Shown here: in pieces, positions 1 through 64,000 of the stretch
How positions within the stretch are numbered: the stretch's first letter is position 1
How the letters are laid out: each line of letters opens with the position of its first letter
Assembly (NCBI GenBank): GCA_016195985.1
Contig: JACPYP010000016.1
Span: forward strand, 310,001 to 374,000
Source: Acidobacteriota bacterium
Lineage (GTDB): Bacteria; Acidobacteriota; Holophagae; Holophagales; Holophagaceae
DNA: 64,000 bases
Reading direction: 5' to 3'
Notes under the pieces: generated by a model
Told to the model about the DNA's origin: nothing
The model's database searches: none
Seen by the model: only the letters and a program-made list of their open reading frames with translations
Translations under genes and position numbers: made by a program

Positions 1-61
1 CCCGCTTCGGCATCGGGTCCGTGTGGTTTCATCACGGCCGCCCCCGGCCTAGGAGAACGGC

Positions 62-3000
62 ATGAATCGAAGGACCGCAACCCTCACCCTCACAGCCCTG
101 GCCTGCTGCATGGTCGCCTCAGCCCAAACGACTTCCACGGCCGGCGCGGTGCGCGGCGTGATCCGGGACAAGGGAGGCAAGGTCATTTCCGGCGCCACCA
201 TCAACCTGCGCAACCGTGAGACGGGCCTGGCCCGCAGCACCAGCTCCAACGCCGACGGCGAGTACCGCGTGGGGCTTCTTCCCGTGGGCACCTACGAGAT
301 CACCGTCAGCGCCTCCGGCATGAGGACGGTGAAGGATGCCAACATCCAGGTGCTGCTGGGCCAAAACGCCATCGCAAACTTCAGCGTAGACCGGGCCGAG
401 GCCTCGGCCATGGTCGAGGTCGTGGGCGCCTCCGCTGGTGTGGACACCAAGCAGATCAATGTCATCACCAGCGTGGATTCGGCCACCATCGAGGCTGTGC
501 CCCTGGTCAGCCGCAACTTCACCGATGTGGCCAAGCTGTCGCCGGGTGTGGTGGCCGGCAACGGCAACCGCATGGTGGTGGAAGGCGGCCGCCAGATCTT
601 CAACGCCATCCAGATCGACGGCGCCAGCAACAATTCCGCCTTCTTCAACGAGCAGCGCGGTGGCGTCTACACGCCCTTCATCTTCGGCGCCGACACCATC
701 AAGGAACTGCAGATTGTCACCAATGGCTTCGACGTCCAGTACGCCCAGGCCGGTGCCACCGTGAACGCCGTCACCAAGACCGGCACCAACGAATTCGGCG
801 GCAGCGCCCTCTACCAGATCCGCCGCACCAGCTGGAGCGCCAAGCCCAAGGCCATTCCCTACGATCCCAATCACACCTTCAACACGCCCACGAACCTCCA
901 GCGCTTCAACGACTCCAACAACGTCAACTTCAATGTGGGCGGCGCCCTCATCAAGGACAAGCTGTGGTACTTCGTGGGCGTCGAGCGCTTCCACAAGAGC
1001 ATCACGGCCAATCCCATCCCCACGGCCATCACCACTGCCACTGGCATGACCCAGACCGATTTCAACAACATGGTCGGCTCCCGCCTCGGCCAGGTGCTGA
1101 CGAATCCCAACGGGCTCACCCTGGCTCAGGAACTCGGCAACCCGGGCCAGGGGACCCCGGCTCATCCCTACCCCATGGAGAACACCAACACGGTGTACTT
1201 CGGGCGCCTGGATTATTCGTTGAACGAGAACCACCGCTTCGTGCTGCGCATGAACTACCAGACGATGACGGACACCCTGCTCAACACCAGCGCCAACGCG
1301 AACAACGCCGAAAGCAACAACATCCCCACGGTCACCAACGCCATCAGCTGGGTGGTGGAGGCCAACGACATCTGGACCAACGAACTGTTCACGGAAAGCC
1401 GCCTGCAGATCGCCCGCGAGGCCCGGCCCATGCGGAACAACTCCGTGGCGGGCGTGCCTTCCATCGAGGTGCCCACCAGCGCCAGCTTCATGGCCTTCGG
1501 CACCAAGACCTCCACACCCCGCGAGAGCAACGAGAACACCATGCAGTTGTTCTCTTCCACCACCTGGAACCACGGCGACATCCAGATCAAGGGCGGCCTG
1601 GACCTGATGAAGGTGGACGTGGACAACCAGTTCTTCCAGAACAACGCCGGTCGCTTCCAGTTTGGAACCTACGGAGCCGCCGCCGCCTGGGCCAGTGGCA
1701 CCCTGGCCGCCACGCCCAATACCGGCCAGATCACTTACAGCGGCGCCGTCAGTCCCTACAGGGGCCGCATCCAGATGTGGACCAAGACGGAAGGGTTCTT
1801 CGGGCAGGTTCAGTACTCGGGCCTCCTGGACAAGCGGCTGACCCTGACTGCCGGCCTTCGCAGCCTCAATCAGTCCTTTTCGGACAATCCGGCTCCCAAC
1901 CCGAACTTCCAGGGGCTCGACCAGGCCACCAGCGCCAAGGCTTTGGATCCCCGGTTCGCCTTCAGCTATGACCTGGACGGCCAAGGCAAGACGGTCATCC
2001 GCGGCGGCTACGGCAGCTTCACCAGCCCCACGCCGCTGCTGCTGCACTCCAACACCATGACCGGCAACGGCCAGATCATCACCAACTACAGCTTCAACCT
2101 GCGTCCCACGGCCCCGGCGGTTCCGAGCGCAGGGGTGCTCGCCCTGTTCAACTCCGGCCTTCTCAGCGCCAACAACCTGATCAGCGGTTCTGCCATGCGT
2201 CACCTGACAGATGCTGAACTGGCCTCGGTCGCCAGCTCGGGGCTGTTCACCGCGGGCTCCTCCTCCACCTCGCTGTGGGACCCCGACAACAAGCTCAGCC
2301 GCTCTAAGAAGACCAGCGTGGGGATCGAGCATGACCTGGGCAACAACCTGGTGCTGGGCCTCACGGCCACCTACGTGAAGTACGAGAACCTGCAGCGCTT
2401 CGAGAACATCAACCTGACCCAGACGGGTGGTCAGCCTTATAACGACGGATACACCCCTGGGATCAATGCGTGGTCTTTCATCACCCGGCCCGGGTACGCC
2501 GTCATCCGCGGCCACCGGGTCGATTTCCTGGGCACGACTCCCGGCAATCCGGGCAGCGGCTTTGGCGACGTCTATCTGGTCAAGACCGACGGCTGGGGCA
2601 ATTACCGCGGTCTCAGCCTCTCGGCCAAGAAAACCTGGGACGCCAAGACCGGCATCATGGCCAATGTCACCTACGCCAAGGCGCAGGATACGGGCTCCTT
2701 CGAGCGCGGCACCTACACGTCGGCCAACTCCAACTTCAGCAGCGAACTGGGCGCCTCGCTCACGCCCGATCCTCAGGATCCCGGGTCCAACTACGGCTAC
2801 GGCGACAGCGATCGCCGCTGGGTGGCCAACGTGGTTGCCTTTTTCCCCATCGCCTGGGGCATCGAGGGTTCCGTTCGCGGCCTCTACCAGAGTGGCCTGC
2901 CCTATTCCGCCTATGTGACCACGGATCTGAACGGCGACGGCATGCAGAACCACTTCGCTCCGGGCCACACCCGCGGGGATCTGCGCCAGCCGGGCTACAC

Positions 3001-3214
3001 CCAGTTCGACGTGCGCCTGAGCCGGAACTTCAAGGTCTACGGCAAGGTCGAGGTGGAGGGCATCATCGACATCTACAACCTGTTCAACAAGGCCGAATTC
3101 AGCGTGCTTTCCCCGAACGGCTACATCATCACCAACGGGGCCTTCGGCCAGCTGAGCAATGTCAACAAGGACCGCACCCGCGAGATGCAACTGGGCATCC
3201 GCGTGAAGTTCTGA
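62..3214 (+). CDS. TonB-dependent receptor, Oar-like
   Basis: A 1050-residue outer-membrane receptor. A signal peptide covers about residues 1-22, followed by a carboxypeptidase-regulatory-like beta-sandwich (about 27-110), a plug domain (about 125-240) and a long TonB-dependent beta-barrel ending in a C-terminal phenylalanine, as barrel proteins usually do. The ATG follows AGGAG at 52-56. Oar-like receptors of this build are abundant in Acidobacteriota and Myxococcota and are thought to import large substrates, usually glycans or peptides, with energy from TonB-ExbBD. No substrate can be read from the sequence and no linked lipoprotein of the SusD kind is present. The stop is 18 bases before the left arm of a terminator that an insertion sequence has split. 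Confidence 0.9.
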   Translation: MNRRTATLTLTALACCMVASAQTTSTAGAVRGVIRDKGGKVISGATINLRNRETGLARSTSSNADGEYRVGLLPVGTYEITVSASGMRTVKDANIQVLLGQNAIANFSVDRAEASAMVEVVGASAGVDTKQINVITSVDSATIEAVPLVSRNFTDVAKLSPGVVAGNGNRMVVEGGRQIFNAIQIDGASNNSAFFNEQRGGVYTPFIFGADTIKELQIVTNGFDVQYAQAGATVNAVTKTGTNEFGGSALYQIRRTSWSAKPKAIPYDPNHTFNTPTNLQRFNDSNNVNFNVGGALIKDKLWYFVGVERFHKSITANPIPTAITTATGMTQTDFNNMVGSRLGQVLTNPNGLTLAQELGNPGQGTPAHPYPMENTNTVYFGRLDYSLNENHRFVLRMNYQTMTDTLLNTSANANNAESNNIPTVTNAISWVVEANDIWTNELFTESRLQIAREARPMRNNSVAGVPSIEVPTSASFMAFGTKTSTPRESNENTMQLFSSTTWNHGDIQIKGGLDLMKVDVDNQFFQNNAGRFQFGTYGAAAAWASGTLAATPNTGQITYSGAVSPYRGRIQMWTKTEGFFGQVQYSGLLDKRLTLTAGLRSLNQSFSDNPAPNPNFQGLDQATSAKALDPRFAFSYDLDGQGKTVIRGGYGSFTSPTPLLLHSNTMTGNGQIITNYSFNLRPTAPAVPSAGVLALFNSGLLSANNLISGSAMRHLTDAELASVASSGLFTAGSSSTSLWDPDNKLSRSKKTSVGIEHDLGNNLVLGLTATYVKYENLQRFENINLTQTGGQPYNDGYTPGINAWSFITRPGYAVIRGHRVDFLGTTPGNPGSGFGDVYLVKTDGWGNYRGLSLSAKKTWDAKTGIMANVTYAKAQDTGSFERGTYTSANSNFSSELGASLTPDPQDPGSNYGYGDSDRRWVANVVAFFPIAWGIEGSVRGLYQSGLPYSAYVTTDLNGDGMQNHFAPGHTRGDLRQPGYTQFDVRLSRNFKVYGKVEVEGIIDIYNLFNKAEFSVLSPNGYIITNGAFGQLSNVNKDRTREMQLGIRVKF

Positions 3215-4632
3215 CGGTCTGCGCGAACGACGAAAAGGCCCCGCAACCGCGGTAATGCCGCTCATTTAAGGTTTTGAAGACAAAGCGGACGTCGTAGCGT
3301 GAGGGTCTGGATTTAACGAGGCGGGGGCATTGTCGCCCCCGCCTTTCTTCTCGGAGGGCCTCTTTAAGCTGCTTGCGCAGGCGGTGGAGCTTGCCGGGGA
3401 TGTTGCCAGGGGCTTGGAGAAGGGCGGCGAAGCTCAGTTCGATCTGGATGTAGTGAAGGGCGCGGATGAAGCTCAGGTCTGTGGGCTGTGTCTTCGCTTC
3501 TAGAGCCGCGCGGGCCATTTCGAGGCGCACGAGGTTGTAGGCGATCAGGGCGCCCCAGATCTCCTGGGTGATGCCTGCTGGGTCCTGGCTGCGCAGGGTC
3601 TGGGGCCCGCCGAGCATCGTCTGCTTCAACTCGCGGTAGCTGGTTTCCACCTCCCAACGGCGTAGGTAGCAGGCGGCGATGTCAGAAGCCTTGAATGTCC
3701 GCCGGTCCATCAGAGAGGTCAGCAGGATACGTTCCCGCCCGTCCGGAAGCACCGGCGCGGGCTTCCCAGTATTCCGGCAGGCCGGGATGCTTGACGCGGG
3801 CCTGGGGTGAGACTTTCATCCGCACGAGAGCGTCCTCCGGAGTTCCAGAAAGGACTTCCCACTTCGTGTGGGCTTTGGATGGGATAAGGAAGTGGCGGTT
3901 CTGGCCCTGGAGGGTGAGTCCCAGGAGGATGGAGGCCGAGAAGAAGCCTTTGTCGAAGACGGTGAGCGAGTGGTTGGGAACGCGAGGGATCAGCTCCTCG
4001 GCATAACGCATCTCGTTGGTTTCGTATTCGCCGAAGGCCATGTCGGCGAGCAGGCGCGTCGGGATGGCAGTGAGGCTGACGCCGCGCACCTGGGGGTAGC
4101 TTGCGACCTTCCCGCTGGCGTAGCCCTGGGCGCCGAAGAAGGCGCGGTTCTCCGGACTGTCGGGCGTGCGGAACGTCGTGCCGTCCATCGCCCACAGCGA
4201 CAACCCCTTCCAGGCGTAGGAGGGCGCATTGAGGACGCACCAGGCTTGGGCGGTGCGTTCAAAAAGGACTGCCAGCGGTTCAGCCCCAAGGCGCTGACGA
4301 GCCTGACAGATGCCGGCGCGCGTGACCGCGGAGGCGGACCCATTGGGCAGCGCCAGATCCAGGTTCTCCAGGACCTCAGACATGGACGTGCGGCGGTAGA
4401 GCGCCAACGCGATCACCAGCCAGACGACCTGCTCCGCGGGCAGCCGCCGCCTGCGTATGCTCGCCGAGCCCGTGGCCGAGAGCGCTTCCTCGATCCAGGC
4501 CAACGGCAGGTGTGCGCCCAGCCGCCCCAGCCCCTCCATCGGGAAACCGCTGCAAGCTGCGCCGAATTCAGACTCGAATAGGGCTGCCATCGCCATCACT
4601 GGCTTGTACAACGGGCTTGTAGATAAGTACAT
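3162..4632 (-). pseudogene. IS4-family transposase, frameshifted
   Basis: The first frame (4632 to about 3753) has the IS4 N-terminal domain and the first two acidic catalytic residues, in WAMDGTTF and VFDKGFF. The second frame (about 3752 to 3162) carries the third, in the IS4 signature Y-(2)-R-(3)-E-(6)-K, seen as YLRRWEVETSYRELK. Joining them needs removal of one base near 3753, giving ARAVLPDGRE. IS4 elements are not known for programmed frameshifting, so this is read as a mutation or an error. The second frame has no stop inside the element: it runs through the left repeat and ends in host DNA at 3162. An alternative start is the in-frame ATG of MAMAALF, twelve codons in. Confidence 0.85.
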
Positions 4633-4669
4633 AGAAAAATGCCGCTCAGGATTAACTGAGCGGCATTAC
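3252..4669 (-). mobile_element. IS4-family insertion sequence
   Basis: An element of about 1.42 kb bounded by 18-bp terminal inverted repeats at 3252-3269 and 4652-4669 that differ at one position. It carries one transposase gene on the minus strand. No clean target duplication is visible: ACCGC occurs next to both ends (3246-3250 and 4668-4672) but overlaps the right repeat, so the exact boundary is uncertain by a few bases. The transposase is interrupted by a frameshift, so the copy is probably inactive unless this is a sequencing error. Confidence 0.85.
4638..4667. repeat. Hairpin at the upstream end of the insertion sequence
   Basis: AATGCCGCTCA at 4638-4648 is followed nine bases later by its exact complement at 4657-4667, which is also part of the right terminal repeat. 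The 11-bp stem ends six bases before the transposase start at 4632. A hairpin at this place could stop readthrough transcripts from being translated, as described for other insertion sequences; that role is inferred. Confidence 0.6.
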
Positions 4670-4705
4670 CGCATTCGCGGGGCCTTTTTGCAGGTGCTGG
4701 AGGGA

Positions 4706-6256
4706 TCAGATCCTGAAGCGGGCCACCAGGGCATTGAGCTGTTCGGCCAGGTGGCTGAGTTCGTCCACGGTGCGGGTGGATTCCTTGATGGTGGCGGCCA
4801 TCTGCTCCATGGCCGCGGCGTTCTGCTCGGCGATGGCCGTGAGGTTGCCCATGGCGGCCACCACGGACTGGCTGTCGCGGCTCTGGGTTTCGCTCTGGGT
4901 GCCGATGGTCTTCATCCGCTCGGCGGATTCGGTGATGGCGCTCTGGATGCTGGTGAGGGCCTCGCCGGCGGTGTTCACCATCTTGGTGCCGTCGCCGATG
5001 GCGCGGTTCGATGTCTGGATGAGGGCCGTGATCTCCTTGGCGGCCGTGGCGCTGCGCTCGGCCAGCTTGCGCACTTCTTCGGCGACCACCGCGAAGCCCT
5101 TGCCGTGCTCGCCGGCCTTGGCGGCCTCGATGGCGGCGTTGAGGGAGAGCAGGTTGGTCTGGTTGGCGATCTCGGTGATGACGGTGAGGATGTTGCCGAT
5201 CTGCTTCGAGTTCTGGTTGATGGCCTGCATACCCGTGATGGCGCTGCCCACGGCCGTGCCGCCCTTGCCGGCGGCCTGCTGGGCCTGCTCGAACACGCCC
5301 AGGGCGTCGCCCACGTTGGAATTGACCACCTGGGAGGCTCCGGCGATGCCTTGGACGCTGGCGGTGGTGGTGCTGACGCTGGCTTTCTGGCTTTCGGCCG
5401 AATGCGCGATGCTCTGGGCGGTGCTGTGCATCTCCGACATGCCCGCGGACATCTGCAGGGAGCCTGAGGCGATGTTGGTGGAAATGACCATCACCTGCTG
5501 CACGATCTGATGGATGTTGTCGATGAAGCGGTTGAAGTGGCCGGCCAGGGCGGCGATCTCATCGTTGCCGTGGACTTCCAGGCGGGCGGTGAGGTCGCCT
5601 TCGCCCTCCGAGATGTCCCTCATGCGCCGCTGGATGTTCTCCACGGGGGTGACGATGGCATTCCCCAACAGGAAGGCTGCCGCGATTCCGGCGCCGACCA
5701 TCAGCGCGCCGAGGATCAGCATGCCCACCAGGGCGCCCCCCTGGTCCTTGCGCAGGCGGTCCCGGTTCACCAGGAGCATGAGGTACGACTTCGCGGTGGC
5801 GCCTTCGACCTTCACGAGGGCGGCCATCACCAGGTAGCCGTCTTTCTCGAAGGAGGGATGGTCTTTGCTCGGATCCTTGGTGACTTCTTTGATGACGGCT
5901 TCCGCGAAGGGCGCCATGTCGATCTGGGAGGGCTTGGCCTTGGATTTGGTGACGACCTTGGCGGCCTTGGTGCCGGGATCCTGAGTGATGAGGGCGGCCT
6001 GGGTGACGTCCGCGTCGTCCTTCATGCCGTCGAGGCCGCGTTCCACCAGGCCCATGTCCTCGAACTGGACGCCGGACTGGATGCCGTCAGCCACCAGGCC
6101 CGCGAGGCTGTCCGCCTTGAGGCGCAGGCCGTCGTTGAGGGCCGAATTCAGCCGCCATAGGGAAAAGACGGTGGAAGCCAGCCCGAGCACGACCGCAAGG
6201 GCCAGGATCGAATACAGCAGCTTCTTTCGAATGTTGAGGTTGTTCCAGAATTCCAT
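4706..6256 (-). CDS. Methyl-accepting chemotaxis protein
   Basis: A 516-residue transducer with the classical layout. A first transmembrane helix (about 13-35) is followed by a periplasmic sensor region of about 135 residues with no recognised family, a second helix (about 173-197), a HAMP domain (about 198-250) and a methyl-accepting signalling domain to the end. The highly conserved hairpin tip, including [18 protein letters not shown], lies near residues 355-375. It relays ligand binding to CheA/CheW. The C-terminus (VARFRI) lacks the CheR/CheB docking pentapeptide. The ATG follows AGGGGCGG with good spacing. It lies 66 bases downstream of mutS2 on the same strand, but no functional link is apparent. 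Confidence 0.93.
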
Positions 6257-6322
6257 GGTCCGCCCCTGAACAGGTATGCCACTGCATCGGGACCCTTCTT
6301 CAGGGAGTTGAATTTTTGGGGT

Positions 6323-8743
6323 TTATCTCAGAGTGATGACGGTGGCTCCGGCCCCGCCCTGGGCCTGGGGAGCGTCCTCTACCCGGGAGATGCCCGGGTG
6401 GCCCTGCAAGGCCTCCCGGACGGCGGCTTTCAATTTTCCGGTGCCGTGGCCGTGGACGATGCGGATATACCTGCTGCCTGCGGCCAGGGCCTCCTCCACG
6501 AACCGGTAGACCTCGCTGTCCACGTCGTCGCTGGCCCGGCCGATGAGGTTCATTTCGGACTCGACATTCTGTGTCTCAGTCCGCACCCGAACGCGTCCGC
6601 CGGTTTTCGGCGCGGCCTCCCGGGCGGCGATGGGCTCCAGTTCGCCCAGGCGGCATTCCAGCCTGCGGCCCTGGGGGGTTTCCAGGGTGGCCCGGTCGGC
6701 CCGAAGGACCACCACCCGGCCCTCCACCCCCAAGCCCTTGTGCCGGGCATAGCCGCCTTCCCGGACTTCCAGGGGGGCGGAGGCGCGGGCGGGCGGGCGG
6801 GCGGGCTTCAATTCGGCTTCGGCAAGGCGGGTGAGCTGCTTGACCCGCTCGTGGGCTTCGGTGCCGAGCCGGTCCGGATTCACGGCCCCGGCCTTCTGCC
6901 TCTCTTTCAGCTCCCGCACCAGGCGTTTGCCTTCGTGATCGAGGAAGTCCAGCACCCGGGCCACTTTTTCCCGGGATTCCCTCTGGAACGCCTCGCGTTC
7001 CTCGCGCAGCTTTTCCTCCCGCTGGCCGAGGATGGTCCGGTCCTTCTCGACGGCGGCCTGGGACTGGCGCAGGGTTTCGGCCTCCTCCAGCAGGCGGGTC
7101 CGCTCGCCCTCCAGTTCCCGCAGGAAGTCCCGCCAATCCTGCTCGCGCTTGCCCAGCACCTTGTCCGCATGGTCGAGCACGGGCCTGGGCAGGCCCAGCC
7201 GGGCGGCGATGGCAAGGGCCCGGCTCTGCCCGGGCTGGCCCACCAGCAGGCGATAGGTGGGCGCCAGGCGCTCTTCGTCGAACTGCACCGAGGCGTTCTG
7301 GAAGCGCGCGTGCCGGAGGGCCCATTGACTGATCTCGCCCAGGTGGGTGGAGCAGAGGATCCAGCAGTGGCGCCGCGATAGCGTCTGCAGCACGGCGATG
7401 CCCAGGGCCGCCCCCTCCTTGGGATCCGTGCCGGTGCCCAGTTCGTCCAGCAGCACCAGGCCGCCGTCATGGACGTTTTTCAGGATCTTCTTCAAATGCA
7501 GGATATGGCTGCTGAAGGTCGACAGGCTTCCTGTGATGGTCTGATGGTCGCCGATGTCCGCATGGAGGCTGGGCAGGGCCGGGAAGGCCGATCCCTCTTT
7601 GGCGGAAACGGCGCAACCGCAGGAGGCCAGCGTCGAGAGGAGGCCCACAGTCTTGAGCACCACGGTCTTGCCGCCGGTGTTGGAGCCGGAAATGATCAGC
7701 CCCGGCTTGCCGGCTTCCAGCACGAGGTTGAGGGGCACCACCGGGTGGGGCAGGGGGTCGAGGCCCATGGCCTCCCGCACGGTGGGAAGCAGCATCGGGT
7801 GCCGGGCCTCCAGCAGGCAGAGCCGCCCCTGGCGGGGGTCGCTGGCCAGCTCGGGCAGGTGCCCGTCGCAGAGGGCGGCCCAGCGCAGCAGGGCCAGGGC
7901 CTGATCGGCCAGGGCCTGGAGGTCGCGCCAGCGGAGGAAATCCTCCTTCCGGGCGCGCAGCTCGGCCAGCAGGTCCCGCAGGAAGGCCTGCACGGCCTGG
8001 GCGTAGTCGCGGTCCGCCTCCACGAAGGCGTTGTTGAGGGGCACGGCCTCCATGGGCTCCACGAACACCGTGGCTCCGCTGCCGCTGCGGTCCAGCACCA
8101 GGCCGGGCATCAATCCGCGGCGCTCCTGGCGCACAGGCAGGCAGAAGCGTCCGTTGCGTTCCACCACCGTGGCTTCATTGAAGGCGTCGGGCGTGGCGCG
8201 CAGCAGCTTCTGGAGCTTGGCCTGCACGGCCTGGAAGGCGTCCTGCCGGCTGCGGTGCAGGCTGGCCAGGGCGGGGATCCGCAGCGGGTCCAGCTGGCCG
8301 TCTTCGTTGAAGCTCTTCGCCAGCCGTTCGGCCAGGGGGCCAGGGTCCGGCAACAGGGCCGCCGTCACTTGCAGCGGGTCGATGCCCAGGTGCGTGCCGG
8401 GGGGAGCGGGGCGGGCGCTGGGCCAGGCGAGGTCGCTCAGGGTCTGCAGCAGGCGGGCCAGGGCCCGCAGCCCGTCCCGCAGCTGCCGCCAATGCTCTGG
8501 CAGCAGCCAGCCCGCGGGATTCAGCAGTTCGGCCAGGGATTCATCCATGGCCAGGATGGGAAGGCGGTCCGGCGTGGTGGTCCAGGTTTCCTGGAGTTCC
8601 AGCTGGTGGAGGCGGCGCAATCCGGCGGAATGATCCCAGGGATGCATGGCGCCCAGGGCCGCCCGTCCGGATCCGGTTCTCGCTCCGGACTGGATCAGAC
8701 GCAGGGCTTCGGAGAATTCCAGGGCTTCGAGTTCAGGGTTCAT
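6323..8743 (-). CDS. mutS2: Endonuclease MutS2
   Basis: An 806-residue MutS2 protein. It has the MutS core helical domain, then an ABC-type ATPase with Walker A GSNTGGKT (about residue 350) and Walker B LLDELGTGTD (about 432), a long charged coiled coil (about 500-640), and a C-terminal Smr nuclease domain with the HGHGTG motif near residue 766. The mismatch-recognition domain of MutS is absent, as is normal for MutS2. The family acts against homologous recombination or in rescue of collided ribosomes, depending on species; which applies here cannot be told. The start has only a weak Shine-Dalgarno sequence. The rpsU terminator lies between this gene and rpsU upstream. Confidence 0.95.
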   Translation of the reverse strand: MNPELEALEFSEALRLIQSGARTGSGRAALGAMHPWDHSAGLRRLHQLELQETWTTTPDRLPILAMDESLAELLNPAGWLLPEHWRQLRDGLRALARLLQTLSDLAWPSARPAPPGTHLGIDPLQVTAALLPDPGPLAERLAKSFNEDGQLDPLRIPALASLHRSRQDAFQAVQAKLQKLLRATPDAFNEATVVERNGRFCLPVRQERRGLMPGLVLDRSGSGATVFVEPMEAVPLNNAFVEADRDYAQAVQAFLRDLLAELRARKEDFLRWRDLQALADQALALLRWAALCDGHLPELASDPRQGRLCLLEARHPMLLPTVREAMGLDPLPHPVVPLNLVLEAGKPGLIISGSNTGGKTVVLKTVGLLSTLASCGCAVSAKEGSAFPALPSLHADIGDHQTITGSLSTFSSHILHLKKILKNVHDGGLVLLDELGTGTDPKEGAALGIAVLQTLSRRHCWILCSTHLGEISQWALRHARFQNASVQFDEERLAPTYRLLVGQPGQSRALAIAARLGLPRPVLDHADKVLGKREQDWRDFLRELEGERTRLLEEAETLRQSQAAVEKDRTILGQREEKLREEREAFQRESREKVARVLDFLDHEGKRLVRELKERQKAGAVNPDRLGTEAHERVKQLTRLAEAELKPARPPARASAPLEVREGGYARHKGLGVEGRVVVLRADRATLETPQGRRLECRLGELEPIAAREAAPKTGGRVRVRTETQNVESEMNLIGRASDDVDSEVYRFVEEALAAGSRYIRIVHGHGTGKLKAAVREALQGHPGISRVEDAPQAQGGAGATVITLR

Positions 8744-8784
8744 CGGGGGTTCTTCGGGGCTCAGGTGTCAGTCTTCAGTAAAGC

Positions 8785-8811
8785 AAAAGGCCCGCTCGCG
8801 CGGGCCTTTTT
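8785..8811 (-). terminator. Terminator of rpsU
   Basis: AAAAGGCCCGC at 8785-8795, a four-base loop and its complement ending in TTTTT at 8811 form a strong stem that is symmetrical enough to work in both directions. It lies 27 bases beyond the rpsU stop. Confidence 0.8.
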
Positions 8812-8838
8812 AACGCGACGCGCTGCGTCGTGCCGGTA

Positions 8839-9045
8839 TCAACCGATCATGCGGCGCTCTTGCGCGAGGCGCTTCAGGGTCTTCTTACGGGCGGCAAGCA
8901 TCTTCCGCTTTCGCTTGGCGCTGGGCTTCTCGTAGTGCTGGCGCTTCTTCAGCTCGCTGAGGATGCCGGACTTCTCGCACTTCCGCTTGAAGCGGCGAAG
9001 GGCGAACTCGAACGTTTCGTCTTCTTTGACCTTGACCAAAGGCAT
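8839..9045 (-). CDS. rpsU: 30S ribosomal protein S21
   Basis: A 68-residue basic protein starting [19 protein letters not shown], the usual S21 N-terminus, with the lysine/arginine-rich C-terminal half. S21 binds the 30S platform next to the anti-Shine-Dalgarno region of 16S rRNA. The start is fixed by a very strong ribosome-binding site, AAAGGAGGTG, eight bases before the ATG. It is transcribed away from the kinase gene at 9185 and is followed by its own terminator, so it is probably monocistronic. Confidence 0.96.
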
Positions 9046-9184
9046 GTGGATGCACCTCCTTTCCCGTGGATTTCGGCCGGGCTGCAGGGCAGGAACGGAC
9101 CGAACGAGAAGTGTATCCCGGATTCCTGGTTATGGCGAGGTCGAATCCCTCCCGTTACTCTGGGATATCTGACCTCGGAGCCCC

Positions 9185-11134
9185 ATGTCCCGCCCCCTCC
9201 TGCTGATCGTGGACGGCGAATCCATCAAGACGCCCGGCTTGGTGTCCTGCCTGGAGAAGGAAGGCTGGGGCCTGCAATGGGTCAGGTCCGCGGATGCCGC
9301 GGCTTTCCCGGAAACCCTGCCGGTGCCTGACCTGCTCCTGCTGGATGCGGATGAGGGAGGGTTCGGCGTGGTGCGGAAGCTGCGCGCCCGGAAAGCCCAG
9401 CTGCCGGTGCTGGCCCTGGCCGCGTCTTCGGGCCCGGGCGGTCCCGCCAAGGGACATGGCGTGGAGGTGCAGGGCTTCCTGGACCGCGCCCAGCCGGAAG
9501 CGGCCCTGGTGGCGGCGCTGCGCCCATTCCTGCAGGAACCCCGGAAGCTCACCACCGACGACATCTTCGGCGACCTGCTGGCGGACCTGGAAGGAACCTC
9601 CGCTCCGGCGACCTCCTTCTCGCGCTTCACCCAATCGGGCTTGGCTCCGGCCATGCCCCCCTCCGCAAGCCCCGCCCTCCCCTTGGAGGAGGTCTATTCC
9701 CTGTCCACTCCGGAGCGCAGCAACCTGCCCCTGCCCACGGTGAAGGTGGTCCCGGCCCAGAAGATCGACACCCAGGCTTCGGTGGCGGCCGAGCCCCTGG
9801 GGGCCACCGAATTCACCCTCAGCGGCATTTCCGGCGTGAAGGATCCCTTCGAATGGGCTTCCCCGCCGCTGGAGCCGGCGCCCGCAGCCCCGCCCGCGCC
9901 GCGCCTCGACAGCAAGGGGCAGCCGGAAATCATGGAAGAGTACGGCAACTACTTCCTGCTGGAGAAGATCGCCGTGGGCGGCATGGCGGAGCTCTTCAAG
10001 GCCCAGCAGCGGGGCGTGCAGGGCTTCCAGAAGATCGTGGCCATCAAGCGCATCCTGCCGCACTTCAGCGACAACGAGGACTTCGTCACCATGTTCATCG
10101 ACGAGGCCAAGCTGGCGGCCCAGCTGACGCATCCGAACATCGTGCAGATCTTCGATCTGGGAAAGGCGGGGAGCTCCTACTACATCGCCATGGAGTATGT
10201 GAACGGCCGGGATCTGCGCACCCTGCTGAAGAAGGTGCGGGAATACGGCGTCCCCATCCCCGAGCAGGTGGCGGGCTTCGTGGTGATGAAGGTGGCCGCG
10301 GCCCTCGACTACGCCCACCGCAAGCGGGGCTTCGACGACCGGGAGCTGAAGCTGGTCCACCGGGACATCAGTCCGCAGAACGTCATCCTTTCCACGGAAG
10401 GCGCCGTCAAGCTGGTGGATTTCGGCATCGCCAAGGCCGCCAGCAAGGCCAGCCACACCGTGGCCGGGGCGCTGAAGGGCAAGCTGCTCTACATGAGCCC
10501 CGAGCAGGCCACGGGCCAGCCCCTGGACAACCGTTCGGACCTGTACTCGCTGGGCCTCGTCCTCTTCGAGCTGCTGACCGGTGAGCGCTGCTTCCAGGCG
10601 GATTCGGAACTGGGCGTGCTGGAGAAGGTCCGGCTGGGCCGCATCTCCGACCTGGTCAGCATGAATCCCAACGTGTCGAGGGAGATCGCCGCCATCGTCA
10701 GCCGCGCCCTCCAGAAGGGCGTGGACCACCGGTATCCTTCGGCCCGGTTCATGGAGCGGGACCTGCGCGACTACCTGCAGCGGCTGGGCGCGCCCATCAC
10801 CGAGCACGACGTGGCCGACTACATGAACACGCTGCTGAAGGGCACCCAGGAGCAGTTGGAGACGCTGGTCTCCACCAAGTTTCCCGCCACCGCCAATCCG
10901 GCCAGCGGCACCCACCGCGTACCGGTGGATCTCACGCCCCGCCCGGTCGTGGACCAGGCGGCGAACACGGCCACCCACCGGGATCCTTCGTACGTCCAGG
11001 AGCGGGCCGTCACTGAGGCTTCACTGACGCTCCCCCTCGGAGAAAAGCCCCAGCGGCCGCGCTGGCTGCTGCCGGTGATCCTGTCCCTGGCTGTGATCCT
11101 GGTCATCATGCTGATCGTGGCCGCCTGGTCCTGA
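9185..11134 (+). CDS. Membrane Ser/Thr kinase with an N-terminal receiver-like domain
   Basis: A 649-residue protein. Residues 1-120 resemble a CheY-type receiver: acidic start LLIVDGE and an acceptor-like aspartate in LLLLDADEG. The conserved lysine after beta-5 is not visible (GFLDRAQ in place of GFLxKP), so it may not be phosphorylated. A linker leads to a Hanks-type kinase (about 256-520) with the VAIK lysine, the catalytic HRDISPQN and the LVDFG metal site all intact. One transmembrane helix ends the protein (about 627-647), leaving only a residue or two outside. There is no PASTA or other extracellular sensor, so the signal must be cytoplasmic or membrane-borne. This build resembles the kinases common in Myxococcota and Acidobacteriota. 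Confidence 0.88.
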   Translation: MSRPLLLIVDGESIKTPGLVSCLEKEGWGLQWVRSADAAAFPETLPVPDLLLLDADEGGFGVVRKLRARKAQLPVLALAASSGPGGPAKGHGVEVQGFLDRAQPEAALVAALRPFLQEPRKLTTDDIFGDLLADLEGTSAPATSFSRFTQSGLAPAMPPSASPALPLEEVYSLSTPERSNLPLPTVKVVPAQKIDTQASVAAEPLGATEFTLSGISGVKDPFEWASPPLEPAPAAPPAPRLDSKGQPEIMEEYGNYFLLEKIAVGGMAELFKAQQRGVQGFQKIVAIKRILPHFSDNEDFVTMFIDEAKLAAQLTHPNIVQIFDLGKAGSSYYIAMEYVNGRDLRTLLKKVREYGVPIPEQVAGFVVMKVAAALDYAHRKRGFDDRELKLVHRDISPQNVILSTEGAVKLVDFGIAKAASKASHTVAGALKGKLLYMSPEQATGQPLDNRSDLYSLGLVLFELLTGERCFQADSELGVLEKVRLGRISDLVSMNPNVSREIAAIVSRALQKGVDHRYPSARFMERDLRDYLQRLGAPITEHDVADYMNTLLKGTQEQLETLVSTKFPATANPASGTHRVPVDLTPRPVVDQAANTATHRDPSYVQERAVTEASLTLPLGEKPQRPRWLLPVILSLAVILVIMLIVAAWS

Positions 11135-11189
11135 AACAGGATAAACTCGACCTTCCAACCCAGTTTTTCCATCCCTATTGGAGTTCTCC

Positions 11190-11420
11190 ATGGATCTGAG
11201 CCAGGACCAGAAAGCCTTTTATGAAACCACCCGGGAGCGCTGCCGTTCCGAGGTGTCCCAGATCAACAACACCATCGCCTCTGAAGTCCAGCGGGTGAAG
11301 GATCTGCTGACCAGCCTCAGCAACCGCAAGACGGCCGTGCTTCAGATGTACGGCGCCGCCTGCGAAGTGCTGGGCCAGGAGAACGATCTGGCGGAAGAAT
11401 CCATCGAGATCGAGTTCTAG
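11190..11420 (+). CDS. Small coiled-coil protein
   Basis: A 76-residue acidic protein, predicted to be almost wholly helical, with heptad-like spacing in VSQINNTIASEVQRVKDLL and a very acidic tail. I recognise no family. ATG at 11190 is preferred over an in-frame TTG at 11178 because TTGGAG at 11178-11183 makes a well-spaced ribosome-binding site for it. It lies 55 bases after the kinase gene on the same strand and could be cotranscribed with it, for example as a kinase partner or substrate; that is only a suggestion from position. Confidence 0.65.
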   Translation: MDLSQDQKAFYETTRERCRSEVSQINNTIASEVQRVKDLLTSLSNRKTAVLQMYGAACEVLGQENDLAEESIEIEF

Positions 11421-11438
11421 GCCGGGTAATCCGCCTGA

Positions 11439-11680
11439 TCAATCCACCCGCATGAGGGGAGCTGCGCACTTCTGGCAGTTGCTCTGGTGCGGGGGATTCT
11501 TTTTTCCGCAGTGGCTGCAATAGAGGGCCTTGGACTGCTTCCGGCGCCAGATGCGCAGGTAGAGCACGCCCAGCAGCACCACCAGAAGGCCGCCCTTCTG
11601 CATGGGCTGGAGATGGAAGCCGGAGGGCTTGTCCGCCTTGGGCTGGGTGGGCTGCTGTTCGAGGCTGAGGGTGGTCTGGA

Positions 11681-11684
<4 letters not shown>
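11439..11684 (-). CDS. Membrane-anchored zinc-ribbon protein
   Basis: An 81-residue protein with a short polar N-terminus, one transmembrane helix (about 32-47) and a C-terminal zinc ribbon with ligands CSHC and CQKC ten residues apart. Its ATG overlaps the scpB stop as ATGA, so it is translationally coupled to scpB and is the third gene of the psd-scpB operon. No function is assigned. Such small ribbon proteins often act as adaptors in membrane complexes. Confidence 0.75.
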
Positions 11685-12447
<763 letters not shown>

Positions 12448-12451
<4 letters not shown>

Positions 12452-13380
12452 CGGTACCCTCCCAGCCGCTGGCCCACCTTCACGCCGCCCGCGGTGCGGC
12501 CCGCTTCCCACTGGGCGGCCCTGGGGCCGCCGATGAGCAGCACCACGGTGGAGCCGAACTCGAAGGTGCCCAGATCCTCGCCCGGGGCGCAGGGCAGCTG
12601 GTCCACGGGGAAGCCGCCGTCCTGGGGCAGGGCGCGGCCGCCGAGCCAGCGTCCATCGATGACCACGCCGCCCACGTGGGTGGCGCCCACCAGCACGGCG
12701 GCCACTTCCAGGCCCTCGTCGGCGCCGGCGCCCAGAGCCGTCCAGGTGGCCCGCCGGTTGCGCTCGTAGAGGCGCGGCACGTGGCCGGTGCTGGCGTCGT
12801 TCACGGGCCAGAGCTCGCCTTCCACGCGGCCGACGGCGGAAACCTGGCCCTCGATGGGCACGTGGATGCGGTGGTAGTCCTTGGGCGACAGGTAGAGCGT
12901 CAGGAAGTGCCCTCCCTCGAAGCGCGGGGCCCGGGGATCATGCTTCAGCAGTTCGGCGATGCCGTAGGGCAGGCCCTTCGCCTGGATGGCCATGCCCGCT
13001 TCGATGCGCCCGCAGGCGATGATGCGGCCGTCCACGGGGCTGTTCACGAAACCGGGAACGGCCGGATCCTGGGGGCGCAGGCCCGGCTTGAGGCGGCGGG
13101 TGAAGAGGGCCTGCAGGCTGGGATAGTCCGCCAGGGGATGTTCCGCCTCGCCGAGGTCGATGCCGTAGTGGGCCGCGAAGCGGCCCAGCAGAGGCAGGCG
13201 CCAGGAGGCGGGCAGGGTGCGGTTCGCGGCCCACCCCACCACCCGGGAACCCAGCTTCTTGGGATAGAGGCCCAGGGTCCGCAGCGAGAGGGGGCCTGGG
13301 GTCCAGAGCAGCACGTAGGCCGCCCAAAGCAGGGCGAGAATGAGCGCGAAGCGCGCGGGCGTGGGCCAGGAGAGCTGCAT
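12448..13380 (-). CDS. psd: Phosphatidylserine decarboxylase proenzyme
   Basis: This enzyme decarboxylates phosphatidylserine to phosphatidylethanolamine at the inner membrane. It has 310 residues with an N-terminal membrane-associated helix (about 8-27). The self-cleavage site that makes the pyruvoyl group is the GST of FEFGSTVVLL near residue 276; the conserved FLTLYLSPKDYHRIH block lies near residues 158-172 with its histidines, and NSPVDGR near residue 113. All expected motifs are present, so it should be active. It is the first gene of an operon with scpB and the zinc-ribbon gene, each joined by a four-base overlap. It is divergent from the TSUP transporter gene. Confidence 0.95.
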
Positions 13381-13474
13381 CCTCTCAGGATAACCCGGCG
13401 GAGGCCGCGGACGCCCTGTCTGAAGCGGGGATCCTGGGGTTCAGAAGGGCCCCGGAGCCTGTCATCGTGTGGGC

Positions 13475-14263
13475 ATGACCCTCCTCCACATCCTCACCGT
13501 CATGGCGGCGGCCTTCGTGGCCGGGGCCATCAATTCCATCGCCGGGGGCGGCACCCTGGTGTCCTTCCCCGCGCTTCTGGGCATCGGCCTCACGGGCCAG
13601 CAGGCCAACGTCACCAGCACGCTGGCACTGTGGCCAGGCTCCATCGGCGGGTTCTGGGGCCATCGGGAGGATCTGGCGGGTATCAAGGCCTTCGCGCTGC
13701 GGCTGATGCCGCCCTCCCTGCTGGGGGGCGCCCTGGGCGCCTGGCTCATGCTGGTGACGCCGCAGAAGGTCTTCGATCAGCTGGTGCCCTGGCTCATCCT
13801 CGGCGCCACGGTGCTGCTGGCGGCCAACGATCCCGTCAGCAAGCTCCTGAAGAAGGTCCACGGCCATGAGCGCACGGCGGGGTGGTGGGCGGCCGCCATC
13901 GCCTTCCAGTTCATCGTGGGCATCTACGGCGGCTACTTCGGCGCGGGCATCGGCATCCTCATGCTGGCGGCCCTGAGCCTGCTGGGCCTCACGGACATCC
14001 ACCAGATGAACGGCCTCAAGAACCTGCTGGCCCTCTGCATCAACGGCATCGCCATCTTCGCCTTCATGCTCATGGAAGCCCTGCGGCATCCCGGCAACGC
14101 CAAGTGGGTCCTCATCCTGCCCATGGCCGCGGCGGCGGGCCTGGGCGGGCTCTTCGGCTCGCACATGGCCCACCGGGTGGGCCGGGGCCCCGTGCGCGCC
14201 GGCGTGGTCTGCATCGGCTTCGCGCTGGCAGCCTGGTACTTCTACAAAACCTACGGGGCCTGA
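13475..14263 (+). CDS. TSUP-family (TauE/SafE) transporter
   Basis: A 262-residue inner-membrane protein with about eight hydrophobic segments and the family's opening AGAINSIAGGGTLVSFPALL. The second half carries the matching GIYGGYFGAGIGILMLA, the internal repeat typical of TauE/SafE proteins. Members export sulfite, sulfoacetate or similar organic anions. The substrate here is unknown and no sulfur genes are adjacent. ATG at 13475 is chosen; a GTG two codons upstream is possible. guaC follows 28 bases later on the same strand. Confidence 0.9.
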   Translation: MTLLHILTVMAAAFVAGAINSIAGGGTLVSFPALLGIGLTGQQANVTSTLALWPGSIGGFWGHREDLAGIKAFALRLMPPSLLGGALGAWLMLVTPQKVFDQLVPWLILGATVLLAANDPVSKLLKKVHGHERTAGWWAAAIAFQFIVGIYGGYFGAGIGILMLAALSLLGLTDIHQMNGLKNLLALCINGIAIFAFMLMEALRHPGNAKWVLILPMAAAAGLGGLFGSHMAHRVGRGPVRAGVVCIGFALAAWYFYKTYGA

Positions 14264-14291
14264 ACGGTTCAGCGCCCGATTGGAGTGGCCC

Positions 14292-15305
14292 ATGTCCGAG
14301 ACTGCCATCACCTTCGACGATGTGCTCCTCATCCCGGCCTACAACCACCACGAATCGCGGCGGGTGGTGGACATCGGCATGACGGACAAATCGGGCAAGC
14401 TCAAGCTGGGCCTGCCCGTCATGACGGCGAACATGGACACGGTGACCGAAGACGCCATGGCCAACTTCGTGGGCGAGCGGGGCGGCATCGGCGTGCTGCA
14501 CCGCTTCGTGTCCGTGGAGGACAACGTGGCCATGTTCCGGCGCTGCCGCTTTCCCGCCTTCGTGTCCGTGGGCACGGCCGAGGGGGAGATGGAGCGCATC
14601 GAGGCCCTGCGGGATGCGGGGGCCGACTACTTCTGCGTGGACGTGGCCCACGGCCACGCGAAATACGTGGGCAAGATGGTCAAGCGCATCCGCCTGATGC
14701 TACCCAATGCCTGCATCATGGCGGGCAACGTGGCCACCTACGCCGGGGCCGACTACCTGGCCTCGGTGCACGCCGACATCATCAAGGTGGGGATCGGCCC
14801 GGGCAGCGTCTGCACCACCCGCATCAAGACGGGTTTCGGCGTGCCCCAGCTCAGCGCCATCCAGGAATGCGCCCGGGCGGACCGGTCCATCGTGGCCGAC
14901 GGGGGCCTCCGCACGCCGGGCGACATCGTGAAGGCCCTGGCCTTCGGCGCGGATTTCGTCATGGTGGGCGGCATGCTGGCGGGCACCCGTCCCACGCCCG
15001 GAGCGCCCATCTTCGATGAGGCGAGCGGACAGGCGCACAAGGTCTACCGGGGCATGGCCAGCAAGGAGGCGGCGGACGACCACCTGGGCGGCCTCACGGG
15101 CTGGAAGACGGCCGAGGGCATCGCCACCAAGGTGCCCTACCGCGACGATGAGGAAGAGATCCTCGCGGACATCGTGGGAGGGCTGCGTTCCGGCCTCACC
15201 TACGCGGGCGCGGCCACCATCCGGGAGCTGCAGCGCAAGCTCAACTACGTGATGGTGTCCCAGGCGGGAAGGATCGAGAGCCTGCCCCACAAGATGCTGG
15301 GCTGA
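14292..15305 (+). CDS. guaC: GMP reductase (IMPDH/GMPR family)
   Basis: It is predicted to convert GMP to IMP with NADPH, for purine salvage. The protein has 337 residues, a single TIM barrel without the CBS pair of IMP dehydrogenase. The catalytic loop reads GIGPGSVCTTRIKTGFG with Cys174, and the residues after CTTR match GMP reductases rather than the VVAGVG type of IMP dehydrogenases. Length also fits GMP reductase (about 340). A CBS-less IMP dehydrogenase is the main alternative. The ATG at 14292 follows TTGGAG, and the stop lies one base from the convergent kinase gene. Confidence 0.87.
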   Translation: MSETAITFDDVLLIPAYNHHESRRVVDIGMTDKSGKLKLGLPVMTANMDTVTEDAMANFVGERGGIGVLHRFVSVEDNVAMFRRCRFPAFVSVGTAEGEMERIEALRDAGADYFCVDVAHGHAKYVGKMVKRIRLMLPNACIMAGNVATYAGADYLASVHADIIKVGIGPGSVCTTRIKTGFGVPQLSAIQECARADRSIVADGGLRTPGDIVKALAFGADFVMVGGMLAGTRPTPGAPIFDEASGQAHKVYRGMASKEAADDHLGGLTGWKTAEGIATKVPYRDDEEEILADIVGGLRSGLTYAGAATIRELQRKLNYVMVSQAGRIESLPHKMLG

Positions 15306-15306
15306 T

Positions 15307-16464
15307 CTACGGGCGGGCCGCCCCGGCGGAGACGGGAAGCTCCAGGACGAAGCGGCTGCCCCGGGGTTCGTTGTCCTCCACCCAGATCCGCCCCTGGTGC
15401 ATGTTCATCACCAGCCGGCAGAAGGCCAGGCCCAGGCCGCGCCCGGACTGGGCGTCAGGCGCGCTTTTCAGGCGCACGAAGCGGTCGAAGATGTCATCCC
15501 TCAACGCGGGGGGAATGCCCGCGCCCTGATCGCTGACCATGATCCTGGAGCCGCATGGCCCCTGTTCCCCGCGGGCCGAAAGCTGGATCGGGGTTTCCTC
15601 AGGCGCGAAGCGGATGGCGTTCTCCAGCAGGTTGGAGACGACCCGTCGCAGCAGGTGGGGATCTGCGTCTACCCGCAGGCCGGGAGGCACGCGCAGTTCG
15701 ATGCTCCGCCGGCAGCGGGCCGCCAGTGGCTCGAATTCGTGGACCACCTTTTCAAGCCAGGGGCCGATCTCGAAGGGCTTCTGCTCGACCACCAGTTCGG
15801 CCCGGTCGTTGATGGAGAGATCGAGCAGGTCGGTGACCATGGCGAGCATGGCGTGAAGCGAGGCGCCCATGCGGTCCTGGTAGCGCAGGGTCTGGGGGGG
15901 AGCCTCCTCCGCTCCCATCATTTCCAGCGTGGCTTGGGCCGCGCTCAGCAGGTTCTTCAGGTCGTGGGCCACGTACTGGAGCAGGTTCTCTTTCTGGGCG
16001 TGCATGTCCAGGAGGGATTCCCGCTCCGTTCGCAGATCCTGCCGCAGTTGCCGGAGGCGGAGGAGGCTCCGGGCCCGGGTGCGGAGTTCCACGGGCAGGA
16101 TGGGCTTCCTCAGGAAGTCGTCCACCCCGGCGCGGACGGCCTCCGAGTGGCCCTCGGGGCCGTCCTCGATGGTGACCACGAGCACGGGGATGTCGTCGCC
16201 GCCCAGGCATCGCCGCAGGTGGCGGCAGACTTCCAGGCCGTGGATGTCGGGCAAGTGGAGGTCGAGAATCACCAGATCCGGGAGCTCCGCGTCCAGGGCG
16301 TCCATGGCCTCTTTGGCGTTGGTGGTCAGGGTCAGGCGGTAGTGGTTGCTTTCCAGGGCCGTCTGGAGGAACTGCAGGGTGATGGGATGGTCTTCCACCA
16401 CGAGGACATGGGCCCCGCGGTCTTGCCGCCGGCAGGCAGGTGGGTTGGGCGTGGGGGCTGACAC
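15307..16464 (-). CDS. Receiver-histidine kinase fusion
   Basis: A 385-residue soluble two-component protein. The N-terminal receiver (about 18-140) has the acidic pair VVEDH, acceptor aspartate in VILDLHLPD and lysine in FLRKP. A short coiled coil leads to the phosphorylatable histidine in YVAHDLKNLL (about 172). The ATPase domain (about 265-380) has the N box NLLENAIRF and G boxes SDQGAGIP and GRGLGLAF. There is no transmembrane segment, so it probably receives a phosphoryl group from another kinase and relays output. The GTG start follows AGGAGGG with good spacing. No regulator partner is adjacent. Confidence 0.9.
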   Translation of the reverse strand: MSAPTPNPPACRRQDRGAHVLVVEDHPITLQFLQTALESNHYRLTLTTNAKEAMDALDAELPDLVILDLHLPDIHGLEVCRHLRRCLGGDDIPVLVVTIEDGPEGHSEAVRAGVDDFLRKPILPVELRTRARSLLRLRQLRQDLRTERESLLDMHAQKENLLQYVAHDLKNLLSAAQATLEMMGAEEAPPQTLRYQDRMGASLHAMLAMVTDLLDLSINDRAELVVEQKPFEIGPWLEKVVHEFEPLAARCRRSIELRVPPGLRVDADPHLLRRVVSNLLENAIRFAPEETPIQLSARGEQGPCGSRIMVSDQGAGIPPALRDDIFDRFVRLKSAPDAQSGRGLGLAFCRLVMNMHQGRIWVEDNEPRGSRFVLELPVSAGAARP

Positions 16465-16855
16465 GGGGGTCCCTCCTCAGGCTCCGGCAAGGGGATGGCG
16501 AGGCGGTTGACTTTTCGGCATCTCCAAGACGGGATGTGATTTCCGCCCTGGGCGGCAGGAGGGGCGCGGACGGACGGCCCAAACCAGATGATCTTTAGGA
16601 CCTATTGAAACCACGGATGAAACGGATGGACACGGATTCAAAAGACGCGCGTCCGCCCTTTTTCAAATCCGTGCCATCCGTGGCCGACCCGTTTTTGAAA
16701 AGCCATGGGAACCACAGGCACAGACTCCTGGGCGCCCCGGCGGCCCTGATTCCCATCCCCTTCCTCCCCTCTCTCGGCATAAGAAAGAACAAAAGACGTG
16801 CATCCGGGATGAAGGGGATGGAGCAGGTGCTTTCCCTTGGGCCGCGCCACCGGGA
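16465..16855. other. Intergenic region with a palindromic repeat remnant
   Basis: No convincing gene. It holds the inverted repeat at 16611-16683 and, just beyond it, degenerate fragments such as AACCACAGGCACAGA that resemble the repeat's arms. The rest shows nothing I can identify. Confidence 0.5.
16611..16683. repeat. Imperfect inverted repeat of the CACGGAT type
   Basis: CCACGGATG and ACACGGATT in the left arm (16611-16638) are mirrored by AAATCCGTG and CATCCGTGG in the right arm (to 16683), with A-rich and T-rich inner edges. The left arm holds an extra ten-base unit. Similar CACGGATGAACACGGAT-like dispersed repeats occur in many bacterial genomes, from general knowledge; no other copy is seen in this window. 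Confidence 0.6.
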
Positions 16856-17263
16856 TCAGCCGGGAAAGGCGGAGTTGTCCATGCGGTTCGGGGCGCCCCC
16901 TTCAAACCAGGCCAGGGCTTCCTCCCGGCTGTCCACGATCCGGACCTGCACCCCCGGGGCGGTGTTGAGCAACTGGAACATCCGGGCCAGGCCGAAGGCG
17001 ACCTTCCCCCGGACCAGAAGGGCGGTCTTGATGGGGTTTTTCACGGGGAAGGCCCTTCGCCGCTCGGTGAGGATCGAGAGAATGGGGAAGCCGATTTTGA
17101 AAGATTCGATCTGGGTGCCGTCCACGATCCGGTTGAGGGTGACGGGGGCCGCCTCTTCGGCGGCCTTGACGGTGAGGGCCAACTCCCTCAGATCCCGGTC
17201 CGTGAACACGCCGGAAAGGACGAGCAGGTAGTGGCTGCCGAGATCGGTGAACGCAAAGGGCAT
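16856..17263 (-). CDS. SpoIIAA/STAS-like protein
   Basis: A 135-residue single-domain protein with alternating strands and helices like the SpoIIAA-like family (lipid-binding or anti-sigma-antagonist fold): GSHYLLVLSGVFTDRDLREL, a central VDGTQIESFKIGF strand and a C-terminal VRIVDSREEALAWFEG helix. The end matches the layout of the protein at 22607-23008 (QVFRGRAEADAWL), so the two belong to one fold family. No kinase or phosphatase partner is adjacent. The function is unknown. Confidence 0.65.
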   Translation of the reverse strand: MPFAFTDLGSHYLLVLSGVFTDRDLRELALTVKAAEEAAPVTLNRIVDGTQIESFKIGFPILSILTERRRAFPVKNPIKTALLVRGKVAFGLARMFQLLNTAPGVQVRIVDSREEALAWFEGGAPNRMDNSAFPG

Positions 17264-17423
17264 GAGTGGCCTTGATGCGGGTGGGTGGATGGAAGGACAT
17301 CAGCTGGGATCAGATCAGGCCCCGCTCCAGAATGGTCCATTGGATTCCGGTTGTCGGCCATTCTGTGACTTGGGTCCCTCCGGGCGGAGGGTGAGGTTAG
17401 GCTCGAAGTCGGGGTGAGCGGCC

Positions 17424-20400
17424 ATGCGCATCGACTTTCCGAAGGCGTTCCTGATCCTTGCATGGGCCCTGGCTTTGGGCCTCCGCGGGGGGGAAACGCG
17501 GCCGGCAGTGACGGTATTCCTGGCCGAGGGCTTTCCCACCGCGGATGCGCCCGCGCTCTCTGCTGGAACCCTCCAAGCGGCCTTGCGGGGCATTCCCTGC
17601 GGCATGGCGTCCACACCGGAGACCCTGACGCGACGGCTTCAGGCGGAGGCGGGCGGCGTGCTGGTCTTGCCCTACGGAAGCGCTTTCCCCCTCGCCGCCT
17701 GGGAGGCCATCCGCGCCCATCTGGAGCGGGGTGGAGGGTTGGTGGTGTTGGGGGGCGCGCCTTTCCATCAGCCGGTCCTCTGGCAGGCTGAACCCGGGCC
17801 GGGTCAAGGCCAGGGTCAAGGTCAGGAACAGGGTCAGGAACGGGCCCAGGAACGGGCCCAGGAACGGGCCCAGGAACGAGGACGGTGGGTGCTGGGAACG
17901 CACCAGCCGACCTTCGCCCGCGACCTCCTCATCGGCCCAGCGGAGGCGCTGGGCACGGAAGGCTTGGACGAACCCCGCGGCGTCGAGCGGTCCGGGTGGG
18001 AGGCCTCTTTGCCCAGTCCGGCCCGCGTCTTCGCGCTCACGGTGCGCTTCGCCACGCGGAAGGACCAGCCCCGGGAGGACGGCAGCGCCGGCTACCGCGA
18101 GGCGATCCTGCGGCCGTTGCTGCACATGGTGGACGGAACGGGGGTTCCGCGGGCCTGCCCCCTGCTGGAGATCGACCGCCTGCGCGGTTTCGGGACCGGT
18201 GGGCGCTGGGTGCTGGCCCCTTCGGACGCCCCGCTGGACGCGGCCTTCATCCGCGCCTGCGTCCTTCGCGCCCTGGAAGGCCCCTCGGACCTGGACGTAC
18301 GCCCCGTTAGCGCCTGCCTGGAGGCGGGCGAGATCCCGCGATTCCGGGTGAGCCTCCACCGGCCCGGGGCGGCGGCCGGGGGCGCTCCAATGGTCCTCCG
18401 GGGGGTGCTGCGCGACCCTCAGGGTCGCGCCGTCGGATCCGGCGAGGCCGCGCTCTCAGGCCCCGCGGACATCCTGGGCGCCGAACTGGCGCTGAGGCCG
18501 GACCTGCCCCTGGTGCCGGGCCTGTACCGCCTGGAGGCCTCGGTGCCGGGCGGCCCATGGCGGGCGGAAAGCGGCGTGTGGGTGAAGGACGAGCCGCTGC
18601 TCAAAGAAGGATCGCCTCTCGCGGCCTCCAGGGACTGGCTGAGGCGGGAGGGCCGGGTCTTTCCCGTGATCGGAACCACGTACATGGCTTCGGACGTGCA
18701 CCGGAAGTTCCTCTTCGAGCCCAACCCGGCCCTGTGGGACCGCGACTTCGCGCAGATGAAGCGGGCGGGCGTGAACCTTGTCCGAACGGGGCTCTGGACG
18801 GCCTGGGACCGCCTGATGCTGGATCCGGGGGCCATCGACGACCATGCATTGCGCGCCCTGGATGCCTTCGTCCTCACGGCGGCCAAGCATCGCCTGCCCC
18901 TCTGCTTCACCTTCTTCGCCTTCCTTCCACCAGCCTTCGGCGGGGAGAACCCCTATCTGGACCCTCGGGCCCTGGAGGGGCAGAAGCGCCTGCTCTCTCT
19001 GATCGCCCGGCGGTACAAGGACAGCCCATGGGTGCACTACGACCTCATCAACGAACCCAGCTACGCGCCGGCCGACGCCCTTTGGACCAATCGGCCCCAC
19101 CAGGATCGCTTCGAATGCGCGGCCTGGCAGCGCTGGATCGAAACCCGGTCGGGCGGAGATCCCGCGCGGCTGCGCGACGGGTGGCAGGACGCTTCCGGAG
19201 CGCTCTCCGGTCTGCCGCGGGCGGAGGATCTCGCCTCTTCGGCCTTCAAGGAAGACCGGCGGCCCCGCAAGGGGCGCGACTTCCGCCTCTTCGCGCAGGA
19301 ACTCTTCGCCCAGTGGGCCGCCAGCATGCGGGCGGTGCTGCGGGAGGCGGGGGGTTCCGCCCTCGTGACCGTGGGCCAGGACGAGGCGGGCCTTTCCACC
19401 AGCCCGGCCCAGCAGCTCATGGCCCCGTCTCTCGACTACACGGCCCTGCACACATGGTGGGCCACGGACGATCTGCTGTGGGACGGCCTCGCGGCCAAGG
19501 TGCCGGAAAAGCCGATGCTGGCCCAGGAAACCGGCTTGATGCGCCTGGAGGACATGGACGGCGCGCCCTGGCGCGGCCCCGAGGAAGCAGCCCGGCTGCT
19601 GGAACGCAAGTTCGCCGCCGCCTTCGGCAGTCGGGGAGCCGGCGTGGTGGAATGGGCCTGGAATGTGAATCCCTACCAGCCCCTGGAGAACGAGGCGGTC
19701 ATCGGCTTCCACCGCCCCGACGGCACCGCCAAGGAGGAGACCCGCGTGCTTGGGCCCTTCGCGGATTTCTTCGCCAAAGCGGCGCCCCATCTGGGCGACT
19801 TCGCGCCGGACCCGGTGCTGGTCGTCTACCCCACGTCCCGCATCCTGGCGGGGCGGCCCTTCGGCGCGGACGCAGCCAAGCGCGTGGTGCGCCTGCTGGC
19901 GGACCGCTACGGCCTTGCGCCCACCTTGATTTCGGACCTGGCCCTGAGCGGCACCCGCCTCCAGGACGCCAGGCTCATCCTGGTGCCCATGCCCGAGCTG
20001 CTGGAGGAATCCGCCGCCAGGGCTCTGCTGGCCGCGAAGGAGCGCGGAGCCTTGATCCTGGTGACCGGAGCGGTGCAGGGGGATGCCCTCGGCAAGGTGC
20101 CGGAGGCCTTGCGCCAGCTCGGCGTCGCCGATGCGGGACGGCCGCTTTCCCTGCGGGAACCCACGTCCTGGGGAGGCTGGGCCACCTTCGACGGCAACCT
20201 GGGCGAAAAGCTGCGGCGCAGCGGGGCGCCCGGCCTGAAGGATCCGAAGGGCCGCCTTTGGCATGAGCCGCTTCCCCTGGAATTCGCCCGGGAGGACGAA
20301 CCCCTGGCGCGCCTGCTGGGCGCCGCCCTGAAGGCCGCTGGGGTGCCCCAGGCCGGTTGGGGCGGGCCTGCGGCCTCCAGGGTTCTCGACGCCGGCGAGG

Positions 20401-20576
20401 CCAGCCTCGTGGTCTGCCTGAACGAATCGCCCGTGGATGTGCGCCGCACCGTCCGGGTGGGCGTGCGGACAATCGAGGTGCCCATCGCCGCGGGGCGGTC
20501 CCGCCTGGCCCTGGTGGAACGGAGCAGCGGCAGGATCCTGGCCGCCACTCCCGGAGACCCCCTGCGGGTGAAATGA
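17424..20576 (+). CDS. Secreted glycoside hydrolase, clan-A-like
   Basis: A 1050-residue protein with a signal peptide (about 1-22). The order is an amidotransferase-like Rossmann domain (about 25-125), a repetitive Gln/Glu/Arg linker (about 127-152), beta-rich domains, a TIM barrel (about 400-800) and a second Rossmann domain like the trimerisation domain of GH42 (about 805-905). The barrel carries the clan-A acid/base in DLINEP (Glu544) and a nucleophile candidate in LAQETG (Glu702). This suggests a retaining beta-glycosidase near GH5 or GH42; the exact family is not clear. Its stop overlaps the start of the next gene as ATGA. Confidence 0.8.
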   Translation: MRIDFPKAFLILAWALALGLRGGETRPAVTVFLAEGFPTADAPALSAGTLQAALRGIPCGMASTPETLTRRLQAEAGGVLVLPYGSAFPLAAWEAIRAHLERGGGLVVLGGAPFHQPVLWQAEPGPGQGQGQGQEQGQERAQERAQERAQERGRWVLGTHQPTFARDLLIGPAEALGTEGLDEPRGVERSGWEASLPSPARVFALTVRFATRKDQPREDGSAGYREAILRPLLHMVDGTGVPRACPLLEIDRLRGFGTGGRWVLAPSDAPLDAAFIRACVLRALEGPSDLDVRPVSACLEAGEIPRFRVSLHRPGAAAGGAPMVLRGVLRDPQGRAVGSGEAALSGPADILGAELALRPDLPLVPGLYRLEASVPGGPWRAESGVWVKDEPLLKEGSPLAASRDWLRREGRVFPVIGTTYMASDVHRKFLFEPNPALWDRDFAQMKRAGVNLVRTGLWTAWDRLMLDPGAIDDHALRALDAFVLTAAKHRLPLCFTFFAFLPPAFGGENPYLDPRALEGQKRLLSLIARRYKDSPWVHYDLINEPSYAPADALWTNRPHQDRFECAAWQRWIETRSGGDPARLRDGWQDASGALSGLPRAEDLASSAFKEDRRPRKGRDFRLFAQELFAQWAASMRAVLREAGGSALVTVGQDEAGLSTSPAQQLMAPSLDYTALHTWWATDDLLWDGLAAKVPEKPMLAQETGLMRLEDMDGAPWRGPEEAARLLERKFAAAFGSRGAGVVEWAWNVNPYQPLENEAVIGFHRPDGTAKEETRVLGPFADFFAKAAPHLGDFAPDPVLVVYPTSRILAGRPFGADAAKRVVRLLADRYGLAPTLISDLALSGTRLQDARLILVPMPELLEESAARALLAAKERGALILVTGAVQGDALGKVPEALRQLGVADAGRPLSLREPTSWGGWATFDGNLGEKLRRSGAPGLKDPKGRLWHEPLPLEFAREDEPLARLLGAALKAAGVPQAGWGGPAASRVLDAGEASLVVCLNESPVDVRRTVRVGVRTIEVPIAAGRSRLALVERSSGRILAATPGDPLRVK
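17802..17880 (+). repeat. In-frame hexamer/dodecamer tandem repeat
   Basis: Six-base units (GGTCAA, GGCCAG, GGTCAG, GAACAG) pass into a twelve-base unit CAGGAACGGGCC repeated from 17835 (starts 17835, 17847, 17859, 17871). All units keep frame and encode Gly-Gln then Glu-Arg-Ala-Gln in the linker of the glycoside hydrolase. Copy-number change would alter linker length without breaking the gene. Confidence 0.85.
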
Positions 20577-21670
20577 CGATGATCCTGAAAAACCTCCTCC
20601 TCCCCTTCGCCGCTGCGCCCCTCCTGGCCGCCTCCCAGCCGGGGGCCCTGTCCCTGCCGGGAATCCCCTTCGCGCCGCGCCAGTACGTCTGCCAGCGGGC
20701 CTTGAAGCCGCCCGCCATCGACGGCCGCCTGGACGACGGCGTCTGGCGCCGGGCCGCGTGGACCGAGGCTTTCGTGGATATCGAAGGGCCGCTCAAGCCC
20801 GCGCCGCGCTGGCGCACCCGCGTGAAGATGGCCTGGGACGACGCCTATTTCTACGTGGCCGCTGAACTGGAGGAGCCCGATGTGTGGGCCAGGCAGACCA
20901 CCCGGGACAGCGTCATCTTCCAGGACAACGATTTCGAGATCTTCATCGATCCGGACGGTTCCACCAGCCCCTATTACGAATTCGAAATGAACGCCCTGGG
21001 CACGGTGTGGGATCTGCTGCTGTTGAGGCCCTACCGGGAAGGGGGCCGGGTGGCGGTCAACGGCTGGGACATTCATGGGCTCAAACGCGGTGTGGCCGTG
21101 CAAGGCACGCTCAACCATCCTGGCGACAGGGACCGGGGCTGGACCCTGGAGGTGGCCCTGCCCTGGGCCGCCCTGACCGAAGTGGCGGGCCGCCAGGGCG
21201 CTCCCCGGCCCGGCGAGCGCTGGCGGGTGAACTTCTCCCGGGTGGAGTGGCGCACCCGGGTGGCGGATGGCCGGTACGAAAAGCAGAAGGGGCCGGACGG
21301 GAAACCCCTTCCCGAAGACAACTGGGTGTGGAGTCCCCAGGGGCTGGTCGATATGCACTATCCGGAGATGTGGGGCTTCGTGCAGTTCAGCGCCGCCCCC
21401 GCGGGCACTGCGGAACAGCCCGCGGACCTCCAGCCTGGAGATCACGCCCGGTGGGCCCTCCGCCGGATCTACTACGCCCAGCGCAACCGCCGCGCGGCCT
21501 CCGGGACATACTCCGCCACCCTGAAGGATCTGGGCCTGGAGGACCTGAAGCTTCCCGAGGGCTGGACCCTGCGCCTCGAAGGCGGCGAAGCCGTCTGGAG
21601 CGCCGCCGCCCTGGGACCAAGGGGCGAGATGCTCCGCATCGACCCGCTGGGGGCTTTGAAAAGCGAGTGA
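20573..21670 (+). CDS. Secreted CBM9-like carbohydrate-binding protein
   Basis: A 365-residue exported protein with a signal peptide (about 1-22) and a carbohydrate-binding family 9-like beta-sandwich (about 40-275). The family opening PPAIDGRLDDGVWRRA, the QDNDFEIFIDPDG calcium-site region and a tryptophan-rich end are all present. A helical tail of about 80 residues follows. It probably binds the sugar released or attacked by the preceding glycoside hydrolase, to which it is joined by a four-base ATGA overlap. A second ATG at 20579 is possible. It has no recognisable catalytic residues. Confidence 0.8.
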   Translation: MTMILKNLLLPFAAAPLLAASQPGALSLPGIPFAPRQYVCQRALKPPAIDGRLDDGVWRRAAWTEAFVDIEGPLKPAPRWRTRVKMAWDDAYFYVAAELEEPDVWARQTTRDSVIFQDNDFEIFIDPDGSTSPYYEFEMNALGTVWDLLLLRPYREGGRVAVNGWDIHGLKRGVAVQGTLNHPGDRDRGWTLEVALPWAALTEVAGRQGAPRPGERWRVNFSRVEWRTRVADGRYEKQKGPDGKPLPEDNWVWSPQGLVDMHYPEMWGFVQFSAAPAGTAEQPADLQPGDHARWALRRIYYAQRNRRAASGTYSATLKDLGLEDLKLPEGWTLRLEGGEAVWSAAALGPRGEMLRIDPLGALKSE

Positions 21671-21832
21671 GTCTAGCGCCTGTGGTCGAGGCCGGAGAAC
21701 GCGCCATCGCGCCACGCGGCCTCCCATGCGACTCCTCTGCCTTCAAAGCGGATCACGCGGCTCGAACCGAGGGGCGATTGCTCCTGGGCGAAGGACACCC
21801 GCTGGGCCGGGTCTTTCGCTTGGTCAGGTTTC

Positions 21833-22537
21833 TCAGCCGGGAGATGGGCAAGCGCGGGGCCGCCAGGCCCGGGTTTCGCGGAGAGAGGCCTGCTCCGTGG
21901 TCCACCGCGACTGGAGGGCGGGCCCGGCGCGGTAGAGCGCCAAGGCCGTGTCATCTGTCCCGAGCTTGAGGAGAAGGTCCCGGAATTCCGTCCACAGGTG
22001 TTTTCGCGCATGCAGGCCCGCGATCTTGGCCGATTCATGCATGTCCTTGATGGAATGGCCGAAGATCAGCTGGGCCAGGCCCTCTCCCACATCCTTCCCG
22101 CCGGCGGCGGGGCCCGTCACGAAGCGCATCCGCAGCCAGCCTCCGGCCGCTCCTTTACAGGCCACCGACATGGCGAAGGAGTCTGCTTCGACCCCATAGG
22201 TCTCCCCGCTTTCGGGAGGCTCCCCGGGCGGAAGCGAACCGATTCTTGGACGCCACCTGTGGACCTGTTCCAGGAAGGCTTCTTCGGATTCATATCCATT
22301 GGCGCAGAGCGGATTGTGGCGGAAGAGATCCCTCGCGCCTTCATCCGTGGCCATGCGCCGGTGCACCGCAAGGGCAAGCGGCCAGGCTTTGATCCGCACT
22401 CCGGAGGTGTGCCTCATCAGGGCCGGGCCGATCACAGCGCCAGCGAAGAGGATGACCATGGACACATGAACCCACACCGGCCAGCCCCGGCGCCGCGGCT
22501 TGTCCGGCAAGTCGATGTTCCAGGTGGAGTCGGTCAT
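21833..22537 (-). CDS. Membrane-anchored protein of unknown function
   Basis: A 234-residue protein: a short basic cytoplasmic N-terminus (PDKPRRRGW), one transmembrane helix (about 23-42) and an outer-face domain with about three cysteines (NPLCANGYESEE, SVACKGAAGG). No family is recognised. It is followed by the SpoIIAA-like gene upstream on the same strand with 69 bases between, so the two may be cotranscribed. Confidence 0.6.
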   Translation of the reverse strand: MTDSTWNIDLPDKPRRRGWPVWVHVSMVILFAGAVIGPALMRHTSGVRIKAWPLALAVHRRMATDEGARDLFRHNPLCANGYESEEAFLEQVHRWRPRIGSLPPGEPPESGETYGVEADSFAMSVACKGAAGGWLRMRFVTGPAAGGKDVGEGLAQLIFGHSIKDMHESAKIAGLHARKHLWTEFRDLLLKLGTDDTALALYRAGPALQSRWTTEQASLRETRAWRPRACPSPG

Positions 22538-22606
22538 TCGCCTTCCTGAATGCCCGGAGCTACGGTTCTGCGTTGATGCCGCTTCGCCGAAGGCTCCGGG
22601 TTTCCT

Positions 22607-23008
22607 TCAGGATTTCGGCACTTCCAAGACGGACTGAAGCCAAGCGTCGGCCTCCGCCCGGCCCCGGAACACCTGTATGACCAGATCCGGGAGGGCCTGA
22701 TAGGCCTGGAACATCCTGGACATGCCGTAGGCGACATCTGACGGCGCGGCGATGGCCAGGTGATGCACCTCCGCGAGAATGTCCGAATTCTTTTTTGCGG
22801 CGCTTACGAGTTGATCGATATCGGAGGCTGACACGTCGAACCGGGTCACTTCGGTGAGATCGAGGACGAAGTGTGAAATGCGCGTCCAGTCGATCTCCGC
22901 GGCTTTGTTGGCGCGGGCGGAAGCGATCATCTCCGCTCCGGTGAGGATGCCGCTCCCATATCTCAGAATCCCGGTTCCCTGGTTGATGACTTCGGTGCGG
23001 TAGGGCAT
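22607..23008 (-). CDS. SpoIIAA/STAS-like protein
   Basis: A 133-residue protein with the SpoIIAA-like alternating fold: MPYRTEVINQGTGILRYGSG, a central strand HFVLDLTEVTRFDVSA and a C-terminal VIQVFRGRAEADAWLQSV. The serine in DVSASD sits where STAS-domain antagonists carry their phosphorylated residue, but that is only positional. It resembles the protein at 16856-17263. A promoter with good hexamers lies just upstream (23033-23061). Confidence 0.65.
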   Translation of the reverse strand: MPYRTEVINQGTGILRYGSGILTGAEMIASARANKAAEIDWTRISHFVLDLTEVTRFDVSASDIDQLVSAAKKNSDILAEVHHLAIAAPSDVAYGMSRMFQAYQALPDLVIQVFRGRAEADAWLQSVLEVPKS

Positions 23009-23032
23009 TTACTAATCCCGTATGCTTGTCCG

Positions 23033-23061
23033 TAAATATTGTTTTATTGATATTTTGTCTA
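23033..23061 (-). promoter_or_regulatory. Candidate sigma-70 promoter of the SpoIIAA-like gene
   Basis: On the minus strand TAGACA (23061-23056) and TATTTA (23038-23033) are 17 bases apart in an AT-rich patch that stands out from its surroundings. The -10 ends 24 bases before the ATG at 23008. Confidence 0.55.
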
Positions 23062-23168
23062 GGGCACCCGCATATCTTAATGCCTGGCGCGGCGCTTCGC
23101 GGACAAGAAATCGCATAGGGTCGCCAGCCTGGGTGGGCGGCCAGGTTCCTCAATCTCTGTTCAGGGAT

Positions 23169-24458
23169 CTACTGCCGGATATGAAGGAGAATCGCCTCCA
23201 CCCGGTGGTTCAAGGCCGCCAATTCAATCCTGAGGGCATCGTTTTCCTGTTTCTGTTTTTGGGTCTCCCGTTTCTGCTTTTGGATTTCATTGAGGAGCAT
23301 GGGAATGAACTCGTGGTAAGCCACGGTTTCGACCTGTCCTTTGAGATCCCGCACCACCAGTTCGGGCATCACTTGGTCCACTTCCTCAGCGATGAGGCCG
23401 AAGTGCACCTGGCCAGGCTGGCTCTTGTAGCGGAAGGAGACAGGCCGGAGATCATAAAGGCGGTTCGCGCGATCACCGATATCCACCACGTCCTCCTTGT
23501 AGCGGAGAGACGAGGAAATGGTCCCCAGTTGTCCGTTGGCGTCGATGACCACGGGCACCGCGGCGCCAGCGGTGGTCCTGCTGTAGATGCCCGAAATAAA
23601 GGCCCGGATTTGGGAGTGCCCAAGGCGCAAGGTGCGACTCTCGACGCCTCCACCAGCCTGGCTGCCAATGTAGATATTGCCATCACCCCGAATTAAACCG
23701 TTGCCTGCGTTTCTGCCAACCCCCATGTTTTCCGATCCGGAAGAAAGGCTGTTGAGCGCACCACGACCCAGGGCCGTGTTGGAATCGCCCGTTGCGACTG
23801 ATTCGAGAGCATTGTTACCCACGGCCGTGTTCTCCGACCCTGAGGTGTTGTAGTAAAGAGCCTGTGCGCCTAAACCCGTATTGGCTTCTCCGATGATGTT
23901 GTTCACCAGCGTGTATCTCCCAAGAGCCACGTTGAGTTTTCCGGTCGTATTGGCGGCCAGCGCGCAGGCACCGACGGCGGTGTTGCAGTTCGCGGTGTTG
24001 GCTGAGAGCGCGCTTTCTCCGATGGCAGTGTTGCTGTGTCCAGTGATGTTGAATTTCAAAGCGCTAAAACCGACTGCGGTGTTATTGCCTGCGGTTGTAT
24101 TGGCCATGAGCGCGCTTTCTCCAAGCGCCGTGTTGTTGCTTCCCAGGGTGTTGGATCTCAACGCGCTGGAGCCTACCGCAGTGTTCTGGCTGGCTGCGGT
24201 GTTGGACGCAAGAGCGTAAGAGCCCAGGGCCGTGTTGCAAAAACCGATCGTATTTGAGTAGAGCCCCCAGTGGCCCACTGCGGCGTTGCAGCTTCCAGAG
24301 GTATTGGCGCGGAGGGCCTCGTAGCCGAAGGCCGTGTTCTGCCACCCCGTGGTGTTGAAGCGAAGGGCATCCACGCCCATGGTGGTGTTCTGCTGGGCGA
24401 AGGCCGCTGTTGCCAGGAGCGCGGCGAGGGGGAAGGTCAGGCAGGTGCGTTTGGTCAT
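23169..24458 (-). CDS. Secreted repeat fibre protein with S74 chaperone domain
   Basis: A 429-residue protein. A signal peptide (about 1-22, ending in AFA) leads to about fifteen repeats of 17 residues with the pattern NTAxGxxALxxNTxGxx, one of them 16 long. Then comes a C-terminal peptidase S74 domain, the intramolecular chaperone of phage tail spikes, starting at SSLRYKEDV with the Ser and Lys of its self-cleavage dyad, and a coiled coil (KQKRETQKQKQENDALR). The S74 domain in phages trimerises the fibre and then cuts itself off. Here the signal peptide and the lack of phage genes point to a cell-surface fibre. The ATG at 24458 follows GGAG. Confidence 0.85.
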   Translation of the reverse strand: MTKRTCLTFPLAALLATAAFAQQNTTMGVDALRFNTTGWQNTAFGYEALRANTSGSCNAAVGHWGLYSNTIGFCNTALGSYALASNTAASQNTAVGSSALRSNTLGSNNTALGESALMANTTAGNNTAVGFSALKFNITGHSNTAIGESALSANTANCNTAVGACALAANTTGKLNVALGRYTLVNNIIGEANTGLGAQALYYNTSGSENTAVGNNALESVATGDSNTALGRGALNSLSSGSENMGVGRNAGNGLIRGDGNIYIGSQAGGGVESRTLRLGHSQIRAFISGIYSRTTAGAAVPVVIDANGQLGTISSSLRYKEDVVDIGDRANRLYDLRPVSFRYKSQPGQVHFGLIAEEVDQVMPELVVRDLKGQVETVAYHEFIPMLLNEIQKQKRETQKQKQENDALRIELAALNHRVEAILLHIRQ

Positions 24459-24924
24459 GGTGTCTCCATGGGTGAAGGGGCCCAAAGGGGCCGGGGGCGG
24501 ATCGATCCGGTGGAGGGTTCAAAAAGGTCGATGCTGTGGAGGTGGGATGGAGCATTTTAATACCTTTTGTGTCATAAGAGCTTCTTTTTCAAGCTCGTTT
24601 TTACTCAATCAAGAAAGGGTTAAAATTTTGTTTAATAGTATTTAGATTGAAACAAGTAAAAGCTATATATGTGTAACTTATTGTTCCATGAGTCATGGAA
24701 ATGAATCCGCAGAGGCATATCTAAAACGGCGATGCGGGCCTGATTCTGTGCAGGAATCAGGCCCGCATCAGGCCAATGGTCCATTGGGCATGGTTGATCG
24801 TGGTCCGGTCCGCCGGCTCGATCTTTCTCTCGCCATTCCTCCGCGAATTCCGGATTTCAGGCGCGATCGCAGAAGTGATCCGCTGTCGGATTCAAAGGCG
24901 CAGGATCCAGGTTGTTCGTCCCGG
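24459..24924. other. AT-rich intergenic region
   Basis: No gene is seen. Bases 24550-24690 are strikingly AT-rich for this genome and hold promoter-like hexamers on the minus strand (TTTACT, 17 bases, TATTAA near 24640-24665) that could drive the fibre gene. Bases 24731-24769 hold a perfect hairpin. The rest is ordinary. Confidence 0.5.
24731..24769 (-). terminator. Perfect 16-bp hairpin downstream of the secreted orphan
   Basis: GATGCGGGCCTGATTC at 24731-24746, a seven-base loop and its exact complement at 24754-24769. On the minus strand it is followed by GCCGTTTTA, a weak T-tract, so it may end transcription of the gene at 24925-25647. Confidence 0.45.
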
Positions 24925-25647
24925 CTAACAGCCCGCCTCATTCATCTTTTGACGGGTGGCATCAATCAATCCCTGTATTCTCACGATCTCATTCTGACGC
25001 CATTGGGTGCTTATGTCGTTAAAGGAGATGTAGTCAAGGTCGTGGTTCAACATGGAATCGAGAATATCCTCGAAGGGCCTTGCATCGAAATAGGGTAACC
25101 ACTCTTTAAGGATTTGAAGCCCTCGCTTGCAGTCTATGATGTCTTTTATTTCGCTGCTCAGCATGGTCTGTTGCATCTCATTAAATATAATATTGTTTTG
25201 CAAGTACAACAGCCTGTTTTCAAGTGTTGTCAATAGCTTTCGCATGCTTACGCACGGAGGGTCTGGTGGGGTCCCCGGAACCACCGGAGGAGGTCCGTAC
25301 AGCACATTGAACGCCTGACCCCAGGCTGACGCGATTAAGTCTTTGGTCGCCTGCACGGCTGCCAGTTCATCCCCGGGAATCAAGGTTGGATCCAGGGACA
25401 CCCTCACCGATTCGACAAAGGCCTCGTTTTGAGTGAAAACGGTGGCGATGGGAATCTGGTAGGCGTACCGATAAGCCACTCTCCATTCCGAAACCCATTG
25501 ATTGACCTGAAGAGATTTCCAGGCCGCGGATTTATATCCGCTCGGCGGAACGGAGATGGATGGCGAGAGCATCGGTTTCGCCGCCAGGCTTTGCCCTCCA
25601 GTCAGGGAAAACAACAAGGCAAGGCAGATGATAAAGGGCAGCCTCAT
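24925..25647 (-). CDS. Secreted protein of unknown function
   Basis: A 240-residue exported protein with a clear signal peptide (MRLPFIICLALLFSLTGGQSLA). The mature part is mostly helical with aromatic-rich stretches (YRYAYQIP, EWLPYFDARPF), a proline-rich loop (GPPPVVPGTPPDPPC) and three cysteines. No family is recognised. AAGGAAAG five bases before the ATG fixes the start. The gene is less GC-rich than its neighbours and lies behind the fibre gene on the same strand, so the pair may be recently acquired together. Confidence 0.65.
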   Translation of the reverse strand: MRLPFIICLALLFSLTGGQSLAAKPMLSPSISVPPSGYKSAAWKSLQVNQWVSEWRVAYRYAYQIPIATVFTQNEAFVESVRVSLDPTLIPGDELAAVQATKDLIASAWGQAFNVLYGPPPVVPGTPPDPPCVSMRKLLTTLENRLLYLQNNIIFNEMQQTMLSSEIKDIIDCKRGLQILKEWLPYFDARPFEDILDSMLNHDLDYISFNDISTQWRQNEIVRIQGLIDATRQKMNEAGC

Positions 25648-25919
25648 AACTTTCCTTGGATGGTGTTGGGTTGTTGAGATGGGCCTGATTCGTGGGCGGT
25701 AGGCTTCCTGCGCCAAGCAAAGCTCCACCAGGCGAAGCGGGTCCCAAATCAGGATGAGCGCACACGCCGGGGGCGGCGGTTTTCCGCCGAACGGGGTCAA
25801 TTCACGGGGCGAACGGGCATTCGGATGTCTGGAACGCCTGAACCGTCACACTTCGCTAAAAGAAAACACCCCCGTTTCGGGGGAGGATGAACCATCAGCG
25901 GGGTTCTCTTCGCGTCACG

Positions 25920-26094
25920 CTCCGGCCGCACGAATCACTCGGTTTTCTGTCCCGGGTCCGACAGCCCCCCGGGCTGTCTGCCCCGGGCCAAAACGAAAGC
26001 CGGTGATTCTGTGATTTCGAATCCCCCGCGCTCCGCCTGACAGAAAAACGCCCCCGTTTCGGGGGGCGCTTTTCTGGCGGAGAGTGGGGGATTC
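25920..26094. repeat. tRNA-Ser-tail palindromic repeat, copy A
   Basis: About 175 bases that recur at 26124-26299 with about four substitutions and one extra G. It holds a GC-rich hairpin (GACAGCCC/GGGCTGTC), then TCGAATCCCCC...CTCCGCC (26017-26037), a terminator stem (26049-26068), and the reverse complement GGCGGAGAGTGGGGGATTC (26076-26094), which equals the 3' end of tRNA-Ser. Confidence 0.85.
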
Positions 26095-26123
26095 CCTCCG
26101 GGGCCACCACTGCGTGGCGTCCC

Positions 26124-26299
26124 CTCCGGCCGCACGAATCACTCGACTTTCTGTCCCGGGTCCGACAGCCCCCCGGGCTGTCTGCCCCGGGCCAAAACGA
26201 AAGCCGGTGATTCTGTGATTTCGAATCCCCCACACTCCGCCTGACAGAAAAACGCCCCCGTTTCGGGGGCGCTTTTCTGGCGGAGAGTGGGGGATTCGA
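26124..26299. repeat. tRNA-Ser-tail palindromic repeat, copy B
   Basis: The second copy, whose right end is the real 3' part of the tRNA-Ser gene. The left arm 26221-26241 pairs with 26279-26299 at 20 of 21 positions, and between them lies the tRNA's own terminator, so the whole is one long palindrome centred near 26262. Confidence 0.85.
26248..26271 (-). terminator. Terminator of tRNA-Ser
   Basis: On the minus strand CGCCCCCG, an AAA loop and CGGGGGCG are followed by TTTTT. It begins seven bases after the encoded CCA. Confidence 0.8.
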
Positions 26300-26368
26300 A
26301 CCCCCGGTAAGCTTTTGACCTACACACACTTTCCAGGCGTGCTCCTTAAACCACTCGGACAACTCTCC
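26278..26368 (-). tRNA. tRNA-Ser (anticodon GGA)
   Basis: A class II tRNA of 91 bases with CCA encoded. The acceptor stem GGAGAGT pairs with ACTCTCC, the discriminator is G, the T-arm reads GGGGGTTCGAATCCCCC, the anticodon loop is CTGGAAA, and a long variable arm is present as expected for serine. It reads UCC and UCU codons. Confidence 0.95.
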
Positions 26369-26444
26369 AGGGTTCCCGCGCTCGGGCGGAAGCATCAAGG
26401 CTATCACGGCCCCAGGCTTCAGCCAAGGGCCGTGATGGATGGGG

Positions 26445-27893
26445 CTACACGGCCTCGAGGACGGCCACCAGCAGCTTCCAGAAGTTGCCCACGGAGGGCA
26501 CGCTCACGTGCTCGTCGGGGGTGTGGACATCCCACATGCTCGGGCCGAAGGAGACCATCTCCATGGCGGTGTATTTCTCGCCGATGAGGCCGCATTCCAG
26601 GCCGGCGTGGATGGCCATGATCTCCAGCTTCTTGCCGAACACCTTCTCGTTGGTGTCGTTCACGATCTGCACGAGGGAGGCCTTGGGCTCGGGTTTCCAG
26701 CCGGGGTAGCCGCCGGTGACGTGGGACTGGAAGCCGCCCAGGGCGCACGTGGCGGCGATGCGCTGGGAGAGGGCGCTCTTGGAGGCGTTGATGGAGCTGC
26801 GGGTGAGCAGGTTCACTTCCACTTCGTCTTCGCGGGTGTCGATGACGCCCATGTTGGTGGACGTCTGCACCAGGCCGGCGATGTCGGGACTCATGGCCTC
26901 GACGCCGTGGGGCAGGGCGAGGAGCAGGTGGAGCAGGGCGTCGCTATCGGCCGCGGACAGGACGGTGCCCGCCTCGCCCGCTTCCAGGGCCAGGTGCAGG
27001 CCGGGATCATGGGCGCCCAGGGCGGCGCGCCAGTGGGTTTCCTGGCCCGCGAGGGCGTCCCGGAAGGCCTGCTCCTGCTTGGGATCCATCAGGATGTAGG
27101 CAGAGGCTTCGCGGGGGATGGCGTTGCGCTTGTTGCCGCCCTTGATGGCGGAGAGGCCGAAGCCGAAGGCGGGCTTCAGGGCGCCCAGGACCTGGGCCAG
27201 GATGCGGATGGCGTTGCCGCGGCCCGCATTGATGTCGATGCCGGAGTGGCCGCCCTTGAGGCCGAACACTTTCAGCCGGTAGGCCTTGGCGCCGGCCGGA
27301 GCGGCGCTGCGGGCGAGCTTGCGGGTGACGATGGTGTCCTCGCCTCCGGCGCATCCGATGGTAAGGAAGCCTTCTTCCTCGCTGTCGAGGTTGAGCAGGT
27401 ATTTGGCGTTGAGGCGGCCGGGCTGCAGGCCGTTGGCGCCGGTGAGGCCGGTCTCCTCATCGATGGTGATGAGCGCTTCGATGGGGCCGTGGGCGATGTT
27501 CTTGCTGGCCAGCACCGCGAGCGCGGCGGCCACGCCGATGCCGTTGTCGGCGCCGAGGGTGGTGCCCTTGGCCTTCAGGAGGTCGCCGTCGCGCCAGACC
27601 TGGATGGGATCCTTGAGGAAGTCATGGACGGTGCCTTCGTTCTTTTCGCACACCATGTCTACGTGGGCCTGAAGGCAGGTGGTCGGGCGGCCTTCCTTGC
27701 CGGGGGCGGCTTTCTTGCGGATGATGACGTTGCCGACGGCATCGCGTTCCACGTCGCAGCCCAGGGCCTTCGCCTGATCGGCCACCCAGTCGGCGGCGGC
27801 GGCTTCGTTCTTGGAACCCCGGGGAATTTTGGATAATTCCAGGAAGTAGGACCAGAAGGTCTTGGGTTCGAGGGTTTCAAGCAGGGCGTTCAC
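26445..27893 (-). CDS. pepD: Aminoacyl-histidine dipeptidase (M20C)
   Basis: A cytosolic dipeptidase of 482 residues. Metal ligands and catalytic residues of the M20 family are in place: QAHVDMV (about 80), TLGADNGIGVAAALAVL with the bridging aspartate, the general-base pair in TIDEETG and the ligand in NLDSEEEG, then the dimerisation domain with GGHSGIDI. The length fits PepD. The GTG start at 27893 follows GGGAGG; further upstream frames lack a ribosome-binding site. Confidence 0.93.
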   Translation of the reverse strand: MNALLETLEPKTFWSYFLELSKIPRGSKNEAAAADWVADQAKALGCDVERDAVGNVIIRKKAAPGKEGRPTTCLQAHVDMVCEKNEGTVHDFLKDPIQVWRDGDLLKAKGTTLGADNGIGVAAALAVLASKNIAHGPIEALITIDEETGLTGANGLQPGRLNAKYLLNLDSEEEGFLTIGCAGGEDTIVTRKLARSAAPAGAKAYRLKVFGLKGGHSGIDINAGRGNAIRILAQVLGALKPAFGFGLSAIKGGNKRNAIPREASAYILMDPKQEQAFRDALAGQETHWRAALGAHDPGLHLALEAGEAGTVLSAADSDALLHLLLALPHGVEAMSPDIAGLVQTSTNMGVIDTREDEVEVNLLTRSSINASKSALSQRIAATCALGGFQSHVTGGYPGWKPEPKASLVQIVNDTNEKVFGKKLEIMAIHAGLECGLIGEKYTAMEMVSFGPSMWDVHTPDEHVSVPSVGNFWKLLVAVLEAV

Positions 27894-28105
27894 AGGGCCT
27901 CCCAAAGGTCGTCGGCCCGCAGCAGGGGGGTGGGGCCACGGCATCAGGGTACCGGGGGCCCCGCGGGGCGGGCGTGACATGCATCACGATGAGAGTGCAA
28001 GATAGGGGACACACCGTTCCATAATGAAAGAACCATATCCGCCCGATCGATGACGATCTCATTGACGGAAATATCCGGGTTGCATCGTTGCTCCACAGGG
28101 GCCCT

Positions 28106-31126
<3,021 letters not shown>

Positions 31127-31134
31127 GAGGCCTC

Positions 31135-31143
31135 TGCTAGAAT
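31135..31143 (+). promoter_or_regulatory. Candidate extended -10 promoter
   Basis: TGCTAGAAT, an extended -10 element, lies 72 bases before the start of the LPP20/FlgT-like operon. No convincing -35 is visible, as is common with extended -10 promoters. Confidence 0.4.
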
Positions 31144-31215
31144 CATTCCTTTCCGCGCTTCCCCCCGCGCTGGAAATTCCCATCACCCATGGTCGAATCG
31201 CACTGGAGGCACCCT

Positions 31216-32802
31216 ATGGCGCGCTCAAGGTATTCCTCGCTTGTTTTGATGCCCGCGCTCATCGCGGCGCCCGCCCTGAAGGCCGCCGACATCCTCACCG
31301 TGGCTGGCCGGGGCGAGATGGCCGTGGAGAAGAAGTGGAACGCCGCCGAGGCCAACCAGAAGGCCCTGGAGCGGGCCGAGACCCTGGCCCTGGAGGATGC
31401 CCTGGCCCAGGCCCTCTACAGCGTCTACGGCAACCGCGCCAAGCTGGGAGCCGACCACGACCGGGTGCTCCGCGAGGTCGTGAACCACAAGGCCACCCTG
31501 GTGCTGGGCAGCGATGTGCGGGCCTCCAACGTGGACAACGGGAAGGCCATGGTGGAACTGGCCGTCAAGGTGGACGGCAAGGCCTTCCGGGCCTTCCTTG
31601 AGAACAGCCTCAACCTGTCGCTGGCCCAGGAAGCCGAAGGCAAATTCAAAGTCGTCGTCCTTTCCTACACGGTGGAGGGGCAGGATGCCAATCGCGCCAA
31701 GCCCGTGGTGCTGCGGGAAGAAGTGACGGACAACCGCACCGACGTGCAGTCCGCCAGCTTCGCCGCGCGTAGCGCCAGCGGATCCGCCTCTTCCAGCCAA
31801 TCCTCGGTGCAGGCCGCGGCCAGCGCCAGCAGCAAGGGCAACGCGGCCTACCAGGGCAGCGCCCGCCTCGACGCCTCCAGGGACCGCGTGTCGGACCGGG
31901 GCGCCTCTTCGGCCCAGCTGAGCGCCAGCCGCGACGTGGCGGCCTCCAAGGAGTGGGACAACCGGGCCGCGGCCAGCCTGGACGCGCGCAGCTCCAAGGC
32001 CAGTTCCTCCTACCAGCAGAGCGCCGCCTCGGGCTCGGCCTTCAGCGACCGCAGCAGCCAGTACCACCGCGTGACCATCTACGCCGACCCCACCAAAAAG
32101 GGCGCCGGGGCCACCAACGAGGTGAGGGCGGCCCTGGGAGAAGTTCTGGAGAAATCGGGCCTGAACACCCGGTTCGTGGACATGGATCTCATGGGCCGAA
32201 CCTTCGAGACCGAGGACGACCTCTACCTCACCATCCGCGAGAATCTGAAGAAGAATCCCGACATCGCCCCCGGCGACTACGTGGCCGTGGCCCTGAATCG
32301 CGTCACCCCGGTGAACACCACCCACCGCTACACCTCGCAGGTGGTCTACCGCGTCATCCGCATCAAGGACGGCGATACCCTGCTGCCCGACAAGGTGGTC
32401 ACCGGCGACAGCGGCGACCAGGTGTCCGATGACCTGGGCCGGGCCAGCGCCACCAAGCTGGCCATCCGGAAGGCCGACAGCGTGCTGCCCGAAGAACTGC
32501 GCGCCGCCCTGCGCAAGACCACCCGCGCCGAGGCCCGCAGCAGCGCTGCCGCGGCCACGACGTACGTGATCCGTGTGGACAACATCAAGAGCCCCGCCGC
32601 CACCGCGGCCCTCAAGCAGGCCCTCCGCAACGCCGGATTCACCGTGACGCCCCAGTTCCGCGGCGAGGCCAAGAGCGAAACCATCCAGGTGGCCCTGAAC
32701 GGCAAGAGCGGTTCCGACGTCATGGCCCTCATCGAGCCCCACCTGGGCGCCTACGACGTGGACACCATGGACGAGCGCGCCACTGTCCTCAAGGGCAAGT
32801 GA
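31216..32802 (+). CDS. Exported LPP20/FlgT-like protein
   Basis: A 528-residue exported protein with a signal peptide (about 1-23). The N-terminal part (about 25-150) has the LPP20/FlgT-N pattern: VAGRGEM followed by NQKALERAETLALEDALAQAL and a valine-rich second half. A long Ser/Ala/Gln-rich low-complexity segment (about 180-285) separates it from a C-terminal region (about 290-528) with a GNA1162/CsgG-like flavour (YADPTKKGAGATNEV, PGDYVAVALNRV). FlgT-like proteins act in the flagellar basal body or outer-membrane assemblies; here no flagellar genes are near. GGAGG eight bases before the ATG fixes the start. Confidence 0.65.
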   Translation: MARSRYSSLVLMPALIAAPALKAADILTVAGRGEMAVEKKWNAAEANQKALERAETLALEDALAQALYSVYGNRAKLGADHDRVLREVVNHKATLVLGSDVRASNVDNGKAMVELAVKVDGKAFRAFLENSLNLSLAQEAEGKFKVVVLSYTVEGQDANRAKPVVLREEVTDNRTDVQSASFAARSASGSASSSQSSVQAAASASSKGNAAYQGSARLDASRDRVSDRGASSAQLSASRDVAASKEWDNRAAASLDARSSKASSSYQQSAASGSAFSDRSSQYHRVTIYADPTKKGAGATNEVRAALGEVLEKSGLNTRFVDMDLMGRTFETEDDLYLTIRENLKKNPDIAPGDYVAVALNRVTPVNTTHRYTSQVVYRVIRIKDGDTLLPDKVVTGDSGDQVSDDLGRASATKLAIRKADSVLPEELRAALRKTTRAEARSSAAAATTYVIRVDNIKSPAATAALKQALRNAGFTVTPQFRGEAKSETIQVALNGKSGSDVMALIEPHLGAYDVDTMDERATVLKGK

Positions 32803-34856
32803 TGCGGCGCAGCTTTCTGAAGGCAGGCTTCTTCGCCGCGGGCCTGCTGGCCTCATCCATGGCCTTTCCACTGCAGGGTCAGGCGCCCGTCCGCCTGACC
32901 CTGGCCCCGGAGCTTCTGGTGGGCGACACGGCGGCGGACCCGCGCCTGCCCGCCCCATCGAAGCTGCGGGAGGCTTTCGAAAAGAAGGCCGCGGAGGCCT
33001 TCCCGGGCCAGCTGATGCGCCTGTCCGCCGACGACATGATCTCGCCTGACGAGCGCGTGCTGGTCCTGGTGCCCACCCTGCGCGCCGCGCGGCTCACGCG
33101 GGAAGTCACCGCCGGCGTCATCGACCGCTACGAGGCCGTGGTGGTGGGGGATCTCTCCCTGCTGGACCCGTGGACCAACGCCAACCTGTTTTCCGCCACG
33201 CGCATGGTGGCGGTGGGCGTGGATCTGGGCCGCAGCCAGGCCGCCCGGCGGGAGGAGCTGCTGGGCCAGGCCTTCGAGGCCGCCGTGGCTCGCTGGATCG
33301 AGGTCTGCATGGCGCAGCTGAAGACCCAAGCGGCGCCCTTTGTCCTGGATGGCGGCACCCTGGCTTCGCCCGCGGCCGGCCTGCGGGGCGGCATTTGGCC
33401 CTTCGGCCGGGAGCGCGGCGTGAAGCGCGGCACCACCCTGCGCGGGCAGGGGCATTTCGCCAAGGTCACCGAGGTCGCGCCCAAGTACGCGCTGATCCAG
33501 GATGTGGCAGATCCCGGCCGCAAACTGCCCGCGGGCGAACGCTACACCCTCACCGTGGTGGACAAGCCCGCCGAGCGCCCGGAACCCACGGTGGCCCTGG
33601 CCTGGCGCGGAGAACCGCCGCGGCCGCCCCAAGGCTCCCATCTGCGCACCCTTGATGCGGACGGCTTCCTGGGCCTGCTGGGGAACTACCTGTCCCAGGC
33701 GGGCGGGCTCCGCCTGCTTCCGGGAGACCCCCGGCGTCCCGCCGCCCGGGCCCAGATGCAGCGCCTGCATGATCACATCGCCCGCCACTCCCAACTCACC
33801 CAGGCCAACTTCCTCAGCCTCGAACAGCGGGAAACCGCCCAGGCCGCCAAGGAGACGCCGGACCGCCGGGTGGATCTGGGCCTCCTGGGGGCCTACCACG
33901 GCACCCGCCGGAAGGCGGATGGGAGCCTTGAGCACTACTACCGCATCCAGATGGGCGCGGCCATCTTTCCCAGGGTGGGCGAGGGTGACGCCGCCTGCTA
34001 CCCCCTGCGGGCCTTCCTGGAGCACACGGAGGAACTGGCCCAGGTGGAGCAGGCGGGCATCCGCGAATTGGATGCCAATGCGGCCTGGTTCACGGTCTGC
34101 CGCAACGCGGTGATCCGCCTGGCGGCCAAGGTGCAGGCGGACCTTCTGGCCATTCCCTCCAGCGACCTGGCCTGGCAGGAAGGCGGGATCGACGCCCAGC
34201 GGCAGCCCCGCTGGAAGGCGGCCGCTCCGGCCCGCTTCACGCCCCTGCAGTGGTTCCGTCCCGCAGGCGAGCTGAAGGACAGCGCCGGGCGCTCCCTGGG
34301 GCCGCTGCTGCTGCCGCAGGCGCCCGCGAAGGGCTTCCTGAATCTGTCCGTCCTCCCGGGGGAAAAGACCGCCCCGGGCGATGTGCTCCGCTTCAGCGGC
34401 AGCGCCGCGCCGGAACCCCTTGTGGCCATGGCGCCGCCCCTGGTGGAAAACCAGCCGGCCTGGCTGCCCGAGGCCCGCTGGCTGGCGCCCATGGCCGCCC
34501 AGGCCCTCATGGGCCCTGGCAGCTGCCGTTTCCTCCTGGTGGAAGAGGCCTCGTCGGGCCCCCGGATGGTGCTGCAGGCCAGCGCCCTGGCCTCGGCCAC
34601 CCAGGGCGACACCACCACCTTCACCGGCCAGTGGCGCCTCCGCCTCCAGTCCGAGGGCGCGGAGCCGCTGATGAAAGCCGGCCTGCAGACGGATCACGCC
34701 CAGAAGCTGGAGAATCCGGCCCAGGCCCTCCGCCCCCTGGACACCGGCGCCTGGGCCATGGATTACCTGCGGGACACCCTCCGCCGCCTGGCGGAATCCG
34801 CTGCCAAGAAAAACCTCAACCAGGCCGTGCTGGCCTCTCAACAGGAGCCCCGATGA
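32802..34856 (+). CDS. Exported protein of unknown function, middle gene of operon
   Basis: A 684-residue protein with an N-terminal signal (RRSFLKAGFFAAGLLASSMA; the twin arginine and following SFLK are Tat-like). An N-terminal alpha/beta region (about 50-185; VLVLVPTLRAARLTREVT) resembles the nucleotide-free domain of CsgG-type proteins, and the rest is unassigned. The ATG overlaps the preceding stop as TGATG, so translation is coupled. It probably works with its two operon partners in the envelope. Confidence 0.6.
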   Translation: MRRSFLKAGFFAAGLLASSMAFPLQGQAPVRLTLAPELLVGDTAADPRLPAPSKLREAFEKKAAEAFPGQLMRLSADDMISPDERVLVLVPTLRAARLTREVTAGVIDRYEAVVVGDLSLLDPWTNANLFSATRMVAVGVDLGRSQAARREELLGQAFEAAVARWIEVCMAQLKTQAAPFVLDGGTLASPAAGLRGGIWPFGRERGVKRGTTLRGQGHFAKVTEVAPKYALIQDVADPGRKLPAGERYTLTVVDKPAERPEPTVALAWRGEPPRPPQGSHLRTLDADGFLGLLGNYLSQAGGLRLLPGDPRRPAARAQMQRLHDHIARHSQLTQANFLSLEQRETAQAAKETPDRRVDLGLLGAYHGTRRKADGSLEHYYRIQMGAAIFPRVGEGDAACYPLRAFLEHTEELAQVEQAGIRELDANAAWFTVCRNAVIRLAAKVQADLLAIPSSDLAWQEGGIDAQRQPRWKAAAPARFTPLQWFRPAGELKDSAGRSLGPLLLPQAPAKGFLNLSVLPGEKTAPGDVLRFSGSAAPEPLVAMAPPLVENQPAWLPEARWLAPMAAQALMGPGSCRFLLVEEASSGPRMVLQASALASATQGDTTTFTGQWRLRLQSEGAEPLMKAGLQTDHAQKLENPAQALRPLDTGAWAMDYLRDTLRRLAESAAKKNLNQAVLASQQEPR

Positions 34857-35581
34857 ACGCCCGCCACACCCTCCTTCTGCTCGCCTGCGCCGCCGTGCTG
34901 CCCGCCCAGGGCCTGGGCGGCCTGCTCAAGAAACCCGAGGCGCCGGCCGCCTCCGCCTCCAAGGTGGACGTGGGCGCCGCCCTGACCTCCGGCGCGGAAA
35001 TGATCGGGTTCGTGACCGTGGCCACGGACCAGGGCATGAAGGCCGTGAACACCATGCTGGACGTCTTCCCCGCAGAGAAGGTGGCCAAAGTGAAGGCGCT
35101 GAGCGCCAAGTACGCGGAGCTCACCACCAAGCGCAAGGATGGCAACATCGACGCCGAGCAGCTGAAGCTGGCCAGCGCCGCGGGCGATGAAATGGCCGCC
35201 CTGAAGAACGACTGGAAGAGCTACAAGAAGGAGAAGGCCGGCGTGGTGACCAAGGCCAATTCGCGCCTGGGCCTGATGCTGGGCGCCGACGCCATCGCCG
35301 CCTCCGCTGCCCCCAAGACCCTGGCCACCCTGCAGGAGGCCAGCAAGAGCCTGGCGAGCAACCCGCTCCAGGCCGGCAAGGCCGCCCAGGTGACCGCCCA
35401 GATCAGCCTGCTCAGCGCCGTGGTGCAGCAGATCCCCCAGCAGACCAAGTCTTTCACCACCGTGCGCAGCATCGTGGGCGATATAGCGAAGGCCGAGAAG
35501 GTGAGCCTCGCCGCCGATCTGGCTCCGGAGAAGATCAAGGACAAGGCCCTGCTTTCCGCCAGCGCCAAGGAACTGGACTGA
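34853..35581 (+). CDS. Exported helical protein, last gene of operon
   Basis: A 242-residue protein with a signal peptide (about 1-19, cleaved after VLPAQ or nearby). The remainder is predicted helical and rich in Ala, Lys and Leu (AEKVAKVKALSAKYAELTTKRKDG). No family is recognised. It overlaps the preceding stop by ATGA. A strong terminator (35622-35660) ends the operon. Confidence 0.65.
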   Translation: MNARHTLLLLACAAVLPAQGLGGLLKKPEAPAASASKVDVGAALTSGAEMIGFVTVATDQGMKAVNTMLDVFPAEKVAKVKALSAKYAELTTKRKDGNIDAEQLKLASAAGDEMAALKNDWKSYKKEKAGVVTKANSRLGLMLGADAIAASAAPKTLATLQEASKSLASNPLQAGKAAQVTAQISLLSAVVQQIPQQTKSFTTVRSIVGDIAKAEKVSLAADLAPEKIKDKALLSASAKELD

Positions 35582-35621
35582 TCAACATCCGTACCCCTGA
35601 CTTACCCGGGGAGCCGCGATT

Positions 35622-35660
35622 CCAACGCCACTCAGGTTGACCTGAGTGGCGTTGGTTTTT
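35622..35660. terminator. Bidirectional terminator overlapping a stop codon
   Basis: CCAACGCCACTCAGG at 35622-35636, loop TTGA and its exact complement at 35641-35655, then TTTTT. It ends the plus-strand operon. The minus-strand kinase gene stops inside it, at 35632, so its last seven codons form part of the stem. Confidence 0.9.
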
Positions 35661-37671
35661 GGATCGGGCTGAGGCATTCCTTGGCTGCGCCAGTCGCGGG
35701 TTCTGGAAGGGCGGGCAGGAAGAGCTTGAAGGACGACCCGCGGCCTGGGGCGCTTTCCACCTGGATGCCACCCCCATGGGTGCGGATGATGCCGATGACG
35801 GCGGCGAGGCCCAAGCCATGGCCGGTGTGCTTGGTGGTGAAGAATGGATCGAAGATGCGGGTCATAGTCTCAATGGTCATGCCCACGCCTGCATCCTTCA
35901 CTTCCAAGGTGGCGTAGAGGCCAGGGACCACGGGAAGAATCCAGAAGCCGGAGTGGGTGGTGGCATCGTCAACAGGTTCGGCGCAGGTGCGGATGGTGAT
36001 GGAGCCAGGTACGTCAGGGAGGCTCGCCTCCCCGGCATTGGTGATGAGGTTCATGAGGACCTGGAAGAGCTGGGTGGCGTCACCCTTCACCAGGGGAAGC
36101 CGCTCGGCCAGATCGTAGTGGAGGGTCACCTGGCGAGGGAGGGTGACCTGGAGGAGCAGGACCACTTCCTTGATCACGATGCCGAGATCGACCTCCGAGG
36201 TCGTGAGGGGGCCTTGCCCGGCGTAGGCCAGCAGTTGTCGAGAGAGATCAGCGGCCCGCATGGCTGCTTTTTCGATGGCCCGGAAGTGGGGCGAGGGATC
36301 GCCCGCCGATTGAACCACGAGGTTGCCCATATTCGCGCTGCTGATGACGGCGGTGAGCAGGTTGTTGAAATCGTGGGCGACGCCCGCCGCCAGGACACCC
36401 AGGGTCTCCTGCTTCTGGATTTCCTGGAGTTCGGCGTCCAGCTTGGCCATGCGCGCGATCTGAATCGCGGCCTTCTCGGCGGCCTCCTTCATGGTTTGCG
36501 CCTCAACGGCCGCGAGCACCAGGTGTTCATTGGCCTCTTTCAACTGCACCTGGATGCTCGTGTTGAGGTCCGTCTCGACTCTCGCCGCCGCTTCCTTTGG
36601 ACGCATGTTCCTTTCGCGCAGGCTGACGGCGTTCTCACGGAGATCCGCGGAGTCTTCCCGAAGGTCCATGGATAGTTCTTGGAACCTGAGGGCCCTTTCC
36701 TGCAGAGTGGCGGCGTCGGCGCGGAGGTCGGCGGCCTCTTCCCGAAGGTTGGTGGTCCGTTCGTTGGCCAGGACGGCGGCTTCGCGTTCCGGCAGCGTCA
36801 GGGAGGAGGGTGATGGCCCCAGCCGGTCGGTTTCGCGCCGTCGGGGATGTTCCCCATTCGCGCCCCGCAGGGAGTCGGATGATGCAGGAGGCGCATCGGG
36901 GGAAACCAGCTGGGTCGGACGCATCATCATGCCCGCCGCGAACACCTGGCAGTTGTTGCGGCCGCGTTCCTTGGCCTGGTACATCGCGGTATCCGCATTT
37001 CTGAGGAGGGCATCCACATCCTCCCCGTCATGGGGGAAGTGGCTGATGCCGATGCTCAGTGTCGCCAGGATTCGGTGGCCATCAATGACGAAGGGTAGGG
37101 CCATGGCGTCGATCAATTTCAGTGCGATGTGGGCCGCGTCGTCCAAGGTTTCAACCACAGGCAGCAGCACCAGGAATTCGTCCCCGCCTTGGCGGCTGAC
37201 CGTGTCGGAATGGCGGACGCAGGCCTGGAGGCGCCTCGAGACCTGACGGAGAAGGCTGTCACCCACCGCGTGACCGAGTGAATCGTTGATGGCCTTGAAA
37301 TGATCCAGATCCACATACATCAAGGCGACGGTTTTGCCCTGGCGCTTGGCCAGTTCGATGGCCTGGGTCAACCGGTCGGAGAGCAGAGCCCGATTCGGCA
37401 GGCCAGTCAGGAAATCGTGCTCCGCATGGAAGGCCAGTTTGGCCACGGCCTCGTCGGCGGCGTCGGTCATGGATTGGGCGGCGACGGTAGCGATGACCAG
37501 GCTTTCATTGGCTTCCACCAGCTGGGAGTGGGTCAATCCGCTGGTATTTATCTCCAGCCCGGTGTCTGCCTTCAGGCCGGCGGCTTCCATCCACGCAGCA
37601 GCGCTGCCTTCGGGCGATTCAGTCTTGCCTTCGCCACTCAGGACCGTGAACGCCTTCTCGGGGGAGCTCAT
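35632..37671 (-). CDS. GGDEF domain-histidine kinase fusion
   Basis: A 679-residue soluble protein. A leader of about 80 residues is followed by a GGDEF domain (about 85-245) with an intact active site QGGDEF and an inhibitory RxxD site (RHSD) five residues upstream. A long heptad coiled coil comes next (about 290-360; repeated LREEAADLRAD-like units), then a kinase with His in GVAHDFNNLL and an ATPase domain ending near 665 (G box GHGLGLAAV). It should both make cyclic di-GMP and autophosphorylate. Its start overlaps the stop of the KaiC-like gene by four bases, so the two are translationally coupled. Confidence 0.9.
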   Translation of the reverse strand: MSSPEKAFTVLSGEGKTESPEGSAAAWMEAAGLKADTGLEINTSGLTHSQLVEANESLVIATVAAQSMTDAADEAVAKLAFHAEHDFLTGLPNRALLSDRLTQAIELAKRQGKTVALMYVDLDHFKAINDSLGHAVGDSLLRQVSRRLQACVRHSDTVSRQGGDEFLVLLPVVETLDDAAHIALKLIDAMALPFVIDGHRILATLSIGISHFPHDGEDVDALLRNADTAMYQAKERGRNNCQVFAAGMMMRPTQLVSPDAPPASSDSLRGANGEHPRRRETDRLGPSPSSLTLPEREAAVLANERTTNLREEAADLRADAATLQERALRFQELSMDLREDSADLRENAVSLRERNMRPKEAAARVETDLNTSIQVQLKEANEHLVLAAVEAQTMKEAAEKAAIQIARMAKLDAELQEIQKQETLGVLAAGVAHDFNNLLTAVISSANMGNLVVQSAGDPSPHFRAIEKAAMRAADLSRQLLAYAGQGPLTTSEVDLGIVIKEVVLLLQVTLPRQVTLHYDLAERLPLVKGDATQLFQVLMNLITNAGEASLPDVPGSITIRTCAEPVDDATTHSGFWILPVVPGLYATLEVKDAGVGMTIETMTRIFDPFFTTKHTGHGLGLAAVIGIIRTHGGGIQVESAPGRGSSFKLFLPALPEPATGAAKECLSPIQKPTPLRST

Positions 37672-39683
37672 TGGGGCACGCCGAGGAGCGGGGCTGCTTT
37701 CTGGGTAGGCTGGCCACCCAGAAGGCCCTCGATATCTTTCAGAGGCTCACCGATGACGATGCCATCGTTCGTGATTTCATATTGCCTTAGTTCATCGCTA
37801 TGGGAACTTCCCCGGACTTTGACGACGGCCATGACGCGCTTGAGGCGGCTTTCGAGTTCGATGTAGCGCTGGACGATGATGGCATCTGTGAGGAAGGCCG
37901 AGCCATAGGAGCTGAAGCGGAAATCGGTGTACCGATCTTCCAGTTCCGAAGTCATCAACACGGTCACGCCCATGCCTACCAGCGAGGAGACCATGCGGAA
38001 CAAGGACTCCCGGAAATCCTCGCGGAAGGTGGGCGCCACCGCCAATTCAAATCCCGACAGGGAGTCGATCACCACGCGGGTGGCCTTCATCTCGCCGATC
38101 ATATGAATCATCCGCTGCACGATTTCATCAATGGATAGATCCAGCTCTCGGGTATTGATGAGGCCGATCTTTCCCGCCCGAACCAGGTCATCGATGGTGT
38201 GAGTCCAGGATTGGCTCGGTGTCTGCTCGAACGCGACGATGACGCCGGGTTCCCCGAGGCGTACACCTTCAGCCAAGAAAGCCGTGGCCAGGATGGTTTT
38301 CCCCGAGCCGGAAGGACCCGCCACCAGCAGCGAATAGCCCGAGGGCAGGCCGCCCCCCAGCATGGTGTCCAGCTCCGGCAGGCCCATGGCCAGCCGCTTG
38401 TCGCTCCGCGGGATTCGGGACGCCATTACCGCAGCCCCGGAATCGCCTGCAATGGAGGCCGTGGGAAAGATGGTGATGCCATCACCGGCGATGCGGAAGG
38501 TGTGAACCCCTGGGCTGGTGGCCTGGCCTCGCATTTTCAGGATTTGGATTTTTCTCACCATGGAATTGCGGGATACGCTCTGGCACAAGGAAAGCAGGCC
38601 ATCGGCCACGGTGAAGATGGGGTGGACGCCTTCTTCCGGGGTGTATTCACCCAGAAGGAAGGAGGTGACCTGCCAGCTGCTGAGTTGGACACCCAGCCGC
38701 TGGATGAAGTGTTGCGGACTGATGGATGCGCCCGTGAGGGGATTCCCCTCAAGCATCATCGACCTGAACGAATCGATGAAGACCAGACCTGGCGAATAGA
38801 CTTCCACTTCCTTCATGATGCGGGCGAGAACTCGGTCGAACTGCCCGGTGGCGACATCCTCGCCCAGATTCACAAAGCGGATCGAATCCTTGATTTTCTC
38901 TGGGGTATAGAACGAAAACTGCTGTTGGTAGCGCAGCATTTTCAGGGGTGCCTCGCCCAGAACTGTGAAGTACAGGGCCGGCCGCTCCCGCGTCGCCATG
39001 GCAAACATCAGCTGATGGGCCAGGGTCGTCTTGCCGCATCCGGGTGGGCCCGCAATGAGGTTGAAGGAGAATTCGGGCAGGCCTCCACCCAGGATCGCAT
39101 CGAGCCCGGGCACTCCAGTGGCCATCCGTTTGATATCGACTTTGGCACTCATTGCCCGACCCCCTTCGTGGACGCCATTCCCGGGAAGCGCCCAGACTGG
39201 GCCAAGGAGGCGCTCAGCCAGGGATTCTCCGATCAAGGATTCCAACAACCCGTAGAACGTCACCATCTGCGCCGCACAGGCCTCGATGGCGCTCTCCTTC
39301 TGCTGAGCTTCCAGATTGGCGCGGAAGCGCTCCAGGTAAGTGGCGTTGCCTGTGGATTGTGATTCCTGCGCAAGCCATGGGTAGTGCTTGATGGTCACGG
39401 TGAGGGAGCGGATGAAAAGTGCTTCCACCCCTCCGGCTCCAATGACAGGCGCAAGCCTGGCGACGGCTTCGTTCCAGGCAGCCAGACCCATTCCTGCGAT
39501 CACGCTGGCGGCCGTGGCGCCTTCACTTTGCTGAGTGAGGGCGCGGGAGATGGTTTGGTGGAGTGAGGCGCCCTTGGCTGATTTCAACATGTCATAAACC
39601 CTGCCAAGGGGGACGAGCGTCTGATCCGGCCACTGAGATCTGGTGACATCCAGGCCCTCATGGCTTCCTGGATATCTGCTCAA
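37668..39683 (-). CDS. KaiC-like double ATPase with an extra N-terminal domain
   Basis: A 671-residue protein. Residues 1-177 form a helical domain I do not recognise. Residues 178-671 are a KaiC-like pair of RecA domains with Walker A GPPGCGKTT (about 212) and GPSGSGKTI (about 465). In the second domain, the SxxST phosphorylation region of cyanobacterial KaiC (HISTITDT) reads GSAFLTDA, so both phospho-sites are replaced; each catalytic Glu pair is reduced to one Glu (LGEAP, FEQTP). The KaiC part could also be made alone from ATG at 39152, which follows AGGGGGT. No kaiA or kaiB is present. It is coupled to the GGDEF-kinase. Confidence 0.87.
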   Translation of the reverse strand: MSRYPGSHEGLDVTRSQWPDQTLVPLGRVYDMLKSAKGASLHQTISRALTQQSEGATAASVIAGMGLAAWNEAVARLAPVIGAGGVEALFIRSLTVTIKHYPWLAQESQSTGNATYLERFRANLEAQQKESAIEACAAQMVTFYGLLESLIGESLAERLLGPVWALPGNGVHEGGRAMSAKVDIKRMATGVPGLDAILGGGLPEFSFNLIAGPPGCGKTTLAHQLMFAMATRERPALYFTVLGEAPLKMLRYQQQFSFYTPEKIKDSIRFVNLGEDVATGQFDRVLARIMKEVEVYSPGLVFIDSFRSMMLEGNPLTGASISPQHFIQRLGVQLSSWQVTSFLLGEYTPEEGVHPIFTVADGLLSLCQSVSRNSMVRKIQILKMRGQATSPGVHTFRIAGDGITIFPTASIAGDSGAAVMASRIPRSDKRLAMGLPELDTMLGGGLPSGYSLLVAGPSGSGKTILATAFLAEGVRLGEPGVIVAFEQTPSQSWTHTIDDLVRAGKIGLINTRELDLSIDEIVQRMIHMIGEMKATRVVIDSLSGFELAVAPTFREDFRESLFRMVSSLVGMGVTVLMTSELEDRYTDFRFSSYGSAFLTDAIIVQRYIELESRLKRVMAVVKVRGSSHSDELRQYEITNDGIVIGEPLKDIEGLLGGQPTQKAAPLLGVPQ

Positions 39684-39908
39684 TTGGTTTACGGATAGAC
39701 CTGATCCCTCGCGTTGGCCCCTTCTTTCTAGGATTCCTTAGCAGCTTTCGGACCACCGGCTAACCTGCCTTCGAATATCCCATTTAGGGTTTCAACGCCG
39801 CCGGGCCGGAGAGCCACCCCATCAAATTGAAGGGCCCTCCTCTCAATTCGAAGGCATCACTCGCGGCCCGCAGGCGCCGGGCCGGAGGTGGTTGACCATG
39901 GCATCCGC
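39684..39908. other. Intergenic region upstream of the KaiC-like gene
   Basis: No gene. A short inverted pair AATTGA/TCAATT flanks GGGCCC near 39825-39850. No promoter is clear enough to call. Confidence 0.4.
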
Positions 39909-41729
39909 TCAGACCGTCGGGGCCGTGAAATCCTCACCGGGGTTGATGAACTGATCCATTTCCACGCCGTGCTGGTGGTCGTGCAGTTGCTTGTAGCGGC
40001 CATTCAGGGCCAGCAGTTCCCGGTGGGTGCCGCGCTCGAGGATGCCACCCTGTTCGACCACCAGAATCTGGTCGGCGCTTTCGATGGTGCTGAGGCGGTG
40101 GGCGATGACGAAGGTGGTGCGGCCCGCGCGCAGCTTGCGGAGGCCGTCGCGGATGAGGGCCTCGCTTTCGCTGTCGAGGCTGGAGGTGGCCTCGTCCAGC
40201 AGCAGGATGCGTGGATCCGCCAGGATGGCGCGGGCGATGGCCACGCGCTGGCGCTGGCCGCCTGACAGCTTCACGCCCCGCTCGCCCACCACGGTGTCGT
40301 AGCCCTGCTCGAAGCGATCCGCGAATTCGTGCACGTGGGCGATGCGGCCAGCGGCCTCGATCTCGGCGCGGGTGGCCTCTGGTTTGGCGAAGCCGATGTT
40401 GTCGGCCACGGTGCCGTCGAACAGGAAGTTGTCCTGCATGACCACGCCCAGCTTGGCCCGGTACTCCCGCAGGCGCAGCCCGTCGATGCCCTTGCCGTCC
40501 ACGAAGATCCGGCCCTGCTGGGGGTGGTTGAAGGCCATGACCAGGGAGATGATGGTGCTCTTGCCCGAGCCGCTGGAGCCCACCAGGGCCACCGTGCTGC
40601 CAGCGGGCGCCTCGAAGCTGATGCCCTTCAGCACGGGCCTGCCTTCCTCGTAGGCGAAATGGACATTGCGAAAGGCCACGGCGCCCTCTACCGCAGGCAG
40701 GGGTTCCCGCGACTCGTCCTCCTGATCCTCGGTGGGCATGTCGAGGATCTCCCGCACCCGGTCGAGGCCCGCGAAGGCCTCGCTCACCTGGGTGCCGATG
40801 TTGGCGATCTGCACCACCGGCGCGGCCATGATGCCCACGAAGAAGGTGTACATGATGAGATCGCCCAGTGTCATCGACCCGGCGAGGATGGCCTGGCCGC
40901 CGATGATCATGATAAGCACGCCCAGGGCGCCTACGACGGCCGTGCCGAAGGCCGTGATGGCGCTGGTGCCCGAGATGGTGCCTGCGACATTGCGGAACAG
41001 GCGCTCCGAGCCTTCGGCGAAGATCTTCCGCTCGCGCGCTTCGGCTACGTAGACTTTCAGGATGCGGATGCCGCCCACGGATTCCGTGAGGCGTCCTGTG
41101 ATGTCCGCCGTGATCTCGCTGCGCTGGCGGAACAGGGGCCGGAGTCTGCGGAAGGCCAGGGCCATGGCGCCGCCGAACGCAGAAAGGAACAGGATCGTGG
41201 CCAGGGTGAGCTTCCAGTTCAGCCAGAACAGGACCGCCAGCGAGATGACCGCCGTGAGGGCGCCGCCCACGAGTTGAAGGATGCCGGTGCCCACCAGGTT
41301 GCGGACGCCTTCGGCATCGTTCATCACCCGCGAGATCACCACGCCGCTCTTGGTGCTGTCGAAGTAGCGGATGGGCAGGCGCAGGATGTGGTCCTGCACG
41401 CGCTGGCGCATGGCCATGATGGCCCGCTGCGCCGCCACACTCACCACCTGGGAGTTGGCGTAGCTGGTGAGGGCCTGCAGGAGGGTGGCGCCGCCGGCCC
41501 CCAGAGCCAGGGGCAGCAGCAGGTGGCCGTTGTGCTTGCCGATGACCTCGTCGATCAGGTATTTCGTGCTGGCGGGCAGCGCCAGACCCGCCAGACGGCT
41601 GATGAGCATGAGGAAGAGGCCCAGGGCCAGGGAGGCCCGGTGCTGGTGCAGCAGCGTCCGCGCCTCGCGCCAGGCGCGGGCCAGGTCCACCTTGGGCTTG
41701 GCCGCAGGTTCTGGCTTGGAGGGGCTCAT
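39909..41729 (-). CDS. ABC exporter, fused permease-ATPase
   Basis: A 606-residue half-transporter of the MsbA/ABCB type, acting as a homodimer in the inner membrane. Six transmembrane helices (about 25-310) precede an ATPase with Walker A GSSGSGKST, signature LSGGQRQRVA, Walker B ILLLDEATSSLD and the switch His in IAHRLST. The substrate cannot be told: lipids, lipid A or drugs are usual. ATG at 41729 is chosen; an extension to 41798 is possible but adds basic residues with no ribosome-binding site. It is divergent from the ketosynthase gene. Confidence 0.92.
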   Translation of the reverse strand: MSPSKPEPAAKPKVDLARAWREARTLLHQHRASLALGLFLMLISRLAGLALPASTKYLIDEVIGKHNGHLLLPLALGAGGATLLQALTSYANSQVVSVAAQRAIMAMRQRVQDHILRLPIRYFDSTKSGVVISRVMNDAEGVRNLVGTGILQLVGGALTAVISLAVLFWLNWKLTLATILFLSAFGGAMALAFRRLRPLFRQRSEITADITGRLTESVGGIRILKVYVAEARERKIFAEGSERLFRNVAGTISGTSAITAFGTAVVGALGVLIMIIGGQAILAGSMTLGDLIMYTFFVGIMAAPVVQIANIGTQVSEAFAGLDRVREILDMPTEDQEDESREPLPAVEGAVAFRNVHFAYEEGRPVLKGISFEAPAGSTVALVGSSGSGKSTIISLVMAFNHPQQGRIFVDGKGIDGLRLREYRAKLGVVMQDNFLFDGTVADNIGFAKPEATRAEIEAAGRIAHVHEFADRFEQGYDTVVGERGVKLSGGQRQRVAIARAILADPRILLLDEATSSLDSESEALIRDGLRKLRAGRTTFVIAHRLSTIESADQILVVEQGGILERGTHRELLALNGRYKQLHDHQHGVEMDQFINPGEDFTAPTV

Positions 41730-41952
41730 GCGACCACCATGACAGGGAGCCCGCTTCAGGAGAAAGGCCGCGTTTCCGTTTTTGGACAAAAACCCCATAG
41801 CCCCGGCGGCGGCGGGGCGGGCGAGGGGGGGGATGAATGAACGATATCAAGAATGAAGGGCTGGCCGTCCTGATCCTTCAAGATCCGGCGGTGGTGTGTG
41901 CGTAGAATGGCTGCATGCGGTGAAGGCGCATGGCCGGCCGCTGGAGGCATGG

Positions 41953-43032
41953 ATGGCTCAGCCACAAAGCGTCATCACCGGAACGGGAAGCTGCATCCCC
42001 CTCCGGAAGATCCCCAATGCGGCCTTCCTGGATCGGAAGTTCTTCGAGGACCGCGGCCAGCCCTATCCCGAAGGCGGCACGCAACGGATCGTGGAGAAGT
42101 TCGAGGAGATCACGGGCATCGCCGAACGCCGCTACGTCACGGATGACCTTGTGGCTTCGGATCTGGCCTTCGAAGCCGGAAGGCGGGCGCTGGAATCCGC
42201 CGGCATCGATCCGGAGACGCTCGACTACGTCATCGTGGCCCACAATTTCGGCGACGTGAAAGCGGACAACCGCCGCTCGGATTTCGTGCCCACGCTGGCG
42301 GCGCGGGTGAAGGCCCGGCTGCGCATCGCCAATCCCTTCTGCGTGGCCTATGACCTGCCCTTCGGCTGTCCTGGCTGGCTTCAGGCCGTGATCCAGGCGA
42401 ACTACTTCCTGCGCTCGGGCGAGGCGAGACGGGCGCTGGTCATCGGGGCGGAAACGCTGTCCCGGGTGTGTGACCCGGCGGACCGCGACAGCCTCATCTA
42501 CGCCGATGGCGCCGGTGCTGTGGTGTTGGAGGCCCAGATCCACGACCGGCCCGTGGGCATCCTCTCCCACGCGGTGCGCTCCGATACCCTGGAGCACTCG
42601 GAGCTGCTGTGGATGGACCCCTCCTTCAATCCAGAAGGCGATGGCCAGCTCACCCTCAAGATGAAGGGCCGGAAACTCTACGAGTACGCCCTGGCCACCG
42701 TGCCCGGCGTGGTGCGGCAGAGCCTTGAGAGGGCGGGCCTCACCCTGGCGGACGTCGACAAGGTGCTCATCCACCAGGCCAACGGCAAGATGGACGAGGC
42801 GATCCTCAAGCGCCTTTTCAAGCTCTACGGCCTGTCGGAGATTCCGGAGGGCATCATGCCCATGACCGTTTCATGGCTGGGCAACAGCTCCGTGGCCACG
42901 GTGCCCACCCTCCTTGACTTGGTGTTGCGCGGCGAGCTCAAAGGCCAGTCCCTGGCCAGCGGCGATCAGGTGGTGTTCGCGTCCGTGGGCGCCGGCATGA
43001 ACATCAATGCCATGGTCTACCGCTGCCCTTGA
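41953..43032 (+). CDS. FabH-like 3-oxoacyl-ACP synthase
   Basis: A 359-residue thiolase-fold condensing enzyme of the ketoacyl synthase III group, predicted cytosolic. The catalytic triad is complete: Cys139 in FGCPGW, His274 in IHQANGK and Asn311 in LGNSSVA. It is likely to start or condense an acyl chain, from an acyl-CoA. The inserted stretch between 70 and 110 (AHNFGDVKADNRRSD) is like those of the BioH/OleA or 3-oxoacyl synthase III relatives in Bacteroidota, so primary fabH is not certain. ATG at 41953 follows CTGGAGG. No other fatty-acid genes are adjacent. Confidence 0.85.
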   Translation: MAQPQSVITGTGSCIPLRKIPNAAFLDRKFFEDRGQPYPEGGTQRIVEKFEEITGIAERRYVTDDLVASDLAFEAGRRALESAGIDPETLDYVIVAHNFGDVKADNRRSDFVPTLAARVKARLRIANPFCVAYDLPFGCPGWLQAVIQANYFLRSGEARRALVIGAETLSRVCDPADRDSLIYADGAGAVVLEAQIHDRPVGILSHAVRSDTLEHSELLWMDPSFNPEGDGQLTLKMKGRKLYEYALATVPGVVRQSLERAGLTLADVDKVLIHQANGKMDEAILKRLFKLYGLSEIPEGIMPMTVSWLGNSSVATVPTLLDLVLRGELKGQSLASGDQVVFASVGAGMNINAMVYRCP

Positions 43033-43253
43033 GGGCGGTCTGCGGGAACGGCGCTGCGTCTTTCGCCTGGAATGCAAGAGGCATGCGGGTCTCAACAGAT
43101 CCAATCTGAATGACTCCGCGGTCGTGAATTCTGCGTTCGAGAGATCCCGATCGATCCTTTCACCTCGGGCGCGAGACGCAGACCGCGATGCCTGTTCAGA
43201 CTGCGATCGCGGAGCGCCTTCCAGTAGAGTCCTTCCGGATGACGGGAGGCCGC

Positions 43254-44282
43254 ATGAGGACTTTGATCGTCGGCATCGGGGCGCTGGGTGGATTGATCGC
43301 GGCGCGGTTGCAGGCGATGGGCGCGCCTGCCTGGCTGGCTGCGCGCAACGCCGAATCGGCGGCACGGCTGAAGGCCTCGGGGCTTCGTGTGACCGGCGTG
43401 GGGGGAGATGCCTCGGCCCACTCGCCCGACGTGGCGGCGATGGAGGCCTATTCAGGACACGCGCCCTTCGACTTGATCGTCCTGGCCACCAAGGCTCAGG
43501 ACGCCATTGCAGCGGCGCCACAGTTGATGCCGCTGCTCACGTCCGGGGGCACGCTGCTGCCGATCCAGAACGGCGGCGTCTCCCAGATTCTCGCCGAGCG
43601 GTATGGGGCGGAGCGCGTGCTCGGGGGCCTCTCCAACCTCGGCGCCACCATGTCGGCGCCGGGCCACTATGAACAGCGCAACGCCGGTCATCTGCTGATC
43701 GGCGAACTGGCGGGGGGCGGACAGGGGCGGGCCGAAGGGGTTCGAGAATGGCTGGGCCAGGCCGTGGAAGTGCGGGTGACATCCAACATGCGGGGCGCGG
43801 CCTGGTCGAAGCTGCTCTTGAATTGTTCGGTCACCACCATCGGCGCCGTCGCCGGGTGCACCATGCGGGAGTACATCGGGCGTCCGGAGGGCCGCGATCT
43901 CTTCGACCGGGCCTACGACGAGGCTCTCGCCGTGGCCCTGGCCAGCGGCACCCGCCCGGAGCGGATGTTCGCGGATCCTGTTCCGCCTGGCTGGGAGGGG
44001 CGCAGCGTGCCGGGATCTGCCCACGAGGCTTGGCTTGGGCAGATTCTCGATGCCTACGGGGACCTGAAGCCATCCATGCTGCAGGATTTCGAGCGGGGCC
44101 GGGCCACCGAGATCGATTTCATCAATGGCTATGTGGTGGACCTGGGCCGGAGATTCGGCGTTGAAACCAACACCAATGCGGCCATCGTGGCGGCGGTTCA
44201 CGCGATCACCCGCGGTGAGGTGCGTCCCGATCTGACCCTTCTGGGCCGCATCCTCCAGGACAGGGGAGCGCCGACTGTCTAG
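43254..44282 (+). CDS. Ketopantoate reductase-like protein
   Basis: A 342-residue NADP-dependent dehydrogenase of the ApbA/PanE family. The Rossmann motif GIGALGG opens the protein; the family lysine is in AWSKLLLNCSVTTIGA, and the C-terminal domain carries the EIDFINGYVVDLGRRFG and NTNAAIV signature. It would reduce 2-dehydropantoate to pantoate for coenzyme A, but family members with other 2-keto substrates are common. GGGAGG before ATG 43254 sets the start. It follows the ketosynthase gene by 221 bases, which hold no gene. Confidence 0.85.
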   Translation: MRTLIVGIGALGGLIAARLQAMGAPAWLAARNAESAARLKASGLRVTGVGGDASAHSPDVAAMEAYSGHAPFDLIVLATKAQDAIAAAPQLMPLLTSGGTLLPIQNGGVSQILAERYGAERVLGGLSNLGATMSAPGHYEQRNAGHLLIGELAGGGQGRAEGVREWLGQAVEVRVTSNMRGAAWSKLLLNCSVTTIGAVAGCTMREYIGRPEGRDLFDRAYDEALAVALASGTRPERMFADPVPPGWEGRSVPGSAHEAWLGQILDAYGDLKPSMLQDFERGRATEIDFINGYVVDLGRRFGVETNTNAAIVAAVHAITRGEVRPDLTLLGRILQDRGAPTV

Positions 44283-44285
44283 AAT
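44257..44285 (+). promoter_or_regulatory. Candidate sigma-70 promoter
   Basis: AGGACA (44257-44262) and TAGAAT (44280-44285) are 17 bases apart and lie just before a small secreted protein gene and secDF. The end of the reductase gene overlaps the promoter. Confidence 0.45.
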
Positions 44286-44306
44286 GATCAGATTGGGTTG
44301 AGGTCG

Positions 44307-44750
44307 ATGGATCGCTTCTGGTTCAGATGGTGGCTGACGCTGACGCTTCTGGTCAGCGGGGCCCTGCCAGCCCCATTCCTGAACCTCGACCCGCCCGAAC
44401 ACCGCGTCCCAAATGCGTCCAAGCTCTCCTCACCGGGGCCGGGGGCGGGGTCCGCGGAATTCCGCCTGTCGGAGCTGGTGGCGTTTCTGCGCGCGCCGAA
44501 TCTGGCGAAGGACTCGGATGGCCATGGACCCGTCTTCAAGAAGGGGGCGCGGCGGGATGGGGATGGCGCCCCTCCCAAGGATCGGCAAGCCTGGCTGACC
44601 TGCGGGCCGGCTGGCCCAGGTCCCTATGCGGAAGCATGCGATTCGACTTCCCAGCCCCGCAGGCTCTTCAGGGCTTCCGCGCTCCAGGGAATGCAACCGG
44701 AACAAGGGGGCCAGACTGGCCCGCCGGAGGATGCCGCCAGCCTCAGCTGA
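44307..44750 (+). CDS. Small protein with signal peptide, uncertain
   Basis: An open frame of 147 residues starting MDRFWFRWWLTLTLLVSGAL, a plausible signal peptide or anchor, then a low-complexity Pro/Gly/Arg-rich tail with no fold visible. GAGG stands six bases before the ATG and a promoter lies upstream. No family is recognised, and the tail looks compositionally like noncoding GC-rich DNA, so the call may be wrong. It ends 55 bases before secDF. Confidence 0.4.
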   Translation: MDRFWFRWWLTLTLLVSGALPAPFLNLDPPEHRVPNASKLSSPGPGAGSAEFRLSELVAFLRAPNLAKDSDGHGPVFKKGARRDGDGAPPKDRQAWLTCGPAGPGPYAEACDSTSQPRRLFRASALQGMQPEQGGQTGPPEDAASLS

Positions 44751-44805
44751 CGATCCGCGCCGGGCACGCCCGGCGTTTGTTCCATTCCATTCGACGGAGC
44801 CATCC

Positions 44806-47616
44806 GTGAGTAAGCATACGTACACGCGTTTGGCGTGGGTCATGGGCATCTGCCTCGCCTGCGCCTATTTCTTTATCCCCTTAAGCAAAGTCCGGCTGGG
44901 GCTGGATCTCAAAGGAGGCGTTCACTACGAACTGGAGGTGCAGGGCCAGGAGGCCTTGCAGAGGGATCTCGAGGAAACCCGGGACCGGGTTCAGGACACC
45001 CTGAGGGGCAAGGGCCTCACCGCTGCGGCGGTTCATCTGGAGGGCGGCCGCCTTCGCTTGGCTGGCGTCTCGAAACAGGCCATGGAGAAAGGCCTTTCGG
45101 ACCTTCGAGGCTATGCCCTTTCGACGGAGGGGGAAGCCGTGCTGCTGACGCAGAAGGCCGACCATCAGCAGGCGATCAAGGCCAGCGCAAACCAGCGGGC
45201 TCTGCAGATCATCGAAACCCGCGTCAATCAATTCGGGGTGGTGGAGCCGGAGATCACTTCCGGCGGTCCCGAGGGCAATCGCATCATCGTGGAGTTGCCG
45301 GGAGTCACAGAAGCCGATCGTGAGCGCATCAAGAGCCTGCTCTCGACGCCGGGTCGGCTGGAGCTGCGCCTGCTGGCCAAGACGGACGCTCCCTATTTCC
45401 CCACGGAGGAGGAAGCGCGGGCCCACTTCAACGGACCGCCTCCGGAAGGCACCGAACTGTTTCCCGAGCCGCTGACGGAGCGAAGCGCCAGCACCGGACA
45501 GCGGGAGGCCCTCAAGAACCAGAAGCGGGTTCCCATCCGCCGCTGGGTTCTGCTTGAAAGCAAAGTCCAGCTCGATGGCTCGAGCATCACCGATGCCCAG
45601 CGGTCCCAGTCGGAACTGGGCAACCATGAAGTGAACTTCACCCTGAACACGCAGGGAGCCGAAGCCAATGCGAGGGTCACGGGCATCGCTGCGAACGAGG
45701 GGCGTCTCTTCGCTTTCGTGCTGGACAAGAAAATCATCAGCGTGCTTTCGGCCAAGGAGAAAATTGTCGGCGGCGCGGTCCGCATCTCCGGCGAGTTCAC
45801 GGCGGAGGAAGCTGACGACCTGGCCTTGAAACTGCGCTCAGGAGCTTTGAGGGCCAGCATGAAGGTTCTCGAGGAGCGGGTGGTGGGGCCGAGCCTCGGC
45901 CAAGACTCCATCAACCAGGGCGTGGGCGCTTCCTTGGTGGGATTTGGCGTCATTGTGGCGTTCATGGTGTTCTGGTACCGGTGGTCAGGCGTGAACGCCG
46001 TGGTGGCCCTGGTGGTGAACATCGTCGTGATGCTGGGCCTGCTCGGCAGTTTCCGGGCGACCATCACGCTGCCGGGCATCGCCGGATTCGCGCTGACGGT
46101 GGGCATGGCCGTGGATGCGAACATCCTCATCTTCGAGCGCATCAAGGAGGAGTTGGCCCTGGGGAAAACCCCGGCCAAGGCGATCCATGCTGGATTCGAG
46201 CGGGTGTTCTGGACCATCGTGGACAGCCACGTGACCCAGCTGTTCGCCGCCATCCTGTTGTTCATCTTCGGGACTGGTCCGGTGAAAGGCTTCGCGGTGT
46301 CCCTGACCGTGGGCGTTGCGGCTTCCCTCTTCACCAGCATCTACATCAGCCGGTACATCTACGAATGGATCCTTGAACGGAGTCCGGCTGTGGCCCGCAT
46401 CAGCATCGGCGCCTTCAGCCTGTTCAAGTCCACGGACATCGATTTCATGAAGTACAAGAAGACCGCCCTGGCCCTCTCCTGGGGTCTGATCCTGATGTGC
46501 GTCGTGGTCATCCGGCCATGGCGGATCGAAGGCAACGAACGCATCAAGCTGGGCATGCAGTTCGTGGGCGGAACCGACATGACCGTCCGGTTCCTCCGCG
46601 ACATCGATGCCGCCGAGGTCCGGACGGCCCTCGCCAAGGACGGATTCACGGACGCCTCGGTGGTGTCCTACCAGCACGCGGACCCTTCCGTCCGGGAATT
46701 CTCGATCAAGGTGCGGGCCGACCGGACCAGGGAGGCGGCGGATTCCATCCGTCAATCCGCACGGATCCGGGCGACCCTGACGGCGCTGGATGCGGAGCCT
46801 GGAGGCCGGAACTCCCTCAACCTGGAGGGGGCCGGCGCGCTTGCGGAGGCGCTCATCAGGGCCAACCCGTTGCATGTGGGCGGTGATGCGGAAGCCGCCA
46901 TGGCCGTCTACGAAGACTTGGCCGGCCGCCTCACCGCCGCCCGGGAGCGCTTGCCCTTGGGGCTGTACCGAAGTTACGCGGAGCTTCCGGAGAACCTTCC
47001 CCCCGAGGTGAAGGGGCTGGTCGAGCGGGAATACCGCCTGGGCCAGGTGGGGATCCTCAAAGATGAGAGCTTTGCTCCCTCCATTTCGGGCGAGTGGACG
47101 AAGAAGACGCTGGCCGCGGTGGGCTGGGCCATGGGCGCCATCCTCGTCTACGTCATCTTCCGTTTCACCACGGCCTTCGCCGTAGGGGGCATCGTGGCGC
47201 TCGTCCACGACATGCTCATGGCCCTGGTGTTGTTCACGATCATGGGCTACGAGTTCAACGTTCCGGTGGTGGCCAGCTTCCTGACGCTGATGGGCTACTC
47301 CATGGCCGACACCATCGTGGTCTTCGACCGGATCCGCGAGAACAGCCACAAGCCGGAGTACAAGCGGACACCCATGCGCCAGATCATCAACGACTCCATC
47401 AACCAGACGCTCAGCCGCACGATTCTCACGTCCCTGTCCGTGCTGTTCGTGAGTGTCTGCCTCTGGCTGTGGGGCGGCCCCGCCCTGCGGGACCTGGCCT
47501 TCCCGCTGGTGATCGGCGTGATCACGGGGACCTTCAGCTCCATCTACATCGCCAGCCCTGTGGTCGAGTGGTGGCAGCGTTTCTCCGGGCGCCGCGAGGC
47601 TTTGGCGAAAGAATAG
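44806..47616 (+). CDS. secDF: Protein translocase subunits SecD-SecF, fused
   Basis: A 936-residue fusion that uses the proton gradient to help pull proteins through SecYEG. The SecD half (about 1-545) starts with a transmembrane helix, LGLDLKGGVHY and the large periplasmic region with VELPGV, then a five-helix bundle (FALTVGMAVDANILIFERIKEE, a proton-path motif). The SecF half (about 550-936) begins at TALALSWGLIL and has TLMGYSMADTIVVFDRIREN. The GTG at 44806 follows ACGGAGC. Fused SecDF occurs in several phyla. yajC is not adjacent. Confidence 0.93.
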   Translation: MSKHTYTRLAWVMGICLACAYFFIPLSKVRLGLDLKGGVHYELEVQGQEALQRDLEETRDRVQDTLRGKGLTAAAVHLEGGRLRLAGVSKQAMEKGLSDLRGYALSTEGEAVLLTQKADHQQAIKASANQRALQIIETRVNQFGVVEPEITSGGPEGNRIIVELPGVTEADRERIKSLLSTPGRLELRLLAKTDAPYFPTEEEARAHFNGPPPEGTELFPEPLTERSASTGQREALKNQKRVPIRRWVLLESKVQLDGSSITDAQRSQSELGNHEVNFTLNTQGAEANARVTGIAANEGRLFAFVLDKKIISVLSAKEKIVGGAVRISGEFTAEEADDLALKLRSGALRASMKVLEERVVGPSLGQDSINQGVGASLVGFGVIVAFMVFWYRWSGVNAVVALVVNIVVMLGLLGSFRATITLPGIAGFALTVGMAVDANILIFERIKEELALGKTPAKAIHAGFERVFWTIVDSHVTQLFAAILLFIFGTGPVKGFAVSLTVGVAASLFTSIYISRYIYEWILERSPAVARISIGAFSLFKSTDIDFMKYKKTALALSWGLILMCVVVIRPWRIEGNERIKLGMQFVGGTDMTVRFLRDIDAAEVRTALAKDGFTDASVVSYQHADPSVREFSIKVRADRTREAADSIRQSARIRATLTALDAEPGGRNSLNLEGAGALAEALIRANPLHVGGDAEAAMAVYEDLAGRLTAARERLPLGLYRSYAELPENLPPEVKGLVEREYRLGQVGILKDESFAPSISGEWTKKTLAAVGWAMGAILVYVIFRFTTAFAVGGIVALVHDMLMALVLFTIMGYEFNVPVVASFLTLMGYSMADTIVVFDRIRENSHKPEYKRTPMRQIINDSINQTLSRTILTSLSVLFVSVCLWLWGGPALRDLAFPLVIGVITGTFSSIYIASPVVEWWQRFSGRREALAKE

Positions 47617-47624
47617 GTTTCCGA

Positions 47625-47657
47625 TCGGGCAGGGGGCCGCAGGGGCCTCCTGCCCGA
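47625..47657. terminator. Hairpin between convergent secDF and FadL-like genes
   Basis: TCGGGCAGG (47625-47633) pairs exactly with CCTGCCCGA (47649-47657), with more pairing inside the loop. There is no T-tract, so it is only a candidate terminator. Confidence 0.45.
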
Positions 47658-47675
47658 GGTCCGGTGATCGCCGGC

Positions 47676-49010
47676 TTAGAAGCTGTAGCGGGCCTGGAGG
47701 GCCAGCACCTGGATGTGGTTCCGGTAGGTGCCTGCGAGGTTGCCCCGGAAGAAATCCGGATGTCCGGGGGAGCCCGCCTTCAGGTTCAGGACGGAATCCT
47801 TCACAAAGATGTAGCTGTAGCTGAGATCCATCCCGAGGGACCGGGAGAAGGCATAGCCCACCCCGCCGCTGAGCCAGATCCGGTCCGCATCGGGAATGCG
47901 GGGCGTGCGGTAGGTGTCGGAGGTGGCGGCCTGGTCGTGAGCGATGCCGGTGCGGAAGGTCCAAGCGCTGTCCGGCTTCCAGGTGGAGCCCAGGGCCAGG
48001 AACCAGGTGTCCTTCCACTTCTCTTCTGTGACGGAGGCGCTCTGGCCCGAGGCGAATTCGATGCGGATGTCCTGGAAGGCGTTCCAGAAGGTGCGGGCGG
48101 CCTCTGCCTGCAAAGTCAGGTTTGGCGCTGCTTCCCAGGCCGCGCCCAAGGAGGCGGTGGCGGGCTGGTGGGCGATGGGGGTGGCACCGCCGTTGGGGAA
48201 GGCTGCCTTCAGGGCCGTGGGCACTCCCTCGTAGCTCACATCGCCTTTCAGGTTGAAGTCGATGCGCGAGTGGTAGGCGGCGCCGATCCGGAAGGCTTGC
48301 GTGGGTTCGAAGAGGACGCCCAGTTTGTAGCCGACCTTCCACTGGTGGCCCGTCACTTTGGCGGTGCCGTCCTGGCCGCCGGGGATGGAGCCGGGCACGT
48401 GCAGCGCGGCGCCGACGGATCCGAAGTCCACGGCGTTGGTCAGTTCCGCATCCACGTAGCGGCCCACCACGGCCGCTCCGACGGACCAGCGCGGATCCAG
48501 GCGCCAGGCCAGGTTGGGAGCCACCTCCACCACCTTGATCTCGGATTTCACGGCGTGGTAGCGGCCGATCCAGCCGGCCTGGTATTCGCTGCCCAAACCA
48601 AAAGGACTGTTAAGGGAGAGGCCCAGCTTCACATCGGGGCTCAGGCTCCACAGTCCGTACGCCACCGGCAGGGCGGCCCGCCGGCCCGCATCTCCTCCCG
48701 TCGAACCAGGAATCGCCGTGGCTCCCAGAAGCGCCGCGCGGGAAGCCTGGCCGCTTTCCAGCCGGGCGGAGGGGGCGATGCTGCTGAAGCCGAGGACGGC
48801 CTGATGGCCCTCGAAGCGTGTCAGCGTGGCGACATTGAAGAACATGCTGCCGATGTCCGTGCCCCCCGCGCTGATGCCTGCGAAAGAGTTACCTTGGGCG
48901 CTGGGGCTCTGCTCGCGCAGCTGGAAGCCGGAGGCGGACAGCGCGGTGGGCACGGTGCCGGCGATGAGGAGGAGCAGGAGGGCCCGGGTGGGCCGGATGG
49001 GGATGGACAT
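47676..49010 (-). CDS. FadL-family outer-membrane porin
   Basis: A 444-residue protein with a signal peptide (about 1-25) and the FadL opening ASGFQLREQSPSAQGNSFAG, followed by a beta-barrel ending YSF. FadL proteins let long-chain fatty acids or other hydrophobic compounds cross the outer membrane. The hatch NPAT-like segment reads FNVATLTRF, slightly off the usual NPA. The ATG at 49010 follows TGGAG. A hairpin separates it from convergent secDF. Confidence 0.9.
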   Translation of the reverse strand: MSIPIRPTRALLLLLIAGTVPTALSASGFQLREQSPSAQGNSFAGISAGGTDIGSMFFNVATLTRFEGHQAVLGFSSIAPSARLESGQASRAALLGATAIPGSTGGDAGRRAALPVAYGLWSLSPDVKLGLSLNSPFGLGSEYQAGWIGRYHAVKSEIKVVEVAPNLAWRLDPRWSVGAAVVGRYVDAELTNAVDFGSVGAALHVPGSIPGGQDGTAKVTGHQWKVGYKLGVLFEPTQAFRIGAAYHSRIDFNLKGDVSYEGVPTALKAAFPNGGATPIAHQPATASLGAAWEAAPNLTLQAEAARTFWNAFQDIRIEFASGQSASVTEEKWKDTWFLALGSTWKPDSAWTFRTGIAHDQAATSDTYRTPRIPDADRIWLSGGVGYAFSRSLGMDLSYSYIFVKDSVLNLKAGSPGHPDFFRGNLAGTYRNHIQVLALQARYSF

Positions 49011-49210
49011 GGCGTTCTCCAGGCCGGGACAGGGCTGCCAGCGGCCATTGACTGGCGGGGATTGGGGCACTGCGCCCCTCCGGCGATGCGGGGATCCGCT
49101 CGCTGCAGCCAGTATCCCAGAACCGCGGCCCCAGCCCATCCGCGATTGGAAGCGGACTCAGACCACCCTCGTGGTCGTCTGAGTGGCCGCACCCTTCTTC
49201 GGCGCCCCGT

Positions 49211-49474
49211 TCACGCCCCTTCGAGCAGGCCTGGCAGCGCAGAGGCGGGATCGGGCGGAACCGTGCCCACGGTCTTGTTCAGGAAGGATTCGATCTCCTC
49301 GGTCCAGGCAGCCGAGGGATGCTGGATGCCCTGCAGCAGCCGCAGGGCCTCCTCAAGATCATTGAGAGTCAGGGCGGTGATGGTCTGGTGGACGGATCCA
49401 GTCATGCGGCGGTTCCGCAGGTAGCTGCGCAGCGCCTGGCGGCTCTCCGGCGTGGTGTGGACGATGACTTCCAT
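49211..49474 (-). CDS. Small protein of unknown function
   Basis: An 87-residue acidic protein, apparently soluble and mostly helical: EVIVHTTPESRQALRSYLRNRR, then NDLEEALRLLQGIQHP. No family is recognised. AGGAGG five bases before the ATG at 49474 is strong support that it is a real gene. Confidence 0.6.
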   Translation of the reverse strand: MEVIVHTTPESRQALRSYLRNRRMTGSVHQTITALTLNDLEEALRLLQGIQHPSAAWTEEIESFLNKTVGTVPPDPASALPGLLEGA

Positions 49475-49889
49475 GGTGCCTCCTGGGCCATTCAGAATGG
49501 CGAACAAAAGGCGAAAGTCAAGGCTTGCCGCCGGAGGAGACCGCTGACCTCGGATGCGTCATTTACTGTCCATCCGCCGGGCCTAGATTGGATTCCATGC
49601 AGCCCAGCGCCCTTGTCCCAGAAGCCCCCGCCCCAAAGCCCGCGGGCGGAGAGAAGGCTGTGGACTCCCCTTCGCCCCACCCACGGCCCAGCGAGCGGCC
49701 TGCCACGCTCGCCGGCGCGGTGCCTCTGCCTGGGCTGGAGCCCTGGAACGGATTCGGCCGGCTGGTCTAGGCGCTCCCGGAATCGCCATCGCTGGAATCG
49801 ATACTCCCCAATGCATTCGAGAGGTTCCGCTCCACGGGGCGAGGGGGCAGCATGATCCTGCGGCTGCCACCGCCTACCAGAGAGATCCC
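49475..49889. other. Intergenic region upstream of the first GH92 gene
   Basis: No convincing gene. A promoter candidate lies at 49562-49589. After it a frame of 57 codons from ATG 49598 is Pro/Ala-rich and has no good ribosome-binding site, so I do not call it. Confidence 0.45.
49562..49589 (+). promoter_or_regulatory. Candidate promoter upstream of GH92
   Basis: TTTACT (49562-49567) and TAGATT (49584-49589), 16 bases apart. It would leave a leader of about 295 bases before the GH92 start. The 42-bp module found further on is not seen here. Confidence 0.3.
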
Positions 49890-52241
49890 ATGTCCATGAT
49901 CCTTCGCCTGGCTTGTGCTCTGCTGTTCGCTTCCGCGCTGACTCCGGTCCGGGCCGCTCCGCCCAGGCCGGCACCCCAAGCCCCGGTGAATTGGGTGAAT
50001 CCGTTGGGGGGAACGGATTCAAGCCATGCTTTTTCCCGGGGCAACCTCTATCCGGCCGTGGCGGTGCCCTTCGGCATGAACGCCTGGACGCCCCAGACCG
50101 GCCTGGATCCGGACGGCTGGACCTACCGCTACGACGCCCAGCAGATCCGGGGCCTCAAGCTCACCCACCAGCCCAGCCCCTGGATCAACGACTACGGCAG
50201 TCTCTCGCTCATGCCCATGAGCGGGGAGCTTCGCGTGCTGGACAAGGACCGGGGCGCCTATTTCAGCCACGAGCGGGAAACGGCCCGTCCCTACGCTTAC
50301 AAGGTGAAGCTGCTGGAATCGGGCATCTGGGCGGAGGTGACGCCCACCTCCCGCGCCGCCGTGCTGCGCTTCACCTACCCCGCCACGCCCAAGGCCTATG
50401 TGGTGCTCGACGCCTTTCCCAAAGGACGGAAGACCGCCGGGGAACAGAGCCTCGGCGACGTGAGCGTCCAGGTGGATGCGGGCCGGCGCCGCATCGTGGG
50501 CATCAGCCGCTACAACCACGGCGGCGTGCCCGCGAACTTCGGGCATCACTTCGTCGTGGAGTTCGATCAGGAGATCGCCAGTTGCGGCACCTGGGATGCC
50601 TCCGGTCCGAGAAAGGAAACCTCCCTCCAGGGCGATCACGTGGGCGTGTGGATCGAGTTCAAGGCCCCCGCCGGGCTGACCCTGCAGGCCAGGGTGGGCA
50701 CCTCCTTCATCAGTCCTGAGCAGGCCGAACTGAACCTGCGCCGGGAGGTGGGGGAATCAGATTATGCCGCCGTGGAGGCCAAGGCCCTCAAGGCCTGGGA
50801 GGGGGCCCTGGGCCGCGTGAAGGTGGAGGGCGGCGATGCGGCCAGCCTGGAAGTCTTCTACAGCTGCCTCTACCGGACCCACCTCTTCCCCCGCACCTTC
50901 CACGAGGTGGACGCCGCCGGAAAGACCGTGCACTACAGCCCCTACAACGGCCGGGTGGAGCCCGGCCCCCTGTTCACGGACAACGGCTTCTGGGACACCT
51001 TCCGCGCCGCTTTCCCGCTCATGGCGCTGATGCAGCCCGGCCTCGACAACCAGATGATGCAGGGCATCGTGAACGCCTACCGCGAAGGGGGGTGGATCCC
51101 TGAATGGCAGAGCCCCGGCTACCGGGATTGCATGATCGGCACCAACAGCTCGTCCATCCTGGCCGATGCTTGGGCCAAGGGCATCCGGGACTGGGATGGC
51201 CGCAAGGCCTGGGAGGGCATGGTGAAAGGCGCCCACGCGGCGGAGCCTTCTTCCACATCCTTGGGCCGCCTGGGGGCTGCCCACTACGACCGTCTGGGCT
51301 ACGTGCCCAGCGACGTGAAGATCGATGAAAGCGCCGCGCGCACCCTGGAATACGCCTACGACGATTGGTGCATGTGGCGCTTCGGCAAGGGGCTGGGCCT
51401 GCCCGCCGCCGAGGTGGAACCCTACCTTCGCAGTTCCCGCAACTACCGCAAGCTCTTCGATCCCGGCACAGGCTTCATGCGCGGGCGGATGCAGGACGGC
51501 GCCTGGCAGAGCCCCTTCCGGCCCGATTCCTGGGGCGGTGTCTTCACGGAGGGCTGCTCCTGGCATTGGACCTGGTGCGTGTTCCACGATCCCGCAGGAT
51601 TGTCCTCGTTGCTGGGCGGCGACGCAGCCATGGCCGCGAAACTGGACAGCGTCTTCACCACCCGGCCCACCTTCGAGAGTTCGTACTACGGCGGCGTCAT
51701 TCATGAGATCGCCGAGATGGTGGTGGGCGACATGGGCCAATACGCCCACGGGAACCAGCCCATCCAGCACATGATCTACCTCTACGATTGGGTGGGGCAG
51801 CCCTGGAAGGCCCAGCGCTGGGCCCGGGAGACCATGGCCCGCATGTACCGCCCCGGTCCTGGCATGTACTGCGGCGACGAGGACAACGGCCAGACCTCGG
51901 CCTGGTACGTCTTCTCCGCCCTGGGCTTCTACCCCGTCACGCCGGGACAGACCCAGTACGCCCTGGGCTCGCCCCGCTTCGCCAAGGCCACTCTGAAGCT
52001 GGAGAACGGCCGCACCTTCACGGTGGAAGCGCCGGGCAACGGTCCGGGCACGCCCTACATCCAAAGCGCCACGCTGAACGGGAAGCCCCTCAACCGGAAC
52101 TGGATCGATCACGCGGAAATCCAGGCCGGAGGCGTCCTGAGGCTGGTGATGTCCAGTCAGCCCAATCTGAAGCGGGGCACCCGCCCCGAGGACCGGCCCT
52201 ACTCCCTCAGCCGGGATCCCGAGGCTTCCAAGGCTTTTTGA
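49890..52241 (+). CDS. GH92 exo-alpha-mannosidase (first copy)
   Basis: A 783-residue exported enzyme with a signal peptide (about 1-22, ending in RAA). It has the GH92 N-terminal beta-sandwich (NPLGGTDSSHAFSRGNLYPAVAVPFGMNAWTP is the family opening) and a (alpha/alpha)6 barrel with the acidic stretches ARTLEYAYDDWCM and EDNGQTSAWYVFSALGFYPVTPG. GH92 enzymes are calcium-dependent inverting mannosidases acting on N-glycans or mannan side chains; linkage is not readable. It is convergent with the sugar-catabolism operon. The two GH92 proteins of this window are clearly diverged from each other. Confidence 0.93.
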   Translation: MSMILRLACALLFASALTPVRAAPPRPAPQAPVNWVNPLGGTDSSHAFSRGNLYPAVAVPFGMNAWTPQTGLDPDGWTYRYDAQQIRGLKLTHQPSPWINDYGSLSLMPMSGELRVLDKDRGAYFSHERETARPYAYKVKLLESGIWAEVTPTSRAAVLRFTYPATPKAYVVLDAFPKGRKTAGEQSLGDVSVQVDAGRRRIVGISRYNHGGVPANFGHHFVVEFDQEIASCGTWDASGPRKETSLQGDHVGVWIEFKAPAGLTLQARVGTSFISPEQAELNLRREVGESDYAAVEAKALKAWEGALGRVKVEGGDAASLEVFYSCLYRTHLFPRTFHEVDAAGKTVHYSPYNGRVEPGPLFTDNGFWDTFRAAFPLMALMQPGLDNQMMQGIVNAYREGGWIPEWQSPGYRDCMIGTNSSSILADAWAKGIRDWDGRKAWEGMVKGAHAAEPSSTSLGRLGAAHYDRLGYVPSDVKIDESAARTLEYAYDDWCMWRFGKGLGLPAAEVEPYLRSSRNYRKLFDPGTGFMRGRMQDGAWQSPFRPDSWGGVFTEGCSWHWTWCVFHDPAGLSSLLGGDAAMAAKLDSVFTTRPTFESSYYGGVIHEIAEMVVGDMGQYAHGNQPIQHMIYLYDWVGQPWKAQRWARETMARMYRPGPGMYCGDEDNGQTSAWYVFSALGFYPVTPGQTQYALGSPRFAKATLKLENGRTFTVEAPGNGPGTPYIQSATLNGKPLNRNWIDHAEIQAGGVLRLVMSSQPNLKRGTRPEDRPYSLSRDPEASKAF

Positions 52242-52264
52242 GTTCTTGATGGACAATTAAGGAT

Positions 52265-52308
52265 CACCACCAAGCACCCCGGCCACGCGGCCGGGGTGCT
52301 TGGTGGTG
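52265..52308. terminator. Perfect 20-bp hairpin between convergent genes
   Basis: The arm at 52265-52284 (CACCACCAAG...CGGCC) and its exact complement at 52289-52308 are separated by ACGC. No T-tract follows on either side. Its place between two converging genes points to a terminator. Confidence 0.6.
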
Positions 52309-52327
52309 AAAGGTTCTTGCTCTCGAC

Positions 52328-52687
52328 CTACCGGCGTCCGTAGTCGTCCTGCAGGCGTTCGATGTCGGCTTCGTCGAAGGTGCCCAGGCTCACTTCGAGG
52401 ACCCGCACGGGGCGGGCGGCGCCAGGCTCGCTGCGCAGCCGGTGGACGCTGCCCTGGGGCAGCCAGATCTCTTCGCCCACGGAGGGGCGCAGGACCGTGC
52501 TGTCCAGATCCACCACCACGCCGGGATCCAGGGCCACCCAGAGCTCGTCGCGGTGGCTGTGGCGCTGGAGGCTCAGCTGCTGGCCGGGGTTGCAGGTGAG
52601 GATCTTCACCGTGCAGGGCGTGTTCAGGGCGTACTGATCGAAGGAGCCCCAGGGTTTGTCCACATGGAGGCTGTCGGGTTTCTGCAT
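52328..52687 (-). CDS. Cupin, type II phosphomannose isomerase-like
   Basis: A 119-residue single-domain cupin: KPWGSFDQYAL, then QLSLQRHSHRDELWVAL with two metal-binding His and the Glu-like position, and PQGSVHRLRS with the last His. This matches the C-terminal isomerase domain of ManC-type enzymes, so it may interconvert mannose 6-phosphate and fructose 6-phosphate. It is the last gene of the operon with the ROK kinase, symporter and GH92, 32 bases after the kinase gene. AGGAAG precedes the ATG. Confidence 0.87.
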   Translation of the reverse strand: MQKPDSLHVDKPWGSFDQYALNTPCTVKILTCNPGQQLSLQRHSHRDELWVALDPGVVVDLDSTVLRPSVGEEIWLPQGSVHRLRSEPGAARPVRVLEVSLGTFDEADIERLQDDYGRR

Positions 52688-52719
52688 TGTTGTCGCTTCC
52701 TGGAAAGGGGGTGTCGGGA

Positions 52720-53835
52720 TCAGGCGCTGCGGTCCAGGGCGTCGAGCGCGAAGGCGTAGGCGCCAAGCGCCACGGCGCGGCCGGCTCCCAGCTTGGAGAT
52801 GCCGATGCCGATGCGCTTCATGGGATCGTAGGGGATCAGGCGCCCGGAGCCGGGAACCACGATGTGGCGGGAGCGGCCCTTGAGGAACCGGGCCAGCTGA
52901 GCCTCGTCCTCCAGGTTGAAGGCGGCGAGTTCCGTGCGGGGGATGGGATCGCGCCCGGTGACGCTGGTGAGTTGTCCATTCAGCTCCGCCAGCAGGGCGG
53001 GCATGAAGTGCGGCCAGGCCCCGGACAGCCCGCCGCCCAGCACCACCAGACCGTCCACGAGGCTGATGGCGTTGGCGATGGCATCGCCCGCCACTTCGCC
53101 CAGCAGGCGGAAGGATTCGCAGGCGGCTCCCTGGCTGCCGGGCTGCAGCCCCTCGGCGATGGCGGCGATCTCCCGGGGGTCGGGCACCTGGTCGGTGATG
53201 CGCAGGCCCGCGCCGGTGGCGTAGGCCCGCTTCACAGCCCGGACCGATACCCCCTCTTCGGCGTAGCTGTCCCGGTGCAGCTTGTGGCGGGTGCACCAGA
53301 TCTCTCCGGCGGCGCCGTTGTCGCCCCGGAAGAGCTGGCCTTGCCGCACGATGCCGCCCCCGAAGCCCGTGCCCAGGGTGAGGCCCAGGAGGTTCTGGAA
53401 GCGCTTGGGGTTTCCCGCCGCCTCCAGTTTTCCATTGATCTCGGGCAGCAGGCCAGAGAGGGCCTCGCCGTAGGCGAAGAGATCTCCGTCGTTGTTGAGG
53501 TAGACAGGGACGCCGAAGCGATCCTCCAGCATGGGGCCCAGGGCCACGCCGCCGCGGAAGGCCGGAAGGTTCTGAAGGTCGCCGATGATGCCCGCGGCGT
53601 AATCGGCGGGGCCGGGGAACGCGAAGCTGATGGCCTGGATGGTGCCCCCCACGGCCCGGCGCTGCTGCTCGAAGCCCTCCACCAGCGTGTCGAGACAGGC
53701 CTTCAGGTCATCGGGATGGGATGGGCGGACCACCGGTTCGGCCACATCTTCGTTGCCGCGGATGGCGTGGAAGGCGAAGGTGGTGCCCCCGGCATCGAGG
53801 GTGAGAACGTGGCGGGGATCAGTGGCTGGGTTCAT
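52720..53835 (-). CDS. ROK-family sugar kinase
   Basis: A 371-residue kinase with the ATP-binding opening LTLDAGGTTFAF, the ROK signature around LGLTLGTGFGGGIV, and the catalytic region NNDGDLFAYGEA with the active-site Asp. The usual zinc motif CxCGxxGCxE is missing: the region reads IWCTRHKLHRD. Given the operon it is likely to phosphorylate mannose or fructose. It lies 33 bases after the symporter gene. ROK proteins can also be repressors, but no DNA-binding domain is present. Confidence 0.85.
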   Translation of the reverse strand: MNPATDPRHVLTLDAGGTTFAFHAIRGNEDVAEPVVRPSHPDDLKACLDTLVEGFEQQRRAVGGTIQAISFAFPGPADYAAGIIGDLQNLPAFRGGVALGPMLEDRFGVPVYLNNDGDLFAYGEALSGLLPEINGKLEAAGNPKRFQNLLGLTLGTGFGGGIVRQGQLFRGDNGAAGEIWCTRHKLHRDSYAEEGVSVRAVKRAYATGAGLRITDQVPDPREIAAIAEGLQPGSQGAACESFRLLGEVAGDAIANAISLVDGLVVLGGGLSGAWPHFMPALLAELNGQLTSVTGRDPIPRTELAAFNLEDEAQLARFLKGRSRHIVVPGSGRLIPYDPMKRIGIGISKLGAGRAVALGAYAFALDALDRSA

Positions 53836-53868
53836 GCGTGGCTCGGGAAAACGGGTCAGTCGGAAGGA

Positions 53869-55005
53869 TCACTTGGAGGAGGTGTTCTGGGCCTTGCCGC
53901 GCAGCGAAAGGACGGCCAGGTAGGCGAAGCAGGCCAGAGGCACGGCGAAGGCGAGAGGCCGCGCTCCGCCCCCCAGCCGGCCCATCAGCAGGGGCACGAT
54001 GGCGCCACCGCTGATGGCCATGCACATCAGGCCGCTGAGTTCGCTGGCCCTTTCCGGCTGGGCTTCCACGGTGATGGAAAAGAGCATGGGCCAGATGTTG
54101 GCGAAGCCCAGGCCGCCGAGCAGGACGCCGGGCAGGGCCAGGGCGCCGGACCCGGTCATGAGCATCGCCAGCCCCGCCAGTCCCAGCAGGGCGCTGATCC
54201 GGAAGAAGGCGTGGGGCTGCACCTTGATGCTGCCCGCCACCAGCCGGCCCACGGTGAGGGCGCCGAAGAACAGCGCGGGCCCTAAGAAGGCGGCCTCCTT
54301 CTCGCTGCGCCCCATGGCCTGCAGGGCCGGCTTGAGGAAGGTGCCCATGCAGACTTCGGCTCCCACGTAGAGAAAGATGCCGATGACCGCAAGGGTGAAG
54401 ACGGGTGTCTTCAACAGGGCGAGGGAGCTGCCGATGCTCGGGGGCTGGTCGGCCTTTGTCTCTTCCACCTTCAGGAAGCTGACGGCGAGCAGGGCCAGGG
54501 CCATGAGGGCGAAGAAGATGGGAAAGGCCCCGCGCCATCCCATGGCTGCGAAGAAGGCGAGGGAGGTCACCGCCGTCACGAGGTAGGCGGAAGCGCTGCT
54601 GCCCACCCCCTTGATGCCCTGGGCCAGGGCCAGGTTGCGGCTGTAGTCCCCGGCGCCGCTGACATCCCGCATGATGGGATTGCCCGCCACCTGCAACAGG
54701 GTGGTGCCCACGCCCAGCAGGAAGATGCAGGGCAGGAGGAGCGCGAAGGGCGGGTTCAGGAAGGCGGGGACGCCCACGGCCAGGGTGTTGAGGGCCAGGC
54801 CCAGGAGGAGCACCTTCTTCTTCCCGACGCGGGCCGCGAGCAGGCCGCCCGGGACGCTGAACAGCGCGAAGGCGATGAAGACGAAGAAGGGCATCAGGGC
54901 GGCCATCACGGGATTGGCCGCGACCGCGCTCGACAGGGGGCCCATGGCATCGGCGACTCCCATGAGCAGGAAGGCCAGGAAGATGGGCAGGGTCCTCAGG
55001 TTCAT
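53869..55005 (-). CDS. FHS-type sugar:H+ symporter
   Basis: A 378-residue major facilitator transporter with about twelve hydrophobic helices. The features LLGVGTTLLQVAGNPIMRDVSG and FFVFIAFALFSVPGGLLAARVGKKK match the fucose/glucose/galactose-proton symporter group. In this operon the substrate is likely to be the hexose released by GH92, that is mannose. Only 43 bases separate it from the GH92 gene upstream. Confidence 0.9.
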   Translation of the reverse strand: MNLRTLPIFLAFLLMGVADAMGPLSSAVAANPVMAALMPFFVFIAFALFSVPGGLLAARVGKKKVLLLGLALNTLAVGVPAFLNPPFALLLPCIFLLGVGTTLLQVAGNPIMRDVSGAGDYSRNLALAQGIKGVGSSASAYLVTAVTSLAFFAAMGWRGAFPIFFALMALALLAVSFLKVEETKADQPPSIGSSLALLKTPVFTLAVIGIFLYVGAEVCMGTFLKPALQAMGRSEKEAAFLGPALFFGALTVGRLVAGSIKVQPHAFFRISALLGLAGLAMLMTGSGALALPGVLLGGLGFANIWPMLFSITVEAQPERASELSGLMCMAISGGAIVPLLMGRLGGGARPLAFAVPLACFAYLAVLSLRGKAQNTSSK

Positions 55006-55048
55006 CGGGCGCTCCTAGGGTAGGGCAGGCAAGGAGAGGAGAAGCAAA

Positions 55049-57346
55049 TCAGGGCTGGACATCACGCATGGCGCCGGGGGCCGCCTCGGGCTGGCTGGCC
55101 CAGGCCTTGTTGGGTTTGGGCCCCAGGGTGAAGACCAGCTCGCCGCCCTCGGTGATATTGGCATGGGAGAGCCAGGCCTTCGTCCAGGGTTTGCCGTTCA
55201 ACGTGGCCTTCTGGACATAGACGTTCCCGGCGGAGAATTTCTCGGCGCGCACGGTGAAGGTCCTGCCGTTGCTCAGGTGCATGGACACCTTGGGCAGCGC
55301 GGGACTGCCGATGACGTAGCGGTTGTCGCCGGGGCACATGGGGTAGAAGCCCATGGCGCTGAAGATGTACCAGGAGCTCATCTGCCCGCAATCATCGTTG
55401 CCGCAGAGGGAGCCGGGCTGGTCGCCGTACTGGGTGTCGATGAGCCTGCGCACGAGGGCCTGGGTCTTCCAGGGCTGGCCCGCCGCGGCGAAGAGGTAGG
55501 CCACGTGGTGGCTGGGCTCGTTGCCGTGCCAGTACTCGCCGATGCGGCCCTCGATGTCTTCGACGCCGGCATCGGTCCGCTTCTCATGCTCCTGGAAGAC
55601 CTCGTCCAGCTTGCGGGTGAAGGCGTCCCGGCCGCCCATGAGCCCGATGAGCCCGGGCACGTCCTGGGCCACGGACCAGGTGTACTGCCAGGTGGTGCCT
55701 TCGGTGAAGGGGCCGAGATGCTTGTACTCGAGGGGGTTGAAGGGCGTCATCCACTGGCCTTTGCTGTCCTTGGGCCGCATGAACTTCAGGCTGGGATCGT
55801 AGAGGTTCCGGTAGGACTGGGCGCGCTTCTCAAACCGCTCGGCGATGGCGGTCTTGCCCAGGCCCCGCGCCAGCCGCGCGATGCAGGCGTCATCGTAGGC
55901 GTATTCCAGCGTTTTTGAAACGCTCTCGTTTTCCAGGTCGAAGGGCACGTAGCCCAGGCGCTCGTAGTCCGCCAGGCCGTCGAAGGTGGGGTGGCTGGCG
56001 CTGGCCACGCAGGCGTCCAGCGCCTTCTCCCAGTTGATGCCGGTCATGCCCTTGGCCCAGGCGTCGACGATCACGGGCACGGCGTGGTAGCCGGGCATGC
56101 ACCAGGTCTCGTTGCTCCAGAAATGCCAGATGGGCAGCAGATGGTCGGCGCTCTGGTCGTAGGCGGCCAGCAGGGACTGGATCATGTCCCGGTCGCGGTC
56201 CGCCTGTACCAGGGTGAAGAGGGGATGGGTGGCGCGGTAGGTGTCCCAGAGGCTGAAGGTCGTGTAGTTCTGGAATCCCTTGGCCACCTTGGCCTGCTGA
56301 TCCTGGCCCCGGTACCTGCCATCGCTGTCCGTGTAGAGGTTGGGAGCCATGAAGGCGTGGTAGACGCCGCTGTAGAAGGTGGTCTTCTGGGTGTCGGTGC
56401 CCTCCACCTCGAACTTGCCCAGCTCCGCGTCCCAGGCGGCGCGCGCCTTCTGCACGTAGCTTTCGAAGGCCCAGTCGGGCATCTCCGTGTCGAGGTTGCG
56501 CAGGGCGGCTTCTTCGCTGAGGGCCGAGATGCCCACCTTCACGGAAATCTGCTCGTCCGCGGCCGTCTCGTAGTCCACCACGGCCTGCAGGTTGGCTCCG
56601 GCGCCGGAGGTGGAGCTGAGGTAGCGGTAGGACTTGAAGGAGTCGTACTTGAGCTCCTTCTTGTCGCTGAAGAGGCGCAGGCCGCCGAAGGGTTTGGAGA
56701 AGCGGGCCGCGAAGTAGACGGGGCGGTCTTTGGCCCAGCCTTTCACGAGATGCATGCCCTGGAGGGTCCGCGCGTCCACCTGGCGGACGTTGGACCAGAT
56801 CACCTTGTGCAGCAGGACGTGGGAGAGATCCAGCACCACGTGGGCATTCTTGGAGGCGGGGTAGGTGAAGCGCAGCATGCCGGCGCGGCTGGTGGCCGTG
56901 AGTTCGGCCTTCACGCCGTAGTCGTCTAGCACCACCGAGTAGTAGCCGGGCGAGGCCGATTCGCGGTCGTGGCTGAACCGGCTTTGGTAGCCCTTCTCTT
57001 TCAGGTCCTTGGCGCCGGGATCGAGCCGGGTCTCGCCCACCGTGGGCTGGAACAGGATGTCCCCCATGTCGGGAATGCCGGTGCCCGAGAGGTGCAGCAT
57101 GGAGAAGCCGAGGATGGTCTTGTCGGAGTACTCGTACCCGGATGCGGTGTTGTATTCCTTCTTGTCCGTGTCAGGGCTGAGGGCCACCATGCCGAAGGGC
57201 ACCTGGGCGCCGGGGTAGGTGTTCCCCTCGCCCTTGGTGCCCACGAAGGGGCGCACGTGTTTCGAAAGACCCGTCGGCGCCGGGACCGGAGGGGCGGCGA
57301 ATAGCGCCGCGGCGGGCAGGAGGAGGAGGGCGCGAAGCAGCTGCAT
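55049..57346 (-). CDS. GH92 exo-alpha-mannosidase (second copy)
   Basis: A 765-residue exported enzyme with signal peptide (about 1-18). It has the GH92 opening FVGTKGEGNTYPGAQVPFGMVALSPDT, LHLSGTGIPDMGDI and the barrel motif CGQMSSWYIFSAMGFYPMCPGD. It is the first gene of the operon GH92, symporter, ROK kinase, cupin, and so probably supplies the sugar to the rest. It differs from the first GH92 enough to suggest a different linkage or substrate. Confidence 0.94.
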   Translation of the reverse strand: MQLLRALLLLPAAALFAAPPVPAPTGLSKHVRPFVGTKGEGNTYPGAQVPFGMVALSPDTDKKEYNTASGYEYSDKTILGFSMLHLSGTGIPDMGDILFQPTVGETRLDPGAKDLKEKGYQSRFSHDRESASPGYYSVVLDDYGVKAELTATSRAGMLRFTYPASKNAHVVLDLSHVLLHKVIWSNVRQVDARTLQGMHLVKGWAKDRPVYFAARFSKPFGGLRLFSDKKELKYDSFKSYRYLSSTSGAGANLQAVVDYETAADEQISVKVGISALSEEAALRNLDTEMPDWAFESYVQKARAAWDAELGKFEVEGTDTQKTTFYSGVYHAFMAPNLYTDSDGRYRGQDQQAKVAKGFQNYTTFSLWDTYRATHPLFTLVQADRDRDMIQSLLAAYDQSADHLLPIWHFWSNETWCMPGYHAVPVIVDAWAKGMTGINWEKALDACVASASHPTFDGLADYERLGYVPFDLENESVSKTLEYAYDDACIARLARGLGKTAIAERFEKRAQSYRNLYDPSLKFMRPKDSKGQWMTPFNPLEYKHLGPFTEGTTWQYTWSVAQDVPGLIGLMGGRDAFTRKLDEVFQEHEKRTDAGVEDIEGRIGEYWHGNEPSHHVAYLFAAAGQPWKTQALVRRLIDTQYGDQPGSLCGNDDCGQMSSWYIFSAMGFYPMCPGDNRYVIGSPALPKVSMHLSNGRTFTVRAEKFSAGNVYVQKATLNGKPWTKAWLSHANITEGGELVFTLGPKPNKAWASQPEAAPGAMRDVQP

Positions 57347-57459
57347 GGGTGGACTCCGGGCATCGACAGGGCGATGGAGTGATCCTGAGCGCGAACCCAG
57401 CCGCGAGATAGTGTGGGCGCCCCATAGGAGTCATCAATCCCATCGATAACAGGCAGGCC

Positions 57460-58368
57460 CTAGCTTTCCTCTCCGAGCGTCAGGCCCGCCATGACCCCGC
57501 GCAGCCAGCGGTGCGACGGATCATCCTGCATCCGCAGGTGCCAGAACTGCCTCACCTGGAAGGAGGGCGATTCGAAGGGGTAGGGCACCACTTCCAGGGG
57601 GAAGGCCGCGGCCAGAGGCTCGGCGATGCGCCGGGCCAGCGTGAAGCACAGGTCCGTTTCCAACACTGCGAAGGGCGCCGACAGGAAATGGGGCACCGTC
57701 AGGCTGATGTGGCGGTCCAGGCCCAGCGTGGCCATCTGCTGGTTCACCAGGGTCGGGCCCACCAGGGCCTGGACTTCAATGTGCGAGAGCGCGAGGTAGG
57801 CCTCCTGGTCGAAGGGGCGCCGCAGGCTCGGATGGTCCTTGCGGAGGAGGCAGACCACTTCATCCTTGAAGAGGAGACGGCTCTGGAGGCCTTCGGGCGG
57901 CTGCGAATACCCGGCCAGGACGAAATCCAACTCTCCGTTGGCCAGCTCTTCCCAGGGAAAATGGTGAGAGATGGGCTGGATGACGATCTGCACGCGGGGC
58001 GCGAGCTCCTGGACGCGCCGCATCAGGGGCCCCGCCATCACGAACTGCAGGTAGTCCGTGGCGGCGAAGACGAAGATGCGGTTGGAAGCGGATGGATCGA
58101 ACTCCACAGGCTGGAGCACGTCCAGCAGTTTGGCGAGGGTGTCGTGAAGGGGCTTTTCGATGGCCAGCGCGCGCGGCGTGGGCGTGATGCCCCGGGGGGC
58201 CCTCACGAACAGCGGATCGCCGATGACTTTCCGCAACCGCGCCAACGCGCTGCTGAGCGTGGACTGGGTGGTGCCGAGGCTGATGGCCGCCTGCGTGACG
58301 TTGCGCTCTTTCAGGAGGGTGTCTAGCACCACCAGGAGATTCAGGTCGATATCCGGCAGTCGGGTCAC
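57460..58368 (-). CDS. LysR-family transcriptional regulator
   Basis: A 302-residue regulator. The N-terminal winged helix-turn-helix (about 8-68; LLKERNVTQAAISLGTTQSTLSSALARLR) is typical, with an effector domain in two lobes to the end. It lies 113 bases upstream of the GH92 operon on the same strand, divergent from the GH36-like gene. It may control the sugar locus, perhaps through the 42-bp module at 58418; that is inferred from position only. Confidence 0.93.
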   Translation of the reverse strand: MTRLPDIDLNLLVVLDTLLKERNVTQAAISLGTTQSTLSSALARLRKVIGDPLFVRAPRGITPTPRALAIEKPLHDTLAKLLDVLQPVEFDPSASNRIFVFAATDYLQFVMAGPLMRRVQELAPRVQIVIQPISHHFPWEELANGELDFVLAGYSQPPEGLQSRLLFKDEVVCLLRKDHPSLRRPFDQEAYLALSHIEVQALVGPTLVNQQMATLGLDRHISLTVPHFLSAPFAVLETDLCFTLARRIAEPLAAAFPLEVVPYPFESPSFQVRQFWHLRMQDDPSHRWLRGVMAGLTLGEES

Positions 58369-58723
58369 GGGATCCTCGGTCTGAGACTGTCATGACTGTT
58401 CAGGAGGGGCAATAGAACATCGTGGTTCACGTTATCGGTCATGGACCAAGAGATGGTTCATGCGCGGGAGCCCCAGGGTAAATTTCTCCTGCGACACCCG
58501 TCCCATTCTGAACTTCTGGATCCATCACCCAAGTGGCGCAATCGTTTGCTCCAGCACCCTCCGTCTCTCCGCGGGCATGCCGATGGTCCGCGTCGCATCC
58601 AGACCTTCTGATGTGTTTCAGATGAACCTGGAATGGACATAGGAACCCCAGGCCGAGGCTTGGACTTTCCAGGTCCGTTCCGGTCATCAAGCTTGAATTC
58701 AGTCCAGTGATGAGGTATCCACC
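58369..58723. other. Divergent intergenic region with promoter module
   Basis: Holds module S1 (58418-58459) and its -10-like element. The remaining 240 bases form a leader for the GH36-like gene. A 60-codon frame from 58460 has no ribosome-binding site and is not called. Confidence 0.55.
58418..58484 (+). promoter_or_regulatory. 42-bp promoter/operator module S1
   Basis: The module CATCG...ATGGACCA-N5-TGGTTC spans 58418-58459 and is followed after 19 bases by TAAATT (58479-58484). It contains the inverted pair ACCA/TGGT. Hand alignment of S1, S2 and S3 gives 26 of 42 positions identical in all three. It faces the GH36-like gene. Confidence 0.7.
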
Positions 58724-60397
58724 ATGCCCATGTCTCTTGGCCAATCGATTCAAAGGGGGCGCGTGCTTCGCGGGATTCTGTCTCTGCTTCTGGGCGCCTG
58801 CTCGACACTGTGTCTGGCGGATAAGCCCAAGGAGAGGGGCCCATCGGCCTATCTGAACCTGCTGCGCCCGCCGGACCGGATCACCCTCGTCACCGAATCG
58901 GGATCCTCCCCTCTCGTTCAGACGGAGCCGGGCCATTGGAAGCGGGGGGACACCCTGCTGCGCACCCAGGTCAAGGGCGGCGGGCTTCAGGTCAGCCTCT
59001 CGTCTCCCACCGAACCGGTGAAGCATGTCCAGCTCTGGTGGAAGGTCCGGATCGATCCTTCGTGGAACCTGCTGGGAGACGCCTGGGAGCGGGCCTACGG
59101 TGATCTTCAGTGGGCGAAGCCCGACCCCCGCCGGGTGATGCCCTGGTACTTTCTCGCCTCGGATGGACAGTGCGTCCATGGCTACGGAGTGATGACCGGA
59201 CCCTCCGCGCTCTGCGCTTGGAAGACAGAAGAGGACGGCATCAGCCTATGGGCCGATGTCCGCTGCGGCGGCATGGGGGTGCGGCTGGGTTCTCGGCGCC
59301 TTCCGCTCTGCACGGTGGTCAGCCGGGAAGGGAGGCTGGGGGAGTCCGCCTTCCAGGCGGCTCAAGCCTTCTGCCGAATGATGTGCCCCAGGCCCAGGCT
59401 TCCCAAGGAACCTGTGTACGGGTTCAACGATTGGTACTACGCCTACGGGAAAAACACCGCCGAGGGGATTCTGGAAGACGCCGCATTGACGGCTTCGATT
59501 TCTCCCAGGGGCGGCCCTCGACCGTTCATGGTCATCGACGATGGCTGGCAGGGCGATCCCGAGGCCGGGCCCAGGCCGTGGAAGGCAGGCAATGCCAAAT
59601 TCCCGTCGATGCCGAAACTCGCGGCGGACATTCGCAAGGCTGGCTGTCTTCCGGGCATCTGGTACCGCCCCCTGGAAGCGGCGAAGGAGGATCCGGGCCC
59701 TTGGCGCCTGAGCCGCCGCCCTGGCGTGCTCGATCCCACCCTTCCCGATGTCCGCAGCCAGATCGCTGGGGAAGTGAGGCGCTTGCGCCAATGGGGTTTC
59801 GCGCTCATCAAGCATGACTTCACGACCTACGACCTCACCGGCAGGTGGGGCTTCCAAATGGGAGATGGCTTCACCAGGGATGGTTGGTCCTTCGCGAACC
59901 GCTCCATGACCACGGCCGAAGTGATTCTGGACCTGTACCGCTGCATCCGGGAGGCCTCGGGCGATGCCATCGTCATCGGCTGCAACACCGTCAGCCATCT
60001 GTCGGCGGGAATCTTCGAGGTCAATCGCATCGGCGACGACACCAGCGGGAAGGAATGGGACCGCACGCGGAAGATGGGTGTGAACTGCCTGGCTTTCCGG
60101 GCCCCGCAGCAGGGGACCTTCTACCTGGCCGATCCTGACTGCATGGGCCTCGCAGAGGCGGGCGCCATTCCCTGGGAAAAGAACCGCCAGTGGCTGGACC
60201 TGGCCGCGCGGAGCGGAATGCCCCTTTTCATTTCGGTTCGAAGGGGGGCCCTCGACCCGGACCAGATGCAGGCCCTCCGTGAGGCCATGGCCATCGCCGC
60301 CCGGCCTCAACCTGTGGCCGAGCCCCTGGATTGGATGGAAACCCTCCGTCCAAGGCGCTGGAAACTGATGGGGAAGACCGCTGAATTCGAATGGTGA
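58724..60397 (+). CDS. GH36-like alpha-galactosidase, probable lipoprotein
   Basis: A 557-residue exported protein with a lipobox-like LLLGAC near residue 26, so it may be lipid-anchored. A beta-rich N-terminal domain leads to a TIM barrel of clan GH-D: FMVIDDGWQ, nucleophile candidate Asp365 in LIKHDFTTYD, and acid/base candidate Asp438 or Asp439 in RIGDDTSG. Alpha-galactosidase is most likely, but GH31 or GH27 relatives cannot be excluded. It would act outside the cytoplasm. A GAGG lies upstream of MPMSLG; the second ATG (58730) is a possible start. Confidence 0.78.
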   Translation: MPMSLGQSIQRGRVLRGILSLLLGACSTLCLADKPKERGPSAYLNLLRPPDRITLVTESGSSPLVQTEPGHWKRGDTLLRTQVKGGGLQVSLSSPTEPVKHVQLWWKVRIDPSWNLLGDAWERAYGDLQWAKPDPRRVMPWYFLASDGQCVHGYGVMTGPSALCAWKTEEDGISLWADVRCGGMGVRLGSRRLPLCTVVSREGRLGESAFQAAQAFCRMMCPRPRLPKEPVYGFNDWYYAYGKNTAEGILEDAALTASISPRGGPRPFMVIDDGWQGDPEAGPRPWKAGNAKFPSMPKLAADIRKAGCLPGIWYRPLEAAKEDPGPWRLSRRPGVLDPTLPDVRSQIAGEVRRLRQWGFALIKHDFTTYDLTGRWGFQMGDGFTRDGWSFANRSMTTAEVILDLYRCIREASGDAIVIGCNTVSHLSAGIFEVNRIGDDTSGKEWDRTRKMGVNCLAFRAPQQGTFYLADPDCMGLAEAGAIPWEKNRQWLDLAARSGMPLFISVRRGALDPDQMQALREAMAIAARPQPVAEPLDWMETLRPRRWKLMGKTAEFEW

Positions 60398-60427
60398 TTC
60401 CCTTCAACGGTGACATTCGCCGTAAAT

Positions 60428-60494
60428 CATCGATTTCAACGGTAATCGATATGGACCATTAGATGGTTCGGGTGCTGGAACCTCCGCGCAGAAT
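60428..60494 (+). promoter_or_regulatory. 42-bp promoter/operator module S2
   Basis: The module at 60428-60469 is followed after 19 bases by CAGAAT (60489-60494), inside the nonamer GCAGAATGC. The inverted pair ACCAT/ATGGT is best here (ACCATTAGATGGT). It faces the beta-barrel/TonB receptor pair. Confidence 0.7.
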
Positions 60495-60618
60495 GCTTCC
60501 AAGCTGGGATGGCGAGGCCCAGCCAGGTGTTTCCACTCACCCCAAATTCGCCAAGAATCAGCCCGAACGGCCACACCCTGGAGCTGAGACTGCCAAGCAT
60601 TCCGGAGCCGATCCATGT

Positions 60619-60685
60619 CATCGATTTACGCGTTATTGGGTATGGATCAATAGCTGGTTCGGCCGCGGAAACCCCCATGCAGAAT
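60619..60685 (+). promoter_or_regulatory. 42-bp promoter/operator module S3
   Basis: The module at 60619-60660 is followed after 19 bases by CAGAAT (60680-60685), again as GCAGAATGC. It differs from S2 at 11 of the first 44 positions. Its end is 137 bases before the beta-barrel gene. Confidence 0.7.
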
Positions 60686-60821
60686 GCATAGAAACAAGCT
60701 CTTAATTCTTTAATCATTCCCTTCAACCCCACCAGGCGACTCAGGCACCTCCGGCTGGCCTTAGCTGGACCAGAGAGGCTCTGTCTACGCTTTGGGAAAC
60801 GCAAGTAATAGGAGGATATGC

Positions 60822-61532
60822 ATGAATGTAAAAATCATCCGCAATATCGGGTTGGGCCTCGGATTTCTGGCGGCCGCCCATCATGCCCAGGCGCAGGAAG
60901 CGGGGCCCTTCTATGGGCTGAAGCTGCGGACGGCGGTCCAGGCCTCGGAGCACAAGGACGCCCTCAAGGGGTACTACCTGGGGTTCGGCGTGGAAGCCGG
61001 CTACCAGAACGATCTGGGGCGCTGGGGGGCTGAACTGGGCCTCCTCTACAAACCTGGGGGTTTTTACGGCGCGGATGTGTCCGCCATCGGATCGGCTTCC
61101 GCCATCAAGGTGGACCCGGCCCGTTCCGTGGACATGCGGAAGGGGCAGGTCGACACATTGGCCCTGCGCCTTTCTTATGAGAAGCCCTGGAACGGCGTGG
61201 GCCTCCGCGCCGGGCTCCAGATCGGCAAGGCCAAGTTCCGCGAAGAGTACATCGGCGATGTCACCGGGACGGATGGTTCGTACCGCGATGCCTACAACGG
61301 TGTGATCGAGAAGAGCGCCTTGGCGGTGAGTCCCTACGTCGGCGTTTCCTTCCCTGTGATGAAGGACCAGTTCCTGGAAGTTCAGCTGGTGGGCCTCAGC
61401 TACACCTCGGCGACCTATGTGCACGTGGCCGGCACGGCCGCGGGCCAGGGGACGCACAACTCGAAGGATTCCGTGAGCACGGCCACCCGCATGATGCCGC
61501 ACCTCGAACTGGCCTACGCCATCCGCTTCTAA
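60822..61532 (+). CDS. Small outer-membrane beta-barrel protein
   Basis: A 236-residue exported protein with a signal peptide (about 1-25, ending AQA) and alternating strands ending in AYAIRF, as in outer-membrane barrels (opening FYGLKLRTAVQ, GYYLGFGVEAGYQ). The exact family is not clear. AGGAGG six bases before ATG 60822 fixes the start. It lies 24 bases before the TonB receptor gene and is probably cotranscribed with it from S2 or S3. Confidence 0.7.
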   Translation: MNVKIIRNIGLGLGFLAAAHHAQAQEAGPFYGLKLRTAVQASEHKDALKGYYLGFGVEAGYQNDLGRWGAELGLLYKPGGFYGADVSAIGSASAIKVDPARSVDMRKGQVDTLALRLSYEKPWNGVGLRAGLQIGKAKFREEYIGDVTGTDGSYRDAYNGVIEKSALAVSPYVGVSFPVMKDQFLEVQLVGLSYTSATYVHVAGTAAGQGTHNSKDSVSTATRMMPHLELAYAIRF

Positions 61533-61556
61533 CCCATTCCGCACGCGAGGTCAAAC

Positions 61557-64000
61557 ATGAAGTTTCGCAACTTAACCTTGGGGATCACGTCCCTGACCAT
61601 GTTGCTGGCGGCGCAGGCGCTTTCGGCGCAGGCCTCCAACAATGGCATCCTGCGCGGGGTGGTCAAGGATGAGACAGGCGCGCCGGTGGCGAATGCGCTG
61701 GTGAGCCTTTCCGCTCCCCAGCTCATGGGCATCCGCCGCATCACCACTGACGCCTCAGGCGGCTGGAACGCGGCCCTGCTCCCGCCTGGAGACTATAAGA
61801 TCACAGCCACCTGTGACGGGTTCGTCGGCTCCTCGGCCCAGAACGTCCACGTGGGTCCTGGCTCCCAGATGTTCCAGTCCCTCGTCATCAAGCACACGTC
61901 CGCCGCCGCGGCGACCGTGATCGTGCTGGGGTCGAGCTCGGACGTGGACAAGACCGAAGCCCAGGTGGTCTCCACCTTCACCGCCGACGAGCTGCTCCAG
62001 ACCTCCGGTGGACGCGACATCAACGCGGCCCTCCGCATGGTCCCAGGCGCCACGCCCACCCAGATGGGGCTGCCTTCCTTCCGCGGCGCCTCGGTGGAAG
62101 CCACGCAGTACACCCTGAACGGCGTGGACATCAAGGATCCCATTTACAACCAGCCCACCGGCGACTTCTTCATCGAGGACAACGTCGAGGACATCGCCGT
62201 GGTCCTGTCGCCCCTCAACGCGAAATTCGGCCGCGCCCTCGGCGGCGGCGTCAACGTCGTCACCAAATCCGGCGGCAACGATTTCGCCGGATCGATCCGG
62301 GCCACCTACTCGCGTCCCTCCTACCGGGCCACGGACTACCGGCAGCAGGCCACCGGCACATCGGAGGGCCTGACCCGGCAGTGGTACATCACACTCATGG
62401 GCCCCATCGTCAAGGACAAGCTCTGGTTCAACTACGCCACCCAGCTGAGGCCGGATACCCAGGCTTATGGAACGGTGGGGACCCTCGACAAGTCCGTGAT
62501 GAATGTCCAGAGGACCGGCAACCCACTGATCGACGGCCTGACCGCCATCGACCCCAATACGCTCATGGCGCGTTCGACGGCCGCTTCGCAGATCCAGGGC
62601 TACGGCATGCCCAAGACCGACGCGGGCGCGCAGTACAGCCAGACGACCAAGTACGCGTACAACGAAGGGAAGCTGTCCTGGGCCATCACGCAGGACCAGC
62701 GGCTGCAGATCATGGGTTCCAAGGGCGAATGGACCTACGGCGGCCAGCTGGACGGCGACGACTACTTCCTGGCAGGCCGCAGTCCTTCCAAGGAAACCCA
62801 CGAATCGGCGGGCTTCAACTACACCGCGACCTTCGGCTCGACCACGTTCCTGGAGGTCACCGGAAACACCTCCAGCAACAAGTTCAAGCAGAACTCCGGC
62901 AAGCTGGGCAGGGACCCGCTCAACAATCCCGTCCGGGCCTACGTGGACGCCTTTGACAACGCTCCCGACCCCAGCCACGTGTATGGCGTCGACCTCCTGG
63001 TGGGCGGCACGGGACGCGGCAACCCGTCGGAGAATTTCGGTTCCAAGAGCCTGAACGGAAACGTGAAGCTCTACCGCGAATTCTGGGGCCTCCAGCACGA
63101 CATCGACATGGGCGCCGAGTGGTACCGCACCCACGTGTATTCCTCCTCCTACCTGGGGTCGAACCACACCCAGTTCTACGTGGGCGGCTGGTACGCCAAG
63201 GGCGGTTCCTACGATGGCGACTGGCTGTTCCCCACCATCGTCTACAGCAGAGGCGCGGGCGGCCAGGATGTGAACGGCCAGAACGGGAACGTCGGCCTGG
63301 CTCCCGTGATGCTCCGCGCCTACGACGATGACGGACTCTCCCAGAACACGAACCTCTCCTTCTGGCTCAACGACCAGATCACCGTGAACCCCAAGCTGAA
63401 TGTCATGGTGGGCCTTCGCGTGGACCGCACGTCCTCGAAAGACGGAAAGACCGGTCTGGACATCCTCGATCCTGTCACGGGCCTGAGCCCGCGCCTGGTC
63501 CTCACCTTCGATCCGAGGGGCGACGCCAAGCACGTGTTCAAGCTTTCCGCCGCCCGGTACCAGGATGCGTTCCCCGCCGATCTCACCAATTCGATGTTCC
63601 GGAAGGCGGAGAGCCACCTCGCCACCCTGGGCTGGACAGGGCAGAACCAGCCGGCAGCGGGTGATCCCTCGGATCCATTGCATGGCGTGCGATTCGTGGA
63701 TTACGCCGCCCTCACCAATCCGGACAACTACCGGTACCCCATCAGCATGACCAACACCATCGCGGGAACGGTCAACCAGCCGGGCCTGAAGCCCCAGAGC
63801 AACATCGAGTACTCGCTGGAATACCGCCGGGCGCTGGACAACGGCTCGTGGGTCAAGTTGACCTACGTCAACAAGTCCTACCAGAACTGCATTGCCTTCT
63901 CGCGGCAGTGGGGCACGGGCTACGATGAGCGGGTGCTGATCTCCGATTTCACCGGAACCGGCTTGCCTCCCCTGTATACCCAGGTGCGGTACGCCTTCAA
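61557..64000 (+). CDS. TonB-dependent receptor, Oar-like (cut by window end)
   Basis: The first 814 residues of a receptor whose end lies outside the window. A signal peptide (about 1-26) is followed by a carboxypeptidase-regulatory-like domain (GILRGVVKDETGAPVANALV, about 30-110), a plug (about 120-240; LRMVPGATPTQMG) and much of the barrel. It is likely to take up the glycan or oligosaccharide that the neighbouring glycosidases release. The ATG follows CGAGG. It resembles the receptor at 62-3214 in layout but is clearly different in sequence. Confidence 0.92.
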   Translation, partial: MKFRNLTLGITSLTMLLAAQALSAQASNNGILRGVVKDETGAPVANALVSLSAPQLMGIRRITTDASGGWNAALLPPGDYKITATCDGFVGSSAQNVHVGPGSQMFQSLVIKHTSAAAATVIVLGSSSDVDKTEAQVVSTFTADELLQTSGGRDINAALRMVPGATPTQMGLPSFRGASVEATQYTLNGVDIKDPIYNQPTGDFFIEDNVEDIAVVLSPLNAKFGRALGGGVNVVTKSGGNDFAGSIRATYSRPSYRATDYRQQATGTSEGLTRQWYITLMGPIVKDKLWFNYATQLRPDTQAYGTVGTLDKSVMNVQRTGNPLIDGLTAIDPNTLMARSTAASQIQGYGMPKTDAGAQYSQTTKYAYNEGKLSWAITQDQRLQIMGSKGEWTYGGQLDGDDYFLAGRSPSKETHESAGFNYTATFGSTTFLEVTGNTSSNKFKQNSGKLGRDPLNNPVRAYVDAFDNAPDPSHVYGVDLLVGGTGRGNPSENFGSKSLNGNVKLYREFWGLQHDIDMGAEWYRTHVYSSSYLGSNHTQFYVGGWYAKGGSYDGDWLFPTIVYSRGAGGQDVNGQNGNVGLAPVMLRAYDDDGLSQNTNLSFWLNDQITVNPKLNVMVGLRVDRTSSKDGKTGLDILDPVTGLSPRLVLTFDPRGDAKHVFKLSAARYQDAFPADLTNSMFRKAESHLATLGWTGQNQPAAGDPSDPLHGVRFVDYAALTNPDNYRYPISMTNTIAGTVNQPGLKPQSNIEYSLEYRRALDNGSWVKLTYVNKSYQNCIAFSRQWGTGYDERVLISDFTGTGLPPLYTQVRYAF

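Follow-up and report, generated by a model that had tools for sequence, protein, structure and literature searches.

The Locus and Its Genes

The window, that is, the whole stretch of DNA analyzed here, comprises 64,000 nucleotides of an Acidobacteriota genome. Near its right end, a LysR-type regulator gene stands divergent from three copies of a repeated noncoding module, termed S1, S2, and S3, and from the genes that follow them (Table 1). Much of what is said below comes from comparison with G033, a related genome of the same family.

Table 1. Positions of the genes and modules at the locus, numbered from the first letter of the window.
Feature	Position	Strand	Remarks
MFS sugar permease, ROK kinase, and mannose-6-phosphate isomerase-type cupin genes	52328–55005	−	Cupin start 52690 chosen
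GH92 alpha-mannosidase-family gene	55049–57346	−	Downstream of the LysR gene, same strand
LysR-type regulator gene, DntR/BsrA/LeuO-like	57460–58368	−	HTH_1 and LysR_substrate; divergent from S1; proposed regulator
Module S1	58418–58486	+	69 bp, in the gap between the divergent LysR and GH36-like genes; −10-like TAAATT at 58479–58484
GH36-like (alpha-galactosidase-like) hydrolase gene	58724–60397	+	Not at the G033 locus
Module S2	60428–60496	+	69 bp, upstream copy before the barrel/TonB genes; −10-like CAGAAT at 60489–60494
Module S3	60619–60687	+	69 bp, proximal copy before the barrel/TonB genes; −10-like CAGAAT at 60680–60685
Outer-membrane beta-barrel gene	60822–61532	+	OMP_b-brl 25.6 bits vs. 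Pfam cut-off of 28.7; 90% identical in G033
TonB-dependent receptor gene	61557–63998	+	CarboxypepD_reg and Plug; continues beyond the window end

The cluster holds two GH92 genes beside the permease, kinase, cupin, GH36-like, barrel, and TonB receptor genes. This predicted content suggests that the cluster takes up and degrades a glycan that contains mannose and perhaps galactose. The MFS, ROK, and cupin genes perhaps form one leftward operon with the LysR and GH92 genes. The GH36-like protein belongs to no Pfam or NCBIfam family at 0.001, and it matches alpha-galactosidases in the PDB with a best E of 2e-5. None of the other 76 family genomes, including G033, contains a match to its gene at E up to 0.001, although relatives with 44–55% identity occur in 15 of the 395 other genomes sampled from the phylum. 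The GC3 of this gene is 0.79, against 0.83–0.93 in eight neighbouring genes that were measured. The sole Rfam match at the gathering score in the window is a tRNA gene on the minus strand (26281–26368).

In the LysR protein, both PF00126 (HTH_1) and PF03466 (LysR substrate-binding) score above the cut-off. Residues 4–294 of 302 align to PDB entry 2uyf (E 1.4e-50), which was deposited as REGULATORY PROTEIN and which we take to be DntR. The closest NCBIfam models are BsrA and LeuO, and the protein stays far below both cut-offs. With the BsrA model, it reaches 196.7 bits against a curated cut-off of 480, which is short of an equivalog assignment.

A Repeated Module of 69 bp

A preliminary description of this DNA reported three copies of a 42-bp module that share a single orientation and 26 of 42 positions. 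These positions, the orientation, and the three-way identity are correct. Over 42 columns, 12 Markov shuffles of both intergenic stretches gave three-way matches of 13–15 at best. The step of exactly 19 bases from TGGTTC (58454, 60464, and 60655) to TAAATT in S1 and to CAGAAT in S2 and S3 was likewise recovered. The repeated module is therefore a real observation, but its length was underestimated: the likeness extends over 69 bp and passes through the −10-like element. The module runs from CATCG to CAGAATGC, or to the equivalent in S1; S2, S3, and both copies in G033 all terminate in this way.

Pairwise identities among the three copies are 44, 46, and 52 of 69; elsewhere in the window, no stretch matches a copy at more than 35 of 69 positions. 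Outside the module, the likeness is lost. The 25-base flanks of copies without positional correspondence are identical at 5–10 positions, so that the likeness is confined to the 69 bp, whereas the flanks of S2 and S3 agree with those of their G033 counterparts at 10–21 of 25 positions.

Distribution of the Module and of the LysR Gene

The module does not occur at random in the coding DNA of the window, where the next score of the 42-mer matrix is 1.9 bits, compared with 64–69 bits for the modules. When up to one mismatch is allowed, ACCA-N5-TGGTTC has 14 matches on the two strands of the window, five in modules and nine elsewhere, with 2.9 expected, so it is not specific by itself. A 19-bp core has three exact matches in the source genome and five further places, each with two mismatches; its reversed control has five matches.

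A sequence-only profile of the 69 bp was searched against 77 family genomes and against 93 class genomes that include the family. It finds three sites in the source genome and two in G033, and the other 91 class genomes contain no match at E up to 0.001. The five sites score 63–74 bits, compared with 17 bits for the family's next match. As the profile was derived from the five, their scores follow by construction, and its information lies in the absence of other sites. A further 85 family matches, with E from 0.013 to 10, were taken as chance; the stricter filters applied to more than 40 genomes can lose weak matches. A genome-wide regulon was considered and rejected, as the module is not spread over the genome.

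When a 31-base pattern was run against a genome collection, three records matched, from Ligilactobacillus, Romboutsia, and Erysipelotrichaceae. These matches are taken as chance, against a rough, uncomputed expectation of about two. In 69 sources, among them the window and loci where the barrel, GH36-like, and LysR genes have relatives, the profile finds only the three window sites and one weak match (14.9 bits, E 0.0093). The weak match lies at locus L099, which was itself brought in by the 31-base pattern scan. After this search, the idea that other relatives of the barrel, GH36-like, or LysR genes carry the module was rejected. The module is local, at one locus that is common to two related genomes among those searched.

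The LysR gene shares this narrow distribution. Its counterpart in G033 is 97% identical, and the other 75 family genomes have remote relatives only; the next family match by score is 33% identical, and the others among the matches listed, at E up to 1e-30, are 30–37% identical. In the phylum, matches at 1e-50 are found in 2 of 396 genomes, the source and G033, among the matches listed and with at most five candidates scored per genome. A search for related loci with the LysR protein, from which genomes very near that of the window may be left out, yielded 29 pattern matches but did not find any relative. The same divergent LysR gene has a module in the gap beside it in both genomes, 48 bp from the gene start for the first copy in G033 and 50 bp for S1. 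Such a shared distribution is expected if regulator and module belong together, but it is also expected if the locus travels as a whole. Regulator and module occur side by side in just two close genomes, which share the entire locus, so their co-occurrence is not independent evidence for the link.

Comparison with the Related Genome

The neighbourhood in G033 is approximately 86–89% identical over three long blocks, and the gene order is the same, with the LysR, GH92, MFS, and ROK genes on one side and the barrel and TonB genes on the other. The gap between the LysR and barrel genes in G033 contains two modules 194 bp apart, and S2 and S3 are spaced by 191 bp. The doubling therefore predates the split of the two genomes. 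In blastn comparisons, the G033 block that contains the first module aligns to the window from 60423 onward, that is, with S2, and window positions 58378–60422, which hold S1 and the GH36-like gene, have no counterpart.

The first G033 copy is mixed in character. In ungapped comparison, module positions 1–28 contain seven S1-like and three S2-like diagnostic sites, and positions 29–69 contain three and nine, respectively. The right flank is S2-like (3 vs. 20), and the left flank is even (9 vs. 10). The GH36-like gene and one module were thus either inserted in the source genome or deleted in G033. That this happened by recombination between modules is only suggested by the sequences, and the break point cannot be placed. 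Beyond the TonB/OMP genes, G033 has long open reading frames that, judged from their translations alone, are like phage tail or similar structural genes (L056:21-5126). The source genome differs from G033 in this DNA, so the locus may border a variable region.

S3 stands out in conservation between the two genomes, with 63 of 69 positions identical, and is the best-kept piece of the compared intergenic region. The leader that follows it has 102 of 122. S2 (51 of 69) is conserved no better than its surroundings, such as the spacer (90 of 125). Constraint shows more strongly in the likeness of S2 to S3 over exactly these 69 bp, which their flanks do not share, although the pair is older than the split of the genomes.

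Promoter Anatomy

If CAGAAT is taken as the −10 element, the module reaches from about −73 to −5, with TGGTTC at −37 to −32. TGGTTC had been described as −35-like. It is present in S1, S2, and S3, but it makes a poor −35 element, since it lies 19 bases from the −10-like element and reads TGGATC in one G033 copy. A scan of positions 57300–61000 for the sigma-70 consensus (TTGACA/TATAAT-like, 16–18 bases apart) found none, with 0.5 expected in shuffles. The modules are thus predicted to carry a weak sigma-70-type −10-like element and no good −35 element. In S1, the −10-like element ends 240 bp before the start codon of the GH36-like gene, which leaves a long leader.

The inverted pair ACCA-N5-TGGT of the preliminary description is exact in S1 and S2, but S3 reads ATCA-N5-TGGT, and neither G033 copy has the pair. 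Across the five copies, dyads are no better than in column shuffles (P 0.95 for the best dyad and 0.62 for the top three), so the palindrome is weaker than was stated. A small dyad, A-CG-N7-CG-T, is centred at −65, and three of its pairs are complementary in all five copies. A restricted control gives P 0.038 for this dyad, uncorrected and from a test chosen after the dyad had been seen. This dyad reads T-N11-T or T-N11-G, and the T-N11-A common to all five copies sits at −58/−46. Two overlapping dyads, with centres at −40 and −27.5, share TGGTTC. Additionally, a scan for direct repeats, run with no shuffle control, gives a 12-base repeat, ATGGA...ATGGT.

Proposed Regulation by the Neighbouring LysR Protein

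According to PMC8407307, promoters of LysR-type transcriptional regulators (LTTRs) span 50–60 bp, the recognition site being near −65 and the activation site at −35/−10. PMC3180648 describes overlapping divergent promoters with autorepression. In PMC11739112, two alternative activation sites, with and without effector, are given for LTTR promoters in general and are not assigned for YhaJ itself. The module, from about −73 to −5, would fit the layout described in PMC8407307 and PMC3180648.

The chances are somewhat better than even that each module is a complete promoter regulated by the neighbouring LysR protein, which is its most likely binder. In each 69-bp module, an activator-binding region would pass straight into a weak sigma-70-type −10 element. 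One LysR dimer would anchor near −65, and a second would reach the −35 region at TGGTTC. The protein would recruit RNA polymerase upon binding an inducer derived from a mannoside or galactoside. We infer this mechanism from the layout and not from symmetry, because the dyads do not exceed those of shuffles and a strict T-N11-A is not found at −65. LysR binding, the start points of transcription, a role as activator and not repressor, and the nature of the inducer are inferred as well.

In the divergent gap, S1 would drive the GH36-like gene rightward and, leftward, would serve LysR autoregulation together with the LysR-GH92-MFS-ROK-isomerase genes. The divergent LysR-GH92 genes are probably also controlled by the module. 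The leftward gaps from the LysR gene on are 113, 43, 33, and 29 bp with the chosen cupin start, and these genes could thus also be transcribed from a promoter near S1. S2 and S3 would act as tandem regulated promoters for the barrel/TonB genes. The doubled site may allow for cooperative binding or for two start points, as the preliminary description proposed.

Alternative Explanations

It is possible, though rather unlikely, that the modules are regulated promoters bound by another regulator, such as a LacI-family protein or one encoded elsewhere. Sugar genes are often under LacI-type control, and ACCA-N5-TGGT resembles a generic pair of operator half-sites. A gene named LacI-like from its sequence by eye (G000:C26:381467-382546; L105:8465-9547) lies to the right of the window, approximately 11 kb right of S3 and among further sugar-related genes of the same region, and it has a 94% relative in G033. 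This gene is the main rival to the LysR gene as regulator. However, in G033 approximately 2.7 Mb of the contig separate this relative from the locus, and both modules of G033, its only two, are found at the LysR locus. The LysR gene remains beside the module in both genomes.

A further reading, which is improbable, keeps the LysR protein as regulator and makes the module a switch and a recombination seam at once. A tetramer at −65 would slide between a silent and an active register, and the TGGTTC shared by the −40 and −27.5 dyads would allow one tetramer to make this change. Genes would be exchanged promoter to promoter. Since one 69-bp promoter heads the units on the right side, a gene like the GH36-like one could enter or leave the cluster and, on entry, would be under the right control at once.

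The preliminary description proposed either one dedicated regulator or an unusual sigma factor. The first proposal agrees with a module found only at the LysR locus in two genomes, but the second is not supported. The weak −35 element, a GGAACC-like stretch at module positions 50–55, and the fixed spacing to CAGAAT could point to an alternative sigma factor, either ECF or sigma-54. Nevertheless, the module is present at this locus only. In a search for the Sigma70_r2 family, the nearest such gene is approximately 80 kb off in G033 and approximately 340 kb off in the source genome. The sigma-54 pattern GG-N10-GC occurs in two of the five copies, and in the alignment, judged by eye, nothing is conserved at the −10 distance behind GGAACC. 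Promoters of this kind are very improbable here.

The chance that the module acts as a leader-RNA element or a minimal open reading frame is equally slight. A 3-codon frame, ATG-GAY-NNN-TAR, is found in four of the five copies, namely S2 (60451–60462), S3 (60642–60653), and both G033 copies, but not in S1. An RNA hairpin, TGGACCA/TGGTTCG, can be drawn, and RNAalifold gives 15 pairs, two of which differ at both bases in one or more sequences; its covariation term is +0.32, which is unfavourable, and the hairpin was rejected on this ground. A known RNA family was rejected on Rfam gathering scores, which no family reaches at the modules. Additionally, only 50 bp between S1 and the LysR start are left to fit another promoter. 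In the G033 counterpart of S3, TAG is replaced by TAA, which retains the stop of the 3-codon frame; the frame itself is probably due to chance.

The least probable explanation is a small repeated or mobile sequence without a regulatory role, copied as the GH36-like gene arrived: S1 and S2 do flank this gene, S1 and the gene lie in DNA without a counterpart in G033, and the first G033 copy is S1-like on its left and S2-like on its right, but the source genome has just three copies, all in one orientation and before genes, their positions relative to the LysR and barrel genes are kept in both genomes, and S3 is the best-conserved intergenic piece.

Comparison with Known Systems

Most likely, the neighbouring LysR protein uses the module as its operator and promoter, an arrangement of an ordinary and already known kind. 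If this is true, a glycan-uptake cluster would have a defined operator and a named regulator. The gain or loss of the GH36-like gene within promoter bounds would be a small, testable example of a gene joining a regulon. A search of one open-licence library found no paper that treats LysR, GH92, TonB-dependent, and regulon together.

The cluster is like polysaccharide-utilization loci in that it brings together a barrel and a TonB receptor, two GH92 genes, and the GH36-like, MFS, ROK, and isomerase-type cupin genes. It is unlike them in that its local regulator is of the LysR type and in that no SusD or hybrid two-component protein is present among nine proteins scanned.

The LysR protein is like the presumed DntR of 2uyf, to which it aligns over nearly its full length. 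The promoters of DntR/NagR/NahR-type LTTRs, as described in PMC3180648 and PMC8407307, share with this locus a divergent regulator gene, a site in the shared gap, and a conserved region that extends to −35/−10. Here, in contrast, the module occurs in three copies, T-N11-A is not centred at −65, and binding by the LysR protein is predicted. BsrA (PA2121) of Pseudomonas aeruginosa is the best NCBIfam match of the LysR protein, at 196.7 bits. It differs in its reach: according to PMC8407307, BsrA binds 765 regions through a loose T-N11-A motif, whereas the module described here is long and local. The DntR/NagR/NahR systems also concern aromatic compounds, and the present cluster concerns glycans and outer-membrane uptake, so that, if the proposed regulation is true, a DntR/BsrA-type LysR protein would be tied to glycan rather than aromatic metabolism.
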